Notes under the pieces: generated by a model
What the model saw: the letters and a program-made list of their open reading frames with translations, nothing else
Database searches by the model: none
What the model was told of the DNA's origin: nothing
Program-made: the position numbers and the translations under genes
Shown: positions 1 through 64,000 of the stretch, one piece after another
Numbering within the stretch: the stretch's first letter is position 1
Layout: every line of letters begins with the position of its first letter
NCBI RefSeq assembly: GCF_002252565.1
Contig: NZ_NPML01000003.1
Location: forward strand, 1-64,000
Reading direction: 5' to 3'
Origin: Petroclostridium xylanilyticum
Lineage (GTDB): Bacteria > Bacillota > Clostridia > SK-Y3
DNA length: 64,000 bases

Positions 1-22
1 GGTAGTGTCAAAAGTTCTATGA
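1..22 (+). repeat. Left terminal inverted repeat of the IS remnant
   Basis: It starts GGTAGTGTCAAAA and pairs with the inverted copy at 1202-1223. The two copies agree over the first 13 bases and at most of the next 8. The true outer end could lie just outside the window. Confidence 0.7.
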
Positions 23-151
23 AAACATGAAGTTGAGCTACCAATAATAACAAAAATTGTAATGTTGTACATTGAGATTTAAATACTGAAGATTTGCACG
101 AAGAAGGAATGTGCCATGGCATGTTCCTGAATGGCGAGGTACTATCTAATA

Positions 152-296
152 GACCTATGGAGTTTATGGATAACCCGCCCGGGGCATGGATAACCTGTGC
201 ACAAAGCATTGACAACGAAAAGCATGTTGCCAACACTTTGCACACAGGTTACCCACACCCCTAAAAGCAGCGGGTTACCCACAAACTCCACAGGTC
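152..296. repeat. Long imperfect inverted repeat inside the IS remnant
   Basis: The left arm from 152 (GACCTATGGAGTTTATGG, then ATAACCCGC and GGATAACCTGTGCACAAAG) is mirrored by the right arm ending at 296 (CTTTGCACACAGGTTACCC, GCGGGTTACCC, ACAAACTCCACAGGTC). The arms are about 60 bp each with scattered mismatches around a short spacer near 215-225. It lies between the IS left end and the transposase stop. It contains no coding signal. Confidence 0.7.
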
Positions 297-346
297 CGGT
301 GACTACTGCTATATCATTTTTTGATTTATTTATATAGAGAAAATGA

Positions 347-1030
347 TTAAGCTGATTGTTGTGTTTTAATATAGGCCTGTGGCATCTTAATAAGTATCTG
401 CCATCTGGCAGGCATATTGGGAAGTGCAGATAGTTCTTCCAATACTACTGGAACTTTACCTTCCAATGTTAAGTGTGGTCTTAGAAAATTAAAATAGGCA
501 ACAAAAGACATTGAGTTAAGTTTGTTAAGGTAATATGGACATTTAGGATTCTTACACTTATGGATATTAAAGTCCTTACGCTGCTTTTGTTGAGTAAGAA
601 CCTTACCACAGTGAGGGCAGCAGAATAAAAGGTTTTTGAGATAGTAGTTCTTCTAATTGAAGGTACACTCACAAACCTTGCATAAATACTGACCTCTGCC
701 GCCTGTATTATCGTACAGGTAATCATGAGGGGCATTACACCCGGGGCAGGTTATAGTTTCAGGGACAGTAGAAGGTTTCCTTCTCTTCACTGGGGTAATG
801 AGTTTGCCAGTAGCTTTAAGCTGATCAGCAATAAGCTTTTTGTAATCAAGTTTCTCAAGGGTTTTAATAATAGGCATTTCATCTACCACAAGCTTACGGT
901 AGGGTTTTTTAACAGGCTCATCGGAATACTTGCGGGGAGAGTGTTTGCCAAGAACGCAACACATAAGATATATAATAATTTGATATTGTAATTGAATGTA
1001 TAGTAGTAAAACTGATATAATGTTGTTCAA
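347..1030 (-). pseudogene. Broken DDE transposase
   Basis: A TTG at 1030 follows an AGGAG ribosome site and opens a reading frame with a zinc ribbon (CPGC...CKVC). A TAG at 653-655 interrupts it. The same frame then continues with a second cysteine cluster (CPHCGK, CKNPKCPYYL) and jumps to a typical transposase C-terminus (FNFLRPHLTLEGK), stopping at 347-349. The catalytic core between the cysteine clusters and the C-terminus is missing, so the gene has an in-frame stop and an internal deletion and cannot make an active enzyme. The RPH-L-GK ending is typical of retroviral-integrase-fold transposases; the exact IS family is not certain. Confidence 0.75.
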
Positions 1031-1201
1031 AGGTACTTATCTCCTTTCTGGGGTGTTAGTCTTCACAACAACCTTATACCAGATAAAAGGGGGAAAGTAC
1101 CTTTCTCTTTTCAAATCTATACATTCTCAATTTCCAATTTTATAGGGGTAAGATAAATTTTAAATAAAAGTCAATAAAATCAAAGGGTACAGGTCAAAAG
1201 T

Positions 1202-1223
1202 TGATAAAATTTTTGACACTACC
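1202..1223 (-). repeat. Right terminal inverted repeat of the IS remnant
   Basis: Read on the minus strand it begins GGTAGTGTCAAAA, matching the window start. It overlaps an in-frame TTG at 1201 upstream of the permease, which is why that TTG is rejected as the permease start. Confidence 0.75.
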
Positions 1224-1248
1224 AATTGTACCGAAGGGAGGAGATGTA

Positions 1249-2163
1249 ATGCAAACAACAAAATGGACTAAGATCGAAGATGTGCTTTTTAATACTTTTA
1301 ACACAATTTTTATGATTATGCTTGTCATTATTACGTTGTATCCCTTTGCTAATACAATTGCAGTTTCTTTTAATGAAGGCTATGATACCATTAGAGGAGG
1401 AATTTACCTGTGGCCAAGAAAGTTTACACTGCAGAACTATAGGGCAGTCGTTGCAACAGGTACAATTTATCACGCGTTTTATATTTCACTAATGAAAACA
1501 GTTTTATGTACAGTTTTAGGTGTTTTTTTTAGTACTATGTTGGCATATACCTTAAGTAGAAAAGAATATGTATTTAGAAAGATGATTACTACGGTATTGG
1601 TTATTACTATGTATTTTAGTGCTGGGTTAATACCGGGGTATCTTTTGATTAAATACCTTGGACTGTTAAATAACTTTTGGGTATATGTTTTTCCTTCTTT
1701 GATCAGTGCATTTAACGTCATTGTTATTAGAACATATATAGGAACGCTTCCGGAAAGTCTTGTAGAATCTGCAAAAATAGATGGCGCAGGAGACTTTCGA
1801 ATATTTTTGCAAATCATATTTCCATTGTGCAAGCCGGTGCTTGCAACCGTAGCACTATTTATTGCGGTAGGCGCATGGAATTCATGGTTCGATACGTTCT
1901 TATATGCGCCGGCAAAACAGAGTTTAAGCACCATTCAATATGAACTGATGAAACTTCTTGCCTCTACCACAGCTACCAATACAGATCCGGCACTTCGAGC
2001 AGGAGCCTTGCAGGGAAGCGAAGAAATCTCAAAGGCAATGGTTACTCCGGCATCAATCAGAGCAGCAATAACAATTGTTGCTGCAACCCCAATTTTGATT
2101 GTGTATCCATTCTTACAAAAATATTTTGTTATTGGGCTAAATGTTGGTAGTGTAAAAGAATAG
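1249..2163 (+). CDS. Carbohydrate ABC transporter permease (LplC/YtcP type)
   Basis: An inner-membrane permease of a sugar ABC importer, 304 residues, the usual length for the LplC branch of the MalG-like family. About six membrane segments are visible. The cytoplasmic coupling motif (ESAKIDGAGDFRIFLQIIFP, residues about 177-196) contacts the ATPase, and the C-terminus (GLNVGSVKE) is characteristic of this group. The ATG at 1249 follows GGGAGGAGATGTA; an earlier in-frame TTG at 1201 lies inside the IS end and is rejected. The partner permease and binding protein normally found upstream are absent, replaced by the IS remnant. The xylanase starts 50 bp downstream, so xylo-oligosaccharides are the likely cargo (inference). 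Confidence 0.88.
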   Translation: MQTTKWTKIEDVLFNTFNTIFMIMLVIITLYPFANTIAVSFNEGYDTIRGGIYLWPRKFTLQNYRAVVATGTIYHAFYISLMKTVLCTVLGVFFSTMLAYTLSRKEYVFRKMITTVLVITMYFSAGLIPGYLLIKYLGLLNNFWVYVFPSLISAFNVIVIRTYIGTLPESLVESAKIDGAGDFRIFLQIIFPLCKPVLATVALFIAVGAWNSWFDTFLYAPAKQSLSTIQYELMKLLASTTATNTDPALRAGALQGSEEISKAMVTPASIRAAITIVAATPILIVYPFLQKYFVIGLNVGSVKE

Positions 2164-2213
2164 CTTGAATTTAAATCAGAATAGCACAAAATAGGGATGA
2201 AAGGAAGAATATA

Positions 2214-3209
2214 ATGAGTTGTCAGGTGCAATCACTTTGGGAAGCATACAAAGATTTTTTTCCGATCGGTGCTGCAGTCAATGCAGAGACAGTAAAAACC
2301 CATGAAGAACTTCTTATAAAACATTTCAACAGTCTGACTGCTGAAAATGAAATGAAGTTTTCATCCCTCCATCCACAAGATGGTGTATATGAGTTCAAAG
2401 ATGCAGATTTAATTCATGACTTTGCTAAAAGGCATAATATGAAGTTGAGAGGACATACTTTTGTTTGGCATAATCAAACACCGGAATGGGTATTCAAAAA
2501 TGAAGATGGTACCAGTGTATCTAGAGACCTTTTGCTAGAACGGCTAAAGGCCCATGTTCATGATGTAGTGAAAAGATACGGCAATGATGTTTATTGTTGG
2601 GATGTAGTAAACGAAGCAGTAGAAGACAAAACAGCACAATATTTAAGAGATACAAAGTGGCTGGAGATAATAGGGGAAAGTTATATTCAAAAAGCCTTTG
2701 AGATTGTGAATCAAGCAGCTCCTGAAGCCATGCTTTTCTACAATGATTACAATGAATGTGTTCCTGAAAAGCGTGAAAAGATATATAAGCTTGTCCGTAC
2801 TTTAAAAGAAAATGGTGTGCCAATACATGGTATAGGTCTGCAGTGCCACTGGAATATTTTTAATCCTTCATTTGATGAAATTCAAAGAAGTTTAGAAAAG
2901 TATGCCTCTTTAGGGTTGAAAATTCAAATTACAGAGATGGATATTTCTGTGTTTACCTTTGAGGATCAGAGACGGGATTTGACAGAGCCTACAGCAGAAA
3001 TGATTGAAAAACAAGCATCCCTATATGCCAAGGCATTCAAACTATTTAGAGAATATAAAGATGTGATCAATGGTGTAACTTTGTGGGGTGTTGCAGATGA
3101 TAAAACTTGGTTGGACGATTTCCCAGTTCGAGGCAGAAAAAATTGGCCATTGCTGTTTGATGTAGAACATAATCCCAAAGAAGCTTTTTACAGAATTGTT
3201 CAGTTCTAA
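2214..3209 (+). CDS. Intracellular GH10 endo-1,4-beta-xylanase
   Basis: A glycoside hydrolase family 10 enzyme of 331 residues, one catalytic TIM barrel with no signal peptide and no binding module. It probably cuts imported xylo-oligosaccharides in the cytoplasm. The acid/base glutamate is E134 (in WDVVNEAVED) and the nucleophile is E241 (in ITEMDIS). Substrate-binding signatures are also present: LTAENEMKF, GHTFVWHNQTP and TLWGVADDKTWL. The start is the ATG after AAAGGAAGAATATA. It sits 50 bp behind the permease, suggesting co-transcription of uptake and hydrolysis. A near copy of its last 13 codons and the bases after the stop appears at 6437-6480. Confidence 0.95.
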   Translation: MSCQVQSLWEAYKDFFPIGAAVNAETVKTHEELLIKHFNSLTAENEMKFSSLHPQDGVYEFKDADLIHDFAKRHNMKLRGHTFVWHNQTPEWVFKNEDGTSVSRDLLLERLKAHVHDVVKRYGNDVYCWDVVNEAVEDKTAQYLRDTKWLEIIGESYIQKAFEIVNQAAPEAMLFYNDYNECVPEKREKIYKLVRTLKENGVPIHGIGLQCHWNIFNPSFDEIQRSLEKYASLGLKIQITEMDISVFTFEDQRRDLTEPTAEMIEKQASLYAKAFKLFREYKDVINGVTLWGVADDKTWLDDFPVRGRKNWPLLFDVEHNPKEAFYRIVQF

Positions 3210-3227
3210 ACAACCTATAATTCGTAT

Positions 3228-4184
3228 TCATAAGTTTGAATTTCTGGAATTCAAAGGGATTAGAGCTCTTTGGAATTTAAACTCATCTAAAAGCAAGGTA
3301 TAAGTATCACATGTATCAAAAATAGAATCACCAAGGAAAGTATGCGGTTTAAAATCCGGATGAAGGTTAAAGAAGTCTGCAAGCACTGGTTTAAGGGATT
3401 TGGAATCACTAATAGATTTATCTTCTTCAGGAGAATCTGATTTTTTGTCAATGTGCATTTCAGGATGTTTCTGTTTGAAGTCATTATCTAAAAAAGCAAT
3501 ATGTCTTGGAATGCCGAGGCCGTTAGTGATAATGCCAAACTTGTAGACATAGCAGAAATAGCCATTGATGTAGAGCTGCTTGATTTCACTGTTGGCAGAG
3601 GCGGAGGAAGGCATAAGGCCATAAGCCATTTTGTATACATCAACATCAGGATTGTCTTTGTAGAAAGCCTTAAGCTTTTTAATGATAGAATTTATGAACT
3701 TGGGATTATTCTCGGTTACAAAGGCTTCAATACCGGAAGTATCATAGGCGATAGTGGATGCAAGAGTAGGATCAATTTTCTGACAAATAGGTTCTGTAAT
3801 ATCCACAAGGTAGTTAAAAAGGTGTTCAAGATTGGCAGCGAAATCTTGTTTGAACCGTGTAAACTGAGAGTTGTGAGGAACGTCTGGAAGACCGCAAAAC
3901 TCACGGGCTTCACGGCACAGAGTAAGAAAAATAATAAGTAGAGAAACAGTAGGGATGCCGAGAATTTTCTGCAAGATTAATGCTGCAAGCATGGAAGCGA
4001 GTGAATATGTACGGTCTCTCCCCAGAGTCTTGTGGTAAGCCCAATAGAACTCTTGTGGTATGAGTGAAGATAAATCGAGGTGTTTTGAGAGTAACTCAAG
4101 AAAATTTGGTTTATTATTTTGGAAAACATCTTTACATTCTTCGTAAGTGTCAGAAAATGAAATTTGATTAAAAAGTTTTACCAT
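3228..4184 (-). pseudogene. C-terminally truncated DDE transposase
   Basis: The 318-residue frame has the N-terminal region and part of the catalytic domain of a DDE transposase. One aspartate is in AYDTSG and a second in FLGDSIFDT. The frame ends shortly after (IPLNSRN) before any third acidic residue, so the C-terminal quarter or more is missing. It begins with ATG at 4184, behind an AAAGGGGAAAAC stretch. Its truncated end lies 19 bp from the GH10 stop codon and points toward it. No clear terminal repeats were seen. It belongs to the broad IS4/IS5-like DDE superfamily; a finer assignment would need a database search. Confidence 0.75.
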
Positions 4185-4341
4185 TTGTTTTCCCCTTTCT
4201 TTTGTGTGAAATGGATTGGTTACCTATATTTTACACCAAATAGAGGGGAAAACAATTAAAATATTACGCTGGAATGCAGGTATATCAAGTGTTTTAGCAT
4301 TCCGCAAATGACTAAAACTTAAATATACTTAGGGGGTATTT

Positions 4342-6276
4342 ATGAAGTTGAATATAAAACATCATTATGAATCAACCATTATTCCGAAAAACATTGCTCA
4401 GATCAGGCTTCCACGTTTAATAAGCGATGGCATGGTTCTACAAAGAGATGCCAGGGTAAAGATTTGGGGATGGGCTGGTGCAGGTGAAAAAGTAACAATA
4501 CATTTTATCGATAGAGAATATAGTACCACAACAGATGCAGATGGAAAATGGATGGTAATGCTTCCCGCATTGGAAGCAGGTGGACCCTACAAAATGGAGA
4601 TCAAAGGCAGTAACACTATCACTTTAAATAATATCCTCATAGGTGATGTATGGGTTTGTTCTGGTCAATCGAACATGGAGCTTCCCATGGCCAGGGTAAG
4701 TGATCTTTATGCTGAGGAGATTGCTCACTGTGACAACCCTGCCATACGGCAGTTTATTGTTCCCGACAGATATGATTTTAAAGTACCACAGCAAGATCTG
4801 CAGGAAGGCAGCTGGGAATCTGCAAATCCTGAAAGTATTCTTAAGTTTACGGCGGTAGGTTATTTTTTTGCAAAAGCATTGTTTGAAAAATACCATGTGC
4901 CCATCGGTTTAATTAATGCAAGTGTAGGTGGGTCGTCGGTCGAAGCATGGTTGAGTGAGGAGGCCTTACAGGCTTTTCCGGAGCACCTAGAAACCGCAAA
5001 GAAATTTAAGGACGACACCTATCTTAATAAAATCAAGAAAGAAGATGAGATGATCAGTAGTACTTGGTACGATCATTTAAACCGGCAAGACCAAGGATTA
5101 GCCAATGCAGAAGGAGAAATACCATGGTTTGATATAAGTTATGATGCTTCGGCATGGCCAACCATGCAGTTGCCTGCTTACTGGGAAGATGAGGGATTAG
5201 GGCATCTGAACGGGGTTGTATGGTTCAGGAAAGAAATTAATGTCCCCTCTTCCATGATCGGTAAACCCGCAAGGCTTTTGTTGGGTAGGATTGTGGATAG
5301 CGATACTGCCTATGTGAATGGCACTGTTGTAGGTACAACTTCATATCAATACCCGCCTAGAAAGTATGATATTCCTGAAAACCTGCTTAAAGAAGGGAAA
5401 AATGTTATTGTCATTCGGGTTATTAATAAATCCGGTCAAGGTGGGTTTATTAAGGATAAGTCATACCACCTGTCTGCAGGAGGGCAAATAATTGACTTAA
5501 AAGGTGAATGGCAGTACAAGGTAGGAGCTGTTGTTGACCCATTACCCGATCCCACCTTTTTTCAGCATAAACCCTTGGGTTTATTCAACGGCATGATTGC
5601 CCCGATCTTAAATTATGCCATTAAAGGGGTGATATGGTACCAGGGTGAATCAAATACTTCAAAGCCTTTGGGATATCATAAACTGTTTTCCACTCTGATC
5701 AGCGATTGGAGGGTAAAATGGAATCAGGGAAATTTTCCGTTTTTGTATGTACAGCTAGCAAATTACATGCAGGCTAACGACCAGCCTTCTGATAGTAACT
5801 GGGCTGTACTGAGAGAAGAACAACTGAAAATGCTTGCTGTTTCTAATACTGCAATGGCTGTTACTATTGATATTGGTGAATGGAATGACCTACATCCCTT
5901 AAATAAGAAAGATGTAGGTAATCGGCTTGCGCTCGCAGCTCAATATGTGGCTTACGGGGATAATAAAGTAGTTTATTCCGGTCCAATTTACCAGTCTATG
6001 AAAGTTGAAGGGGGCAAAATCACTATCACATTTACAAATACCGGCAGAGGGTTAGTTGTTAAAGGAAACGGTGATTTGAAACATTTTGCCATTGCCGGTC
6101 CTGACAAAAAATTTGTCTGGGCTGAGGCAAAGATAAAGGGTCATCAAGTCGTGGTATGGAATGACCATGTGCCTAATCCTGTCGCTGTTCGTTATGCGTG
6201 GGCCGATAATCCTGAGGGTGCTAATTTGTATAATAAGGAAGGCTTACCGGCCTCTCCATTTAGAACGGACGAATAA
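4342..6276 (+). CDS. SGNH acetylesterase of the sialate O-acetylesterase type, probable acetylxylan esterase
   Basis: A 644-residue SGNH-fold esterase. An N-terminal beta domain (about 20-100) precedes the nucleophile motif GDVWVCSGQSNMEL with Ser110. The fold is then split by a jelly-roll insert (about 250-395; VVWFRKEINVP, LLLGRIVDSDTAYVNG) resembling the sugar-binding domain of GH2 enzymes. The catalytic fold resumes with IKGVIWYQGESN (about 425-440) and an ICDLHP-like block near 515-525 (IDIGEWNDLHPLNK). The annotated family name refers to sialic acid, but xylan-locus members remove acetyl groups from xylan, and the neighbours here support that. No signal peptide is seen, so it probably acts on imported oligosaccharides. 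The ATG at 4342 follows AGGGGGTATTT. Confidence 0.85.
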   Translation: MKLNIKHHYESTIIPKNIAQIRLPRLISDGMVLQRDARVKIWGWAGAGEKVTIHFIDREYSTTTDADGKWMVMLPALEAGGPYKMEIKGSNTITLNNILIGDVWVCSGQSNMELPMARVSDLYAEEIAHCDNPAIRQFIVPDRYDFKVPQQDLQEGSWESANPESILKFTAVGYFFAKALFEKYHVPIGLINASVGGSSVEAWLSEEALQAFPEHLETAKKFKDDTYLNKIKKEDEMISSTWYDHLNRQDQGLANAEGEIPWFDISYDASAWPTMQLPAYWEDEGLGHLNGVVWFRKEINVPSSMIGKPARLLLGRIVDSDTAYVNGTVVGTTSYQYPPRKYDIPENLLKEGKNVIVIRVINKSGQGGFIKDKSYHLSAGGQIIDLKGEWQYKVGAVVDPLPDPTFFQHKPLGLFNGMIAPILNYAIKGVIWYQGESNTSKPLGYHKLFSTLISDWRVKWNQGNFPFLYVQLANYMQANDQPSDSNWAVLREEQLKMLAVSNTAMAVTIDIGEWNDLHPLNKKDVGNRLALAAQYVAYGDNKVVYSGPIYQSMKVEGGKITITFTNTGRGLVVKGNGDLKHFAIAGPDKKFVWAEAKIKGHQVVVWNDHVPNPVAVRYAWADNPEGANLYNKEGLPASPFRTDE

Positions 6277-6313
6277 TTTGACAGCACAATGATTTTAATG
6301 AAGAATTGATTAA

Positions 6314-6430
6314 GTTCCTAACGATAGACTGGAAGAAATGGCGGGCAAAGCGACCGAGACAATACTGTTGGGTAATTTTGTAAAGCTTGATAAAGAAGAT
6401 GTTGTGAAAATTTTAAAATTAGCATTTTAA
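6314..6430 (+). pseudogene. C-terminal fragment of an iron-containing alcohol dehydrogenase
   Basis: After an in-frame stop at 6311-6313 the frame reads PNDRLEEMAGKATETIL, GNFVKLDKEDVVKILKLAF, then TAA at 6428-6430. The pattern 'EMA-KA ... G-F--L--EDV--IL--A' is the C-terminus of YugJ/butanol-dehydrogenase type iron alcohol dehydrogenases. Only the last ~37 residues remain and there is no ribosome site. The identification rests on pattern recall alone. Confidence 0.5.
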
Positions 6431-6436
6431 TTGATG

Positions 6437-6480
6437 AGATTTAAAGAGCCTTTTTACAGAAGTGTTCAGTTATAGATAAC
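6437..6480 (+). pseudogene. Tail of a second GH10 xylanase gene
   Basis: The bases encode KEPFYRSVQL then TAG, closely matching the GH10 end at 3176-3209 (KEAFYRIVQF then TAA). DNA similarity continues past the stop (AACAACCTAT against GATAACCTAT). It is either the relic of a tandem xylanase gene or a small copy left by recombination around the transposase insertion. Confidence 0.65.
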
Positions 6481-6529
6481 CTATTTTATTTAATTTAACA
6501 AAACGAATACTAATAAAGGAGAATTTGTT

Positions 6530-8617
6530 ATGAGTGATTTGAAAAATACTGAAATAAATGAGACATACAGTATGTATGATTGTTGGCTAAAATACCGGGT
6601 AGATTTAAGTTTAGAGTTCATAGAAGAATATAGAAAGTTATGCAGATATATTGTGGTATATGAAAATCAAAGACTCATAACTTCAGCTTTAAATGAGCTG
6701 AAGACAGCAATAAGAAATATTTTTGGTTTTGAGCCAGAAGTCTATAATAAGAGCATTGACGCTCCACATATATTAATCGGGACAACTGAAGATATCGAAG
6801 AAGTTGGGGTGGAGTTAAGAATAGAATGCAAGCTGGGAAGAGAGGGATATATTGTTCAACATATTCAGAAAGATAATCATCAGGTATTATTAATCATGGG
6901 AAATGATGAAAGAGGAATTCTCTATGGTATATTTCATTTAATCAGATCTATTTGTATAGGTAAATGTATAAAAGATACAGAGATTATAGAAACACCTAAA
7001 AATAAATTCAGAATCATTAATCATTGGGATAATATTAGCGGAGATATAGAAAGGGGTTACTCAGGTAAATCGATATTTTTTGAAAATAATCGTATTATTA
7101 AAGATGTTAGCAGGATAAAAGATTATGCCAGATTGCTTGCCTCGGTAGGCATAAATGGTGTAGTGATTAATAATGTTAATGTACACAAATATGAAACACG
7201 TTTTATAACAGATGATTACCTTCCAGATATAGCAAGGATTGCTGACGTGTTTAGAGAATATGGAGTGCAACTTTTTCTTAGCATTAATTTTGCAGCGCCA
7301 ATAGAAATAGATGGCCTTCCTACAGCTGACCCTCTTAATGAGGATGTAAGAAAGTGGTGGAAGAAGGCAGTAGAAAGAGTATATAAGTATATACCTGACT
7401 TTGGTGGTTTTCTTGTAAAAGCAGATTCAGAGTATAGACCAGGCCCCTACACATATGGAAGAAATCATGCTGAGGGTGCCAATATGCTGGCGGAAGCCTT
7501 AAAACCTTTCAATGGAATAGTGATATGGAGATGTTTTGTATATGACTGTCAGTTAGATTGGAGAGATCGTTCGAAGGATAGAGCAAAAGCGGCTTATGAA
7601 AACTTTAAGCCATTAGATGGTCAATTCATGGATAATGTGATTTTACAGGTTAAACATGGGCCTATGGATTTCCAAATTAGAGAGCCTATATCACCCTTAT
7701 TTGCTGCAATGGAAAAGACAAATCAAATGATGGAGTTTCAAATTACTCAGGAATATACCGGACAGCAGAAACATCTTTGTTATCTTGTCCCAATGTGGAA
7801 AGAATGTTTGGATTTCGATATATACGCAAAGGGAGAAGGTTCCTATGTAAGTAAGATAGTAGATGGAACCTTATTTGGAAGGGAATATGGTGGTATTGCA
7901 GCTGTATCAAATATTGGTGACAGCAAATGTTGGACAGGACATCCTCTTGCGCAGGCAAATTTATATGGGTTTGGGCGTCTTGCATGGAATTCTGAACTAA
8001 CATCAGAAGAAATAGCTGAAGAATGGATAAAGCTTACCTTCGGAAGTGATAAAGAAGTAGTTGACACAATAATGTCGATGTTATTGGAATCAGCAAGTGC
8101 TTATGAAAAATACACGGTTCCTCTAGGAATTGGCTGGATGGTAAATCCGGGCCACCATTATGGGCCAAATGTTGATGGATATGAATATTCACCATGGGGT
8201 ACTTACCACTATGCAGACTTTAGAGGTATTGGTGTTGATCGTACAGTAGCAACTGGAACGGGATACACCGCTCAGTACAAGGAACCGCTTTATAAGATGT
8301 ATGAATCAATAGAAACCTGTCCGGAAGAACTCTTATTATTCTTCCACCATGTTCCATATACTTATGAGTTAAAGTCAGGTAAAACAGTAATTCAGCATAT
8401 TTATGATACTCATTTTGAGGGTGTAGAACAAGTTAAGAAAATGAGAGAAAAATGGGCTTCTCTTCAAGAAAAGATTGATAAAGAGACCTTCGAACTTACA
8501 CTTAGCAAATTTGATATTCAGGTTAAGGATGCTAGAGAATGGCGAGATGTTGTTAATACTTATTTCTATAGGAGAACAGGTATTAAAGATATACATGGAA
8601 GAAAAATATATGAATAG
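6530..8617 (+). CDS. aguA: GH67 alpha-glucuronidase
   Basis: A 695-residue family 67 glycoside hydrolase that releases 4-O-methyl-glucuronic acid from the ends of xylo-oligosaccharides. The N-terminal beta domain (about 1-140) is followed by the TIM barrel. Catalytic residues match the family's spacing: general acid E301 in [11 protein letters not shown], and D380 and E408 in [12 protein letters not shown] and TQEYTGQ. The helical C-terminal region ends near 690. No secretion signal is seen, as is usual for GH67. The ATG at 6530 follows AAAGGAGAATTTGTT. It sits between the esterase and the GH3 gene on the same strand, and its product would feed the uronate genes at 23.7-34.6 kb. Confidence 0.95.
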
Positions 8618-8622
8618 GGTAT

Positions 8623-8847
8623 ATGTTGCAAAAGAGGTGTGGTCAATATATTACTTGTGATGTTTTAAATGTTGAGAGTGTTAAGGAAGCAGAAAAGATT
8701 ATATCACATACGCCTATGAGAAGATTTGGTAAACCAGAAGATTTATTAGGAACATTAATATGGCTTTGTGATGAAGAAGCATCTGGATTTGTTACTGGAA
8801 CAGTTACACCGGTAGATGGTGGATTTATGGCATATTCAGGTGTGTAA
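8623..8847 (+). pseudogene. Internally deleted SDR D-mannonate oxidoreductase
   Basis: The frame encodes an early SDR segment (CDVLNVESVKEAEKI) joined directly to the family's C-terminus (HTPMRRFGKPEDLLGTLIWL, then FVTGTVTPVDGGF). The central part with the Ser-Tyr-Lys active site, roughly 130 residues, is missing, and the nucleotide-binding start is missing too. The C-terminus matches the SDR-type D-mannonate oxidoreductase/fructuronate reductase found in Clostridia and Thermotoga. It lies between the GH67 and GH3 genes, where a working copy would handle the released uronic acid. The enzyme name is inferred from the C-terminal pattern. Confidence 0.7.
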
Positions 8848-8875
8848 GATAATAATTGTTAGGGAGAGAATAAAT

Positions 8876-11044
8876 ATGTCAGAAAAATATCCTTTTATGA
8901 ACCCAGATTTGTCCATAGAAGAAAGAGTAAAAGATTTAGTATCTAGAATGACTTTAGAAGAAAAGGTATCTCAAATGCTACATAGTGCACCGGCTATTGA
9001 GAGGTTAGGAGTTCCGGCATACAATTGGTGGTGTGAATGTCTGCACGGAGTGGCCAGAGCCGGTGTGGCTACAGTTTTTCCACAGGCGATTGGAATGGCA
9101 GCTGCCTTTGATGAGGAATTAATATATGATATTGCTTGTGTTATCTCTGATGAAGCAAGAGCTAAGTACCATGAATTTCAGCGGCAAGGTGACCATGGTA
9201 TTTACAAAGGGCTTACTTACTGGTCTCCTAATATTAACATTTTCCGTGATCCTAGATGGGGACGCGGACATGAAACTTATGGAGAAGATCCATATTTGAC
9301 AGGAAGATTAGGTGTAGCCTTTGTCAAAGGATTGCAGGGTGATGATCCGAAATATCTTAAACTGGTAGCAACGCCTAAGCATTTTGCGGTACACAGCGGT
9401 CCCGAAGGATTACGGCACGAATTTAATGCAATTGTAAGCAAAAAAGACATGTATGAGACTTATTTACCTGCGTTTAAAGAATGTGTTAAAGAAGCTAAAG
9501 CCGAATCGATTATGGGAGCATACAATAGAGTCAATGATGAACCTTGTTGTGGTAGTAAGACATTATTGCAGAACATTTTAAGGGATGAATGGGGATTTGA
9601 TGGTTATGTGGTGTCAGATTGCTGGGCAGTACAGGATTTTCATTTGCATCACCATGTTACTTCTACGTCGGTAGATTCAGCAGCTATGGCAGTCACTAAT
9701 GGTTGTGATTTAAACTGTGGGTGTACGTTTGCTAACTTATTGGTAGCCCATAAAGAAGGATTGATTAGTGAAAAAACTATCGATGAAGCTGTGAAGCGAT
9801 TATTTAGAGCTAGATTTAAACTGGGCATGTTTGATCCGGATAAAATGGTGCCATACGCTTCTATTCCATATGAAGTTAATGATTGTGAAGAACATAGAGA
9901 ATTTGCAGTGGATGTAGCTAGAAAGACAATGGTACTGTTAAAAAATGAAAATAACTTACTGCCGTTGGATAAAAATATCAAATCTATTGCAGTAATTGGA
10001 CCAAATGCTGATGATAGAGAAGTGTTGTTGGCCAATTACTCAGGAACACCTTCTAAATATGTAACGCCACTTGAAGGTATCAGATCAAAAGTTTCAAAGC
10101 AAACCAGAATATACTATGCACTTGGATGTCATCTCACAAAAGAAAAAACCGGAACTTTAGGTACAAGAAAAGATCGGTTTGCTGAAGCAATTAGTGCAGC
10201 ACAAAAGGCTGATATAGTAGTAATGTGTCTAGGATTATCAGCTCAAATTGAAGGAGAGCAAGGGGATGTCTCCAATTCGGATGCAGCAGGTGACAAAGTC
10301 AATCTTGATTTACCAGGGTTACAGCAGGAGTTGTTGGAAGAAATTTATAAAACCGGAAAGCCGATTGTATTGGTATTATTAAGCGGAAGTGCATTGGCAA
10401 TCAATTGGGCGGACGAACATATACCGGCTATATTGCAAGCATGGTATCCGGGAGCAGAAGGTGGAAGGGCTATAGCAGATGTACTGTTTGGTGATCATAA
10501 TCCGTCCGGTAGGCTACCAGTTACTTTTGTAAAATCCATGGATGACCTGCCACCTTTTGAAGATTATAGCATGAAAAACAGAACATACCGCTATATGACT
10601 AAGGAAGCCTTATATCCCTTTGGTTATGGACTCAGTTATACCAGATTTAAATATACCAATCTTAGAATTGATAAAGAGGTTATTAATATTGGAGAGCTAG
10701 TGCAAGTCAGTGTGGAAGTAGAGAATGTAGGTGACTGTGTGGGGGATGAGATTGTACAGTTATATCTCAAAGACATGGATGCCTCTGTAGATATCCCAAA
10801 TTATCAGCTTCAAGGGTTCAAACGGATTACTCTTGAACCCAATGAAAAAATAAAAGTTACCTTTACAGTGAGTCCGCGGCAAATGGCGTTAATTAATGAA
10901 GATGGTAAGTGTATTCTCGAACCGGGAGATTTTAGGGTGTATGTCGGTGGTAGTCAACCGGATTCCAGGAGTGAAAAATTGATGGGACAGAAAGTTAATT
11001 TTGTAGATTTTAAAGTACAAGGAAACGCTATTGAGCTTGGGTGA
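8876..11044 (+). CDS. GH3 beta-xylosidase
   Basis: A 722-residue family 3 glycoside hydrolase. An N-terminal TIM barrel carries the nucleophile D248 in GFDGYVVSDCWAV. The alpha/beta sandwich domain follows from about residue 360, and a fibronectin III-like C-terminal domain from about 620. The sequence GEDPYLTG and the long C-terminal domain resemble clostridial beta-xylosidases. There is no signal peptide, so it likely finishes xylo-oligosaccharides to xylose in the cytoplasm. The ATG at 8876 follows AGGGAGAGAATAA; an upstream in-frame start at 8816 overlaps the SDR relic and lacks a ribosome site. Its TGA stop (11042-11044) is also the first three bases of the 1346-bp repeat. Confidence 0.92.
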   Translation: MSEKYPFMNPDLSIEERVKDLVSRMTLEEKVSQMLHSAPAIERLGVPAYNWWCECLHGVARAGVATVFPQAIGMAAAFDEELIYDIACVISDEARAKYHEFQRQGDHGIYKGLTYWSPNINIFRDPRWGRGHETYGEDPYLTGRLGVAFVKGLQGDDPKYLKLVATPKHFAVHSGPEGLRHEFNAIVSKKDMYETYLPAFKECVKEAKAESIMGAYNRVNDEPCCGSKTLLQNILRDEWGFDGYVVSDCWAVQDFHLHHHVTSTSVDSAAMAVTNGCDLNCGCTFANLLVAHKEGLISEKTIDEAVKRLFRARFKLGMFDPDKMVPYASIPYEVNDCEEHREFAVDVARKTMVLLKNENNLLPLDKNIKSIAVIGPNADDREVLLANYSGTPSKYVTPLEGIRSKVSKQTRIYYALGCHLTKEKTGTLGTRKDRFAEAISAAQKADIVVMCLGLSAQIEGEQGDVSNSDAAGDKVNLDLPGLQQELLEEIYKTGKPIVLVLLSGSALAINWADEHIPAILQAWYPGAEGGRAIADVLFGDHNPSGRLPVTFVKSMDDLPPFEDYSMKNRTYRYMTKEALYPFGYGLSYTRFKYTNLRIDKEVINIGELVQVSVEVENVGDCVGDEIVQLYLKDMDASVDIPNYQLQGFKRITLEPNEKIKVTFTVSPRQMALINEDGKCILEPGDFRVYVGGSQPDSRSEKLMGQKVNFVDFKVQGNAIELG

Positions 11045-11166
11045 CAGGGGACGGTTCTGTGTCACCTTCGTAATTATCTGTATTATAGAGCCTAAATATA
11101 AGCATTATATTACGAATGATTCATATATTTATTATTATTTAGAAGAGGATAAAAAATTAGATTAAT

Positions 11167-11205
11167 AAAAGGAATAGGTAAACGTAAAAGACCTATTCCT
11201 TTTAT
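11167..11205. terminator. Hairpin terminator, intron 1 target
   Basis: AAAAGGAATAGGT (11167-11179) pairs with ACCTATTCCTTTT (11191-11203). The intron begins two bases past the right arm. The intact version is at 19133-19171. Confidence 0.8.
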
Positions 11206-11932
11206 GTTCGTCCGGCATGTTTACTGAGCCGATGGGTTGAAAGAAACCCTGTCACCTAACCAGCGGGAAGACAACCTGTAAGCAAGGGCGTCACTGGCCA
11301 ACGGTGAGGTCTGAAGGAAGCTGAAGGGGGAATCTGGAACATAGCGCAAGCGAACCGAGGTTGGCTCGTCAGGTGGGTAACCTTGCATAAAGTGGGAAAG
11401 CCCGAAAGCTGGATAACCTGAGGGGTTAAGACGGATGCGTTCAGGTTCAGGCAGGTAAACTTAACCGGAGAAGCCCGGCATCATCCCTCAGAGAGGGTAG
11501 GCCCAAACAAGTGGAAACACAAGTGCGGGACGAAGTGATGTGGGGTGGCAGATGACTCCGTAGTAGTGACAAACTCTCGGCCAATGAAAGCTGGTAACAG
11601 ACCGGAGGACAAAACCGGGAGGGCACTGCACCCAGTTGCAGTGGGGTACAGCAAGCCAAAAGCAGCTGTACTTGCGAAGGGAGGAAGATAAATCAAAGAA
11701 TGCAACCAAAGTAGACAAAGGACGGGAAGAGAAGACAACTTTGGCTGGAAGGCCAAAGGGAACGGCTGAACCGGGGGGTGACGAACCTGCTGGGCAGTAC
11801 GTCCGCTCAGCCGGAGTAGAGTGGCTGGAGAGGTAAGATTGCCAATGAGCTAGAGACGCCCGGAAAGCACATGAAGGAACCGGCGCGAAATCCTGAACTA
11901 CAGAGGAAGCATAGCGAAATGGGGTGAAGTGA

Positions 11933-13201
11933 TTGAAGAAATGGTATAGCCTAATAGACAAAGTATACCGGATGGACAACCTGGAAAAAGCATACAAAGC
12001 CGTTAAAGCCAACAATGGCGCCCCCGGAGTAGACGGGGAGACCGTGGAAGCCTTCGGCCAAAACCTGCAAGAAAGGTTAAGCCAACTTCAACACGAACTC
12101 AAAACCGGCATTTACGAACCCCAACCGGTGCTGCGGGTAGAAATACCCAAAGCGGACGGCAGTAAACGCCCGCTGGGTATACCCACAGTAAGGGACCGGA
12201 TAGTCCAACAAGCCCTCCTAAACATCCTACAACCAATCTTTGAACCCGACTTTCACCCGTCAAGCTATGGATACAGACCTGGGCGCTCCTGTCACCAGGC
12301 AGTAGCCAAGGCGGAAATGTTCATAAACAAATACGGACTGAATCATGTTGTAGACATGGACCTATCCAAATGCTTTGACCGGCTGGACCATGAACTAATC
12401 CTGGAAGGAGTCAACCGTAGAATCAGTGACGGAAGTATCCTGAGACTGATAAAGAAATTTCTGACTGCTGGAGTAATGAAAGACGGAACATGGGAAGAAA
12501 CAGACTTGGGGAGCCCGCAAGGCGGAGTTATCTCTCCCCTATTGACAAATATCTACCTGGACAGATTCGACCAGGAGATGAAGAAACGTGGCATAAGAAT
12601 CGTCCGCTACGCGGACGATATACTGCTCTTTGCCCGGACCTACCAGGAAGCAAAGAAATATCAGCAGATAGCTACAGAGTTCTTGGAAAAGGAATTAAAA
12701 CTAGTAGTCAACAGGGAAAAGACCCACCTAACTGACAACCAAAAGGGTGTAGCCTACCTTGGCTTCGTAATCTACTCCAAGCACGTGACAATTAGCCCCA
12801 AGAAACTGAAAAGTTTCAAGAAAAAGATACGGGAGATGACTCCCAGAAATCACGGAATGAACGTAGAGGAGATGGTCAAACTCCTAAATCCCGTATTGCG
12901 GGGATGGGCAAACTACTTCCGGATAGCCAACTGTAAGGGAATATTCAAAGAACTGATGGGATGGATAAGGCGCCGGCTGCGAATGAAGAAAATGAAGGAA
13001 TGGAAAACCTGGAAGGGACTGCACAAGATGCTAAGAAGACGCGGTTACAAGGGTACATTTGAGAAAATTTCCATGACCACATGGAAAAACTCAGCCAGTC
13101 CTTTAATAAGCATGGCGTTGCCGAACAGCTGGTTTGATGAACTAGGACTAATAAACCTGGAAAAATATAATGTCGGCATTTTGCATCATTATAAGCAATA
13201 G
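11933..13201 (+). CDS. ltrA: Group II intron reverse transcriptase/maturase
   Basis: A 422-residue intron-encoded protein that helps the intron fold, splice and copy itself. The reverse transcriptase domain (about 20-290) shows VDMDLSKCFDRLDH, GSPQGGVISPLL and the catalytic RYADDILLF. A maturase X domain follows (about 300-400; LNPVLRGWANYFRIANCKG, then WIRRRLRMKK). There is no HNH endonuclease domain, as expected for class C introns. The TTG start at 11933 follows GGGGTGAAGTGA; a later ATG at 11971 is an alternative. GC and codon use are higher than in neighbouring genes. Confidence 0.93.
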   Translation: MKKWYSLIDKVYRMDNLEKAYKAVKANNGAPGVDGETVEAFGQNLQERLSQLQHELKTGIYEPQPVLRVEIPKADGSKRPLGIPTVRDRIVQQALLNILQPIFEPDFHPSSYGYRPGRSCHQAVAKAEMFINKYGLNHVVDMDLSKCFDRLDHELILEGVNRRISDGSILRLIKKFLTAGVMKDGTWEETDLGSPQGGVISPLLTNIYLDRFDQEMKKRGIRIVRYADDILLFARTYQEAKKYQQIATEFLEKELKLVVNREKTHLTDNQKGVAYLGFVIYSKHVTISPKKLKSFKKKIREMTPRNHGMNVEEMVKLLNPVLRGWANYFRIANCKGIFKELMGWIRRRLRMKKMKEWKTWKGLHKMLRRRGYKGTFEKISMTTWKNSASPLISMALPNSWFDELGLINLEKYNVGILHHYKQ

Positions 13202-13218
13202 TGACTGAGATTTATCAG

Positions 13219-13258
13219 GAGCCGTATACGAGGCCCGTACGTACGGTTCTGTGAGAAG
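13219..13258 (+). ncRNA. Group II intron 1 domain V
   Basis: GAGCCGTATACGAGG and CCGTACGTACGGTTCTGTG form the conserved domain V hairpin 18 bp after the maturase stop. This is the catalytic RNA element of the intron. Confidence 0.8.
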
Positions 13259-13374
13259 GATAAAGCCGAAGCAAATTACTTCGGCTTTACCTTACTCGAT
13301 TGTGATTCCATATGCAAGTTGCAAAAAAAGGGGGGGAACATGTAGTTCTTCTTAATGATAGAAATTTTATCATA

Positions 13375-14482
13375 TTATTTAGTGTTAATTATTTCAGATA
13401 TCGTTTTAAACTGATCTTTTAATGCCCGATATAGATTTCCATATACTTGATAATATTTATTATAGATTGATACGTTTTCTGCAATTGACGATTGGGTGTT
13501 AACTCTCTTTATTGCTGCTTCACAAGCTTCGGGTACGCTGGAATAAATACCTGCTCCTACACCGGCCAGCAGGGCTACACCAAGTGCCGGGCCTTCGCTG
13601 GAATTTATGGTTACGATGTCGGCGTTAAACATGTCTGCCTGCATCTGTTTCCAGAGTTTGCTCTTTCCGCCGCCGCCGGAAGCTCTGACTTCATTTACCT
13701 CTATACCCATTCCTTTGATAATTTCCATACAGTCCTTCAAGCTGTAGCTAACACCTTCCATAACTGCCCGTAACATGTCTCTGCGGGTATGGCGGGCTGA
13801 TAAACCGAAGAATACACCTTTAGCATCAGGGTCAAGATGTGGTGTCCTTTCACCCATCAGGTAGGGGAGATACAGCAGTCCATCACAGCCGGGTTTTACC
13901 TTATCCGCTTGTTGGTCCATGAGATAGTATGGATCTACTTCCATTAATTCTGCGGTTTCCTTTTCAGGCATGCAGAAATTATCTCTAAACCATTTAAGGG
14001 ATAAGCCTGCACCCTGGGTAACGCCCATTACATGCCAGGTATTTGGTACAGCATGACAGAAAGTATGCACCCTGCCATAAGGATCAATGGTTACTTTATC
14101 GGTATAAGCAAATACAACGCCTGATGTTCCAATGGTGGAAGAAACAATGCCAGGTTTGACGATACCATTGCCAACAGCCCCGGCAGCCTGATCGCCGCCA
14201 CCGCCGACAACCGGAGTGCCCTCCGCTAAACCTGTCAGTTTTGCAGCTCTGGAAGATACTCTACCGCTTACTTCTTGTGATTCGTATACTTCAGGAAGTA
14301 AAACTTTGTCGATTCCCAACCTGGTTAATACTTCATCGCTCCATTTTCTTTCTGCTACGTTCAAGAACTGCATTCCGCTGGCATCAGAAACTTCTGTTGC
14401 AAATTCTCCGGTAAGCATAAAACGTATATAATCTTTAGGAAGCAGGATTTTTGCCGCTTTTTCATACAATTCAGGCTCATGA
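13375..14482 (-). pseudogene. 5'-truncated xylulokinase copy
   Basis: This minus-strand frame encodes the last ~368 residues of XylB, nearly identical to the full gene at 19246-20781 (for example MYEKAAKILL against MYEKATKILL). The N-terminal third, with the first ATPase-fold lobe, is missing. The break at 14482 joins directly to GGGGACGGTTCT repeat DNA. An internal ATG at 14469 could start translation, but the product would lack the N-terminal nucleotide-binding region. Confidence 0.93.
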
Positions 14483-14499
14483 CAGAGGGGACTGACAGA
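14483..14499 (+). repeat. Partial tandem end of repeat R1
   Basis: Two TGACAGAGGGGAC-like units stand in a row here (from 14480 and 14493), just before R1. The same doubled end is seen before R3 and R4. Confidence 0.6.
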
Positions 14500-14616
14500 G
14501 GGGACGGTTCTTAGATTACTTGGGAAATTAGAAGTTATGTCTGTTCTGGATATATTTTAGGATAACAGGTATTAATAAAACTGCTGTTAGCAAATCGTAA
14601 CAATGAGAACCGTCCC
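14500..14616 (+). repeat. 134-bp-type repeat element, copy R1 (internally shortened)
   Basis: It begins GGGGACGGTTCT, ends AGAACCGTCCC, and shares the core (GTTATGTCTGTTCTGGATAT ... CTGCTGTTAGCAAATC) with R2, R3 and R4. About 18 bp are missing near the left end relative to R3 and R4. The remainder of 14617-14834 is AT-rich, with a possible -10 (TATAAT, 14707-14712) for the regulator at 14835. Confidence 0.85.
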
Positions 14617-14834
14617 TATTGCCTCTATTGCCTTCTATTTTTGTTGTCTAGCTTATTAATTACCGTATTCGACAGATTATGGCAATTTTCGCTAAAAAGT
14701 TTCTTGTATAATAGTATCATAGTCATATTATGTTAAAAAATGCTCATAAGTATAAATTAAGATGGCGAGGATGGTATATGTTTTTTGTCTTTATAATTAA
14801 TTATAGAAGGGGGAAGAAATAGGGAGGAGATACC

Positions 14835-15611
14835 ATGGAAGAGAAGATATATTTATCATGGGACAGATGTATAAAAAATGGTCTGTCAAAGAGCATTTCA
14901 AAGCCAAAGATTAAATTACCTAGCATAGAATTTCAATCATTATATCAAAAACATAAACAACTTATCTCAATCTTTAAAGATTGTATTAGAAAGATAAAGT
15001 ATTCCATTACAGGGCAATATGCTTTCATGTTAATAGATGCACAGGGTATTTTGTTGGAAGTAGATAGCAGTAAGCAGATTCAGCAGCAGTTTAAAAAATA
15101 TCATATAAAACCGGGAATGTCATTTGCGGAAGAAAGCTGCGGTACCAATGCCATATCAATGGCGATGGAATTGCAAACAGCGGTATATATGAAGCCGGAA
15201 CAGCATTACTGCAACTTTTTGAAGCAGTGGTATTGCTACGCAACAGCTTTACATATTGGTAGTGAAATTATAGGATATCTTGATGTATCGACTGTAGGTC
15301 AAGTAATGCAAAAAGAATTAATGGCTATTACGGAGCTATTGCCCTATGAAATTGTATATGAATTTCATAGGAAAACGAAGGGTCACAGGGACAGCAGTGA
15401 TAAGGAAGCTGTCAAATTAACGTCAAGGCAGTTGGAAATTTTGCAGCTGATGGCCGAAGGACATAACGAGAAAGAGATAGCACAAGCACTGTATATTAGT
15501 ATTAGAACAGTCAAATTTCATAAAGCCAATATGTATAAGATATTGGGTGTAGAACGTAGTGAAGAAGCGATAGTGAAAGCTTTGCAGAAGAAACTGATTT
15601 CTGTAGAGTGA
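14835..15611 (+). CDS. GAF-domain regulator with LuxR-type DNA-binding end
   Basis: A 258-residue transcription factor. The middle (about 55-175) resembles the sensor domain of AcoR-like activators, with the signature GMSFAEESCGTNAISMAM. The C-terminus (about 193-255) is a LuxR/GerE helix-turn-helix (LTSRQLEILQLMAEGHNEKE, then SIRTVKFHKANMYKILGV). This pairing replaces the usual sigma-54 activation domain. The ATG at 14835 follows GGGAGGAGATACC. It stands alone among repeats and broken genes, so its target and ligand are unknown. It is intact, unlike most of its neighbours. Confidence 0.8.
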   Translation: MEEKIYLSWDRCIKNGLSKSISKPKIKLPSIEFQSLYQKHKQLISIFKDCIRKIKYSITGQYAFMLIDAQGILLEVDSSKQIQQQFKKYHIKPGMSFAEESCGTNAISMAMELQTAVYMKPEQHYCNFLKQWYCYATALHIGSEIIGYLDVSTVGQVMQKELMAITELLPYEIVYEFHRKTKGHRDSSDKEAVKLTSRQLEILQLMAEGHNEKEIAQALYISIRTVKFHKANMYKILGVERSEEAIVKALQKKLISVE

Positions 15612-15822
15612 AAAACTGTACTAAAGTACAGTCGAAATTTGGTACAAGCTATGGTAAGGTAATATTAGTAATATAATTAAATATCAGAAATATTTAGAAT
15701 ATCATTCCAGTAAAAGAATGCTTCTTGTCTCTAACTGATGATTTGCTATTTCGAAGGATTATTACTGATTCTTCGATTGAAAAATAGCATAAGAACAAAT
15801 GAAAAGGGGGGGGAGATAAGTC

Positions 15823-15909
15823 ATGATGCATATAAGACCTCCAAACAAAACAAACTCTCAAATATTCAGATATACCTGCCCCTTGCAAAGTCAAAAGCAA
15901 CAGGAATAA
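15823..15909 (+). pseudogene. Possible 5' stub of a gene cut by repeat R2
   Basis: A very strong purine ribosome site (AAAAGGGGGGGGAGATAAG) precedes ATGATG and 28 codons (MMHIRPPNKTNSQ...), ending at a TAA one base before repeat R2. The protein is not recognised. The strong start signal and abrupt end suggest the front of a gene interrupted by the repeat; it could also be a real short peptide. Between the regulator stop (15611) and this start I see only a small CTGTAC/GTACAG hairpin (15616-15631) and AT-rich DNA. Confidence 0.35.
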
Positions 15910-15910
15910 T

Positions 15911-16043
15911 GGGCACGGTTCTTGTTGATAAATTAATTGAACAGAGCTAGGAAAATAGAGGCTATGTCTGTTCTGGATATATTTTATGGTAACAGGTATT
16001 GATAAAACTGCTGTTAGCAAATCTTAACAATGAGAACCGTCCC
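15911..16043 (+). repeat. 134-bp-type repeat element, copy R2 (diverged)
   Basis: It starts GGGCACGGTTCTTGTTGAT and ends AGAACCGTCCC, aligned along its length to R3 and R4 but with about 10 differences, making it the oldest-looking copy. It separates the ATG stub at 15823 from the coding-like tail at 16044-16217. Confidence 0.85.
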
Positions 16044-16217
16044 TATTGTTTCTCTATTGTTTCCTATTGTTTCTGCGGAGAATACACATATAAACTTTTT
16101 GGAGTAAAAGATATAGTAGTGGTATATCAAAAAGATTATGAAATTAAATGTAAAATTGGCGTAGGATTTATTGATGGCGATGTAGCAACCTATACTATAA
16201 ATCATTATATAAATTAA
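16044..16217 (+). pseudogene. 3' fragment of an unknown gene after R2
   Basis: From the repeat end the frame runs to TAA at 16215-16217, encoding CGEYTYKLFGVKDIVVV and KIGVGFIDGDVATYTINHYIN. The composition is protein-like and the stop is clear, but there is no start apart from codons inside R2. The family was not recognised. It may be the tail of the gene whose start lies at 15823. Downstream, GCATCATTAGC (16258-16268) pairs with GCTAATGATGC (16279-16289), a possible transcription end without a clear T-run. Confidence 0.4.
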
Positions 16218-16420
16218 TAAATACTAAATTTACATAGGCACAAAATATATAGATAAGGCATCATTAGCGTCAAGCTAAGCTAATGATGCGATATCTATAG
16301 TATCATTATCAACTTAGATATCCATAAATACCAATTTAATGTTTGTGGATATCATTTCTATTATTCAATATCTGTGAGTTTTCTGCAGAATAGTATTTTT
16401 TATGATGAGGGGAATTTATA

Positions 16421-16981
16421 ATGGGATTTAATAGAATTTTTTGGGGGCTAATTATTATATTTATTTATGGAATTTTAAGAGTTGTTTGGTTCAATGTAAT
16501 AGGATATAGTATGATATATTTTGGATTATGCAAACTTGCTTATCGTGACAATCATTTTAAGCTTGCGAGAAACCTTACTTTTTATATTTTTATTCTATCA
16601 GTATGTAGTAATATATATCAACTTTTTATTATTAAAAATGGAACAAATTTATGGATTGTTTTTGATAACTTGCTAATAGTTATGTCAATGGTTATATATG
16701 CATTTATAATATATAATATATGTAAAGGAGTATTTAATATAGCTTGGCAACAAGGACATGTTGAATTCTGTAAAGTTATTAATAATAGATATAAATTATT
16801 TTTGATATCTCATGTACTGTATATGTTTTTTGTGATATCTACTATGACTATGTCCGATAGTGCTAAAGTACAATTTTTACCTTTATTTATAGTAATAGTA
16901 TTTATAGGGAACATTATATCAACAGTTTTGCTTATAGGCTTAATGCATCAGGCTTGTACATCATTATGGATGACAGGATGA
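16421..16981 (+). CDS. Multi-pass membrane protein of unknown function, 3' end altered by repeat R3
   Basis: The 186-residue product has about five or six hydrophobic segments (near 5-30, 48-68, 75-98, 125-145 and 150-172) and few charged residues. The ATG at 16421 follows GATGAGGGGAATTTATA. The last codons (TSLWMTG, then TGA) run into tandem GGATGACAGGGGACGG repeat ends, so the natural C-terminus may have been replaced. I do not recognise a family. Its lone position among truncated small genes could suit an immunity or sensor role, but nothing in the sequence shows this. Confidence 0.6.
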   Translation: MGFNRIFWGLIIIFIYGILRVVWFNVIGYSMIYFGLCKLAYRDNHFKLARNLTFYIFILSVCSNIYQLFIIKNGTNLWIVFDNLLIVMSMVIYAFIIYNICKGVFNIAWQQGHVEFCKVINNRYKLFLISHVLYMFFVISTMTMSDSAKVQFLPLFIVIVFIGNIISTVLLIGLMHQACTSLWMTG

Positions 16982-17153
16982 CAGGGGACGGATGACAGGG
17001 GACGGTTCTGCGGATGACAGGGGACGGTTCTTGTTGATAGATTACTTGAACAGAGCTAGGGAAATTAGAAGTTATGTCTGTTCTGGATATATTTTAGGAT
17101 AACAGGTATTAATAAAACTGCTGTTAGCAAATCTTAACAATGAGAACCGTCCC
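16971..17153 (+). repeat. Repeat R3 with three stacked left ends
   Basis: GGATGACAG(G)GGACGG-type units are stacked from about 16973, 16990 and 17012. The full 134-bp element follows at 17020-17153, bounded by GGGGACGGTTCT and AGAACCGTCCC. Over 134 bp it is identical to R4 at 17410-17543. Confidence 0.9.
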
Positions 17154-17169
17154 TATTGCCTTGTTTACA

Positions 17170-17192
17170 TGACAAGGGACGGTTCTATGTCA
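17170..17192 (+). repeat. Short GGGACGGTTCT repeat end
   Basis: TGACAAGGGACGGTTCTATG followed by TCACTTTCATAATTATCT matches the left end of the 1346-bp repeat (11042 onward) with a few changes, without the rest of that repeat. Confidence 0.7.
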
Positions 17193-17210
17193 CTTTCATA
17201 ATTATCTATG

Positions 17211-17288
17211 TGACATGGGAACGGTTCGAAACTGCTGAAAAAGTGTTTAACTGCTCAGGGCTGCGACTGACGAACCGTCCCCATGTCG
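17211..17288. repeat. Palindromic GGGGACGGTTCG hairpin
   Basis: GACATGGGAACGGTTCG (17212-17228) pairs with CGAACCGTCCCCATGTC (17271-17287), enclosing about 42 bases. A related hairpin lies at 23651-23717. It resembles extragenic palindromes. The remaining 17290-17390 is AT-rich with no gene seen. Confidence 0.8.
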
Positions 17289-17390
17289 CACATGTTGCAC
17301 TTTTAGCGATTTTATTTCGAAAGAATATATTTTAAATCTATAAGTATTTTTATCGGATAGAAGTAGTTATTATATCCTCCAAAAAAATGA

Positions 17391-17543
17391 ATGACAGAGG
17401 CGTGACAGAGGGGACGGTTCTTGTTGATAGATTACTTGAACAGAGCTAGGGAAATTAGAAGTTATGTCTGTTCTGGATATATTTTAGGATAACAGGTATT
17501 AATAAAACTGCTGTTAGCAAATCTTAACAATGAGAACCGTCCC
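17391..17543 (+). repeat. Repeat R4 with doubled left end
   Basis: TGACAGAGGCG and TGACAGAGGGGACGG lead into the 134-bp element at 17410-17543, identical to R3. Its right end supplies the only available ATG for the next reading frame. Confidence 0.9.
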
Positions 17544-17892
17544 TATTGCCTTCTGCTATACTTCCTATGATTCTCTTTTAGCTTCTTATTCAAAGACATT
17601 AACTGACGCTCACTTTAAGCAACCTGATGGTCAAGGAATGGGCTTTAAACTAGACATTCAAGATTATGATTATGCAGGAGACAATACAAAAGTAGAACTT
17701 TACAGTGGTTATATGATTTTTAGAACACGTTGCCAAAATTCTACTTATACAGGTTGGTTGAGCTGCGGTGGAAACTATGCTCACCAAAAGCTTGTAGGAA
17801 GCTATTCTATAAATTGGGGTGTTCCTTCAGTGACTCCAACTTCAGTTTATGATAATTCTGATCCTACATATGTAGATTGGAAAGAATGGTAA
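17530..17892 (+). pseudogene. 5'-truncated gene of unknown function fused to repeat R4
   Basis: The frame opens at an ATG inside the right end of R4 (MRTVPIAF is repeat sequence) and continues into protein-like sequence to TAA (17890-17892). It is rich in Tyr, Ser, Asp and Gly (YDYAGDNTKVELYSGYMIF, WLSCGGNYAHQKLVGSYS) with two or three cysteines. That composition would fit a secreted or surface protein, but any signal peptide has been lost. There is no ribosome site in front of the ATG. I do not recognise the family. The terminator just downstream shows the original gene ended here. Confidence 0.55.
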
Positions 17893-17904
17893 ATATTACT
17901 TATA

Positions 17905-17943
17905 AAAGGACAGTGCAAATTTTGCTACTGTCCTTTTAGTTTT
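17905..17943. terminator. Hairpin terminator
   Basis: AAAGGACAGT (17905-17914) pairs with ACTGTCCTTT (17927-17936), followed by TTAGTTTT. It ends the truncated gene at 17892. Confidence 0.75.
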
Positions 17944-17984
17944 CAGGAAATAGAGGAGGGGTTTTTATTATATTGTCTGCTGCA

Positions 17985-18545
17985 TTACCTCATTTTATAT
18001 TTAGTGTAAATTTTATCTGTAATATCATTTCCCTGTTTATCAATGAGGATTATTTTATCAAGCATCATATTCATTGAATCATCTGTAATCATCTTGTGGT
18101 ATATAAAATATTCATCTTCAACAGGAATTGAAAAAGTATAATTATTATTCTCTAAAACAAGGTCTATTCGTTTAATTTTTTTATTATAGTTTCTTCCAAT
18201 AATTGTTAGGTATCTAGCTTTATTAGTTTTTAATATTCTTCTTCTAATAAAATTTGTTCCGTATCCAGTGCTAAGGATTTTATATTTTCCGTTAATTCCT
18301 CTTATAAATTCAGCTTCACCTATATTGTTATTCAATTCAAAAACTACAAGTTTTTTATTGTCTATATCAGTAACTTTGTGTATGTTTATTAGACCATTAA
18401 TATTTTTTGTACTCAAAAATCCTTCAATACTTTCTTCTATACTCTGTATATTTGACGTAACAGTGAACTCTTTTGTTATAATAACGCTTATCAATGAAAA
18501 TATTATAAAGAAACCAATTATAAGATGATAAGCCGATTTTTTCAA
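17985..18545 (-). CDS. Membrane-anchored protein of unknown function
   Basis: A 186-residue product with one N-terminal hydrophobic segment (about 5-25, AYHLIIGFFIIFSLISVII) followed by a soluble, probably extracellular, part rich in Asn, Ile and Lys. No lipobox or catalytic motif is visible. The ATG at 18545 lies behind AAAAGGAGTGAGATAGTT. It is convergent with the truncated gene upstream and is one of the few intact frames in this repeat-rich stretch. I do not recognise a family; the layout resembles clostridial exported proteins of unknown role. Confidence 0.6.
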   Translation of the reverse strand: MKKSAYHLIIGFFIIFSLISVIITKEFTVTSNIQSIEESIEGFLSTKNINGLINIHKVTDIDNKKLVVFELNNNIGEAEFIRGINGKYKILSTGYGTNFIRRRILKTNKARYLTIIGRNYNKKIKRIDLVLENNNYTFSIPVEDEYFIYHKMITDDSMNMMLDKIILIDKQGNDITDKIYTKYKMR

Positions 18546-18918
18546 ACTATCTCACTCCTTTTAATAATAAGTCTATTATATATGACTATAACAAAAAGGA
18601 AAATGTTACATTTTTTAAAGATTTTATTATTCTCTTAAATTTGTATGCAAATAAATAGTCTTATAACTCAAATACTGTTATATAGCACTGCTGACCCACT
18701 TGATATCAAGTGGGAAGTTATTGCTACAAGCGGTTTTGAAGGATTGATATATATTTTCCCATAATTTATTTACTCAAACTTCGCACCTATAAATGTGCTA
18801 TCGAATCTTGAAAATTCAACACTTTAAGACAATTATATATAACAAAATCCTCATAATTGTGGTATGATGTAATTGCTAAATAACAACATAAATTTCACAA
18901 CTAGGAGGACTTGCTACT
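18546..18918. other. Non-coding stretch with a 20-bp perfect palindrome
   Basis: No gene is seen. CCCACTTGATATCAAGTGGG (18695-18714) is a perfect loopless palindrome, possibly a regulator site. The rest is AT-rich and probably holds promoters for the genes at 18545 (minus) and 18919 (plus). Confidence 0.5.
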
Positions 18919-19131
18919 ATGAACAATATACCACAAACCAATGAAAATGAAAAGCAAATTATGCATTCCGTTTGTGTCAAGTACAAGTTTGGGAGGATGA
19001 CAGTGGATGACAGGGGACGGTTCTGTGTCACCTTCGTAATTATCTGTATTATAGAGCCTAAATATAAGCATTATATTACGAATGATTCATATATTTATTA
19101 TTATTTAGAAGAGGATAAAAAATTAGATTAA
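18919..19131 (+). pseudogene. 3'-truncated small gene running into repeat copy B
   Basis: ATG at 18919 follows TAGGAGGACTTGCTACT, a good ribosome site. About 28 codons of original sequence (MNNIPQTNENEKQIMHSV, KYKFGRM) then run into TGACAGTGGATGACAGGGG repeat ends, and the frame stays open to 19131 through repeat DNA. The front is a bona fide gene start whose remainder is missing. The tail (KYKHYITNDSYIYYYLEEDK) is also found in the other repeat copy at 11100-11160, so it belongs to the repeat block. The function is unknown. Confidence 0.5.
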
Positions 19132-20353
19132 TAAAAGGAATAGGTAAACGTAAAAGACCTATTCCTTTTATTGTGATTCCATATGCAAGTTGCAAAAAAA
19201 AGGGGGGATCATCTAGTTCCTCTTAATGATAGAAATTTTATCATATTATTTAGTGTTAATTATTTCAGATATCGTTTTAAACTGATCTTTTAATGCCCGA
19301 TATAGATTTCCATATACTTGATAATATTTATTATAGATTGATACGTTTTCTGCAATTGGCGATTGGGTGTTAACTCTCTTTATTGCTGCTTCACAAGCTT
19401 CGGGTACGCTGGAATAAATACCTGCTCCTACACCGGCCAGCAGGGCTACACCAAGTGCCGGGCCTTCGCTGGAATTTATGGTTACGATGTCGGCGTTAAA
19501 CATGTCTGCCTGCATCTGTTTCCAGAGTTTGCTCTTTCCGCCGCCGCCGGAAGCTCTGACTTCATTTACCTCTATACCCATTCCTTTGATAATTTCCATA
19601 CAGTCCTTCAAGCTGTAGCTAACACCTTCCATAACTGCCCGTAACATGTCTCTGCGGGTATGGCGGGCTGATAAACCGAAGAATACACCTTTAGCATCAG
19701 GGTCAAGATGTGGTGTCCTTTCACCCATCAGGTAGGGGAGATACAGCAGTCCATCACAGCCGGGTTTTACCTTATCCGCTTGTTGGTCCATGAGATAGTA
19801 TGGATCTACTTCCATTAATTCTGCGGTTTCCTTTTCCGGCATGCAGAAATTATCTCTAAACCATTTAAGGGATAAGCCTGCACCCTGGGTAACGCCCATT
19901 ACATGCCAGGTATTTGGTACAGCATGACAGAAAGTATGCACCCTGCCATAAGGATCAATGGTTACTTTATCGGTATAAGCAAATACAACGCCTGATGTTC
20001 CAATGGTGGAAGAAACAATGCCAGGTTTGACGATACCATTGCCAACAGCCCCGGCAGCCTGATCGCCACCACCGCCGACAACCGGAGTGCCCTCGGCTAA
20101 ACCTGTCAGTTTTGCAGCTCTGGAAGATACTCTACCGCTTACTTCTTGTGATTCGTATACTTCAGGAAGTAAAACTTTGTCGATTCCCAACCTGGTTAAT
20201 ACTTCATCGCTCCATTTTCTTTCTGCTACGTTCAAGAACTGCATTCCGCTGGCATCAGAAACTTCTGTTGCAAATTCTCCGGTAAGCATAAAACGTATAT
20301 AATCTTTAGGAAGCAGGATTTTTGTCGCTTTTTCATACAATTCAGGCTCATGA
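19008..20353. repeat. 1346-bp direct repeat, copy B (uninterrupted)
   Basis: It matches 11042-14482 minus the intron, with identical length. It begins TGACAGGGGACGGTTCTG, includes a terminator, and extends into the intact xylB gene as far as CATGA at 20353. This copy defines the empty intron target site at 19171/19172. Confidence 0.95.
19133..19171. terminator. Terminator between converging units
   Basis: AAAAGGAATAGGT (19133-19145) pairs with ACCTATTCCTTTT (19157-19169). The near-symmetry suits both the plus-strand fragment and the xylB operon end. Confidence 0.75.
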
Positions 20354-20781
20354 TTTTTAACCCACATTACTTTGGAAGCAGTAAAACCGGTTAAGGCAGG
20401 GTTGGCAGTAATTTCTATGAGTTTTTCTTTTCCAACTAATTCTGTAATTTGTTCACATTCCTTGCCTGTCCGCTGGTCACACCATATAATGGATGGCCTT
20501 AAAACATTATGATCCTTATCCAGTAAAACAAGACCGTGCATTTGTCCGGATAAGCCTATACCCTTAATATCTTCAGCTTTGACCCCGCTCTTATGGATAA
20601 CTGCTTGAATAGTACTGACAGTTGCATTCCACCAATCTTCCGGGTTTTGTTCTGCCCATCCTACATGGGGTTGATATAGGGGATATTCGCCTAATGCACT
20701 GGCTACTGAATTACCCTGGATATCAAATAAGACTGTTTTAGTACCTGAGGTACCAATATCAATACCAAGTAAATATGCCAT
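19246..20781 (-). CDS. xylB: Xylulokinase
   Basis: A 511-residue FGGY-family kinase that phosphorylates D-xylulose to xylulose 5-phosphate. The N-terminus (LLGIDIGTSGTKTVLFD) is the first phosphate-binding loop. The sugar-binding region includes LSGQMHGLVLLD (about 80). The catalytic aspartate is in VVGGGGDQAAGAVG (about 235). The C-terminal ATP-binding lobe carries EVRASGGGGKSKLWKQMQAD. The ATG at 20781 follows GAGGAGGAAAAAC. It is the last gene of xylA-xylR-xylB. Its 3' two thirds are duplicated at 13375-14482. Confidence 0.97.
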   Translation of the reverse strand: MAYLLGIDIGTSGTKTVLFDIQGNSVASALGEYPLYQPHVGWAEQNPEDWWNATVSTIQAVIHKSGVKAEDIKGIGLSGQMHGLVLLDKDHNVLRPSIIWCDQRTGKECEQITELVGKEKLIEITANPALTGFTASKVMWVKNHEPELYEKATKILLPKDYIRFMLTGEFATEVSDASGMQFLNVAERKWSDEVLTRLGIDKVLLPEVYESQEVSGRVSSRAAKLTGLAEGTPVVGGGGDQAAGAVGNGIVKPGIVSSTIGTSGVVFAYTDKVTIDPYGRVHTFCHAVPNTWHVMGVTQGAGLSLKWFRDNFCMPEKETAELMEVDPYYLMDQQADKVKPGCDGLLYLPYLMGERTPHLDPDAKGVFFGLSARHTRRDMLRAVMEGVSYSLKDCMEIIKGMGIEVNEVRASGGGGKSKLWKQMQADMFNADIVTINSSEGPALGVALLAGVGAGIYSSVPEACEAAIKRVNTQSPIAENVSIYNKYYQVYGNLYRALKDQFKTISEIINTK

Positions 20782-20810
20782 TGTTTTTCCTCCTCTGAAT
20801 ACTAATTCTC

Positions 20811-21989
20811 TTATATAATTTTTTCATTTAAGAAAAATAACTTCTGAAGAGGGAGAAGAGAGGCTCCTAAAATAGATGAATCCTCCTTAAGCTTGGATAG
20901 CAATATTTTTATATCATCCCTGCCGTAGAAGCTATTCTTAATAAATATCTTTTCTTTTAACGGTTCCAACAGCATATCTTCAAACTGGCTGATTTCACCG
21001 CCGATGATTACATAATGAGGATCTAAAACTAAAATAATATTTTGAATGCCAATGGCCAAATAATCTAAATAACTATCCCAGACCTGTTGTGCAAGTATAT
21101 CATGGTTTTGAAGCAGCACAAGAAAATCTTTAAGGCATGTAATCTTATGTTTGGTCCTGTGGTTATAATCTGCCAGTAGAGCCCTGTCGGAAGCGTATAG
21201 CTCCCAGCAGCCATTTTTTCCGCATTTGCATTGTTTACCGCCGGCCACCACAGTCATATGGCCGAATTCACCGGCTCTTTTATTTTTTCCTTTATACAGG
21301 TGGTCCTGAATAACAATACCTGCGCCTATTCCGTGAGTAATAGATACGTAAACCAAATTACGCATCTGTTTTGCAATTCCCAGCGTAAGTTCGGCATATG
21401 CAGCAGCATTTGCTTCATTTTCGATATAGAGAGGGAAGTGGAGTATATCAGAAAACTGTTTAAAATCAATGTTCTTAACCCCAAGATTCGGAGCTATTTC
21501 CAGGACCATTTCTTCTTCATTAACAGTGCCGGGGAGTGAAAAACCAATACCCAGTATCTTTTCCTTCGGGATACTTAATTCAGACATTGCGTTTTCAATA
21601 ATGGAATGGATGTGCATAATAATTTTATGCACATCTTTAAAGCCATCCGTTTCAAAGGATACATCGTATTTGATTTCCGAATCCAGATCTGTAAGTATAA
21701 CTCTAACGCTTTCTAAAGAAAAATCAACACCAAAAGAATATCTGGAATGGGGAAGAAAGCGGACTACTACAGGTTTCCTTCCGCCTGTTGAAACAGCTAC
21801 TCCGGCTTCTTCTACAATGCCTTCTTCAATTAACTCGTTGATATTATTTGTGACAGTAGGAATACTGATTCCTGTTTCCTTTGCGATATCCTGTTTTGTG
21901 AGTTCTCTTTTCTTGTACAAAAGATTCAGAATCTTTTTTTTATTGGCATCCTTTATGGTTTCCTGATCTACAATATTTAGTTTTAACAT
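20811..21989 (-). CDS. xylR: ROK-family xylose regulator
   Basis: A 392-residue ROK repressor. The N-terminal winged helix (about 15-75; LTKQDIAKETGISIPTVTNN) binds DNA. The rest is a sugar-kinase-like fold with the ROK signature (GEFGHMTVVAGG) and the zinc motif CKCGKNGCWE. It is probably the local repressor of the xylose genes, released by xylose (family knowledge plus context). The ATG at 21989 lies behind AAAGGTGAAAAT; an in-frame TTG at 22016 overlaps xylA and is rejected. It lies 16 bp after xylA and 29 bp before xylB. Confidence 0.9.
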   Translation of the reverse strand: MLKLNIVDQETIKDANKKKILNLLYKKRELTKQDIAKETGISIPTVTNNINELIEEGIVEEAGVAVSTGGRKPVVVRFLPHSRYSFGVDFSLESVRVILTDLDSEIKYDVSFETDGFKDVHKIIMHIHSIIENAMSELSIPKEKILGIGFSLPGTVNEEEMVLEIAPNLGVKNIDFKQFSDILHFPLYIENEANAAAYAELTLGIAKQMRNLVYVSITHGIGAGIVIQDHLYKGKNKRAGEFGHMTVVAGGKQCKCGKNGCWELYASDRALLADYNHRTKHKITCLKDFLVLLQNHDILAQQVWDSYLDYLAIGIQNIILVLDPHYVIIGGEISQFEDMLLEPLKEKIFIKNSFYGRDDIKILLSKLKEDSSILGASLLPLQKLFFLNEKII

Positions 21990-22005
21990 ATTTTCACCTT
22001 TATCA

Positions 22006-23325
22006 TTACACCTCAAGAATATATTGATTCAAGATAGTTTCTAACATTTCCTGTCTGCCGGAGGTATTTTTGATCTGGCTATTTTCTAATGCATATTTTT
22101 CTAATTCTTTAAAGCCTACTTTACCTTCTACGATATCTTTACCGATGCCTTCCCTGTAGCTGCTGTATCTTTCTGCAACAAAGTTTTCGAGTTCCTTGCT
22201 TTCAAGTAGTTTGTAAGCAACTTTCAGCCCCCGGGCGAATGCGTCCATACCGGCGATATGGGCGTAGAACAAATCTACAGGCTCAAAAGAAGCTCTTCTT
22301 ACCTTAGAGTCAAAGTTCAGGCCGCCGGAATGCAGTCCGCCGTTCTTTAATATTTCATACATCGCAAGGGTTGTAGTATATATATCGGTAGGGAATTGGT
22401 CAGTATCCCATCCTAACAGCATATCTCCCTGGTTGGCATCAACACTGCCCAACACACCGTTAATTCTTGCAAAATGCAGCTCGTGCTGGAAGGTGTGTCC
22501 GGCAAGAGTTGCGTGGTTTGCCTCAATATTCATCTTGAAGTATTTATCTAAACCATATTTTCTTAAGAAACCTAAAACAGTAGCAACATCAAAATCATAC
22601 TGATGTTTGGTGGGTTCCTTTGGCTTGGGTTCAATTAAAAATTGACCGGTAAATCCGATTTCCTTTGCGTAATCTACCGCCATGTGGAAGAAACGGGCAA
22701 GGTTGTCCAATTCCAGACCCATGTCAGTATTCAGAAGAGTTTCATAGCCTTCACGGCCTCCCCAGAATACGTAGTTTTCTCCACCTAATTCTTTGGTTAC
22801 TTCCATTGCTTTCTTTACCTGCGCTGCGGCATAGGCAAAAACATTAGCATTACATGATGTAGCTGCACCATGTACAAATCTAGGATTGGAGAATAGATTT
22901 GCTGTGCCCCACAGCAATTTTATATTGCTTTGCTGCATCAGCTCTTTTATTAATGAAACAATTTCATCCAGATTTTTATTGGTCTCTGCCAATGTGTTTC
23001 CTTCCGGGGCAATATCTCTGTCATGGAAACAGAAGAAGGGCATACCTAACTTTTCATTAAATTCAAAAGCAGCCCTTACCCTGGCTTTAGCTAATTCCAT
23101 AGCGTTAGATGTATTTTCCCAGGGGCGCAACATGGTTCCTGTTCCAAATGGATCGGATCCAGTACCGGTAAAAGTGTGCCAGAAGGCCATGGAGAAACGT
23201 AAATGTTCCTTCATGGTTTTATCACCGACTACTTCATCGGGGTTGTAGTACTTGAAAGCCAGCGGGTTTTTAGAGTCTTTTCCTTCATACTGGATTTTTG
23301 GAATGTCCTTAAAAAATTCGCGCAT
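22006..23325 (-). CDS. xylA: Xylose isomerase
   Basis: A 439-residue TIM-barrel enzyme that converts D-xylose to D-xylulose using two divalent metals. Family motifs are intact: [12 protein letters not shown] with the catalytic His, [17 protein letters not shown], the metal-binding [27 protein letters not shown] and [17 protein letters not shown]. The length is that of class II enzymes. The ATG at 23325 follows AAGGAGGACAAAAAG; an upstream in-frame ATG at 23376 gives a spurious extension. It is the first gene of the operon, behind a near-consensus promoter at 23372-23400. Confidence 0.97.
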
Positions 23326-23371
23326 CTTTTTGTCCTCCTTATTTAAACTTATAATTATGTTTGCCAATATC

Positions 23372-23400
23372 ATCATATCATATGTCTAAAACTTTTTCAA
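23372..23400 (-). promoter_or_regulatory. Promoter of the xylA-xylR-xylB operon
   Basis: On the minus strand, -35 TTGAAA (23395-23400) is followed after 17 bp by -10 TATGAT (23372-23377), about 45 bp before the xylA start. Confidence 0.7.
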
Positions 23401-23405
23401 TAGAC

Positions 23406-23442
23406 TTTAAAAAGTGTATTTAAAAAGTGTATTTAAAAAGTT
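23406..23442. repeat. 13-bp tandem repeat upstream of the xylA promoter
   Basis: TTTAAAAAGTGTA is repeated twice, plus a partial third copy, just upstream of the -35 box. It could be a curved or regulator-binding region. Confidence 0.6.
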
Positions 23443-23532
23443 TGCATAATTATTATGAAAATAGTTCAGAGTTTGGAGCTCGGAGAGAGCCGCAAGTTCT
23501 AGGTTTGGTGCTATTTTCAGGGATGCGATTTG

Positions 23533-23600
23533 GGGACGGTTCGAAAACACTGAAAAAGTCCGGTTCAGCAGGAAGAAGGGCTTCGACATGGGGACGGCAG
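23533..23600. repeat. Decayed GGGGACGGTTCG palindrome
   Basis: GGGGACGGTTCGAAAAC ... CTTCGACATGGGGACGG resembles the hairpins at 17211 and 23651, but the right arm is inverted or damaged. It shares CTGAAAAAGT with the 17211 hairpin. Confidence 0.5.
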
Positions 23601-23650
23601 ACTGTGTAAAAACCCCATAAATTGGTTAACATAATTTGAAAAAAATAGGT

Positions 23651-23717
23651 GTGACATGGGGACGGTTCGTCTGTCGAATGCGCTTTTCATGCGACTGAGG
23701 AACCGTCCCCATGTCGA
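23651..23717. repeat. Palindromic GGGGACGGTTC hairpin after uxaA
   Basis: GACATGGGGACGGTTC (23653-23668) pairs perfectly with GAACCGTCCCCATGTC (23700-23715). The inner bases (GTCGAATGCGC/GCGACTGAG) continue the stem. It lies 25 bp past the uxaA stop and may end transcription, but there is no T-run. Confidence 0.8.
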
Positions 23718-23741
23718 TGCCCTGACCAATTGAGTATATTT

Positions 23742-25235
23742 TTACAATATTACGCCATCTTTAAAAATAGATATTTCTCTATAACCGTTTTCTTCATTTC
23801 TTGTCTTAATCTCGCCCGAAGCTACTTTTAAAACAAAGTTAAAAAAGTCTTTCTTAACCGTATTCATATCCTTGCCTTCCAGAAGCTGGCCGGCATTATA
23901 ATCCATCCAATTGCTTTTTCGTTTAAAGAGGTCAGAATTGGTCGCAATCTTGATGGTTGGTACGGGAGCTCCCAAAGGAGTTCCTCTTCCGGTGGTAAAG
24001 AGAATTATATGGGCTCCGGCTGCCATGAGTGCGGTACATGCAATAATGTCATTTCCCGGCCCTTTTAAGAGATTTAATCCGGGAATAGATACTTTTTCAC
24101 CATAGTCCAATACATCTACAACATTTGCTGTACCGCCCTTTTGGGTACAACCCAGAGATTTTTCCTCAAGTGTAGAGATACCGCCTTTTTTATTGCCTGG
24201 AGAAGGATTTTCGTAAATCTCCTGGTTATGCTTAATAAAATATTCTTTAAAATTATTGATAAGGTCTACTGTCTTGTTAAAGATTTCTTTATTGATGCAC
24301 CTATTCATCAGGATGGTTTCTGCGCCAAACATTTCCGGCACTTCGGTTAAGATGGTGGTTCCGCCGTGTCGAATTAACAAATCGGAAAATGCCCCTACCA
24401 GGGGATTGCCGGTAATTCCTGAAAAGCCATCTGAGCCGCCGCATTTAAGACCCACTATAAGTTTGGAAGTAGGGCATTCCTGCCGCTTAAAGGTCTGGGC
24501 GTATTCTACCAGTTCTCCGATAAGCTTTAAACCTGTTTCAATTTCATCTTCTACTTCCTGGGTTACAAGAAATTTAACTCTTTTGTCATTATATTCACCC
24601 AGTACCTTTTTAAATTCAGGAATATTATTATTCTCGCATCCTAAACCCAGCACCAGCACTCCTGCAGCATTAGGGTGTTTTACCATATCTGCCAGGATCT
24701 TTTGGGTAGTTAAATGGTCATCGCCCAACTGGGAACACCCGAAAGGGTGTGGAAAAGAGAATATACCATCCGTTTTGCCGGCAAATACTTTGTTTGCTTC
24801 CCTTGACAGCAATTCAGCAGTCTTATTTACACATCCTACTGTATTTACTATCCATATTTCATTTCTAACGCCGACATCGCCATTTTCTCTCACATATCCC
24901 ATGAAACTGTTATTGAAATGAGTATTATCCTGATTTAGTTCAGGAGTATAGGAGTACTCCAGCAAACCCTTTAAATTGGTTTTTATATTATGTGTGTGAA
25001 TATATTCTCCGGCAGCAATGGCCTGGGTAGCGTGGCCAATAGGGAACCCGTATTTTATAATATTCTCACCTTCGGAAATATCCTGGAAGGCAATTTTATG
25101 TCCTTTGTCAATATCTTCTTTAGCTGTAATCTGGAAATCACCTAAAACAACAACTTCCCCTTGTTTAATATCCTCCAGTGCAACAGCGACATTGTCCTTT
25201 TCGTGAATTTTGATTAATTTATCGCTTTTAATCAT
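23742..25235 (-). CDS. uxaA: Altronate dehydratase
   Basis: A 497-residue enzyme that dehydrates D-altronate to 2-keto-3-deoxygluconate. The N-terminal SAF domain (about 1-90; DNVAVALEDIKQGEVVVLGD) is followed by the larger UxaA domain with conserved blocks NTVGCVNKTAE, LKCGGSDGFSGITGNP, and a late TTGRGTPLGAPVPTIK. The ATG at 25235 overlaps the uxaB stop in an ATGA arrangement, so the two are translationally coupled. It ends 25 bp before a GGGGACGGTTC palindrome. Confidence 0.95.
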   Translation of the reverse strand: MIKSDKLIKIHEKDNVAVALEDIKQGEVVVLGDFQITAKEDIDKGHKIAFQDISEGENIIKYGFPIGHATQAIAAGEYIHTHNIKTNLKGLLEYSYTPELNQDNTHFNNSFMGYVRENGDVGVRNEIWIVNTVGCVNKTAELLSREANKVFAGKTDGIFSFPHPFGCSQLGDDHLTTQKILADMVKHPNAAGVLVLGLGCENNNIPEFKKVLGEYNDKRVKFLVTQEVEDEIETGLKLIGELVEYAQTFKRQECPTSKLIVGLKCGGSDGFSGITGNPLVGAFSDLLIRHGGTTILTEVPEMFGAETILMNRCINKEIFNKTVDLINNFKEYFIKHNQEIYENPSPGNKKGGISTLEEKSLGCTQKGGTANVVDVLDYGEKVSIPGLNLLKGPGNDIIACTALMAAGAHIILFTTGRGTPLGAPVPTIKIATNSDLFKRKSNWMDYNAGQLLEGKDMNTVKKDFFNFVLKVASGEIKTRNEENGYREISIFKDGVIL

Positions 25236-26764
25236 AAATCTCCCTCACTAATTACTTCCTTTATCGCTTCCTTTATCCCTTTCGTCAGGATGCTATATAA
25301 ATAGTTGGTTACCGCAGCGGTAAATCCTTGAATATTGTCCAAATCAGTTCCCCACATGTCTGTTTTAGCGAGAACGGCTTTTACTAATTTTTTAGTACCT
25401 TCTTTACTGCCGTCAAATTCAGACCAGAGGGTTTTAAACATTTCAAGAACAGGCATATCATCGCTGATTTTATATTCATTTCCCGGCCGGCTGCCAATTA
25501 ATGCGTTATCCCTTATTTCAGTCCCTTTATAGAAAGCTAAAAGTGCAGCTAATGAGAAGGTGAGAACCTTTGGTAATTCGCCTTTTCTGTTCACATATTC
25601 CAATATTGAAGGAAGCACTCTTGTTTTAAATTTTGAAGTTGAGTTCAATGATATACTTAATAGGTAGTGCTTGATAAAAGGATTTGCAAATCTTTCAGAA
25701 ACAGCAGCTGCAAATTCTTCAAGTTCACTTTTTGGCAAATCCAAAGTAGGAATAATTTCTTCAAAAATTCCTTTGTTCATATATTTGCTGATAACTTCGT
25801 CATCCATACATTCTTTAACAGTATCTTTACCATAAAGATAAGCAGGCAAAACTGTCATGGTATGTGCTCCATTAAGAATTCGCACTTTTCTTGTCCTGTA
25901 TGGAGTCATGTCAGCAGTCCATATTACATTTAGGCCGACTTTTGTAAATGGAAGCTCTTCTGCTAATTTTTTATCACCTTCGATAACCCACAAGTGGAAA
26001 ATCTCGGCAGTGTCCAGAAGATCATCCTGGTATCCCAATTCTTCTGTTAGTTTTTGAACCTCATCTCTCGGATATCCGGTTACAATTCTATCTACTAAAG
26101 TATTTAAAAAATAGTTTGCATCTTCCAGCCAGTTAATGAATTCATTTCCTAAATTCCATTCATTTGATAATTGAATTACGATTTTCTTTAGATTATCCCC
26201 GTTTCGGTCTATTAATTCACAAGGAATAATGATTAACCCTTTAGCGATGTCGCCATTAAAAGCTTTAAATCTCTTATATAGAAATACGGTCAATTTAGCC
26301 GGGAAAGAGGCAGGTGGCTTATCGTCAAATTTATCATCGGCATTATATGCAATTCCTGCTTCAGTTGTATTGGAAATAATGACTCTTAATTCAGGATTTT
26401 CTGCACATTTTAAATATTCTTCAAATTGCGTATAAGGATTAATTCCTCTGCTAATAGAAGATATGATTTCCTTGTCTTCTACAACCTTTCCATTTTGAAT
26501 GCCTCTTAAGAATAATGTGTAAAGGCCGTCCTGCCGGTTAAGCATATCAACCAAGCCATGCTGAATAGGCTGTACAACGGCTACTTTTCCATTAAATAAA
26601 TTATTTTTATTAAGTTGATGAAACATCCAATCAACAAAACCCCTTAAAAAGTTGCCTTCACCAAATTGTAAAACTTTTTCCGGCAAATTTTCATTAGGAC
26701 TAACCTTTAAATCCTCAGGAAAATTAAAAGCACTTTTTAACAGTTGATTATTTAACTTTTCCAT
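25232..26764 (-). CDS. uxaB: Tagaturonate reductase
   Basis: A 510-residue member of the mannitol dehydrogenase family that reduces tagaturonate to altronate with NADH. The N-terminal Rossmann entry (LQFGEGNFLRGFVDWMF, about 32-48) and the catalytic-domain pattern VRILNGAHTMTVLPAYL support this. It is slightly longer than the ~480 residues usual for UxaB. The ATG at 26764 follows GGAGGTACGCTTA. It lies 47 bp after the LacI-type regulator and overlaps uxaA by 4 bp, so the three probably form one transcript. A fructuronate-reducing role cannot be ruled out from sequence alone. Confidence 0.9.
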   Translation of the reverse strand: MEKLNNQLLKSAFNFPEDLKVSPNENLPEKVLQFGEGNFLRGFVDWMFHQLNKNNLFNGKVAVVQPIQHGLVDMLNRQDGLYTLFLRGIQNGKVVEDKEIISSISRGINPYTQFEEYLKCAENPELRVIISNTTEAGIAYNADDKFDDKPPASFPAKLTVFLYKRFKAFNGDIAKGLIIIPCELIDRNGDNLKKIVIQLSNEWNLGNEFINWLEDANYFLNTLVDRIVTGYPRDEVQKLTEELGYQDDLLDTAEIFHLWVIEGDKKLAEELPFTKVGLNVIWTADMTPYRTRKVRILNGAHTMTVLPAYLYGKDTVKECMDDEVISKYMNKGIFEEIIPTLDLPKSELEEFAAAVSERFANPFIKHYLLSISLNSTSKFKTRVLPSILEYVNRKGELPKVLTFSLAALLAFYKGTEIRDNALIGSRPGNEYKISDDMPVLEMFKTLWSEFDGSKEGTKKLVKAVLAKTDMWGTDLDNIQGFTAAVTNYLYSILTKGIKEAIKEVISEGDL

Positions 26765-26811
26765 AAGCGTACCTCCATAAAGTTATTTTAGTTAGACAAT
26801 TGTCAATTCAT

Positions 26812-27801
26812 TTACGTGCTGTTCCTGATTACCAGATCCGGCATAATGACTGTTTTAAATGGCACATTTCTACCTTCAAAAACATCGTTTAATATCCTGA
26901 CTGCTCCTGTCCCCATGGTTTCCATTTTATTATCCACCGAAGTAAGTTCCGGCGTGCAGCATTGTGCAATGACAGAATTATTGAAACCAATTACGGCAAC
27001 ATCGGATGGGATGTTTTTATGAATCTCCTGTAATTTTTTGATAGCACCTACAGCGGTAATATCTTCTCCGGCAATGATGGCGGAAAACTTTTGCTGGGAA
27101 GTTATAAGTTGTTCAACAGCCTGATACCCGCCGCGTATTCCTCTTTCGATTCTAAGAATAGAGGAAGGTTTAAGTTCTAATTGGTTTTTAGCCATTCCAA
27201 TTTTAAATCCTTCCATCTTAGATTGTGCACTATAAGTTTGAGCATCTTGCAGATATATAATTTCTTTGTATCCCTTTTTGCATAAATAATCTACACACAT
27301 GGAAATGCCATAACTGTCATCACAAATAATAGAATAGATATTATCCGCTTCAAGAAATCCGTTTACCATTACAATAGGCAAACTTTTAGCAATCTGAGAT
27401 ATAGCCTTATCAATATTTTTGTCTCTAAAGACCGACCCAACCAAAATAAGGCCGTCTACCTTTTTTTCAGAAAGCATCCTCATATACTTGATTTTTTCCT
27501 GACTATCTCCACCGGTGTTGCAAAGGATGACATTATAACCTAATTTGCTAAATTCCTGTTCAATAGTATAGGCTACATTTGCGTAGTAGAAGTCACGAAT
27601 ATCAATAGTGAGGACGCCAACAGTTTTCATTGACTTAACTACAAGCCCCCGGGCAATAGCGTTTGGTGTGTAATCATATCTTTCTAAAATTTGATTCACT
27701 TTCTCCTTGGTTTTCTGACTTACCTGGGGACTGTTATTAAGTACTCTTGAAACAGTAGCTATAGATACACCTGCTTCACGTGCTATGTCGTAAATGTTCA
27801 T
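26812..27801 (-). CDS. LacI-family regulator of the uxa genes
   Basis: A 329-residue repressor. The N-terminal helix-turn-helix and hinge (IYDIAREAGVSIATVSRVLN, about 3-22, and PNAIARGLVVK) precede a periplasmic-binding-protein-like effector domain (about 60-329). The ATG at 27801 follows GGTGATAATT; an ATG four codons earlier (27813) is a weaker choice. It is first in lacI-uxaB-uxaA and divergent to uxaC. Two identical operator-like sites flank the shared promoter region, so it probably represses both directions and itself, with a uronate intermediate as inducer (inference). Confidence 0.88.
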   Translation of the reverse strand: MNIYDIAREAGVSIATVSRVLNNSPQVSQKTKEKVNQILERYDYTPNAIARGLVVKSMKTVGVLTIDIRDFYYANVAYTIEQEFSKLGYNVILCNTGGDSQEKIKYMRMLSEKKVDGLILVGSVFRDKNIDKAISQIAKSLPIVMVNGFLEADNIYSIICDDSYGISMCVDYLCKKGYKEIIYLQDAQTYSAQSKMEGFKIGMAKNQLELKPSSILRIERGIRGGYQAVEQLITSQQKFSAIIAGEDITAVGAIKKLQEIHKNIPSDVAVIGFNNSVIAQCCTPELTSVDNKMETMGTGAVRILNDVFEGRNVPFKTVIMPDLVIRNST

Positions 27802-27821
27802 AATTATCACCATTCATATAT

Positions 27822-27835
27822 TGAAAGCGCTTACA
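27822..27835. promoter_or_regulatory. Operator/cre-like site O1
   Basis: TGAAAGCGCTTACA lies just downstream of the minus-strand promoter at 27841-27870. It fits both LacI-family operators and the CcpA cre consensus. An identical site is at 27967. Confidence 0.75.
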
Positions 27836-27840
27836 ATTTT

Positions 27841-27870
27841 ATTATAATGATATTAATTGGAAGTTGTCAA
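27841..27870 (-). promoter_or_regulatory. Promoter of the lacI-uxaB-uxaA operon
   Basis: On the minus strand, TTGACA (27865-27870), an 18-bp spacer, and TATAAT (27841-27846): both boxes match consensus. O1 covers the expected start region. Confidence 0.75.
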
Positions 27871-27923
27871 GAACAAAATTAACTACGTCAATTTGTTCTT
27901 TGCATTTTTTTTACCGTTGTATA

Positions 27924-27952
27924 TTGAAAATAACAAATCAATATAGTATAAT
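27924..27952 (+). promoter_or_regulatory. Promoter of uxaC
   Basis: TTGAAA (27924-27929), a 17-bp spacer, and TATAAT (27947-27952). O2 lies 14 bp downstream of the -10. Confidence 0.75.
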
Positions 27953-27966
27953 ATCCTTGGAAGATT

Positions 27967-27980
27967 TGAAAGCGCTTACA
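27967..27980. promoter_or_regulatory. Operator/cre-like site O2
   Basis: TGAAAGCGCTTACA, identical to O1, is placed just after the expected transcription start of uxaC, where a bound repressor would block it. Confidence 0.75.
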
Positions 27981-28032
27981 ATCGTGTTAAAGTTCCAAAT
28001 CTTTAAAAATATGGGAAAGGAGATTATAGAAG

Positions 28033-29283
28033 ATGGTAATTAGAAACACTTATGAATTAAGGAAAGCAGTGGATAAGGCAGTTGATAATGTTCAAGTTAC
28101 TGATATACATACCCATTTGTTTACTACGGATTTTGGTGATTTATTATTATGGGGTGTAGATGAACTGGTAACTTATCATTATCTTATTGCAGAAACAATG
28201 CGTTGGGTGGATATTTCTTATGACGAGTATTGGGCGATGTCCAAACAGGAACAGGCTGATTTGATTTGGGATACATTATTTATAAAGAATTCTCCATATA
28301 GTGAGGCCTGCAGAGGTGTGCTTACTGTATTGGAAAAGTTGGGATTAGATATTGCAAGCCGTGATTTAAATGCTTTTAGAGAATATTTTAAAAATATGAC
28401 TGTAGAACAATATATTGATAAGGTTCTTGAAGTTGCAGGCGTAAAAAACCTTGTGATGACCAATGACCCTTTTGAAGATTCTGAAAGAAAGACTTGGTTA
28501 GGAAACTACAAAGGAGATGAAAGATTTAAAGCAGCTTTAAGAATTGACCCGTTATTGAACGCCTGGGATATTAATTATAAGAGATTAAAAGAGTGGGGAT
28601 ATGACGTTTATCAAGAATTAACAGAATCAACTTTAAAAGAAATTCGCCGTTTCTTAAATGACTGGATTGATAGAATGAATCCGGTATATATGGCTGCTTC
28701 ATTGCCACCTGCTTTTGTAGTACCAGAAGATTCAGCAAGATCGAGAATTGTTGAAGAATGTATCATTCCTGTTTCAAGAGAAAGAAATGTTCCTTTTGCA
28801 ATGATGATAGGGGTTAAAAAACTAACCAATCCCTATTTACGAGTTGCGGGGGATAGTGTAGGTAAAAGTGATATCAGTACTGTAGAATACTTATGTGCGA
28901 AATATCCAAAGAATAAGTTTCTGGTAACAATGCTTGCGAGGGAAAATCAGCATGAATTATGTGTAGCTGCCAGAAAATTCAGAAACTTACTGGTATTTGG
29001 CTGCTGGTGGTTCCTAAATAATCCAAGCTTGATAGAAGAAATGACAAGAATGAGATTTGAACTTCTCGGCCCAAGTGTTATTCCTCAGCATTCAGACGCA
29101 AGAGTCCTTGACCAGTTAATTTATAAATGGTCTCATTCCAGAAAAATTATTGCTGATGTATTATTTGACAAATATAGTGATATTCTTGCCACAGGCTGGA
29201 TTATAAAAGAAGATGAAATTATACGGGACGTTGAAAAAATATTTGGCGGAAACTTCTGGAGTTTCCTTGAAAGACAATTTTAA
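28033..29283 (+). CDS. uxaC: Glucuronate/galacturonate isomerase
   Basis: A 416-residue uronate isomerase that converts glucuronate to fructuronate or galacturonate to tagaturonate. It is a metal-dependent amidohydrolase-fold barrel. The metal-binding DIHTHLF (about 24-30) and the late HSDARVLDQLIYKWSHSRK block (about 354-372) are conserved. It is shorter than the ~470-residue E. coli enzyme, as in one clostridial subgroup. The ATG at 28033 follows GGGAAAGGAGATTATAGA. It is divergent from the lacI-uxaBA operon and under the same operators. A hairpin without T-run (29299-29323) lies between it and the VOC gene. Confidence 0.92.
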   Translation: MVIRNTYELRKAVDKAVDNVQVTDIHTHLFTTDFGDLLLWGVDELVTYHYLIAETMRWVDISYDEYWAMSKQEQADLIWDTLFIKNSPYSEACRGVLTVLEKLGLDIASRDLNAFREYFKNMTVEQYIDKVLEVAGVKNLVMTNDPFEDSERKTWLGNYKGDERFKAALRIDPLLNAWDINYKRLKEWGYDVYQELTESTLKEIRRFLNDWIDRMNPVYMAASLPPAFVVPEDSARSRIVEECIIPVSRERNVPFAMMIGVKKLTNPYLRVAGDSVGKSDISTVEYLCAKYPKNKFLVTMLARENQHELCVAARKFRNLLVFGCWWFLNNPSLIEEMTRMRFELLGPSVIPQHSDARVLDQLIYKWSHSRKIIADVLFDKYSDILATGWIIKEDEIIRDVEKIFGGNFWSFLERQF

Positions 29284-29368
29284 TGGAGGGTAATGGGCGG
29301 GAGTTCTGCAATATAGAACTCCCAACTCCTGGCTCTAAGTTTCAAACTAATAATAAGGAGGAATCATC

Positions 29369-29749
29369 GTGATAAAAGGAATTGAGCATGTTGCTATTTT
29401 TGCAAAGGACACTGCTGCTCTAAAGGATTGGTACATAAAAATGTTTGAATTTAGAGTGGTATACGACAATGGAAAAGGTACCTATTTCCTTATGGCACCG
29501 GATGGAGCGATGATTGAGTTTGTAAAAACAGGAGAAAATGGAGGCGTAGTAGGAGACAAGGTAAGTGGTATCAGACACCTTGCATTGTCGGTTGATAACT
29601 TTGAAGAAATGGTTGATAAATTGTTGGCAGAAAAAGTTGAGGTTGTTTCTGAACCTGCAGTTTCCGCTGCCGGAATAAAGACATTCTTCTTTAGAGACCC
29701 TGAAGGCAATGTTTTGCACTTAATTTATAGACCTCAGCCTCTTGCATAA
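29369..29749 (+). CDS. VOC-family (glyoxalase-like) protein
   Basis: A 126-residue protein with two beta-alpha-beta-beta-beta halves of the vicinal oxygen chelate fold. Likely metal ligands are His7 (GIEHVAIF), Glu50 (AMIEFVK), His70 (IRHLALS) and a late Glu in FFRDPEGNVLHLIY. The GTG start at 29369 follows AAGGAGGAATCATC. It is 85 bp after uxaC with no terminator between, and a terminator follows, so it is likely co-transcribed with uxaC. Its substrate is unknown; a role in uronate catabolism or in removing a reactive sugar breakdown product is possible but unproven. Confidence 0.82.
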   Translation: MIKGIEHVAIFAKDTAALKDWYIKMFEFRVVYDNGKGTYFLMAPDGAMIEFVKTGENGGVVGDKVSGIRHLALSVDNFEEMVDKLLAEKVEVVSEPAVSAAGIKTFFFRDPEGNVLHLIYRPQPLA

Positions 29750-29766
29750 TTCCCTGATATAAAAAT

Positions 29767-29798
29767 AGTACTGTAATTTTTTACGGTACTGTTTTTTA
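29767..29798 (+). terminator. Terminator of uxaC-VOC, target of intron 2
   Basis: AGTACTGTAA (29767-29776) pairs with TTACGGTACT (29781-29790), followed by GTTTTTTA. The intron starts at the next base. Confidence 0.85.
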
Positions 29799-30219
29799 GT
29801 GCGCCCGGCATGGGCGATAACTAGGCGGTGAAAGTCCGCTGTGGGCTTGGTAGTGGGAACCACTAGCTGAACCGCAAGGGTGTCCATCGCGAGGTGGAAT
29901 CTGAAGGAAGTGGTAGGCAAAATCTCGGTCTGATGAACAAAAACCAGATAAGAGGCTGAATTGGGGCGGACGAGTTTGCTAAACAAAACGAAGTCCAACA
30001 CTACCCGAACTCCATACAGTAAATCTGGCAGATAGACGAGATGAAGGTTATCGTTCTTACCCGGGGAGGTCTCAAGGACGAGTCATTAAAGTGAACTCCG
30101 AAATGACAACCCATACAGTGATGTATGGCTGAACCTTGAGAAGTCAGCAGAGGTCATAGTACTTATCTAGTCATGAATAGATAAGGAAGGACCGAACATT
30201 AGGAGGTTTTGGAAATCTT

Positions 30220-31626
30220 ATGAACTCGAAAGATATGCAAAGACTGCAGACAACTCAACAAAGAGGCTATCCGCTCAATCAAGAAATGGAATTTCAAGAG
30301 ACAGCGGAAGTGCATAGTATATCATCGGCGTCAAAAGATAGAAGAAACAATGTACAAAGATACACCAGTAATCTGCTTGAAATGATACTAGACCGAGAAA
30401 ACATGAAAGAAGCATACAAGCGAGTAGTTGCAAATAAAGGAAGCCATGGAGTCGATGGGATGGAAGTAGATGAACTTCTACCGTATCTCAAAGAAAACTG
30501 GCCGACCATAAAGCAACAATTACTGGAAGGAAAGTATAAACCACAACCAGTGCTGAGAGTAGAAATACCAAAACCAGATGGAGGAACAAGACTACTAGGA
30601 ATACCTACAGTACTAGACAGACTAATACAACAAGCAATAGCCCAAATACTAAGTGGAATATACGACCATACATTCTCGGAAAATAGCTATGGATTCAGAC
30701 CAGGACGCAGTGCAAAAGATGCAGTAACAGCCGCAGAAGTATATATAAACGAAGGATGCACATGGGTAGTAGATATAGACTTAGAAAAGTTCTTTGACAG
30801 AGTAAACCACGACATACTGATGACTAAATTAGAAAAGCGGATAGGAGACAAAAGAGTACTGAAGCTGATACGAAGATACTTAGAATCAGGAGTAATGATA
30901 AATGGAATCAAAGTAGCAACAGAAGAAGGGACACCACAAGGAGGGCCATTAAGTCCGCTATTAGCAAACATAATGTTAGATGAACTAGACAAAGAACTAG
31001 AAAGAAGAGGGCATAAATTCTGTCGGTATGCAGATGATTGCAACATATACGTAAAAAGCAGGTCAGCAGGAAACAGAGTAATGAAAAGCATAAAGAAATT
31101 CATAGAAACCAAATTAAAACTAAAAGTCAATGAAGCAAAAAGTGCTGTAGATAGACCATGGAAAAGAAAGTTCTTAGGATTCTCGTTTTACACAAAAGAA
31201 AACGAAGTAAGAATAAGAATCCATGAAAAATCCATCAAAAGGCTTAAGGAAAAAGTAAGAGAAATAACCAATCGAAACAAGGGAATAAGTATGGAATATA
31301 GAATACGTAGATTGAATCAGATAACGACAGGATGGGTTAACTACTTTGGATTAGCAGATGCGAAAAGAATAATGAAAGCCCTTGACGAATGGATAAGGCG
31401 TAGACTAAGAGCATGTATATGGAAACAATGGAAGAAGATAAAAACAAAATACGATAATCTAGTAAAATTAGGATTAGAAAAACAGAAAGCCTGGATATAC
31501 GCTAATACGAGAAAAGGCTACTGGAGAATATCCAATAGCCAAATACTCAATATGACTCTTACAAATAAATACTTCGAAGACATAGGTTACAAGAGTTTAT
31601 CAAAGAGGTATCTAATTGTACATTAA
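30220..31626 (+). CDS. ltrA: Group II intron reverse transcriptase/maturase
   Basis: A 468-residue intron-encoded protein. A ~50-residue polar N-terminal extension precedes the reverse transcriptase domain (about 60-330; VVDIDLEKFFDRVNHDIL, GTPQGGPLSPLLANI, catalytic CRYADDCNIY). The maturase X domain follows (about 345-440; LNQITTGWVNYFGLADAKR). There is no endonuclease domain. The ATG at 30220 follows TAGGAGGTTTTGGAAATCTT. It is only moderately similar to the intron 1 protein (different loop lengths and codon use), so it belongs to a different sublineage. It probably promotes splicing and target-primed insertion at terminators. Confidence 0.93.
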   Translation: MNSKDMQRLQTTQQRGYPLNQEMEFQETAEVHSISSASKDRRNNVQRYTSNLLEMILDRENMKEAYKRVVANKGSHGVDGMEVDELLPYLKENWPTIKQQLLEGKYKPQPVLRVEIPKPDGGTRLLGIPTVLDRLIQQAIAQILSGIYDHTFSENSYGFRPGRSAKDAVTAAEVYINEGCTWVVDIDLEKFFDRVNHDILMTKLEKRIGDKRVLKLIRRYLESGVMINGIKVATEEGTPQGGPLSPLLANIMLDELDKELERRGHKFCRYADDCNIYVKSRSAGNRVMKSIKKFIETKLKLKVNEAKSAVDRPWKRKFLGFSFYTKENEVRIRIHEKSIKRLKEKVREITNRNKGISMEYRIRRLNQITTGWVNYFGLADAKRIMKALDEWIRRRLRACIWKQWKKIKTKYDNLVKLGLEKQKAWIYANTRKGYWRISNSQILNMTLTNKYFEDIGYKSLSKRYLIVH

Positions 31627-31634
31627 ATCTTAAT

Positions 31635-31676
31635 GAACCGCCGTATACCGAACGGTACGTACGGTGGTGTGAGAGG
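31635..31676 (+). ncRNA. Group II intron 2 domain V
   Basis: GAACCGCCGTATACCGAACG and GTACGTACGGTGGTGTG form the domain V hairpin 9 bp after the maturase stop. Confidence 0.75.
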
Positions 31677-31837
31677 ACGCTGAATAAAATAATTATTCAG
31701 CTTCTACTCGATTTTAATTTAAGAAAACAGCAGATTTGATTTATTGTCAAGCTGCTTGAGTGGTTAAAGAATATTTTCTAACAAAACTATTCATACAAAA
31801 TTCGAAAATTAGCAGGAATTTTTAAATACATGTAGAA

Positions 31838-31886
31838 TATAATATCATATAAGTGGAATAAAAGTATCACTTATATGATATTTTTG
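31838..31886 (+). promoter_or_regulatory. -10 box overlapping a 15-bp inverted repeat with T-run
   Basis: TATAAT (31838-31843) runs into AATATCATATAAGTG (31841-31855), which pairs perfectly with CACTTATATGATATT (31868-31882) and is followed by TTTTG. It could be an operator for the LacI-type regulator starting at 31907, or an attenuator hairpin. No good -35 box was found. Confidence 0.6.
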
Positions 31887-31906
31887 TTGGTGCAGGAGGA
31901 AGTTAA

Positions 31907-32926
31907 GTGGCAACCATTGATGATATAGTTAAAGTATCGGGAGTATCCAGAAGTACAGTATTTAGATTTTTAAATGGCAGTAATGTTCGCGCAGAAGCAA
32001 AAAAGGCAATTATTCAGGCGATGGAACAATTGAATTATAAAACGGATGCCATCTATAAACAGCAAAATATAGTAATTGAAATAAGCACCTCAAACAATTT
32101 TGAATCTTTTAAAGGCTTCACCGAAGTAGTGCAGGGAATTGCTCAAAGAGCAGATGAAAAAGGAGTAAGAGTTCATTTGGTACGAAGAACCGGAGAGCAA
32201 ATTATTCATGACTATACACGCTGGAATATGGGTGAAAAGTTAAAGGGTGTCATTGTTATTGGGAAAAACATAGAAGACGAGCAAAGAGAAGCAGAAATGT
32301 TGCTTGCTAAAGGAATTCCTCATGTTTTTGTGAACAGAGTGATGGATGATCCGGCCATCAGTTATGTTGCGGTAGATTTAAAGCAGGCAGCTTATGAAAT
32401 GGTTAGTTATCTTATACAAAAGGGTCATAGAAATATTGCGGTGTGTGGAAATCCTCAAAAATTTAAAGTAGATAGGGATAAACTGGAGGGTTATAAAAAA
32501 GCGTTGCAAGAAAATGAAATAAAAGTGTCAAACAAGTATTATTATGAAGTAGAGACACCGGACGAATGGGAAAACAGTTTGAGAAAAATGTTTTCCAAAG
32601 AATGTATGCCTACAGCATATTTCGCGATTTGTGATTCCCATGCAATGAAATTTATTCATATAGCTCAATCACAAGGATATAAAGTTCCGGAGGATATTGC
32701 TGTAGTTGGCATGGATGATGTGGAAACTGCCCAGTATTTTAAGCCTGCGTTAACCACCGTACATGTACCATTTAAAAAGATGGGAACTGTTGCAGTGGAT
32801 AATTTATTGCAATTGATAACTGACGATGAAGTGTCATGTATAAAGACTATAATCAAACATAAACTGATGATACGGGAATCATGTGGTAAAAAGCCCGGAA
32901 GCCGGAGTTTTGAGTTGGGAGAATAA
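31907..32926 (+). CDS. LacI-family regulator, probable control of kduI-kduD
   Basis: A 339-residue repressor with an N-terminal helix-turn-helix (TIDDIVKVSGVSRSTVFRFL, about 3-22) and a sugar-binding-like effector domain (about 60-330; AVVGMDDVETAQYFKPALTT). The hinge region is less typical than in the regulator at 26812. The GTG start at 31907 follows GCAGGAGGAAGTTAA. A long inverted repeat 24 bp upstream overlaps its -10 box and suggests self-regulation. kduI starts 75 bp downstream on the same strand. A KdgR-like role is inferred from position only. Confidence 0.85.
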   Translation: MATIDDIVKVSGVSRSTVFRFLNGSNVRAEAKKAIIQAMEQLNYKTDAIYKQQNIVIEISTSNNFESFKGFTEVVQGIAQRADEKGVRVHLVRRTGEQIIHDYTRWNMGEKLKGVIVIGKNIEDEQREAEMLLAKGIPHVFVNRVMDDPAISYVAVDLKQAAYEMVSYLIQKGHRNIAVCGNPQKFKVDRDKLEGYKKALQENEIKVSNKYYYEVETPDEWENSLRKMFSKECMPTAYFAICDSHAMKFIHIAQSQGYKVPEDIAVVGMDDVETAQYFKPALTTVHVPFKKMGTVAVDNLLQLITDDEVSCIKTIIKHKLMIRESCGKKPGSRSFELGE

Positions 32927-33000
32927 TTATCTTAAGCGTTTGTTGCAGCTGATTTAAGCAGCTGTTAAATAAAAAAATATTTATCAGGGGGTTTTGAATT

Positions 33001-33828
33001 ATGGAAATTAGATATGCTGCAAATCCGACAGATGCAAAAAACTATACTACTGAAAGACTTCGTCAAGACTTTTTAATTCAAGGATTGTTTATTCCTGGAG
33101 AAATCAAGATGGTATACAGCCACGTGGACAGAATTATTGTTGGAGGCGTTTGTCCTACCCAGCCTATTAAGCTGGAAGCAGGCAAGGAAATAGGTGCTGA
33201 TTATTTCCTTGAAAGAAGGGAAATCGGTATTATCAATATAGGGGCTAAGGGTATTGTTACGGTTGATGGTACAGAATATACTCTCGAAGCAAGAGATGGC
33301 CTATATATTGGTATGGGGGCAAAGGATGTTGTATTCTCCAGTGCTGATAGCAGTAACCCTGCAAAATTCTATTTTAACAGTGCACCGGCCCATACTAGCT
33401 ATCCAACAGTTAAAATTGAGATTAGCAATGCGAATCCTATTCATCTTGGTTCACTGGAAGAATCAAACAAAAGAACAATTTACCAATATGTCCATCCGAA
33501 GGTTCTAAAAAGCTGCCAGCTCTTGATGGGTATGACAGTACTGGAGCCTAACAATGTATGGAATACCATGCCATGTCATACCCATGACCGCAGAATGGAA
33601 GTGTATTTGTATTTTGATATGCCTGAAGAAGCTGTTGTATTCCATTTAATGGGAGAGCCTAATGAAACAAGACATATCGTAATGAGAAATGAAGAAGCTG
33701 TTATTTCTCCAAGCTGGTCTATTCATTCCGGGGTAGGTACCAGAAATTACACATTTATCTGGGGAATGGTTGGAGAAAATCAAACATTCACGGATATGGA
33801 CGCTGTACCGATGAATGAGTTGAAGTAA
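33001..33828 (+). CDS. kduI: 5-keto-4-deoxyuronate isomerase
   Basis: A 275-residue cupin-type isomerase that interconverts 5-keto-4-deoxyuronate and 2,5-diketo-3-deoxygluconate. The zinc-site block [17 protein letters not shown] (about 193-209) and the later [17 protein letters not shown] (about 241-257) are intact, and the length is standard. The ATG at 33001 follows CAGGGGGTTTTGAATT. It is followed by kduD after 31 bp, forming the classical pair. In other bacteria the pair serves unsaturated uronates from pectin or glycosaminoglycans. In this xylan-centred window it may widen uronate use. Confidence 0.95.
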
Positions 33829-33859
33829 AGATACAGGCTATAAAATTGGAGGTAGGAAA

Positions 33860-34621
33860 ATGATACTAGAAAAATTTAATCTTTCCGGTAAAGTAGCAAT
33901 TGTAACTGGTGCAAGCAAAGGATTGGGCCAGAGAATGGCTCTTGCACTTGCAGATGCCGGTGCGGATATTGTAGGGGTTAGCTCTGGGAGTATGTCTGAG
34001 ACAAAGGAAAAAGTGGAGGGCATAGGGCGAAGGTTTCTAGAATTAAGAGCTAACTTGTTAAGTATAGAGCCCATACAAGAAATCATTGATAAAACTGTAG
34101 AAAACTTTGGAAAGATTGATATATTAATAAACAATGCAGGGATCATCAGAAGAGCTGATGCAATTGAGTTTACTGAAAAAGACTGGGATGACGTCATGAA
34201 TATTAATTTAAAAACGCTTTTCTTCTTCAGTCAGGCTGTTGCAAAGCAATATATTAAACAAGGAACAGGCGGTAAAATTATTAATATTGCATCCATGCTT
34301 TCCTTCCAAGGAGGAATTCGGGTACCTTCCTACACAGCAAGTAAGAGTGGTGTAATGGGGATTACCCGCTTGTTGGCCAATGAATGGGCTAAATACAATA
34401 TTAATGTTAATGCCATTGCACCGGGATATATGGTTACAGATAATACTGCACCTTTGAGAGCAGATGAAGAAAGGAACAAAGCAATTTTAGACAGAATTCC
34501 GGCTGGAAGATGGGGGTTGCCGGAAGACCTGGAGGGACCGGTTGTATTTCTCGCATCAGATGCATCTAATTATGTGAATGGGTATACTATTGCAGTAGAT
34601 GGTGGATGGCTGGCGAGGTAG
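33860..34621 (+). CDS. kduD: 2-dehydro-3-deoxy-D-gluconate 5-dehydrogenase
   Basis: A 253-residue classical short-chain dehydrogenase that links 2,5-diketo-3-deoxygluconate and 2-keto-3-deoxygluconate with NAD(H). It shows the cofactor loop TGASKGLGQRMA (about 16-27), the NNAG motif (about 92), and the active-site Tyr158 and Lys162 in SYTASKSG. The C-terminus (VNGYTIAVDGGWLAR) is typical of KduD. The ATG at 33860 follows TTGGAGGTAGGAAA. It is 31 bp behind kduI and likely the last gene of the lacI-kduI-kduD unit. Confidence 0.94.
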   Translation: MILEKFNLSGKVAIVTGASKGLGQRMALALADAGADIVGVSSGSMSETKEKVEGIGRRFLELRANLLSIEPIQEIIDKTVENFGKIDILINNAGIIRRADAIEFTEKDWDDVMNINLKTLFFFSQAVAKQYIKQGTGGKIINIASMLSFQGGIRVPSYTASKSGVMGITRLLANEWAKYNINVNAIAPGYMVTDNTAPLRADEERNKAILDRIPAGRWGLPEDLEGPVVFLASDASNYVNGYTIAVDGGWLAR

Positions 34622-34730
34622 TAAAGATTAGGGAAGACTTTTTAAAATAAAATTTTATAAAATTTATCTTGCATTTTTAAGAGAAACATAGTATTATCTT
34701 AAATAAGAAAATAAATTTTAAATCGAAACA

Positions 34731-34792
34731 ATGGCGTTTCTAAAACATGTATGTTTATATATGTTTTAATGAGGCGCTTTTTGCTTTTTTAT
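34731..34792 (+). terminator. Possible terminator after kduD
   Basis: AAAACAT (34741-34747 region) can pair with ATGTTTT near 34759-34765, flanked by GGCGTTTC/GAGGCGC and followed by a T-rich run. The pairing is imperfect, so the call is tentative. Confidence 0.4.
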
Positions 34793-34826
34793 AGAGTTTA
34801 ATAAAAAGAAAGGGGTAAAACCAACT

Positions 34827-36947
34827 ATGAAATGTGAGGCTGCTAAATTAACTGATGTATTTGGTTCTAATGTATTTAACGATGCTGTAATGAGAGAACG
34901 TCTTCCAAAAGCGACATATAAAGCTTTGAAAAAGACTATTGATGAAGGATTGCCTTTAGACCCTGCAGTTGCAGAAGTAGTAGCAAGTGCTATGAAAGAC
35001 TGGGCGATTGAAAAAGGTGCAACCCATTATACCCACTGGTTCCAACCGATGACAGGGGTGACCGCTGAGAAACATGACTCTTTCATATCTCCAACTGCTG
35101 AAGGTAAAGTGATAATGGAATTCTCCGGTAAAGAACTTATCAAAGGAGAGCCTGATGCGTCCTCTTTTCCATCCGGGGGATTAAGAGCAACTTTTGAAGC
35201 AAGAGGATATACTACCTGGGATTGTACTTCTCCTGCTTTCTTAAAAGAAGATGCGGCAGGCGTGACGCTTTGCATCCCTACTGCTTTCTGTTCCTATACT
35301 GGAGAAGCTTTGGATAAGAAAACACCTCTTTTACGTTCTATGGAAGCCTTATCAAAGCAAGCGCTTCGTGTTTTGAGATTATTTGGCAATACTACTGCAA
35401 CAAGGGTTATCAGTACTGTTGGGCCTGAACAGGAATATTTCCTTGTAGATAGAGAACTTTATAATAAAAGAAAAGACCTTGTATTCACCGGACGTACTTT
35501 ATTCGGTGCTAAGCCTCCAAAAGGTCAAGAATTGGAAGACCACTATTTTGGAACACTTAAGGAAAGAATTTCTGCTTTCATGAAAGAGTTAAATATCGAA
35601 CTCTGGAAACTGGGGGTATCTGCAAAAACTCAACACAACGAAGTTGCTCCCGCACAGCATGAAATCGCTCCTATTTTTTCCACTACCAATATTGCTACTG
35701 ATCATAACCAGTTGACGATGGAAATGTTAAAAAAGGTGGCGGCAAGACATGGACTAGCCTGCTTACTGCATGAAAAGCCATTTGCAGGAATTAATGGTTC
35801 GGGAAAACATAATAACTGGTCCATGAGCACTAATGATGGCCAGAACCTGTTGGATCCCGGTCATACCCCTCATGAGAATGCACAATTTCTTGTATTCCTT
35901 TGTGCCGTCATTAAAGCGATTGATGATTATGCTGAATTACTTAGAGTATCTGCTGCAAACCCGGGAAATGACCACAGATTGGGTGCAAATGAAGCGCCGC
36001 CGGCTATCATTTCCGTTTTCCTCGGTGAACAGTTGACAGATATATTAGAACAATTAGAAGTTGCAGGTACAGCAAAATCTTCTAAACAGGGCGGAGAATT
36101 AAAGATTGGTGTTTCTACACTTCCTGCATTGCCAAAAGATACTACTGACAGAAACAGGACATCCCCGTTTGCCTTTACCGGTAACAAATTTGAATTTAGA
36201 ATGGTGCCTTCTTCCGCTTCTATTTCCGGTCCAAACGTGGTACTCAATACGATAGTGGCGGAAACATTGTGTCAGATTGCAGACAGACTGGAAGGTGCCA
36301 GTGACTTTAACGCGGAAGTTCAAGCCCTCCTGAAAGAAATTGTTGTAAACCATAAGAGAGTTATTTTCAATGGTAATGGATATTCTGAAGAGTGGGTAGA
36401 AGAGGCAGAAAGAAGAGGACTGCCTAATATTAAATCTACTGTTGAAGCTATACCCTATTTAATTAGTGAGAAGTCAATAAAACTCTTTGAGAAACATAAG
36501 GTATTTAGCAGTACAGAATTGCATTCACGTTATGAAATACATTTAGAAAACTATATCAAGCAGATTAATATTGAAGCTTTGACCATGCTTGATATGGCGA
36601 AGCGACAGATATTACCTGCTGTGGTTAAGTACACAAATGAATTAGCTTCTTCCATAAATGCAGTTAAGGCTGCAGGAGTAGATGCTGATATAAGCGTTCA
36701 GGAAGAAATGCTGCGTGAAGTTTCTGCAACACTGGTATCTTTCAAAAAGAATATTGCAACGTTAGAAAAAGTTACTGCTGAAGCTGCAAATATGCACGGA
36801 GATACTTATAAACAGGCTTGCTTCTATAGAGATGAAGTGTTCGCTGCAATGGGCAGACTAAGAGTTGACGGCGATAAACTAGAAACTCTGGTGGATGCAG
36901 CGCTGTGGCCAATGCCAACATATGCCGAATTGCTGTTTTATGTATAA
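34827..36947 (+). CDS. glnN: Glutamine synthetase, type III
   Basis: A 706-residue type III enzyme that makes glutamine from glutamate and ammonia with ATP. It is clearly longer than type I (~450). Conserved blocks include [26 protein letters not shown] with active-site glutamate, [32 protein letters not shown] and [14 protein letters not shown] long helical C-terminus (about 560-706) is typical of this group. The ATG at 34827 follows GAAAGGGGTAAAACCAACT. It is flanked by terminators and is probably monocistronic. Confidence 0.96.
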
Positions 36948-36970
36948 TGGGAAAGGGATTATCATAAAAA

Positions 36971-37004
36971 AAGTAGAGTATGAAATTTCATACTCTACTT
37001 TTTT
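36971..37004. terminator. Terminator of glnN
   Basis: AAGTAGAGTATGAAA pairs perfectly with TTTCATACTCTACTT, followed by TTTT. Confidence 0.92.
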
Positions 37005-37194
37005 GTTGCCTATTTAAAGAAATAGCTTGCGCAAAAAACTATGGAACAATGCGCTTTTGTCCTTATGATAATATTATTTTTTATCAAAGAATGTCGAAAA
37101 AAGTCTTTTACCAATGTAAAATTTATGTTAAAATTATTAACTGGGTGTTAATAAAAAGTTATGAAATTGTAAAAATGTTTTCAGGGGGTTATTT

Positions 37195-38955
37195 ATGAGT
37201 ATTACTGATTTTCTTACTCTGTTCGGGGGATTGGGCCTATTCCTGTACGGCATGAAGATTATGGGGGATGGTCTGGAACAAGCTGCCGGAGAAAAAATGC
37301 AGAAAATTATTGAAGCCATGACCAGCAATATTTTTAAAGGAGTGCTTGTGGGTACGTTGGTAACAGGACTTATTCAGAGCAGCAGTGCTACTACCGTTAT
37401 GGTGGTCGGTTTTGTAAATGCAGGCGTAATGAAGCTGACCCAGGCAGTTGGAGTAATAATGGGTGCTAATATCGGAACAACTGTTACTGCGCAGATTATA
37501 AGATTAGGGGATATCAGCGCAAACGCATGGTATTTTATATTACTTAAGCCTAAGACACTTGCTCCGCTGGCAATTGCAGTAGGCGTAGCGCTTGTCATGT
37601 TCAGTAAGAAAAAGAAGCTGAATAATATAGGTACCATACTGGCCGGATTTGGTATTTTGTTTATAGGAATGGGCACGATGGAAAGTGCTGTTCATTCATT
37701 AAGGGATTTACCGCAATTTAAGCAGGCATTTACAGCTTTTCGCAATCCTATTGTGGGTGTCCTGGTAGGTGCCGGCGTAACGGCCATTATACAAAGCAGC
37801 AGTGCTTCGGTTGGTATTCTTCAGGCAGTAGCTTCTACCGGACTGGTAACTTTTTCATCGGCAGTACCTATTATTTTAGGACAGAATATTGGGACATGCG
37901 TTACAGCATTATTGTCCAGTATTGGAGCAAATAAGAATGCCAAAAAAGCAGCGATGATTCACCTGTTTTTCAATATTATCGGCACAATTATATTTTTAAT
38001 TGGAATTTATGCATATCAAAGCATTATAGGTTTTTCTTTTTGGAATCATTCTATTAATCGTGGAGTTATCGCAGATTTCCATACCTTATTTAATATTATC
38101 AATACCCTATTGCTTCTTCCGTTTTCTGGAATATTGGTTAAGCTAGCCCATCTTACAGTAAGGGGTAAAGAAGAAGCTAAAACACAGCAATACCTGGATG
38201 AAAGATTTCTTACTACTCCATCGGTAGCTGTATCTCAAACAGTAAAAGAAGTAACACGTATGGGGAAAGTAGCACAACAAAATGTTTTATTAAGCATGGA
38301 TTCCATTCTTAATAAAAGTACAAGTTCTATAGGAACAATAGAAGAAAATGAGAATATTATTGATGAAATGGAATCAAATATTACACAATACCTTATAAAG
38401 ATAGCGGACGAGCCTTTAAGTAAAGAAGAAAATAAAGTTGTATCCGGATTGTTTCATGTTATTACCGATATAGAAAGAATTGGGGACCATGCTACTAACC
38501 TGGCTGAAATTACTTCTTATATTGTTCAGGAAGAAATTGAATTTTCTGATCTTGCAAAACATGAACTAACGGTAATTACTGATGCAGTTAAAGAAATTAT
38601 GGATTTAGCTATAAAAGCTTATGAAAATCAGGATATAGAACTGGCGAAGAAGATTCAGCCATGTGAAGATATCATCGATTTGCTTAAAGAGACACTGCGG
38701 ATTAGACATATTGACCGATTGGCGCAGCAAAAATGTAATCTTAAAGCTGGTGTAATATTCCTGGATATCGTAAATAACCTGGAACGAATTGCCGACCATT
38801 GTTCCAATATTGGCATATCTGTCGAACAGCTGCGTTCTCCCGAAGCTGATTTTGATCCTCACCAGTATTTGAAGCATGTTCATCAGAATAAGACGAAAGA
38901 ATATCAGCAAATGTATGCAGAATATGAGAAAAAGTATAGTATTGACATGGCGTGA
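37195..38955 (+). CDS. Na+/phosphate cotransporter with PhoU-like domain
   Basis: A 586-residue membrane transporter of the NptA/YjbB (PNaS) family. Two inverted Na/Pi repeats each carry the QSSSA motif: GLIQSSSATTVMVVGFVNAG (about 60-79) and IQSSSASVGILQAVASTG (about 199-216). About eight or nine membrane segments lie before residue 315. The cytoplasmic C-terminus (about 340-560) is a helical PhoU-like domain (HVITDIERIGDHATNLAEI, NNLERIADHCSNIG). It imports phosphate with sodium. The ATG at 37195 follows CAGGGGGTTATTT. It is a single-gene unit between terminators. Confidence 0.92.
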   Translation: MSITDFLTLFGGLGLFLYGMKIMGDGLEQAAGEKMQKIIEAMTSNIFKGVLVGTLVTGLIQSSSATTVMVVGFVNAGVMKLTQAVGVIMGANIGTTVTAQIIRLGDISANAWYFILLKPKTLAPLAIAVGVALVMFSKKKKLNNIGTILAGFGILFIGMGTMESAVHSLRDLPQFKQAFTAFRNPIVGVLVGAGVTAIIQSSSASVGILQAVASTGLVTFSSAVPIILGQNIGTCVTALLSSIGANKNAKKAAMIHLFFNIIGTIIFLIGIYAYQSIIGFSFWNHSINRGVIADFHTLFNIINTLLLLPFSGILVKLAHLTVRGKEEAKTQQYLDERFLTTPSVAVSQTVKEVTRMGKVAQQNVLLSMDSILNKSTSSIGTIEENENIIDEMESNITQYLIKIADEPLSKEENKVVSGLFHVITDIERIGDHATNLAEITSYIVQEEIEFSDLAKHELTVITDAVKEIMDLAIKAYENQDIELAKKIQPCEDIIDLLKETLRIRHIDRLAQQKCNLKAGVIFLDIVNNLERIADHCSNIGISVEQLRSPEADFDPHQYLKHVHQNKTKEYQQMYAEYEKKYSIDMA

Positions 38956-38970
38956 TATAAATAGCATTAA

Positions 38971-39005
38971 AACCTTCGATAGCGTTTACTATCGGAGGTT
39001 TTTTA
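38971..39005 (+). terminator. Terminator of the Na/phosphate cotransporter gene
   Basis: AACCTTCGATAG (38971-38982) pairs with CTATCGGAGGTT (38989-39000), followed by TTTTAA. Confidence 0.92.
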
Positions 39006-39159
39006 ATACCTAAATATAATTTTTAGGCAGTAGAAGGAAATAATAAAAAAATGCAGAAATAATAAGGAAGTATAAACTTATATCAGGCAGAAGCTATAGA
39101 TAATTAAGATTTTTTCGGAAACTTAAGATGCATGATTATGACTTAGAAGGAGAGATAAT

Positions 39160-40341
39160 ATGGCTCAAATAGAATTGATAGCGCCTACACTTTTTGGATT
39201 GGAAGCACTTACAGCAAAGGAAGTAAGGGACTTGGGTTATGAAACAATATCAGTGGAAGATGGCCGTGTTACATTCCGTGGAGATGAATATGCTATCTGC
39301 AGGGCAAATCTCTGGCTGCGCACTGCTGAGCGTGTATTAGTTAAACTGGGTGAATTTGAAGCAACTACCTACGATGAGCTTTTTGAAAAAACTAAAGCGC
39401 TTCCGTGGTTTGATTGGATTCCAGAGGATGCAGAATTTCCTGTTAAGGGATATTCTTTGAAATCAAAGCTTTTTAGTGTCCCTGATTGCCAATCTATTAT
39501 AAAGAAAGCAGTGGTAGAGAAATTAAAGCAAAAATATAATCAAACATGGTTTGAAGAAAAAGGCCCGCGTTATCAGATACAATTTTCATTATTTAAAGAC
39601 AAGGCTACCCTGATGATAGATACCAGCGGAGAAGGGCTTCATAAGCGCGGATACAGGGAAAATGCGAATGAAGCACCCTTGAGGGAAACATTAGCTGCTG
39701 CAATGGTAATGTTAAGTGTATGGAAGCCGGGTAAAGCATTTATTGATCCCTTTTGCGGTTCGGGTACAATTCCTATTGAAGCAGCTTTAATCGGAGCAAA
39801 TATTGCTCCAGGGTTAGAAAGAGAATTTGTTTCCCAAAATTGGGATAGGGTACCTAAGGATTTATGGTGGAAAGCGAGAAAGGAAGCTCATGAACAAATA
39901 AAGAATAATGCAGATTTTCATATTTACGGGTCAGATATTGACCCCAAAGCCGCTGCCTTATCAAAGGAAAATGCCTCATTAGCCGGGGTGGAGGAGTACA
40001 TAACCATCAAGCAACTCCCTGTAGCTGAAATACAATCGCAGGAGGAATATGGGTGTATTATTTGCAATCCTCCCTATGGTGAGCGGTTGGGAGAAATTAA
40101 AGAGATAGAAAAACTTTATAGGCAAATGGGACAGGTGTTTAAAAAATTTGACACATGGTCTTATTATATTCTTACATCCCATGAGAAATTTGAGGACCAT
40201 TTTGGGAAAAAAGCCGATAAGAAAAGAAAGTTATACAACGGCATGCTAAAGTGCGATCTTTACCAGTATTTTGGACCAAAACCACCCAAAACCAGTGCAG
40301 AATTGAGAATGCAAAATGCAGAAAATTTAACAATTCTCTAA
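39160..40341 (+). CDS. THUMP-domain RNA methyltransferase (RlmL/YpsC type)
   Basis: A 393-residue SAM-dependent methyltransferase acting on RNA, most likely making m2G in 23S rRNA by family resemblance. The N-terminal THUMP RNA-binding domain (about 45-165) is followed by the Rossmann methyltransferase domain with the SAM loop FIDPFCGSGTIPIEAAL (about 198-214) and the catalytic CNPPYGERL (about 306-314). It is the short YpsC form, without the second RlmK half of E. coli RlmL. The ATG at 39160 follows GAAGGAGAGATAAT. Confidence 0.88.
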   Translation: MAQIELIAPTLFGLEALTAKEVRDLGYETISVEDGRVTFRGDEYAICRANLWLRTAERVLVKLGEFEATTYDELFEKTKALPWFDWIPEDAEFPVKGYSLKSKLFSVPDCQSIIKKAVVEKLKQKYNQTWFEEKGPRYQIQFSLFKDKATLMIDTSGEGLHKRGYRENANEAPLRETLAAAMVMLSVWKPGKAFIDPFCGSGTIPIEAALIGANIAPGLEREFVSQNWDRVPKDLWWKARKEAHEQIKNNADFHIYGSDIDPKAAALSKENASLAGVEEYITIKQLPVAEIQSQEEYGCIICNPPYGERLGEIKEIEKLYRQMGQVFKKFDTWSYYILTSHEKFEDHFGKKADKKRKLYNGMLKCDLYQYFGPKPPKTSAELRMQNAENLTIL

Positions 40342-40436
40342 TATTTTCTTAACTATCTATCCAGAAGTAATTATGATGCACTTAGCGAGTAGCCGATTTA
40401 TAACGGAATAGATGTAATAATAAAATACATAACAAA

Positions 40437-40468
40437 AGCGGTACAGTAAAAAATGTACCGCTCTTTTT
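40437..40468. terminator. Terminator shared by converging genes
   Basis: AGCGGTACA (40437-40445) pairs with TGTACCGCT (40454-40462), followed by CTTTTTCT. A-rich DNA on the left suits the opposite strand too, between the methyltransferase and the acyl-CoA synthetase. Confidence 0.88.
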
Positions 40469-42127
40469 CTATTTGTTTTTATCTCTTTCCCTTAACTCAA
40501 CCCTGCGTATTTTTCCACTGATTGTTTTAGGAAGTTCATTGACAAATTCAATGATTCTCGGATATTTATAAGGTGCAGTTACCTTTTTGACGTGTTCCTG
40601 TAGTTCTACCTTTAAATCATCCGATGGAGTATATCCTTTTGCCAGCACAATTGTAGCCTTAACGACCTGCCCTCTTATAGGATCAGGAACCGCTGTAATA
40701 GCAGTTTCTAAAACTGCAGGATGTTCCAGCAAAGCGCTTTCCACTTCAAAAGGTCCTATCCTGTAGCCCGAGCTCTTAATGACATCATCGGCCCGGCCTA
40801 CAAACCAATAATAACCATCTTCATCCCGCCATGCCATATCGCCGGTATAATAAACACCGTCGTACCACACTTTTTCTGTTCTCTCTTTATCACGATAATA
40901 CCCATCAAACATCCCTACAGGCTTACTTTTATCTGTACGTATAACAATTTGTCCTTCCTCCCCTACATCACAGGAATTACCATCTTCATCCACCAGATCA
41001 ATATTGTACCCTGGAGACGGTTTTCCCATTGAACCCGGACGAGGTTCCATCCAGGGGTAAGTGGCAATGGCAACGGTACATTCGGTCTGGCCAAAGCCTT
41101 CCATAAGCTTAATTCCTGTTGCTTTTAAAAATTGATTGTAGATTTCAGGATTTAACGGTTCACCGGCAATAACGCAGTATTTTAAACTTTTTAAATTATA
41201 TTTTGTTAAATCCTCTTTAATGAGGAATCTATAAATAGTAGGAGGCGCACAAAATGTAGTAATCTGATATTTTTCAAGTACTTCTAAAAGGTTTTTGGGA
41301 ATAAATTTGTCATAGTCATATACAAAAACTGCACTTCCGCAAATCCATTGCCCATAAATTTTACCCCATACGGCCTTTGCCCAACCGGTGTCTGCTACTG
41401 TAAAATGGAGCCCGTCCTCCTGCACATTTTGCCAGTATTTTGCCGTAAGAATATGGCCTAATGGGTATGTAAAATTGTGTTGAACCATTTTAGGATGCCC
41501 TGTTGTTCCGGATGTAAAATAAAGAAGCGAGATATCTTCATTGGTAGTCATATCTTTGCCGGTGGGTTTAACGAAATTTTCATCCGCTTTTTCAATTTCG
41601 CTATTGAAATCATACCATCCTTCACGATTTCCTCCTACCATTACCTTATAAAGCAAAGAGGGAGACTCTTTCTGTGCTTCTTCAATATGCTGCACCACTT
41701 CGACTTCAGCTACAGAAACAATCATTTTTACATCAGCAGCGTTATTCCTGTAAATAAAGTCTTTCGTCGTAAGCAGGTGGGTAGCCGGAATACAAATAGC
41801 ACCAATTTTATGAAGGGCGAGAATACAAAACCAGAATTCATAGCGCCTTTTTAAAACAAGCATGACGGGATCGCCTTTTTTAATACCTACAGACTTGAAA
41901 AAGTTTGCAGTTTTATCGCTGTAATATTTTAACTGGGAAAAAGTAAAGTTAATATTTTCACCGGAATCATTACACCATACCAGCGCAATTTTATCTGGCG
42001 AGTTAACTGCCAGTTCATCTACAACATCATAAGCAAAATTAAAGTTGTCCGGAACATTTATTTTAAAGTTTTGTACAAAATCTTCATACGAACTAAAATT
42101 TTGTTTATTAACGAATTTTTCCAACAT
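40469..42127 (-). CDS. AMP-forming acyl-CoA synthetase
   Basis: A 552-residue ANL-superfamily ligase that activates a carboxylic acid through an acyl-AMP to acyl-CoA. Motifs in order: the P-loop [14 protein letters not shown] (about 205-218), [11 protein letters not shown] (about 345), [20 protein letters not shown] (about 427-446), [15 protein letters not shown], and the C-terminal catalytic lysine in [13 protein letters not shown]. It resembles the acetate/medium-chain acyl-CoA synthetases of Clostridia; chain length cannot be told. The ATG at 42127 lies behind GTGTGAGGTATTTACG. The XRE-cupin regulator lies 29 bp upstream on the same strand. Confidence 0.88.
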
Positions 42128-42156
42128 CGTAAATACCTCACACCTTTTACTTATAA

Positions 42157-42711
42157 TTATATAATCATTGCTAAAAATTTAGCCGGTTTGCCATTCATTG
42201 CTTTCATGCCGTGCTTGTAATTTGAATCGAAATAGAGAGAATCCCCTTCATTTAAAATGATTTCATGATTATGGATAACTACTTTTAGGGTACCTTCGAC
42301 AACATAATTGAATTCCTGGCCGGGATGCGTGTTAAAATCAATAGGAGCATCTGCTGGCAGAGGGTCTACTGTTACTAAAAACGGCTCAGCTTTTTTATGT
42401 ACAAAATTATAGGCCAGACTTTGATATTTATATTGTTTTCTTCTCTCTACGCTTAATCCTTTATCCTTTCTTACCAGAGAATAAATGTGAAGCCTTGGTC
42501 CTTCTCCTGTTAAAATGGCGGTTAATTCAACATTAAATTTATTTGCAACTTCATAAAGGAAACTCACGGGAATATCGACGTTACCACTTTCATATTGTTC
42601 ATACAGCTCTTTAGAAATTTTAAACTCTTCTGCCAAATCTTCTACTGATATACCTGCAATTTCACGTAATTCTCTAATCCTTTGAGCGATTTGTCTAATT
42701 TGTTCTGGCAT
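42157..42711 (-). CDS. XRE-family regulator with cupin domain
   Basis: A 184-residue regulator. The N-terminal helix-turn-helix (about 5-60; [20 protein letters not shown]) binds DNA, and the C-terminal cupin (about 110-184; [20 protein letters not shown], then [16 protein letters not shown]) probably senses a small molecule or metal. The ATG at 42711 lies 12 bp after AAAGGAG; an in-frame GTG at 42723 overlaps that site and is rejected. It is first in a two-gene unit with the acyl-CoA synthetase, which it likely controls. The region upstream (42724-42936) holds no gene and should contain promoters in both directions. Confidence 0.87.
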
Positions 42712-42936
42712 TATAAAAAACACTCCTTTCCAAAGAAAATAGATTTGTTATCAATATTATCAAAAAAATATTTTAAAATAAACTTGGTTTGGTTAAAAAA
42801 GCATGAAAAGCAACAAAAATAATCATTTAAAGCAAAATACATTCATATTTTAGCAGTAGTATATTTATTTTTTTGCTTAAAAAGTAGAATTTATGGGTAT
42901 TTAATAATCAACAAAAAATGATAGGAGGAAATGAAA

Positions 42937-43254
42937 ATGTTATGTAAAGATTTGAAGGTAGTCAACTTAAACATCACCGAGGATTATTATGAGTATAAGG
43001 GACTTTTTAGGCTTTGTTCAGGAGAAAAGTGCTTGGACATTGACTTGATGGACCTGGATAATGACAATAAACTTAAGGAAATCAAGTCCAATTTCAATTT
43101 GAAAGATGACATCTCCGACATTAAAACAATACTCATGGAAAAAATTATGGAAGCAACAAAAATTGAATCAAGAATTGTTGAGGGCAAGGATTACAATGAA
43201 AATGAAAACGATAAGAAAACAGAACGAAAAATAAGTTCTATGGATATGGCATAA
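42937..43254 (+). CDS. Small acidic protein of unknown function
   Basis: A 105-residue soluble protein rich in Asp, Glu, Lys and Asn, with no membrane segment or known motif. An AGGAGG site at 42923-42928 is 8 bp from the ATG at 42937 but only 2 bp from the in-frame ATG at 42931, so 42937 is preferred. The C-terminus is highly charged and likely disordered. The next small gene begins 68 bp downstream with its own ribosome site. I do not recognise a family. Confidence 0.65.
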   Translation: MLCKDLKVVNLNITEDYYEYKGLFRLCSGEKCLDIDLMDLDNDNKLKEIKSNFNLKDDISDIKTILMEKIMEATKIESRIVEGKDYNENENDKKTERKISSMDMA

Positions 43255-43322
43255 TGCTGGACGTTAAGCATTATAAGTTGTATAATGATATTATCATGTT
43301 ATATACAGAAAGGATGGTATAG

Positions 43323-43556
43323 ATGAAGGTTAAAAATATTACTGATGTAAACAAATTTTTTGAGGTACTGGATAAGTGTCATGGCAAGGTTGAGCTTATT
43401 ACATCTGAAGGGGACAGGTTGAACCTAAAATCTAAACTTTGTCAATATATTATGCTTACAAAGATGTTCGCTGAAGCAAAAATTGATGAGATTGAAATTA
43501 TCGCCTATGAACCGGAAGATACACAAAGATTGCTGGAATACTTGATAAGAGGTTAG
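43323..43556 (+). CDS. Small protein of unknown function
   Basis: A 77-residue soluble protein with alternating strand and helix character (KNITDVNKFFEVLDKCHGKV, EIEIIAYEPEDTQRLLEYL). Its size suggests a single compact domain. The ATG at 43323 follows GAAAGGATGGTATAG, and a strong terminator lies 17 bp after the stop. No family is recognised. Confidence 0.65.
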   Translation: MKVKNITDVNKFFEVLDKCHGKVELITSEGDRLNLKSKLCQYIMLTKMFAEAKIDEIEIIAYEPEDTQRLLEYLIRG

Positions 43557-43573
43557 TTGGAATTTTAAATAAT

Positions 43574-43605
43574 AAAAAGCCGTGGATTTGTTTCCACGGC
43601 TTTTA
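43574..43605. terminator. Hairpin terminator
   Basis: AAAAGCCGTGGA pairs with TCCACGGCTTTT around TTTGTT, with T/A-rich flanks. It serves the gene at 43556 and perhaps the minus-strand gene at 43684. Confidence 0.9.
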
Positions 43606-43683
43606 TGCAATAAATTACAGATGAACTCTGTTAATTTGTATATAAAAATTATGTGTACGGTATGCATATCTTACATGAAATTT

Positions 43684-43836
43684 CTAAAATAGTGCAGGAG
43701 CAAAATTTTTAAGCAATGCTACACAAATTGCTACCACTGCAAGGAATATAACTATTTTAAAAACAAATTTAAGCGCTTTTGATATTAAACTTAGCACCAC
43801 CAAAGCAATGACAGCTGCGATAACATATCCGGTCAT
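43684..43836 (-). CDS. Small membrane protein (50 residues)
   Basis: ATG at 43836, behind CGAGGTGTTTTT, opens a 50-codon frame ending in TAG at 43684-43686. Two hydrophobic stretches (about 4-18, VIAAVIALVVLSLIS; about 26-42, FKIVIFLAVVAICVALL) are joined by a short Lys-containing loop, giving a likely two-pass membrane peptide. No family is recognised. The clean ribosome site and membrane pattern argue that it is real. Confidence 0.55.
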   Translation of the reverse strand: MTGYVIAAVIALVVLSLISKALKFVFKIVIFLAVVAICVALLKNFAPALF

Positions 43837-43897
43837 AAAAACACCTCGCATATTTTTTTAATAAACTGTTCACAATATATTATATAGGAGGGACGTA

Positions 43898-44107
43898 ATG
43901 GATACAATTACTAATCTAATAAATATTGTGAAAAATGACAAACGAAATAACTTTGATTTACACGATAATATTAAACATATCATCTATTATTTAAAAGAAT
44001 ATTCAAAACAAGAAACAAATAGTACAATTACTTTGGCTGAACTTACTCAACTTTTTAATATTTTAGAGGAACAGTCCGATAAAAGTTCAGGGCCGTTTTA
44101 CAGCTAG
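43898..44107 (+). CDS. Small protein of unknown function preceding the SulP relic
   Basis: A 69-residue polar, helical protein (MDTITNLINIVKNDKRNN..., LAELTQLFNILEEQSD). The ATG at 43898 follows ATAGGAGGGACGTA. Its TAG stop is followed, in the same frame, by SulP-transporter sequence, so the 3' neighbour has been truncated up to this point. It cannot be told whether this protein's own end is original. No family is recognised. Confidence 0.6.
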   Translation: MDTITNLINIVKNDKRNNFDLHDNIKHIIYYLKEYSKQETNSTITLAELTQLFNILEEQSDKSSGPFYS

Positions 44108-45325
44108 AGTAATGATTTTATAACGATCTATTGGTTTATTCCTAAACCTGTCGTGATAGGTTTTACAAATGGAATAGGTATACTCATATTCTTAAAACAA
44201 ATAAGTGATTTTAAAAACTCTCCCATTATTGCTCTAATTGTAATAGGAATTATGCTGCTACTTCCTAGAATAACAACATTGATACCTGCGTCCTTAGTCG
44301 GGCTGATTATTGCAACTCCTATTTCACTTCACTTTTTTCCTGATATAGCTCGCATAGGTCAAATACCGTCAGGATTTCCAAAGTTACATATACCGCAATT
44401 TGCAGGATTGGACTTTGCAGTAATTATTCCGAGTGCAATTACATTGTGTATGCTTGCGAGTATAGAATCTTTATTATCTGCTATTATAGTAGATGATATG
44501 ACTGACTCAAAAAGTGATAGCAATCAAGAGCTGGTAGGGCAGGGAATAGGCAATTTTATTGCACCATTTTTTGGAGGGTTGATGGGTACAGGAGCAATTG
44601 TGCGTTCTGCCGTTAATGTTAATAATGGAGGACGAACGAAGCTTTCAGGTATACTTCATGGGATTCTTATACTTATTGTTACCCTGCAGTTTGGGTGGCT
44701 TGCAGCAATGATTCCTAAAGCTGCACTTGCAGGAATTTTGATGATAACGGCTATCAAAATGATTGAGTTTGAAAGTCTAAAAACAATTAAAAATGTACCG
44801 AAATCCGATGCTGCAGTAATGATTATTACCATGGTATTAACGGTTGCAATAGATTTAACTGTAGCTGTTGCAGTTGGATTGGTACTTTCTATGGTGTTAT
44901 TTACATATAAGATGAGTAAGACGGGATTGGAAAAATCAAATATTATGAGGACTGGGCCTTTTGAACGAATTATGGTTTATACTGTACCAGGACCGTTATT
45001 TTTTGGATCGATAGATAATATATTGGAAACTATTGAAAATTGCAGGAGTAAAGTAGTTATTTTAAATATGTCGCGTGTTCCTGTAATTGATGAAACGGCT
45101 GCAACTGCTCTATTAAAATATCATTCCAGGATTGTTAAAGAAGGAAGATATTTGCTTATTACGCGCTTACAGAAAAAACCTCATAATGTATTAATGAAAA
45201 TGTATGGAGAGAAAATTAATGAAAAAAATATTTTGTTTGATAATATTGAAAAAGCAAGGGATTATGCATATGAATTACTGGAAAGAAATATGGAGTTGGA
45301 AATACAGCCGTTGAGTGTAAATTGA
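44108..45325 (+). pseudogene. 5'-truncated SulP-family anion transporter
   Basis: In the same frame as the preceding 69-codon gene, and right after its stop, the sequence reads FITIYWFIPKPVVIGFTNGIG and continues as a SulP permease to a C-terminal STAS domain (about the last 105 residues; VVILNMSRVPVIDETAATAL). Full members have about 480-560 residues; here the first 100-150, with the early membrane helices, are missing. A GTG at 44153 is available but has no ribosome site. It would have moved sulfate, bicarbonate or another anion. The loss of several helices makes function unlikely. Confidence 0.8.
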
Positions 45326-45402
45326 AATATTTTCATTGAATGATTTGCTCTTTATGTATAACAATAAAAAAAGACTCACTAAATTATTGGAGTGATTATT
45401 CA

Positions 45403-46071
45403 ATGATTAAAAAGAAAAGTTATAAGTTTATTATTTCTATATGTATACTTATAAGCTTTATTGTGGCATCCTGCGCTAAAAATGAACCTAAACCGCCGCA
45501 AAAACCCCTGCCTGATGTCGTCGAAGCACCGACACCAGCGCCGATATCGACACCGGTTCCAACGCCGACACCCACACCGATGCCGACACCAACCCCAACA
45601 CCGGAACCACCGATAGAGGTCAATGGTGTTATTAGTTCTTTTAAGACCACTATTTTAGACAGGAGCAGGACAAGAGTGCACAATATAAACCTTGCATCGC
45701 AAAAGATAAGCGGATATGTCATCCAACCTGGAGAAACCTTTTCTTTTAATTCTGTCGTAGGCGAGAGACTGCCGGAAAGAGGTTTTAAAAAAGCTATCGT
45801 TATAATAAAAAATAAAAGGGCTTATGAAGAGGGCGGAGGAATATGCCAGGTAAGCAGTACATTGTACAATGCAGCAGAACTGGCAGGTTTAGAAATAATA
45901 GAGCGGCATTCCCATTCTAAAGACATACATTACCTACCCCTGGGAAAAGACGCTGCCGTTGCCTATGGCTCTTTAGACTTGAAATTCAAAAATACGAAAA
46001 GCTATCCAATAAAAATTAAAGCCTACGTAGAAGGCAATAAAATGGTGGTTTCAATTTTGAGGGCAGAATAA
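45403..46071 (+). CDS. VanW-like lipoprotein with Pro-Thr linker
   Basis: A 222-residue exported lipoprotein. The signal peptide (about 1-24) ends in a lipobox (FIVASC). A Pro/Thr-rich linker of 'TPTP' repeats (about 38-75) leads to a VanW-type domain (about 85-215; GYVIQPGETFSFNSVVGERL, EGGGICQVSSTLYNAAELAG). The family occurs in Gram-positives at the cell surface and its reaction is not established. The ATG at 45403 follows TTGGAGTGATTATTCA; an earlier in-frame start at 45340 would bury the signal peptide. Confidence 0.85.
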   Translation: MIKKKSYKFIISICILISFIVASCAKNEPKPPQKPLPDVVEAPTPAPISTPVPTPTPTPMPTPTPTPEPPIEVNGVISSFKTTILDRSRTRVHNINLASQKISGYVIQPGETFSFNSVVGERLPERGFKKAIVIIKNKRAYEEGGGICQVSSTLYNAAELAGLEIIERHSHSKDIHYLPLGKDAAVAYGSLDLKFKNTKSYPIKIKAYVEGNKMVVSILRAE

Positions 46072-46160
46072 TTATAAGATTAAGATGATGTGATTCGGGT
46101 GATTTTTGAGTACAGTGCATATAATAATATTAAAATCATGAATAATCTGGAGGTACTTAT

Positions 46161-46271
46161 ATGCATTGGACGTTAATATTCTTATCAGGAGTTTTTGTAG
46201 GTGCGATTATGGGGGTATTGGTTACCGGACTATGTGCAGCTGCTAAGGAAAGGGATAGGGGGATGAGATAG
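46161..46271 (+). CDS. Very small membrane protein (36 residues)
   Basis: ATG at 46161 follows CTGGAGGTACTTAT. The 36 residues contain one Gly-rich hydrophobic helix (about 4-26; IFLSGVFVGAIMGVLVTGL) and a short charged tail. It resembles DUF3789-like single-pass peptides in layout only. It converges with the prenyltransferase gene, 20 bp away. Confidence 0.5.
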   Translation: MHWTLIFLSGVFVGAIMGVLVTGLCAAAKERDRGMR

Positions 46272-46291
46272 TTTTTAGTCTGTAATTGAAT

Positions 46292-46945
46292 TTATCCCCC
46301 TAGCGTAATGTCTTGCTGCTGATACCATTGTAGGGCATCATAAAAATGTTGTTCTTTAAAATCAGGCCAATAATCATCAATAACATAGAAATCAGCATAA
46401 ACCGATTGCACGGGAAGGAGGCCGCTTAATCTTCTGCGCCCTCCCCAGCGGATGATCAAATCTATCCTGGATACGTCGGAGGAATGTAAATATTTTAATA
46501 ATTGTTTAGATGTAGGAAGGTTTTCTTCGGCCTGCTGCCTAACACGGCTTAAATCCCATTCCCATCCGTAATTTACTAAAAAGTTTAGTTTTATTCTACC
46601 TTTTCCTATCTTTGTCCGTTGAGTATAAGGCAGAAGTTCTTTTGGAAACATAGGAGATTCCGTATTGCCAATTACCAGTAAATCGGCGTCTTCTTGAGCT
46701 AAAATCTTAACTGCGTCTACACACGCCTTCTGAAAAGCTTGTACCTGTACAGAAGGCCTCTTAGTGTTGTCTTGAGTGAAACCATAAAATGTAACCTCTT
46801 TTACCCCCACCTCTTTGCACAGTCTAAAAAGTTTTAACCCCGGGTACAATCCTTTTTCATAGCCTTGTTCTTTAGATAGCCCGTTTTGCTCTGCCCAACG
46901 CCTGTTGCCATCCGGTATAATCCCTATATGATTTGGTATGCGCAT
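46292..46945 (-). CDS. Divergent cis-prenyltransferase (undecaprenyl diphosphate synthase family)
   Basis: A 217-residue member of the UppS family, which joins isopentenyl diphosphate units into cis-polyprenyl diphosphates for cell-wall carriers. The catalytic aspartate is D12 in GIIPDGNRRWA, and the end keeps the family layout (RIDLIIRWGGRRRLSGLLP, then YWPDF). It is shorter than typical UppS (~240-250). The usual RTGGEQRLSNF block reads RWGGRRRLSGL, changing residues near the substrate site. It may be a second, specialised or short-chain enzyme rather than the essential one. The ATG at 46945 lies behind AGAGGTAGTTTATTATG-like sequence. Confidence 0.78.
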   Translation of the reverse strand: MRIPNHIGIIPDGNRRWAEQNGLSKEQGYEKGLYPGLKLFRLCKEVGVKEVTFYGFTQDNTKRPSVQVQAFQKACVDAVKILAQEDADLLVIGNTESPMFPKELLPYTQRTKIGKGRIKLNFLVNYGWEWDLSRVRQQAEENLPTSKQLLKYLHSSDVSRIDLIIRWGGRRRLSGLLPVQSVYADFYVIDDYWPDFKEQHFYDALQWYQQQDITLGG

Positions 46946-47115
46946 AATAAACTACCTCTATCTGTTTTTTTATTTGTAATTATTATCAAAATATTGCTAT
47001 GATATACCTCATAAAGTAAAGTTAAAAAATATTTTTTCTGTACTTGAAATAACATTTACAGTTTTAGTATCATTAAAGTAAAAAGTTGAAAAAATAGTAA
47101 AGGTGAAAAAACATA

Positions 47116-48132
47116 ATGAAAAAAGGAATAATTAACCGGGCTAAAAATTACAGAATATTAGCAGTACAGTTTTATGAGAGCGGAAATTATAATAAAGCAC
47201 TATACTTTTTGAAAAAATCTATAAGTATTGATAATAAAGATCCAATAGCTTATTTTGTTTTAGGTAATATTATGGAAGACATGGGAAAACAGTCAGATGC
47301 GATAGCTGCTTACAAAAAAGCTGTAGATATTGACCCCTCTCTGGCGGAATCTTATTATAATATAGCTATTCTTACCGACAAAAAGGGTGAACCGGATAAA
47401 GCTATAGAATATTATAAAAGAGCTATTGAAATTAATCCTGACATTGCCGGTGCCTATTATGGAATAGCAATCATATTGGATGACAGAGGGGAAAAGCAGC
47501 AGGCACTGGAGTATTACCAGAAAACCATAGAAAAGGATCCCATGTATGACAGGGCGTATTTTTATATTGCCAATCTTTATGATGAATGGGGGCAAAAAGA
47601 AAAGGCGATAGAATATTATAAAAGAGTCATTGAGCTCATGCCGGATGATTATATAGCATATAACAATATAGGAAGCCTTTTTGAAGAACTGGGAATGTAT
47701 ACACAAGCTATGGAGGCAATAGAAGCGTCTATTAAAATTAACCCAGGTTACTATAAATCTCATTTTAATCGGGGAGTGGTTTTAGAACGCCTGGGTAAAA
47801 AACACGAGGCCCTACGGTCTTATGATAAAGTACTACAGCTTAATCCTGATTATATTGACGCATATAGCAATAAAGGAGTGTTGCTACTTGAAATGCACGA
47901 ATTAGATGAGGCTATTAATGCCTTTACTAAGGCAATTGGGTTAAATTCTAAACATGAAGCCAGTTATTATAATAGAGCATGTTGTTATGCATTGAAGGGA
48001 GAAGCCCAGGAAGCGATTAAAGATCTCAAACACGCTATTATACTGAATCCGGAAAACGTTAACTATGCAAAAAAATGCCGGGATTTTGATCTAATAAGAG
48101 ATAATAATGATTTTCAACAGTTGGTTAAGTGA
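47116..48132 (+). CDS. Tetratricopeptide repeat protein
   Basis: A 338-residue protein made almost entirely of about nine consecutive 34-residue TPR units (for example AYYNIGSLFEEL-like helices with the family's W/L/G-Y-A-P spacing; KAIEYYKRAIEINPDIAGAY). It has no signal peptide or catalytic domain and is probably a cytoplasmic protein-protein scaffold. The ATG at 47116 follows AAAGGTGAAAAAACATA. Neighbours give no clue to its partner. The 160 bp before pgi hold no gene. Confidence 0.9.
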   Translation: MKKGIINRAKNYRILAVQFYESGNYNKALYFLKKSISIDNKDPIAYFVLGNIMEDMGKQSDAIAAYKKAVDIDPSLAESYYNIAILTDKKGEPDKAIEYYKRAIEINPDIAGAYYGIAIILDDRGEKQQALEYYQKTIEKDPMYDRAYFYIANLYDEWGQKEKAIEYYKRVIELMPDDYIAYNNIGSLFEELGMYTQAMEAIEASIKINPGYYKSHFNRGVVLERLGKKHEALRSYDKVLQLNPDYIDAYSNKGVLLLEMHELDEAINAFTKAIGLNSKHEASYYNRACCYALKGEAQEAIKDLKHAIILNPENVNYAKKCRDFDLIRDNNDFQQLVK

Positions 48133-48293
48133 ATACTGGTAATTTGGTTTTTTATTAATTAATTGAATAAAGATACTTGATTTATAAAGACGATTATAAT
48201 AGAATAGCTTTGAAAAATATTTCTAGTTTAGAGCTTAGGACTTATCAATGGGTTTAAGTCTGCTTATTAATCACTTTCTTAGGAGGTTAGCAC

Positions 48294-49649
48294 ATGATGC
48301 AAAAAATAGCATTTGACTATTCAAAAGCCCTTCACTTTGTTAAAGAGCATGAACTATCTTACATGGAAGAAGCAATAAAGCTTGCCCATACCATGCTGCA
48401 TAACAAAAGTGGTGCAGGGAACGATTTTTTAGGGTGGGTTGACCTGCCAAATGCCTATGACAGGGAAGAGTTTAGCAGGATCAAAGCTGCGGCCGAAAAA
48501 ATAAAATCTGATTCAGATGCACTGGTGGTGATCGGAATTGGAGGTTCTTATCTAGGGGCCAGGGCAGCTATAGAAATGCTGGGGCATTCTTTCTATAACT
48601 TCTTACCTCAATCAAAGAGAAAAACTCCGGCTATTTATTACGCAGGAAACAATATTAGTTCTACATATCTCTCTGATTTGCTGGAACTGTTGGAAGACAA
48701 GGACATTTCGGTAAATGTAATATCAAAATCCGGGACCACCACTGAACCGGCAATCGCTTTTAGAGTATTTAGAGAACTGCTCGAGAAGAAATATGGTAAA
48801 GACGGAGCAAGGAAAAGAATATATGCTACTACTGATAAAGCAAGAGGGGCTCTTAAGAAATTAGCTGATGAGGAAGGATATGAAACATTCGTTATCCCGG
48901 ATGATGTAGGAGGAAGATATTCTGTTTTAACTGCTGTAGGGTTATTGCCTATTGCTGTTAGCGGTGCTGACATAGATAAAATAATGCAAGGTGCTGCAGA
49001 TGCATGCAGTGAGTATGCAACGGTTTCTCTTAATGAAAATGGATGCTATCAATATGCAGCCATCAGAAATATCCTTTATAGAAAAGGGAAGACTACAGAA
49101 TTAATCGTTAACTATGAGCCGGCACTGCATTATTTTGCTGAATGGTGGAAACAGCTGTACGGAGAAAGTGAAGGAAAAGATAAAAAGGGTATATTCCCGG
49201 CAGCGGTTGATTTTTCAACGGACTTGCATTCCATGGGTCAATATATTCAAGAAGGTTTGAGAAATATATTTGAAACTGTACTAAATGTGGAAAATGCAAG
49301 GAAGAATATTATATTAACTGAAGATAAAGAAAATATTGATGGACTGAACTTTTTAGCCGGAAAGACGATGGACTTTGTGAACAAAAAGGCTTTTGAAGGC
49401 ACACTTTTAGCCCACACCGATGGTGAAATACCCAATCTGGTTTTAAATATCCCTCAACTGGATGAATACTATTTTGGCAATATGGTATACTTCTTCGAAA
49501 AAGCCTGTGGAATAAGTGGATATCTGCTGGGTGTTAATCCTTTCGATCAACCTGGAGTAGAAGCTTATAAGAAAAATATGTTTGCACTTTTAGGCAAACC
49601 CGGTTTTGAAAAAGAAAAAGAAATTCTTGAAAAGAGATTGGGAAGATAA
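48294..49649 (+). CDS. pgi: Glucose-6-phosphate isomerase
   Basis: A 451-residue isomerase that interconverts glucose 6-phosphate and fructose 6-phosphate in glycolysis. Signatures: [18 protein letters not shown] (about 76-93), the phosphate-binding [14 protein letters not shown] (about 144-157), and a catalytic glutamate region ([13 protein letters not shown], about 288-300). The length matches Gram-positive enzymes. The ATG at 48294 follows AGGAGGTTAGCAC; a second ATG follows at once. A terminator follows 48 bp after the stop. Confidence 0.96.
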
Positions 49650-49697
49650 TTTGGTAAAAAATTTTATTGGAACAATTCAATAATTTTGATACAATAG

Positions 49698-49729
49698 AAA
49701 TGGGCTTTGTGTAAACATAGCCCATTTTT
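49698..49729 (+). terminator. Terminator of pgi
   Basis: AAATGGGCT (49698-49706) pairs with AGCCCATTT (49719-49727), with further Ts. Confidence 0.85.
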
Positions 49730-49746
49730 GTTAAAGGGTGATTGAA

Positions 49747-51450
49747 ATGAAAAATATGTTCCAAATATATATGAGTTTAATCAATAATCTGGGGTTAGGT
49801 ATTATCCTGGCTTTAGTATTAAGTAAAACAAAGTTTTTCAAAAGCTTGATTCTTAACCGTAGAATTGGTGCAGTAGAGAAAATTGCATTATGTTGTATCT
49901 TTGGGAGTTTAGGCATCATGGCAACTTATACAGGAGTACCGGTCAAAGGTGCATTAGCAAATTTTAGAGCGATAGGTGTGGTTGTCGGAGGAATGCTGGG
50001 AGGTTTTTGGGTAGGTCTGGGTGCTGGGCTTTTGGCGGGTATTCACCGGTGGGCTATTGATATTGGAGGTTTTACTGCAGTTGCATGTGCTATTGCTACT
50101 GTTTTGGAAGGGGCAATAGGGGGAATTGCAGCAAGATATGTGAAAAATTCATCTTATAAATGGCTAAAGGCATTTATGGTGACAGTTCTTTCGCAAATGG
50201 TACAAATGGCAATTATACTTGTTGTTGCCAAACCTTTTGAGCAGGCCCTGGATTTAGTTAAATTGATAGCTTTACCCATGATTACAATAAATTCCATAGG
50301 TTCGGCATTGTTCATGCTGATTATTGAGGGCATTTTTGCTGAACAGCAGAGGATAGGAGCGAGTAAAGCCCATCTTGCACTACGTATTGCAAATAAGACA
50401 TTGCCCATTATGAGAAATGGCTTTAATGAAGTTACTCTTGAGAAGGTAGCAAAAATAATTCTTTCCATGACAGGGGTTGCAGCCGTAGCCTTTACTGATA
50501 AAAGTAAAATTTTAGTCCATTTAGGTGCCGGTGCTGACCATCACAAACCTAATAACAATATTCTGACAGATGCAACCAGAAAAGCGCTGCAAACCAGGAA
50601 ATACCAGGTAGCCTCAAATCACAGCGAAGTTGGATGCAGACATGACGGGTGCCGTTTGAACTCGGCTGTTATAGTACCTCTATTTGTAAGAAAAGAGATT
50701 ATTGGTACAATGAAGCTCTATAGTGAAGAGACTAACGGTATAGACGAAGTGGATATAGAACTTGCGCAAGGATTGGCGCATCTTTTTTCTACACAGATGG
50801 AATTAAGTATAATAGATGAGCAGGCGAGGCTTTTAGAAAAGGCGGAATTAAAAGCGCTGCAGGCTCAAATTAACCCGCACTTTTTATTCAACGCCATTAA
50901 TACGATTGTTTCCTTTTGCAGAACCAAGCCCGACGAAGCACGAAGCCTGTTAATTCATCTGGGAGACTTTTTTAGAAAAAACTTAAATACCATTAAGGAT
51001 TTTGTAAGCTTAAATGATGAAATTGAGCATATAAAGTCCTATGTCGCTATTGAAAAAGCAAGATTTGGAGATAAGCTTAAAGTGGAGTATGATATTGGCA
51101 ATATAAAATGTAAAATACCTCCTTTGACATTACAACCTTTGGTAGAAAATGCTATTAAGCATGGTCTGCTGGGTAAGGCCGGTGGGGGAATTGTAAAAGT
51201 AAGCGCATTTTATCATAAAGATGAAATTAGAATTCTTGTAGAAGATAATGGGATAGGCATAGAGGAGGGTAAATGCAAAAACTTGTTAAAACCTGAGGAA
51301 TCTAATAAAGGAATTGCACTGCTTAATATTAATAGCAGGCTGAAAAACGCTTTTGGAAATGCCTATGGATTGGAGATAAAAAGTAAACCGGGGTATGGAA
51401 CTACAGTATGTGTAAGAGTGCCTGCCGTTAAAAGGAGTGAAGTTGCTTAG
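49747..51450 (+). CDS. LytS-family sensor histidine kinase
   Basis: A 567-residue membrane sensor. The N-terminal 5TM-5TMR_LYT domain (about 1-190) is followed by a GAF-like domain (about 225-350), then the histidine kinase with phospho-acceptor H378 in LQAQINPHFLFNAINTI and the ATPase N-box and G-box (LQPLVENAIKHGLLG, VEDNGIGIEEG). The ATG at 49747 is preferred over the GTG at 49738 because AAAGGG fits it at normal spacing. Its stop overlaps the regulator's GTG start by one base. A carbon-starvation-type carrier follows, as in the pyruvate-sensing BtsSR-BtsT system of E. coli, so the ligand may be pyruvate (inference). Confidence 0.93.
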   Translation: MKNMFQIYMSLINNLGLGIILALVLSKTKFFKSLILNRRIGAVEKIALCCIFGSLGIMATYTGVPVKGALANFRAIGVVVGGMLGGFWVGLGAGLLAGIHRWAIDIGGFTAVACAIATVLEGAIGGIAARYVKNSSYKWLKAFMVTVLSQMVQMAIILVVAKPFEQALDLVKLIALPMITINSIGSALFMLIIEGIFAEQQRIGASKAHLALRIANKTLPIMRNGFNEVTLEKVAKIILSMTGVAAVAFTDKSKILVHLGAGADHHKPNNNILTDATRKALQTRKYQVASNHSEVGCRHDGCRLNSAVIVPLFVRKEIIGTMKLYSEETNGIDEVDIELAQGLAHLFSTQMELSIIDEQARLLEKAELKALQAQINPHFLFNAINTIVSFCRTKPDEARSLLIHLGDFFRKNLNTIKDFVSLNDEIEHIKSYVAIEKARFGDKLKVEYDIGNIKCKIPPLTLQPLVENAIKHGLLGKAGGGIVKVSAFYHKDEIRILVEDNGIGIEEGKCKNLLKPEESNKGIALLNINSRLKNAFGNAYGLEIKSKPGYGTTVCVRVPAVKRSEVA

Positions 51451-52217
51451 TGGTAATCAGGGCAGTAATTATTGATGATGAAATACCTGCAAGAGAGGAA
51501 CTGGAATATTTACTGACAAAGGAAGACAGCTTATTCAAAATTGTTGGAAGGGGACAATCGGGAGAGGAAGCAGTAGAACTTTGTAATGAACTAAAGCCAG
51601 ATGTAGTATTTCTGGATATCCACATGTATGGCATGAGTGGACTGGAAGCGGCAAAAATGATACTAGGCAGTAATTCGCCGCCTATTATCATATTTGCCAC
51701 GGCTTATGATGAACATGCTGTGGAGGCTTTTGAAATCAATGCAGTAGATTATATCCTGAAACCTTTTTCGGAAGAGAGGATTCGTATTACTATTAGTAAA
51801 ATACGTCATCTGCTTGATAATAAAGGTATACAAAGCGGGAGGCTGACAAAGGCAATCCATACTATTGAGCAGGCCGGCGGTATCAGTGGTAAGCTGGGTA
51901 TATGGGTTGATGAGCGGTTTATACTCATCGACCAAAAGGATATTGTATACTTGGAAGCCCAACGTAAACATACATTAATTAATACAACATCACACCAATA
52001 CGAATCCACTACTTCTTTTGGTGAGCTGGAACAAAAATTAGACGGCAAATTGTTTTTTAAAGTTCATAGAAGCTATATAGTAAACCTGAATCACATCAAA
52101 GAGGTAAGCATGTGGTTTAATAACAACTTGAACATTATAATGAAAGGCTATGAAAAAAACAGGATTCCTGTGTCCAGAACCCAGATAAAACAATTTAAAG
52201 AATTGATAGGAATGTAA
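51450..52217 (+). CDS. LytTR-family response regulator
   Basis: A 255-residue regulator with an N-terminal receiver domain (about 1-120; phospho-acceptor D56 in VVFLDIHMYG, conserved Lys in YILKPFSEERI) and a C-terminal LytTR DNA-binding domain (about 148-250; IVYLEAQRKHTLINTTS, KVHRSYIVNLNHI). The GTG at 51450 overlaps the kinase stop and follows AAAGGAGTGAAGTTGCTTA. It likely activates the carrier gene 132 bp downstream. Confidence 0.93.
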   Translation: MVIRAVIIDDEIPAREELEYLLTKEDSLFKIVGRGQSGEEAVELCNELKPDVVFLDIHMYGMSGLEAAKMILGSNSPPIIIFATAYDEHAVEAFEINAVDYILKPFSEERIRITISKIRHLLDNKGIQSGRLTKAIHTIEQAGGISGKLGIWVDERFILIDQKDIVYLEAQRKHTLINTTSHQYESTTSFGELEQKLDGKLFFKVHRSYIVNLNHIKEVSMWFNNNLNIIMKGYEKNRIPVSRTQIKQFKELIGM

Positions 52218-52234
52218 ACGTGGCGTGCTGTTCG

Positions 52235-52276
52235 TGCAGCAATCCGGGCAATTGATACCCGGATTGCTGCATTTTG
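52235..52276 (+). terminator. Terminator of the lytS-lytTR unit
   Basis: TGCAGCAATCCGGG (52235-52248) pairs perfectly with CCCGGATTGCTGCA (52258-52271), followed by TTTTG. It separates the regulators from cstA. Confidence 0.9.
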
Positions 52277-52349
52277 TTCAATTTAAAATGAGATATAAGG
52301 CTGCAGTAGTATAATGAAAGTAACGATAACTTTAAGGAGGTATTCTTTT

Positions 52350-53798
52350 ATGGCATTATTCTTGTTGTCCATTGTACTACTTGTAGTGGGCTACTTTGTT
52401 TATGGAAAGTTTGTCGAAAAAATTTTTGGCATTGATACTGAAAGGCCTACCCCTGCTGTTGCTTTAGAAGACGGTGTGGACTATGCACCTATGGAATGGA
52501 AAAAAATATTTTTGATTCAGCTTTTAAATATTGCAGGATTAGGCCCGATTTTCGGTGCAATATCAGGAGCTTTATTCGGACCTGCAGCCTTCTTATGGAT
52601 TGTGTTCGGATGTATTTTTGCCGGAGCAGTACATGACTTTTTCTCAGGAATGCTTTCTGTGAGACATAACGGGGCGAGTGTGTCTGAAATTGTTGGTATC
52701 TATCTAGGGGATGGAGTAAGACAGCTCATGCGGGTATTTTCTGTAGTGCTTTTGATACTGGTAGGAACAGTATTCATGACCGGTCCAGCAAAGCTACTGG
52801 CTAGTTTAACACCCGAGACCCTTGATACTAACTTTTGGCTGGTTGTTATCATTATTTACTATTTCCTTGCAACCATATTGCCAATTGATAAATTAATAGG
52901 AAGACTTTATCCTTTATTTGGTGCAGTTTTATTGATCATGGCTGTTGGTATTGGCGGAGGACTGATTATTAAAGGTTATACGATTCCAGGCAGCGTTTTT
53001 GTAAATGCACATCCTAAAGGATTACCTATCTGGTCGCTATTGTTTGTTACAATCGCCTGTGGTGCTATTAGTGGTTTTCATGCTACCCAGTCCCCAATGA
53101 TGGCAAGATGTATTACAAATGAGAAGTATGGCAGGAGAGTTTTCTACGGTGCAATGATTGCCGAAGGGATTATAGCTTTAATATGGGCAGCTGCAGCAAT
53201 CGCATTCTTTAACGGCAGTGAAGGTTTAGCAGCAGCGATGGCAAAAGGTGGTCAAGGAGCGGTAGTTCATACTGTATCAACATCAATGTTGGGTGTTGTA
53301 GGGGGTGTCCTGGCAGTTTTAGGTGTTATTGCATGTCCAATCACCTCGGGAGATACTGCTTTTAGAAGTGCAAGGCTGACAATCGCTGACGCGTTTAATA
53401 TTGAGCAGAAAAGTCTGGTAAAAAGGTTATACATTGCAGTTCCGTTATTAGCAATTGGTGTAGGGCTGAGCAGAATAGATTTTAATATTGTATGGAGATA
53501 TTTTGCATGGTCCAATCAAACGCTGGCAATGATCATGTTGTGGGCTGCTTCAGCTTACATGGTGAAATTTAATAAACCCCACTGGGTTACAACCATTCCT
53601 GCAGTATTTATGACAGCAGTAAGTGCAACTTATATATTACAAGCTCCAGAAGGATTCAAGCTGTCAACAACACTGGCATATCCGGTTGGTATTGTTATAA
53701 CTGCGGCAGTTTTTGCATTATTTATGCTGAGGATAGCTAAAAAACAACACGATAACGTAAAAGGAATCCATAATGGTTCAAGTTCAAAATTAAATTAA
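52350..53798 (+). CDS. CstA-family carbon starvation protein (probable pyruvate/peptide carrier)
   Basis: A 482-residue membrane carrier with about 14 hydrophobic segments. The CstA signature region is IAGLGPIFGAISGALFGPAAFLW-like (about 50-72, with conserved GP), plus HDFFSGMLSVRHNGAS and SGFHATQSPM. Family members take up pyruvate or peptides during carbon limitation. The ATG at 52350 follows TTTAAGGAGGTATTCTTTT; an in-frame ATG at 52314 lies before that site and is rejected. The adjacent LytS/LytTR pair suggests control by it. The structured element at 53838 begins 40 bp after the stop and could be its 3' untranslated region. Confidence 0.9.
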   Translation: MALFLLSIVLLVVGYFVYGKFVEKIFGIDTERPTPAVALEDGVDYAPMEWKKIFLIQLLNIAGLGPIFGAISGALFGPAAFLWIVFGCIFAGAVHDFFSGMLSVRHNGASVSEIVGIYLGDGVRQLMRVFSVVLLILVGTVFMTGPAKLLASLTPETLDTNFWLVVIIIYYFLATILPIDKLIGRLYPLFGAVLLIMAVGIGGGLIIKGYTIPGSVFVNAHPKGLPIWSLLFVTIACGAISGFHATQSPMMARCITNEKYGRRVFYGAMIAEGIIALIWAAAAIAFFNGSEGLAAAMAKGGQGAVVHTVSTSMLGVVGGVLAVLGVIACPITSGDTAFRSARLTIADAFNIEQKSLVKRLYIAVPLLAIGVGLSRIDFNIVWRYFAWSNQTLAMIMLWAASAYMVKFNKPHWVTTIPAVFMTAVSATYILQAPEGFKLSTTLAYPVGIVITAAVFALFMLRIAKKQHDNVKGIHNGSSSKLN

Positions 53799-53837
53799 CT
53801 CGTCGGACTGCACCGTCACAAATAATGATGAAAATAT

Positions 53838-54156
53838 ACTGCGGACAAAGGTGCATTGTTTCACCCGGCTGAGTACCATCATATATTCCATGTCTTGCCG
53901 TCGGCTTATACCGGCATCCGTGCCGGGATAAGCCTAAAATCACCTTCCATGGTGATTTTCCGGCTGCAACATTCCATATATGATGGTACTCACTCTAAGA
54001 GTTTCGAGGCGAAGAACTTCCAATGCTTGTGTCAGGCAGGTGCAAACTGGATTTGCTCAAACAGTGTGCCTGCTTCTCTGACACTAAACCGGGAAGTTCT
54101 AATACCTCTTCACAATGCGGGTTCAACAATTGTACACCTTTGTCCGCAGTTTTTTG
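53838..54156 (+). ncRNA. Candidate multi-branched structured RNA with terminator-like closing helix
   Basis: ACTGCGGACAAAGGTG (53838-53853) pairs perfectly with CACCTTTGTCCGCAGT (54135-54150), followed by Ts. The helix continues through TTGTT and ACCCG (to 53867/54118). Inside are two branches. Branch 1 is a 16-bp perfect stem (53871-53886 with 53976-53991). It encloses a 10-bp stem (53895-53904/53960-53969) and two hairpins: 53903-53915/53922-53934 with one mismatch (sharing two bases with that stem), and 53936-53944/53951-53959 perfect. Branch 2 has stems 54013-54021/54092-54100, 54029-54035/54078-54084, 54036-54040/54069-54073 and 54042-54046/54052-54056. No reading frame explains it. I see no tmRNA, RNase P or SRP RNA signature. 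No convincing promoter was found, so it may be transcribed from cstA. Confidence 0.6.
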
Positions 54157-54345
54157 TGTAAGCTAATTTTCAAGTTAACTCATTGTGCTAGACTATATAT
54201 CAATAAAATCAACCTTATAATCTTTTTCAAAGACGATATTCTTTTACGAATATTTTACAAAATTAACATATCTTCTTGAATTTATTTTTGTAATGTAGTA
54301 TCTTTATTGTATAGCACTCTAATTTTAAAAAGGAGGAATTGCAAC

Positions 54346-54759
54346 ATGATAAAAATTATTATGGACAAAGAAGGTACCGGGAAAACCAAACGATTAATTG
54401 ACATGGCTAACCGTTCGGCAACCGAAGATTCTGGAAATATTATATATATTGATGATAACAATCATCATATGTATGATTTAAACCATGAAATAAGGTTTGT
54501 AGACACTTCTGAGTTCGATATTGATGATTTGCGTGTATTTTATGGCTTTATCTGTGGAATCATTTCTGAAAATTTTGATATCTCCCAAATTTACATAGAT
54601 GATATTTATAAAATTGTAAAAGACAATTCTGATTTACTAGAAATATTTTTACAAAATATCAGGAAAATCTCAGAGAAATTTAGTATTTCTTTTACCATGA
54701 CACTTAATGGAGACCCTGAAAATGCTCCAGCATTTTTAAAAGAATATATTCTAAGATAG
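54346..54759 (+). CDS. Small P-loop-like protein of unknown function
   Basis: A 137-residue protein beginning IKIIMDKEGTGKTKRLIDMA, a Walker A-type nucleotide-binding loop. IYIDDIYKI near residue 85-93 could be the Walker B strand. The domain is too small for a complete AAA or kinase fold. Similar short P-loop proteins occur in Clostridia without known function. The ATG at 54346 follows AAAGGAGGAATTGCAAC; an upstream in-frame ATG at 54307 lacks a site. It is a single-gene unit ended by a strong terminator and lies 190 bp after the structured element. Confidence 0.7.
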   Translation: MIKIIMDKEGTGKTKRLIDMANRSATEDSGNIIYIDDNNHHMYDLNHEIRFVDTSEFDIDDLRVFYGFICGIISENFDISQIYIDDIYKIVKDNSDLLEIFLQNIRKISEKFSISFTMTLNGDPENAPAFLKEYILR

Positions 54760-54776
54760 TAGAAACTGGTGAGTAG

Positions 54777-54818
54777 AATAAATCAGATAGATTCATAACT
54801 TATCTGATTTATTTTTTT
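54777..54818. terminator. Hairpin terminator
   Basis: AATAAATCAGATA (54777-54789) pairs with TATCTGATTTATT (54801-54813), followed by more Ts. Confidence 0.9.
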
Positions 54819-54884
54819 GCTTTACAAGTGAAATGATTTATATTACTATTATAGGTGAATTTATCTTTCTTTGGAGGTTAGTTT

Positions 54885-56387
54885 ATGCTATATCAGAGTA
54901 CCAGGAATAAGAATGTGCTGGTAAAGTCCGCAGATGCTATAAAATTAGGCATTGCTCCTGATGGAGGTTTGTTTGTCCCCCAGGAAAAAGTGAAACTTTC
55001 GCCAGCCCATATCATGAATTTTTCAGAAATGAATTATAATGCCAGGGCAGTTGAAATATTAAAACTGTTTTTAACTGACTTTACCCAGGATGAAATTAAG
55101 GAATGTGTAGACAAGGCTTATAATAAAGATAAATTTGAAACGGAAAATATAGCGCCGGTTTATAAACTAAACGACAGTGTTTATTTTCTTGAATTGTGGC
55201 ATGGACCTACCTGTGCTTTCAAAGATATGGCACTTCAAATTTTACCGCATTTGTTAACAAAGGCAGTTTTAAAAACGGGAGAGGATAAGGAAGTAGTTAT
55301 TCTGGTTGCTACTTCGGGTGATACTGGTAAGGCTGCTTTAGAAGGGTTTAAGGACGTAGAAGGTACAAGGATTATTGTTTTTTATCCTGATAATGGGGTT
55401 AGTGAAATTCAAAAGCTCCAGATGATTACACAGGAAGGTCAGAATGTAGGTGTATGCGCTGTTGAAGGGAATTTTGATGATGCACAAAATGGAGTAAAAG
55501 CCATTTTTACTGACAGTGCATATAACGATTTACTGGAAAAATATAATTTCAGGCTGTCATCAGCAAATTCTATTAATTGGGGAAGACTGGTGCCGCAGAT
55601 TATATATTATTTTTCAGCTTACGCTGATCTTCTTAAGAATGAAGAAATAAAAGAAGGAGAAAAGATAAATATTGTTGTTCCGACAGGTAACTTTGGTAAT
55701 ATTTTAGCAGCTTATTATGCTAAAGAGATGGGGTTGCCAGTTAATAAACTGATTTGTGCTTCGAATGAAAATAATGTACTTACTGAATTTATCAGGACAG
55801 GGGTATACGATAGAAACAGGGAGTTCAGGACTACTTTATCTCCTTCAATGGATATTCTTATATCCAGTAATTTAGAACGTTTATTGTTTGATGTTACAGG
55901 ACATGATGATTTAAGAGTTAAACAATGGATGCAGGAATTAAAAGAAACAGGCAGATACGAGGTTCACGATATCACCAAACAAAAAATAAAAGAAATCTTT
56001 TGGGCCGGATATTGCGATGATGAAGCAACTTCACAAACAATAAAGGAAACTGAAATGAATTATAGTTATGTCATAGATACACATACTGCGGTAGCAAAGA
56101 ATGTATATGACCAGTATGCAAGGGAAACTGGAGATAATACCAAAACAGTAATTGCTTCTACCGCAAGCCCTTTTAAATTTAATCAAAGTGTACTGATGGC
56201 ATTGGCAGGAGAAGAAGAAATTCAGGGTAAAAGTGAATTTGAACTGCTGGAAATACTTGCGGAAAAAAGCGGATTAAGAATTCCAAAATCTTTATCACAG
56301 TTAAAAGACAAAGCGATTCTTCATAATATTAAATGTAAGAAAGAAGAAATGGAAAAAGTAGTAAATAGGATGTTGCAACTAGAATAA
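54885..56387 (+). CDS. thrC: Threonine synthase
   Basis: A 500-residue PLP enzyme that converts O-phosphohomoserine to threonine. The PLP-binding lysine is K113 in HGPTCAFKDMALQ. SGDTGKAALEGF (about 142-153) and the glycine-rich VPTGNFGNILAAYYAKEMG (about 265-283) are family blocks. The length matches the longer class II threonine synthases. The ATG at 54885 follows TTGGAGGTTAGTTT. No homoserine gene is adjacent and no T-box leader is evident in the 66 bp after the upstream terminator. Confidence 0.95.
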   Translation: MLYQSTRNKNVLVKSADAIKLGIAPDGGLFVPQEKVKLSPAHIMNFSEMNYNARAVEILKLFLTDFTQDEIKECVDKAYNKDKFETENIAPVYKLNDSVYFLELWHGPTCAFKDMALQILPHLLTKAVLKTGEDKEVVILVATSGDTGKAALEGFKDVEGTRIIVFYPDNGVSEIQKLQMITQEGQNVGVCAVEGNFDDAQNGVKAIFTDSAYNDLLEKYNFRLSSANSINWGRLVPQIIYYFSAYADLLKNEEIKEGEKINIVVPTGNFGNILAAYYAKEMGLPVNKLICASNENNVLTEFIRTGVYDRNREFRTTLSPSMDILISSNLERLLFDVTGHDDLRVKQWMQELKETGRYEVHDITKQKIKEIFWAGYCDDEATSQTIKETEMNYSYVIDTHTAVAKNVYDQYARETGDNTKTVIASTASPFKFNQSVLMALAGEEEIQGKSEFELLEILAEKSGLRIPKSLSQLKDKAILHNIKCKKEEMEKVVNRMLQLE

Positions 56388-56395
56388 GAAATTAT

Positions 56396-56422
56396 AAAAA
56401 AAGCAGCTATGCTGCTTTTTTT
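56396..56422. terminator. Terminator between thrC and the DUF1540 gene
   Basis: AAAAAAAGCAGC (56396-56407) pairs with GCTGCTTTTTTT (56411-56422). Its symmetry serves both strands. Confidence 0.92.
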
Positions 56423-56439
56423 ATCTGTTAATATATTAA

Positions 56440-56616
56440 TTAACGTTCAGGCATAAAAGTTGCACAATCGGTTTGCTCGCTGCTTTGAGCATTACGAGGC
56501 TGTACCTCTATAGCCGAGGCCATACAATGATCGCCACTTCCATAGAAGTGACAAGTGTTAACTACACATTTAACTCCGCTTAAGGGCTGGTGTCTTTTTT
56601 CAACTCTAGGTTGCAT
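56440..56616 (-). CDS. DUF1540 cysteine-rich protein
   Basis: A 58-residue protein starting at ATG 56616 behind GAAAGGAGTGATTTGA and ending at 56440. It shows the DUF1540 pattern: VKCVVNTCHFYGSGDHCMAS, then AIEVQPRNAQSSEQTDCATF, with four cysteines and the typical T-x-C-x-T-F end. The cysteines probably bind a metal. The family is common in spore-forming Firmicutes and its function is not established. It converges on thrC across a shared terminator. Confidence 0.85.
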   Translation of the reverse strand: MQPRVEKRHQPLSGVKCVVNTCHFYGSGDHCMASAIEVQPRNAQSSEQTDCATFMPER

Positions 56617-56712
56617 TCAAATCACTCCTTTCAATATTATTTTCTCAAAAAAACCACTTAATATTCAAACCATTCATTGCTAGAAAAAGATCTATTAAAA
56701 TATTATTATATG

Positions 56713-56787
56713 GTTTACAGTTAACAGTTCTCAGTTCACAGTAGTAAACGATTTAATAGCTTTTACTGTGAACCGTGAACTGTAAAC
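56713..56787. repeat. Inverted repeat built from GTTCAC/GTTTAC words
   Basis: GTTTACAGTT ... GTTCACAGTA (left) mirrors TACTGTGAAC ... GAACTGTAAAC (right), around a ~20-base loop. The same GTTCACAG/GTTCACGG words form the heptad array at 63167-63201. Confidence 0.7.
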
Positions 56788-56876
56788 TTATTGACTTTAT
56801 CTGCCATGTAAAATCATTATCAGTAAATATATAATAACCATCTCCAATTTTTCAAATAATATAAAAGAGTGATTTT

Positions 56877-57043
56877 ATGAAAGATAATATTAAAGATAAA
56901 CAGCCTTGGGATGAACACTTACCGGGTAATAAAGCATATATTCAAAAATTTTAAAAAAATCAGAAAAAGAGATTAAGAAGATGACCGGTAAAGAGATGAG
57001 GGCAATATTCAACGGGAAAACCTCCAGAAAGACTAAAGTTTAG
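56877..57043 (+). pseudogene. Small gene with apparent frameshift
   Basis: ATG at 56877 follows AAAGAGTGATTTT and encodes MKDNIKDKQPWDEHLPGNKA and a few more residues before TAA at 56952-56954. A -1 shifted frame then continues with coding-like sequence (LKKSEKEIKKMTGKEMRAIF, NGKTSRKTKV) to TAG at 57041-57043. The switch lies in A/T homopolymers (56944-56956), so it may be a real mutation, a sequencing error or programmed slippage. The family is unknown. Confidence 0.4.
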
Positions 57044-57061
57044 ACTTTAGTCTTTCTTTTT
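57028..57061 (+). terminator. Hairpin terminator
   Basis: AAAGACTAAAGT (57028-57039) pairs with ACTTTAGTCTTT (57044-57055), then CTTTTT. It overlaps the stop of the small frameshifted gene. The next 170 bp hold a weak TTCGTAG/CTACGAA inverted repeat and no gene. Confidence 0.88.
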
Positions 57062-57230
57062 CGTATTTAATAATATATAATCTATGTGGAATTTATTATG
57101 AGTATAATAGTTTGTGTTTCGTAGTCCTTAGTTAGTGGTAAATATTAACGCTACGAACTACGGACAGTTTTTGTGAATTTTGCTCAGGAACATTAACTTG
57201 TAAAAATACGAATACGAGGGTTAAGAGACT

Positions 57231-57938
57231 ATGGCGTTATATGCAATTTCAGATTTACATTTATCTTTAAGCATCGATAAGCCTATGGAGATTTTTGGGA
57301 ATCAATGGGATAATTACATGGAAAAAATTAGACTAAATTGGGTTCAGGAAGTGCAGGATGAAGATTGTATACTTATACCGGGCGATATATCATGGGCAAC
57401 TTATCTTGAGCAAGTGTATAAAGATTTTGAATATATAAATAGTTTACCGGGTATAAAGGTAATATCAAAGGGTAATCATGATTATTGGTGGACAACCGTA
57501 AGTAAATTAAATAAATATATTTGTGTAAACCGGTTTGATAAGATATTTTTTTTGCATAATAATAGCTTTTTATACAAAGATATAGCCATATGCGGGACAA
57601 GGGGATGGAATTGTCCCGGCGCTAATGATTTTTCGGAGGATGATGAAAGAATATATGCAAGGGAAATGCAAAGATTAGAACTATCCATACAGCAAGGGTT
57701 GAAGTATAAGCCCAGGGAAATTATTGCTGTATTGCATTACCCGCCTGTTAACGTATATAAGGATATGCATTCGGGTTTTATCGATATTTTAAAGAAATAT
57801 GAGATTAAAACCTGTATATATGGACATTTACATGCTGATTCCCAGAAAAACGCGCTGGTAGGCAAATATCAAGGAATACAATTTTATCTTGTTGCTTGCG
57901 ATTACATAGATTTTAAGCCCATAAAACTAAGAAACTAA
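57231..57938 (+). CDS. Calcineurin-like metallophosphoesterase
   Basis: A 235-residue hydrolase with the full metallophosphoesterase motif set: SDLHLS (about 7-12), PGDISWA (about 48-54), KGNHDYWW (about 79-86), LHYPPVN (about 165) and GHLHADS (about 194-200). Two metal ions would be bound. The substrate is not evident; relatives act on phosphodiesters or nucleotides. The ATG at 57231 follows GAGGGTTAAGAGACT, a modest site. It is upstream of tig on the same strand, with a separate promoter for tig. Confidence 0.88.
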   Translation: MALYAISDLHLSLSIDKPMEIFGNQWDNYMEKIRLNWVQEVQDEDCILIPGDISWATYLEQVYKDFEYINSLPGIKVISKGNHDYWWTTVSKLNKYICVNRFDKIFFLHNNSFLYKDIAICGTRGWNCPGANDFSEDDERIYAREMQRLELSIQQGLKYKPREIIAVLHYPPVNVYKDMHSGFIDILKKYEIKTCIYGHLHADSQKNALVGKYQGIQFYLVACDYIDFKPIKLRN

Positions 57939-57967
57939 AAAATATTTCAATATTTTCGTAATAAATA

Positions 57968-57997
57968 TTGGAATTCCAGTATTTATTATGCTATAAT
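57968..57997 (+). promoter_or_regulatory. Promoter upstream of tig
   Basis: TTGGAA (57968-57973), an 18-bp spacer, then TATAAT (57992-57997), about 88 bp before the tig start. Confidence 0.6.
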
Positions 57998-58084
57998 ATA
58001 ATGGTTAAAATTGTAGTAAATTCATCCTCTTAGGATGATCTAGTAAATACATAAGAAAAAATATCAAGGAGGCCTATAAAGTAA

Positions 58085-59371
58085 ATGAATGTAAAGGTAG
58101 AGCAATTAGAAAAAAATGTTGTACAATTGGAGATAGAAGTTGATGCAGCAAAATTTGAAGAAGGCATGCAAAAAGCTTACATAAAAAATGTAAAAAAATT
58201 CAATATTCCAGGATTCAGGAAAGGCAAAGCGCCTCGAAAAATCGTTGAAAGATATTATGGCGAAGCAATTTTTTATGAAGATGCTATAAACATTGTGTGC
58301 CCTGAAGCATATGATGAAGCAGTAGAACAAACTAAAATAGAACCGGTAGACCGTCCTGAAATAGATATAAAACAAATCGGAAATGGTCAAAACCTGATTT
58401 TTACAGCTAAAGTTACCGTAAAACCGGAAATTGTGCTGGGAGACTATAAAGGTATAGAAGTAAATAAAATTGAGTATAATGTAACAGAAGATGATGTTGC
58501 TCAAGAGTTAAAAAAGATGCAGGAAAAGAACTCCAGATTAATTACTGTTGAAGATAGACCAGTTCAGATGGGAGACATCGCTGTAATTGATTTTGAGGGT
58601 TTTGTTGATGGAGAAGCTTTTGATGGCGGAAAAGGAACAAATTATAATCTTGAGATAGGTTCAGGACAGTTTATTCCTGGCTTTGAAGAACAGTTGATTG
58701 GTAAGAATACCGGAGAAGAAGTTGAAGTGAATGTGACTTTCCCTGAAGAGTATCATGTTGAAGCATTAGCTGGAAAGCCGGCAGTTTTCAAAGTAAAAAT
58801 TAACCAGATAAAGTATAAAGAACTTCCGGTTATTGATGATGAGTTTGCAAAGGATGTAAGTGAATTTGATACTCTTGAGGAGCTCAAAGAAGATATAAGA
58901 AAGAAATTAACACAGGATGCAGAGCATAGAGCAAAGCATGAACTGGAGAATGCTGTTATTGACAAAGTAGTTGAAAATGTAACAGTAGAAATACCTGAAG
59001 TTATGATTGAGCATCAAATTGACTACATTACAAGGGATTTTGACCTGCGGCTTAGAGCTCAAGGTTTAACGCTTGATAAGTATTTAGAGCTTATAGGTTC
59101 TGATATACCTAAATTTAGAGAACAGTTTAAAGAGCAGGCGACCAAACAGGTAAAGACTTCTCTTGTCCTTGAAAAGATAGGAAAAGAAGAAGAGATTGAT
59201 GTAACTGATGAAGAAGTTGACAAAGAGATAGTAAGATTAGCAGAGAACTATAAGATGGAAATTGAAAAACTCAAAAATGTGTTAAGACCTGAAGACATTC
59301 AATCTATCAAAGATGAATTGATTTTAGGAAAAACAGTGGATATGTTGGTGCAAAATGCGAAAATAGCATAA
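58085..59371 (+). CDS. tig: Trigger factor
   Basis: A 428-residue ribosome-bound chaperone and peptidyl-prolyl isomerase that shields nascent chains. The N-terminal ribosome-binding domain has the signature NIPGFRKGKAPRKIVERYYG (about 40-59). The FKBP-type domain (about 150-245; GDIAVIDFEGFVDGEAFDGG) and the helical C-terminal arms follow. The ATG at 58085 follows AAGGAGGCCTATAAAGTAA. It begins the tig-clpP-clpX-lonB-lon group typical of Clostridia. Confidence 0.97.
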   Translation: MNVKVEQLEKNVVQLEIEVDAAKFEEGMQKAYIKNVKKFNIPGFRKGKAPRKIVERYYGEAIFYEDAINIVCPEAYDEAVEQTKIEPVDRPEIDIKQIGNGQNLIFTAKVTVKPEIVLGDYKGIEVNKIEYNVTEDDVAQELKKMQEKNSRLITVEDRPVQMGDIAVIDFEGFVDGEAFDGGKGTNYNLEIGSGQFIPGFEEQLIGKNTGEEVEVNVTFPEEYHVEALAGKPAVFKVKINQIKYKELPVIDDEFAKDVSEFDTLEELKEDIRKKLTQDAEHRAKHELENAVIDKVVENVTVEIPEVMIEHQIDYITRDFDLRLRAQGLTLDKYLELIGSDIPKFREQFKEQATKQVKTSLVLEKIGKEEEIDVTDEEVDKEIVRLAENYKMEIEKLKNVLRPEDIQSIKDELILGKTVDMLVQNAKIA

Positions 59372-59421
59372 GCTAATAAGAATATAATCGATATACTCAA
59401 TGTTTAAAAGGAGTGACATAA

Positions 59422-60003
59422 ATGAGTTTAGTTCCAATAGTGGTTGAACAAACAAATAGAGGCGAAAGATCTTATGATATTTATTCTCGTCTTTTAAAAG
59501 AAAGAATAATCTTTCTGGGAGAAGAAGTAAATGATGTAACAGCCAGTCTTGTAGTTGCACAATTATTATTTTTGGAAGCAGAAGACCCGGATAAGGATAT
59601 CAGTCTTTATATTAACAGTCCGGGGGGTTCTGTAACTGCAGGACTTGCTATTTATGATACTATGCAATATATAAGAGCTGATGTATCTACTATTTGTATT
59701 GGAATGGCAGCCAGCATGGGCGCCTTCCTGTTAGCAGCCGGCGCCAAAGGAAAAAGATTTGCATTACCTAATAGTGAAATCATGATACATCAGCCTTTGG
59801 GCGGTGCAAGAGGTCAGGCTACCGACATTAAAATTCATGCAGAACAGATTTTGAAGATTAAGGATAGACTTAATAGAATTCTTAGTGAGAGGACAGGACA
59901 ACCTTTAGAAAGAATAGAACGAGACACTGATAGAGACTTTTTCATGACAGCAGAAGAAGCAAAAGCTTATGGAATAGTTGACCAGGTAATATCAAAAAGG
60001 TAG
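59422..60003 (+). CDS. clpP: ATP-dependent Clp protease, proteolytic subunit
   Basis: A 193-residue serine protease subunit that forms the 14-mer degradation chamber with ClpX. The catalytic serine is Ser98 in [11 protein letters not shown] and the histidine is His123 in [10 protein letters not shown]; the Asp lies in the DTDRDFF region near 172. The ATG at 59422 follows AAAGGAGTGACATAA. It lies 50 bp after tig and 31 bp before clpX, consistent with one operon. No CtsR box is evident. Confidence 0.97.
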
Positions 60004-60034
60004 GCAGTAATGTCTAGGTAGAAGAGGTGTAAAG

Positions 60035-61330
60035 ATGTCAAGATATGACGAAAAGAAGCAGTTAAAGTGCTCCTTTTGTGGAAAAACTCAAGACCAGGTC
60101 AAAAGATTGGTTGCGGGCCCCGGTGTATATATATGTGATGAGTGTATAGAGTTATGTTCTGAAATTATTGAAGAAGAATTCGAGGAAGCTAAAGTAGATG
60201 TGGAATTAAGTGATATTCCAAAGCCCAGGGAAATTAAGGAGATATTAGACCAGTATGTAATCGGGCAGGAGCAGGCAAAGAAAAACCTTGCTGTTGCAGT
60301 GTACAACCACTATAAAAGAATAAATACTGATATAAAATCAACAGACGTTGAGTTACAAAAAAGCAATATACTTATGTTAGGCCCTACAGGTTCTGGTAAA
60401 ACCCTTCTTGCCCAGACTTTAGCCAGAATATTAAATGTACCCTTTGCAATTGCAGATGCTACATCATTAACAGAAGCCGGCTATGTGGGAGAAGATGTTG
60501 AGAATATTCTCCTTAAGCTGATTCAAGCAGCTGATTACGATATAGAACAGGCAGAAAAGGGTATTATATACATTGATGAGATTGATAAGATTGCGAGAAA
60601 ATCTGAAAATCCATCCATCACAAGAGATGTTAGCGGTGAAGGTGTCCAACAGGCATTATTAAAAATTCTGGAGGGCACGGTTGCTTCTGTACCTCCACAA
60701 GGAGGCAGAAAACATCCTCATCAGGAGTTCATCCAGATTGACACTACGAATATATTGTTTATCTGTGGTGGAGCTTTTGATGGAATTGAAAAAATTATAC
60801 AAAATAGAATTGGTAAGAAGTCCATGGGCTTTGGTGCCCAAATTGAAAGTAAAAAGGAACAGGATGTTGGGGCAATTCTCCAGAATATTCTTCCTCAGGA
60901 TTTGTTAAAGTTTGGGTTAATTCCGGAATTCGTAGGTAGGCTTCCTGTAATTGTCACTCTAAACTCATTAGATAAGGATGCATTAATTCAAATACTTACC
61001 GAACCTAAAAATGCACTTGTAAAACAGTATCAAAAATTATTTGAGATAGATGATGTAATATTAGAGTTCGATAAAGAGGCTTTAGAAGCAATTGCAGATA
61101 AAGCTATAAAACGAAATACAGGAGCACGAGGTTTAAGGGCTATTCTTGAAGAAGTTATGTTGGAAGTGATGTTTGACATTCCTTCAGAAAAGAATGTTGA
61201 AAAATGTATTATTCATTTGGATTGCATTACAGAGGGTAAGCTGCCGGAATTAATAATAAATGAAAATAAAAAGCAGTTAAAAAAGACTACAGCAAGAAAA
61301 TCAAGAGTTAAAAGGGAATCCGTATCATAA
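60035..61330 (+). CDS. clpX: ATP-dependent Clp protease, ATPase subunit
   Basis: A 431-residue AAA+ unfoldase that feeds substrates to ClpP. The N-terminal zinc finger (CSFCGK...CDECIELC, about 11-40) is followed by Walker A GPTGSGKT with K122, Walker [15 protein letters not shown], the pore and IGF-type ClpP-docking loops ([12 protein letters not shown]), and the sensor 2 arginine in [11 protein letters not shown]. The C-terminus is Lys-rich. The ATG at 60035 follows AAGAGGTGTAAAG. A terminator comes right after the stop. Confidence 0.97.
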
Positions 61331-61358
61331 AAACCAGTGTTAACCGCACTGGTTTTTA
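61329..61358 (+). terminator. Terminator of tig-clpP-clpX
   Basis: AAAACCAGTG (61330-61339) pairs with CACTGGTTTT (61347-61356), followed by T's. Confidence 0.9.
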
Positions 61359-61476
61359 TGTGTTTTTTTATAAAATTGGTTTATGTTTACAGGATAAAAA
61401 AAGTGCTGAAACAAATAATAAAAAATGATAGATAAAACGCCATCCTATGCGTACAGCATGAAAAGGAGGAGTCAAT

Positions 61477-63156
61477 TTGTTTAACAGCACAATTTTATTA
61501 ATACAGTTTTTCTTTTCCATAGTTATTGGTATATACTTCCTTAACCTCTTAAAATCTCAACAAGGCAATAAAAGTGCGGTGGAAAAGGAGTCAAGAAAAG
61601 AGTTAGAAAAATTAAGAAAGCTCAGAGAAATTAAGCTGACTGAACCTTTGTCAGAAAAGACCAGGCCTTCCACTTTTAGTGAAATAATCGGACAAGAACA
61701 AGGATTGAAAGCTTTAAAAGCAGCTTTATGCGGTCCAAATCCTCAGCATGTAATTATCTATGGGCCACCGGGGGTAGGGAAAACAGCTGCTGCCAGAGTA
61801 GTCCTGGAAGAAGCTAAAAAAATGGAAATTTCACCATTTGGCAGAGAAGCAAAGTTTATCGAGATGGATGCAACAACATTAAGATTTGACGAAAGAGGTA
61901 TAGCAGATCCATTAATTGGCTCAGTACATGATCCAATATATCAGGGAGCGGGTGCCTATGGTCAGGCTGGTATACCTCAACCTAAGCCGGGAGCTGTTAC
62001 CAAGGCTCACGGAGGAATACTGTTCTTAGATGAAATAGGAGAATTGCATCCTATTCAAATGAATAAACTGTTAAAAGTCCTGGAGGATAGAAAGGTATTT
62101 CTCGAAAGTGCTTACTACAGTTCAGAGGATAACAACATACCTTCACATATACATGAAATTTTTCAAAAAGGTTTGCCTGCTGACTTTAGGTTGGTTGGAG
62201 CTACCACCCGCACGCCGGAAGATATACCCCCGGCCTTAAGATCAAGATGTGTAGAAATATTTTTTCGTTCGCTAACGGTTGAAGAAATTGCCAGGATCGC
62301 TAGAAACGCATCGAAAAAAGGAAATTTTTCAATGGAAGAGGGAGTGGAGTACCTGGTAGCCAAGTATGCGACCAATGGCCGGGATGCTGTTAATATTGTA
62401 CAGATTGCCGGCGGAGTTGCGTTGGTAGAAGGCAGGTCTAGTATCACGAAAAAAGATATAGAATGGGTAATTGAGTTTGGGCAATACAGTCCAAGAATTG
62501 AGAAAAAAGTTGCTGCAGACAAACAGGTAGGATGTATTAATGGCCTGGCTGTTTTCGGCAGAAGTCAAGGGATGGTAATGGACATTGAGGCAACTGCAGT
62601 TCCTTGTGAAAAAGGAAAAGGGACGTTTACTGTAACAGGTATTATAGAAGAAGAGGAAATGGACGGCAGGGGGCAGAAATTAAAACGCAATAGTACGGCA
62701 AGGGCTTCGGTACAGAATATGTTAACAGTTATCAAAAAATTTCTTGGAGAGGATCCTGCTGACTATAATATTCATTTGAATTTTCCCGGCGGGATTCCGA
62801 TAGATGGACCTTCTGCAGGAATAGCGATAATGACTGCAGTATATTCAGCGATTAAAAATATTCCTTTGGATGGAACCTTAGCTATGACAGGTGAAATTTC
62901 TATAAGAGGAAAGGTAAAGCCGGTAGGTGGGGTAGTAGCAAAAGTGGAAGCAGCACGGCAGGCAGGTGTGAAAAAGGTATTAATACCCAAAGAGAATTGG
63001 CAGGAACTGTTTGAAACAATGGATATAGAAGTAATTGCCGTTGAGGATATACACCAGGTAATGGATATTGTTTTTGGTATCAAACAAGAAAAAGAAGGAG
63101 TCGCTATATCTAACCAGGCGGATACTGTTAGTGTACTCACTGCATCTAGCCTTTGA
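61477..63156 (+). CDS. lonB: ATP-dependent protease LonB
   Basis: A 559-residue membrane-anchored Lon-type protease known from spore formers. One N-terminal membrane helix (about 5-24), AAA+ domain with Walker A GPPGVGKT (K102) and Walker B GILFLDEIGELH, and a C-terminal Lon protease domain with catalytic Ser446 in DGPSAGIAIMTA and a Lys in KVEAARQAG. It lacks the N-terminal LON substrate domain of LonA. The TTG start at 61477 is supported by AAAAGGAGGAGTCAA six bases upstream. It has its own 146-bp leader after the clpX terminator, and lon follows. Confidence 0.95.
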   Translation: MFNSTILLIQFFFSIVIGIYFLNLLKSQQGNKSAVEKESRKELEKLRKLREIKLTEPLSEKTRPSTFSEIIGQEQGLKALKAALCGPNPQHVIIYGPPGVGKTAAARVVLEEAKKMEISPFGREAKFIEMDATTLRFDERGIADPLIGSVHDPIYQGAGAYGQAGIPQPKPGAVTKAHGGILFLDEIGELHPIQMNKLLKVLEDRKVFLESAYYSSEDNNIPSHIHEIFQKGLPADFRLVGATTRTPEDIPPALRSRCVEIFFRSLTVEEIARIARNASKKGNFSMEEGVEYLVAKYATNGRDAVNIVQIAGGVALVEGRSSITKKDIEWVIEFGQYSPRIEKKVAADKQVGCINGLAVFGRSQGMVMDIEATAVPCEKGKGTFTVTGIIEEEEMDGRGQKLKRNSTARASVQNMLTVIKKFLGEDPADYNIHLNFPGGIPIDGPSAGIAIMTAVYSAIKNIPLDGTLAMTGEISIRGKVKPVGGVVAKVEAARQAGVKKVLIPKENWQELFETMDIEVIAVEDIHQVMDIVFGIKQEKEGVAISNQADTVSVLTASSL

Positions 63157-63548
63157 TCAGGTATATAGTTCACAGTTCACGGTTCACGGTTCACAGTTCA
63201 CAGTAATCGGTGCATTGTGGGGAGTTTTTTTGAATTGAGAATTGACAATTGAGAATAGAGAATATAAAGTAGGTACAGATAAAGATAAACGCATAATAAA
63301 TTCATTACAAAAATCTACACTATATCTTTATCTGTATCTTTATCTTATCTGTATCTTTATCTATGTCTATGTCACATTACACTGACCAGTTGTATAAAAT
63401 CTTTAATCTAATTTATATAAATTCATTATTATCCCTATAATACCAAATAAAGAATATTGAAAAAAATCTTATGTAACGTTATAATTAATGAAAGTTGAAT
63501 TATTGATTGCATTGTATTGTATAGGTTTATTATTAAGGAGTTGATATA
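63157..63548. repeat. Intergenic tract of simple repeats between lonB and lon
   Basis: Five 7-bp units (AGTTCAC/GGTTCAC) occupy 63167-63201, then GAATTGAGAATTGACAATTG-type repeats (63231-63262), then CTTTATCTGTAT-type repeats (about 63320-63372). No gene is seen. The last ~100 bp should hold the lon promoter. Confidence 0.75.
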
Positions 63549-64000
63549 ATGGCAGAAGGGAAAAAGGTAATAAAAAAGCAAATATTGCCATTGCTCCCGC
63601 TAAGAGGTTTAACCGTATTTCCATATATGATATTACATTTTGATGTGGGCAGGACAAAATCTATTAAAGCTCTGGAAGAAGCAATGATTAACAACCAGTT
63701 GATTTTTTTGGTTTCTCAAAAAGATGTACAAATAGATGACCCTCAAGAAGAAGACGTATATAGGGTAGGAACTATTTCCAGAGTTAAGCAGCTTTTAAAG
63801 CTGCCGGGTGATACCATCAGGGTTTTGGTAGAGGGCTTGAGCAGGGCAGAAATTACTGAAATCACTCAAACTGAACCGTTTATTATGAGTGAAGTTATGG
63901 AAAAGATTAGTTTAGAGCCTGTTTATGACGAAGTAGAAATGGAAGCTATCATTCGAAAGGTCCATGCTGTATTTGAAGAGTACTTCCAGTTAAGCAACAA
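63549..64000 (+). CDS. lon: ATP-dependent protease Lon (5' part, runs off the window)
   Basis: The first ~150 residues of a Lon protease: the N-terminal LON substrate-binding domain (LLPLRGLTVFPYMILHFDVG, about 14-33; VLVEGLSRAEI, about 93-103). The ATPase and protease domains lie beyond base 64000. The ATG at 63549 follows AAGGAGTTGATATA. The lonB-lon order is the usual clostridial and bacillar arrangement. Confidence 0.95.
   Translation, partial: MAEGKKVIKKQILPLLPLRGLTVFPYMILHFDVGRTKSIKALEEAMINNQLIFLVSQKDVQIDDPQEEDVYRVGTISRVKQLLKLPGDTIRVLVEGLSRAEITEITQTEPFIMSEVMEKISLEPVYDEVEMEAIIRKVHAVFEEYFQLSN

Follow-up and report, generated by a model that had tools for sequence, protein, structure and literature searches.

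A stretch of 64,000 nucleotides from the Petroclostridium xylanilyticum genome (hereafter the window) contains, between cstA (PF02554) and a small ORF that both lie on the + strand, a sequence with a large multi-branched fold, and the question is what this sequence represents. The initial annotation offered three answers: a stand-alone, undescribed RNA of about 320 nt, a long 3' UTR structure of cstA, or a folded non-autonomous mobile element. As set out below, the fold is real, and two non-autonomous mobile elements, one inserted in the other, account for it.

Fold and known RNA motif at the locus

Inspection of the sequence confirmed the 16-bp perfect closing helix that had been described, with six Ts after it (T54150-54155; Table 1). 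The strong multi-branched fold was recovered as well, and both of its branches (53870-53990 and about 54006-54108) match the earlier description. As + strand RNA, 53820-54170 folds with -151.4 kcal/mol versus -87.1 (sd 6.5) for dinucleotide shuffles (z = -10.0), while the - strand reaches -159.2 kcal/mol (z = -13.7) and, folded as DNA, gives z = -14.4; on either strand, none of the shuffles attains the native folding energy. The sole ORF across the element (53856-54161, TTG start, 101 aa) straddles two unrelated repeats and is without support, in line with the earlier view that no reading frame explains the structure. The ORF list gives no coding capacity within the element, and a simple scan of the element for intrinsic terminators returned nothing.

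ARAGORN gave no tmRNA match, and the Rfam search, in which raiA, OLE, ROOL and GOLLD were without a match, produced a single family above threshold at the element: TwoAYGGAY (RF01731), on the minus strand at 53997-53870, with 43.7 bits for the full window and 52.0 bits for a short stretch against a gathering score of 43. Other Rfam families matched the stretch below threshold, probably by chance. As in the original description of TwoAYGGAY (Weinberg et al. 2010, PMC2864571), the module has two ANGGA-loop hairpins in a three-way junction; its predicted loops are AUGGAA and ACGGAU, the first of which ends in A rather than in the Y of AYGGAY. The second irregular branch belongs to no Rfam family at gathering score.

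Table 1. Features of the composite element, in coordinates of the window.
Feature	Position	Strand	Evidence
Composite foldback element (outer MITE-like repeat plus inserted TwoAYGGAY module)	53826..54172 (outer boundaries approximate)		Dispersed partial copies in the same genome; alignment of outer copies
Left arm of 16-bp perfect inverted repeat, ACTGCGGACAAAGGTG	53838..53853	+	Sequence; same pattern at other outer copies
Right arm of 16-bp perfect inverted repeat, six T next on the + strand	54135..54150	-	Sequence; fold
Inserted TwoAYGGAY module, 131 bp, replacing CA of the empty site	53868..53998	-	Six outer copies without the module; Rfam RF01731
Module hairpin 1, 9-bp stem, loop AUGGAA at 53950-53945	53936..53959	-	Fold; Rfam alignment; covariation of equivalents
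Module hairpin 2, loop ACGGAU at 53921-53916	53903..53934	-	Fold; Rfam alignment; loop conservation
Second irregular branch, an original part of the outer element	54006..54108		Present in module-free outer copies

Two observations concern the surroundings. Directly upstream of cstA (49738-52217) are genes for a 5TMR-LYT sensor kinase and a LytTR response regulator. The window also has two + strand group II introns (11291-13300 and 29883-31712), with domains D1-D4 and the catalytic core, and several more are present in the genome.

Two nested repeat families

Searching the organism's own genome (3.86 Mb) with the element gave 41 matches, which split into two repeat families: one set covers query positions 31-163, i.e., the first branch, and the other covers positions 1-38 and 161-341, i.e., the ends and the second branch. 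Only the window copy itself matches the whole composite at full length. The outer repeat has about eight other copies, mostly incomplete, with most of them truncated or rearranged. Six of these extend across the insertion point and have an empty site, TTTCACCCG-CA-GAGTTTCGAGG, with small differences. In an alignment of the outer copies, the window copy lacks this CA and has 131 bp there, flanked by TTTCACCCG on one side and GAGTTTCGAGG on the other; no target duplication belonging to this insertion is evident in that alignment. The TwoAYGGAY module has about 19 copies in the genome by BLAST and 12 by the Rfam model. By eye, at least two scaffolds can be told apart: type A is bounded by TATATAAAWWACACTWAATAYRTTACATTG, and type B by ATGAAAATAGC / GATGAAAATACA. 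The type B ends look like those of the outer element in the window, where the ends of the composite resemble the type B ends GAAAATAGC / GATGAAAATACA. No phage or plasmid sequence related to the composite was found.

Since the branch at 53868-53998 is a separate repeat with a known motif on the minus strand, the main branch is not an undescribed RNA. More generally, it is very improbable that the whole is a stand-alone RNA or a cstA 3' UTR structure. The strong fold and the position after cstA are what such a reading would expect; against this, the structure splits into two independently dispersed repeats, the complete arrangement occurs once in the genome, and the main branch belongs, on the opposite strand, to a family already known. 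The UTR version is further weakened because copies of the motif adjoin unrelated genes in all contexts and because the motif in the window is antisense to cstA. Of the original proposals, it is thus the mobile element that stands, and the dispersed copies, the empty outer versions and the target site duplications (TSDs) in the family of a relative (see below) make this part of the interpretation almost certain.

Two further repeat arrangements were noted in the same genome. Two TwoAYGGAY copies (L019 and L020; G000:C2:213975-220172) lie approximately 3.1 kb apart and have a common right flank and different left flanks, as if a duplication were bordered at the element. Separately, IS200-like/RAYT transposase genes (L049, L050), some with stop codons, are flanked by GTGACA...GGGGACGGTTCT repeats and form a repeat system of their own.

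Mobility and distribution of TwoAYGGAY

The clearest picture of mobility comes from genome G042 and its congener G069, where the elements have inverted ends CTGCRATTCGTAATAT. This end pattern has 40+37 matches in G042 versus 3+5 for a reversed control. Direct repeats of 7-11 bp border 17 of the 21 G042/G069 elements, four of them with one mismatch (examples are ATCATATAA, ATAGGTTAA, ATAAGCGAT and ATTTGCCAT); with a stricter criterion (at least 7/8 matches), the count is 15/21, compared to 4/420 for flanks mispaired between elements. The initial annotation had held that dispersed copies with target duplications would identify a transposable element. Many copies are indeed found in the organism's own genome, and the duplications are found in the elements of these relatives, with none recognised for the window copy or the families of its own genome.

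The G042 family is also modular. Its 134-bp members without the RNA (L190 and L198) both have the inverted ends, with a clear TSD in L198; members with TwoAYGGAY measure 284-287 bp, and three of approximately 396 bp (L187, L188, and L195) carry TwoAYGGAY with a second hairpin alongside. Given members without the RNA, with the RNA, and with the RNA plus a second hairpin, foldback MITEs take TwoAYGGAY along as one of their modules, and since module-free members transpose, the module is dispensable for mobility. The layout of the window element is the same as that of the members with RNA and second hairpin, while the sequences are unrelated. We conclude that foldback MITEs are the carriers of TwoAYGGAY, which is best shown in this one family and indicated in others. 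The second hairpin (around GACCACTACGCAATCAAAGATTGCTGTGGTCC) itself swaps in and out of a single MITE scaffold next to TwoAYGGAY (L187, L188, L191, L195, and L196), and in L191 and L196 it occurs without TwoAYGGAY loops.

No transposase was found between such inverted ends in G042 or in the organism's own genome. A 1.5-kb inverted-end pair in G042 was considered as an autonomous transposon, but it has no transposase-like frame and contains part of an unrelated long ORF, so that we take it as chance. Mobilisation by RAYT/Y1 enzymes was considered as well, given 12 PF01797 matches in the organism's own genome, but the related family has TSDs, which speaks against a Y1 enzyme; HUH/Y1 enzymes are not known to leave TSDs.

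In the family of the window, 3 of 6 genomes have TwoAYGGAY. Among evenly sampled genomes of the class, it is present in 35 of 391 (23/222 genera) and usually in multiple copies, the copy numbers being lower bounds because at most 7 candidates were scored per genome. A 20-base pattern search of genome contigs gave three matches in Proteobacteria/Myxococcales, probably by chance. Copies are mostly alike within a genome, and the stems of distant genomes have little recognisable common sequence. With genes called crudely as long ORFs, the 115 copies with flanks lie between tandem genes on the same strand (38) or the opposite strand (35), between convergent (21) or divergent (16) genes, or in undetermined contexts (5). 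TwoAYGGAY is therefore not a fixed cis element. In the organism's own genome (L001-L026, L062, and L066), 14 tandem-gene copies are co-oriented with their neighbours and 2 are opposite, the window copy being one of the 2. Outside this genome, tandem copies have no orientation bias (24 same versus 33 opposite), and we do not take the strong bias in one genome as general support.

BOX, RUP and Correia elements are modular bacterial MITEs. The elements described here resemble them in being short and non-coding, with inverted ends, many intergenic copies and a nested, modular build, and with TSDs in the G042 family; they differ in having a conserved RNA module common to many families on scaffolds whose ends vary between genomes, and in that a partner transposase was not found. 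IStrons, which combine a group I intron with an insertion sequence (PMC4227781), likewise join a structured RNA to a DNA transposon scaffold, but our elements contain neither ribozyme nor transposase gene and their putative role is different. With respect to TwoAYGGAY itself, Rfam lists the type as Cis-reg, whereas in our genomes the motif forms a module within palindromic mobile elements that are dispersed and have no constant gene neighbourhood. The passages on the motif that we consulted in the literature do not describe it as mobile, and a likewise non-exhaustive check of the literature that combines MITEs with CsrA or with RNA motifs gave no title on TwoAYGGAY in MITEs.

Loop conservation and the proposed link to CsrA

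The initial annotation pointed to covariation among homologues as a check of the helices, and for 24 sequences taken from 20 genomes RNAalifold predicts 11 pairs, of which 10 show compensatory changes, in which both sides are altered and the pair is kept. The loop pattern is C-A-N-G-G-A-N-G, where any base may stand at N; the closing C-G is kept in 66/69 and 67/69 distinct hairpins and loop starts are 27-30 nt apart, although the sequences were collected with the Rfam model and these counts used the loop pattern, which biases both towards the motif. Loops and spacing persist across 20 genomes whose stems have no sequence in common. Among copies in the organism's own genome, A-GGA loop positions vary in 4/120 cases versus 71/1365 elsewhere, about as low as the rest, so that recent copies show no sign of extra loop constraint. 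A strand test based on G-U versus A-C intermediates gave 13:3 and 16:4 near the loops; it is not robust further out and is biased by the model-based search. Because long palindromes can retain complementarity by templated repair, covariation alone does not prove selection on RNA, and the conserved loops carry more weight as evidence for it.

The loops, as paired GGA hairpin loops, fit the SELEX consensus of CsrA, RUACARGGAUGU, whose ACA and GGA are invariant (PMC7652899). In most of those ligands the loop is six nucleotides long, AC pairs with GU, and the stem has four or fewer pairs, so that the 9-bp first stem of the module counts against CsrA binding, as does the antisense orientation of the window copy to its neighbours. 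The idea that TwoAYGGAY binds CsrA belongs to the authors of the RMfam paper, who proposed it from motif matches (PMC4333381); the co-occurrence test is new here. csrA (PF02599) is found in 124 of the 391 class genomes, namely in 30/35 with TwoAYGGAY versus 94/356 others (Fisher p = 6e-12, odds ratio 16.7, with genomes treated as independent). Group II introns, a control for genomes rich in mobile elements, have a csrA odds ratio of 3.9, below that of TwoAYGGAY. Within intron carriers, csrA accompanies TwoAYGGAY in 17/18 genomes versus 49/108 without the motif (p = 7e-5), and within non-carriers in 13/17 versus 45/248 (p = 1e-6). By hand count, genomes with csrA occur in each of the 12 families that have TwoAYGGAY. 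Five carriers gave no csrA match; three of them are 80-88% complete and two 95-98%. The organism's own genome encodes a canonical csrA in a fliW-csrA-flagellin locus (named by sequence recognition). Since csrA goes together with flagellar genes and the genomes do not count as independent, ancestry and motility remain confounders of this link.

How the module acts can be read in several ways. It may be a neutral palindrome, with complementarity arising from templated repair or snap-back copying and loop conservation reflecting common descent and searching with the Rfam model. Elements in G312 (L218-L221 and L082) hint at such copying, as they have inverted arms of 160-380 bp with 75-80% identity, whose outermost parts seem, by eye, to differ between copies while being complementary within each; the search bias in the loop counts and the lack of reduced loop variation in the organism's own genome fit too. 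We nevertheless regard neutrality as quite improbable, since neither the persistence of loops and spacing over unrelated stems nor the csrA association would follow from it. That the hairpins act as single-stranded or cruciform DNA, read by a transposition or replication protein with the RNA being irrelevant, is a more serious alternative, if still a rather unlikely one. It is in keeping with the equally good DNA fold of the - strand, with the absence of a general orientation bias and with the strand counts that fail beyond the loops, but it does not predict the csrA link or the fit to the consensus of an RNA-binding protein. Moreover, L190 and L198 transpose without the module, and the TSDs argue against HUH/Y1 transposition.

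The module could also function as RNA independently of CsrA, for example as a structure for stability, processing or termination, through which insertions near genes become harmless, or as the site of another protein. RNA-like covariation, intergenic insertion and the 14 of 16 co-oriented tandem copies in the organism's own genome agree with this, but the bias is absent in other genomes, a pure stability element would not need constrained loops, and the csrA association would be left aside; we consider this reading unlikely. The account we prefer, as a possible and still tentative one, is a non-autonomous foldback MITE-like element with an inserted minus-strand TwoAYGGAY that acts through CsrA. 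Its CsrA-binding part, a function suggested by sequence comparison and co-occurrence, is plausible without yet being probable.

According to this preferred account, a DDE-type transposase acting in trans would move the elements via their inverted ends, and the transcribed module would present its pair of ANGGA hairpins to a CsrA dimer, so that each insertion would add a putative CsrA-binding RNA. The many copies could then together form a CsrA sink distributed over the genome, or could tether the protein to the transcripts of which they are part. Among known systems, the Csr/Rsm sponge RNAs (CsrB, CsrC, and RsmX/Y/Z) likewise have several GGA hairpin loops that match the CsrA consensus, and the host has csrA; each of those is a single regulated sRNA gene, whereas here there are many transposable copies with two putative hairpin-loop sites each. 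Extended to the whole class, selfish foldback elements with a conserved, putatively CsrA-binding RNA head may titrate or redirect a global post-transcriptional regulator of the host according to their copy number, a suggestion that we regard as somewhat speculative.

Since 2010, TwoAYGGAY has counted as an orphan among RNA motifs, and its status as a transposable module changes what to test for, while the strong co-occurrence with csrA makes the older CsrA prediction directly testable. If CsrA binding is true, transposable elements would distribute the binding sites of a global RNA regulator genome-wide.
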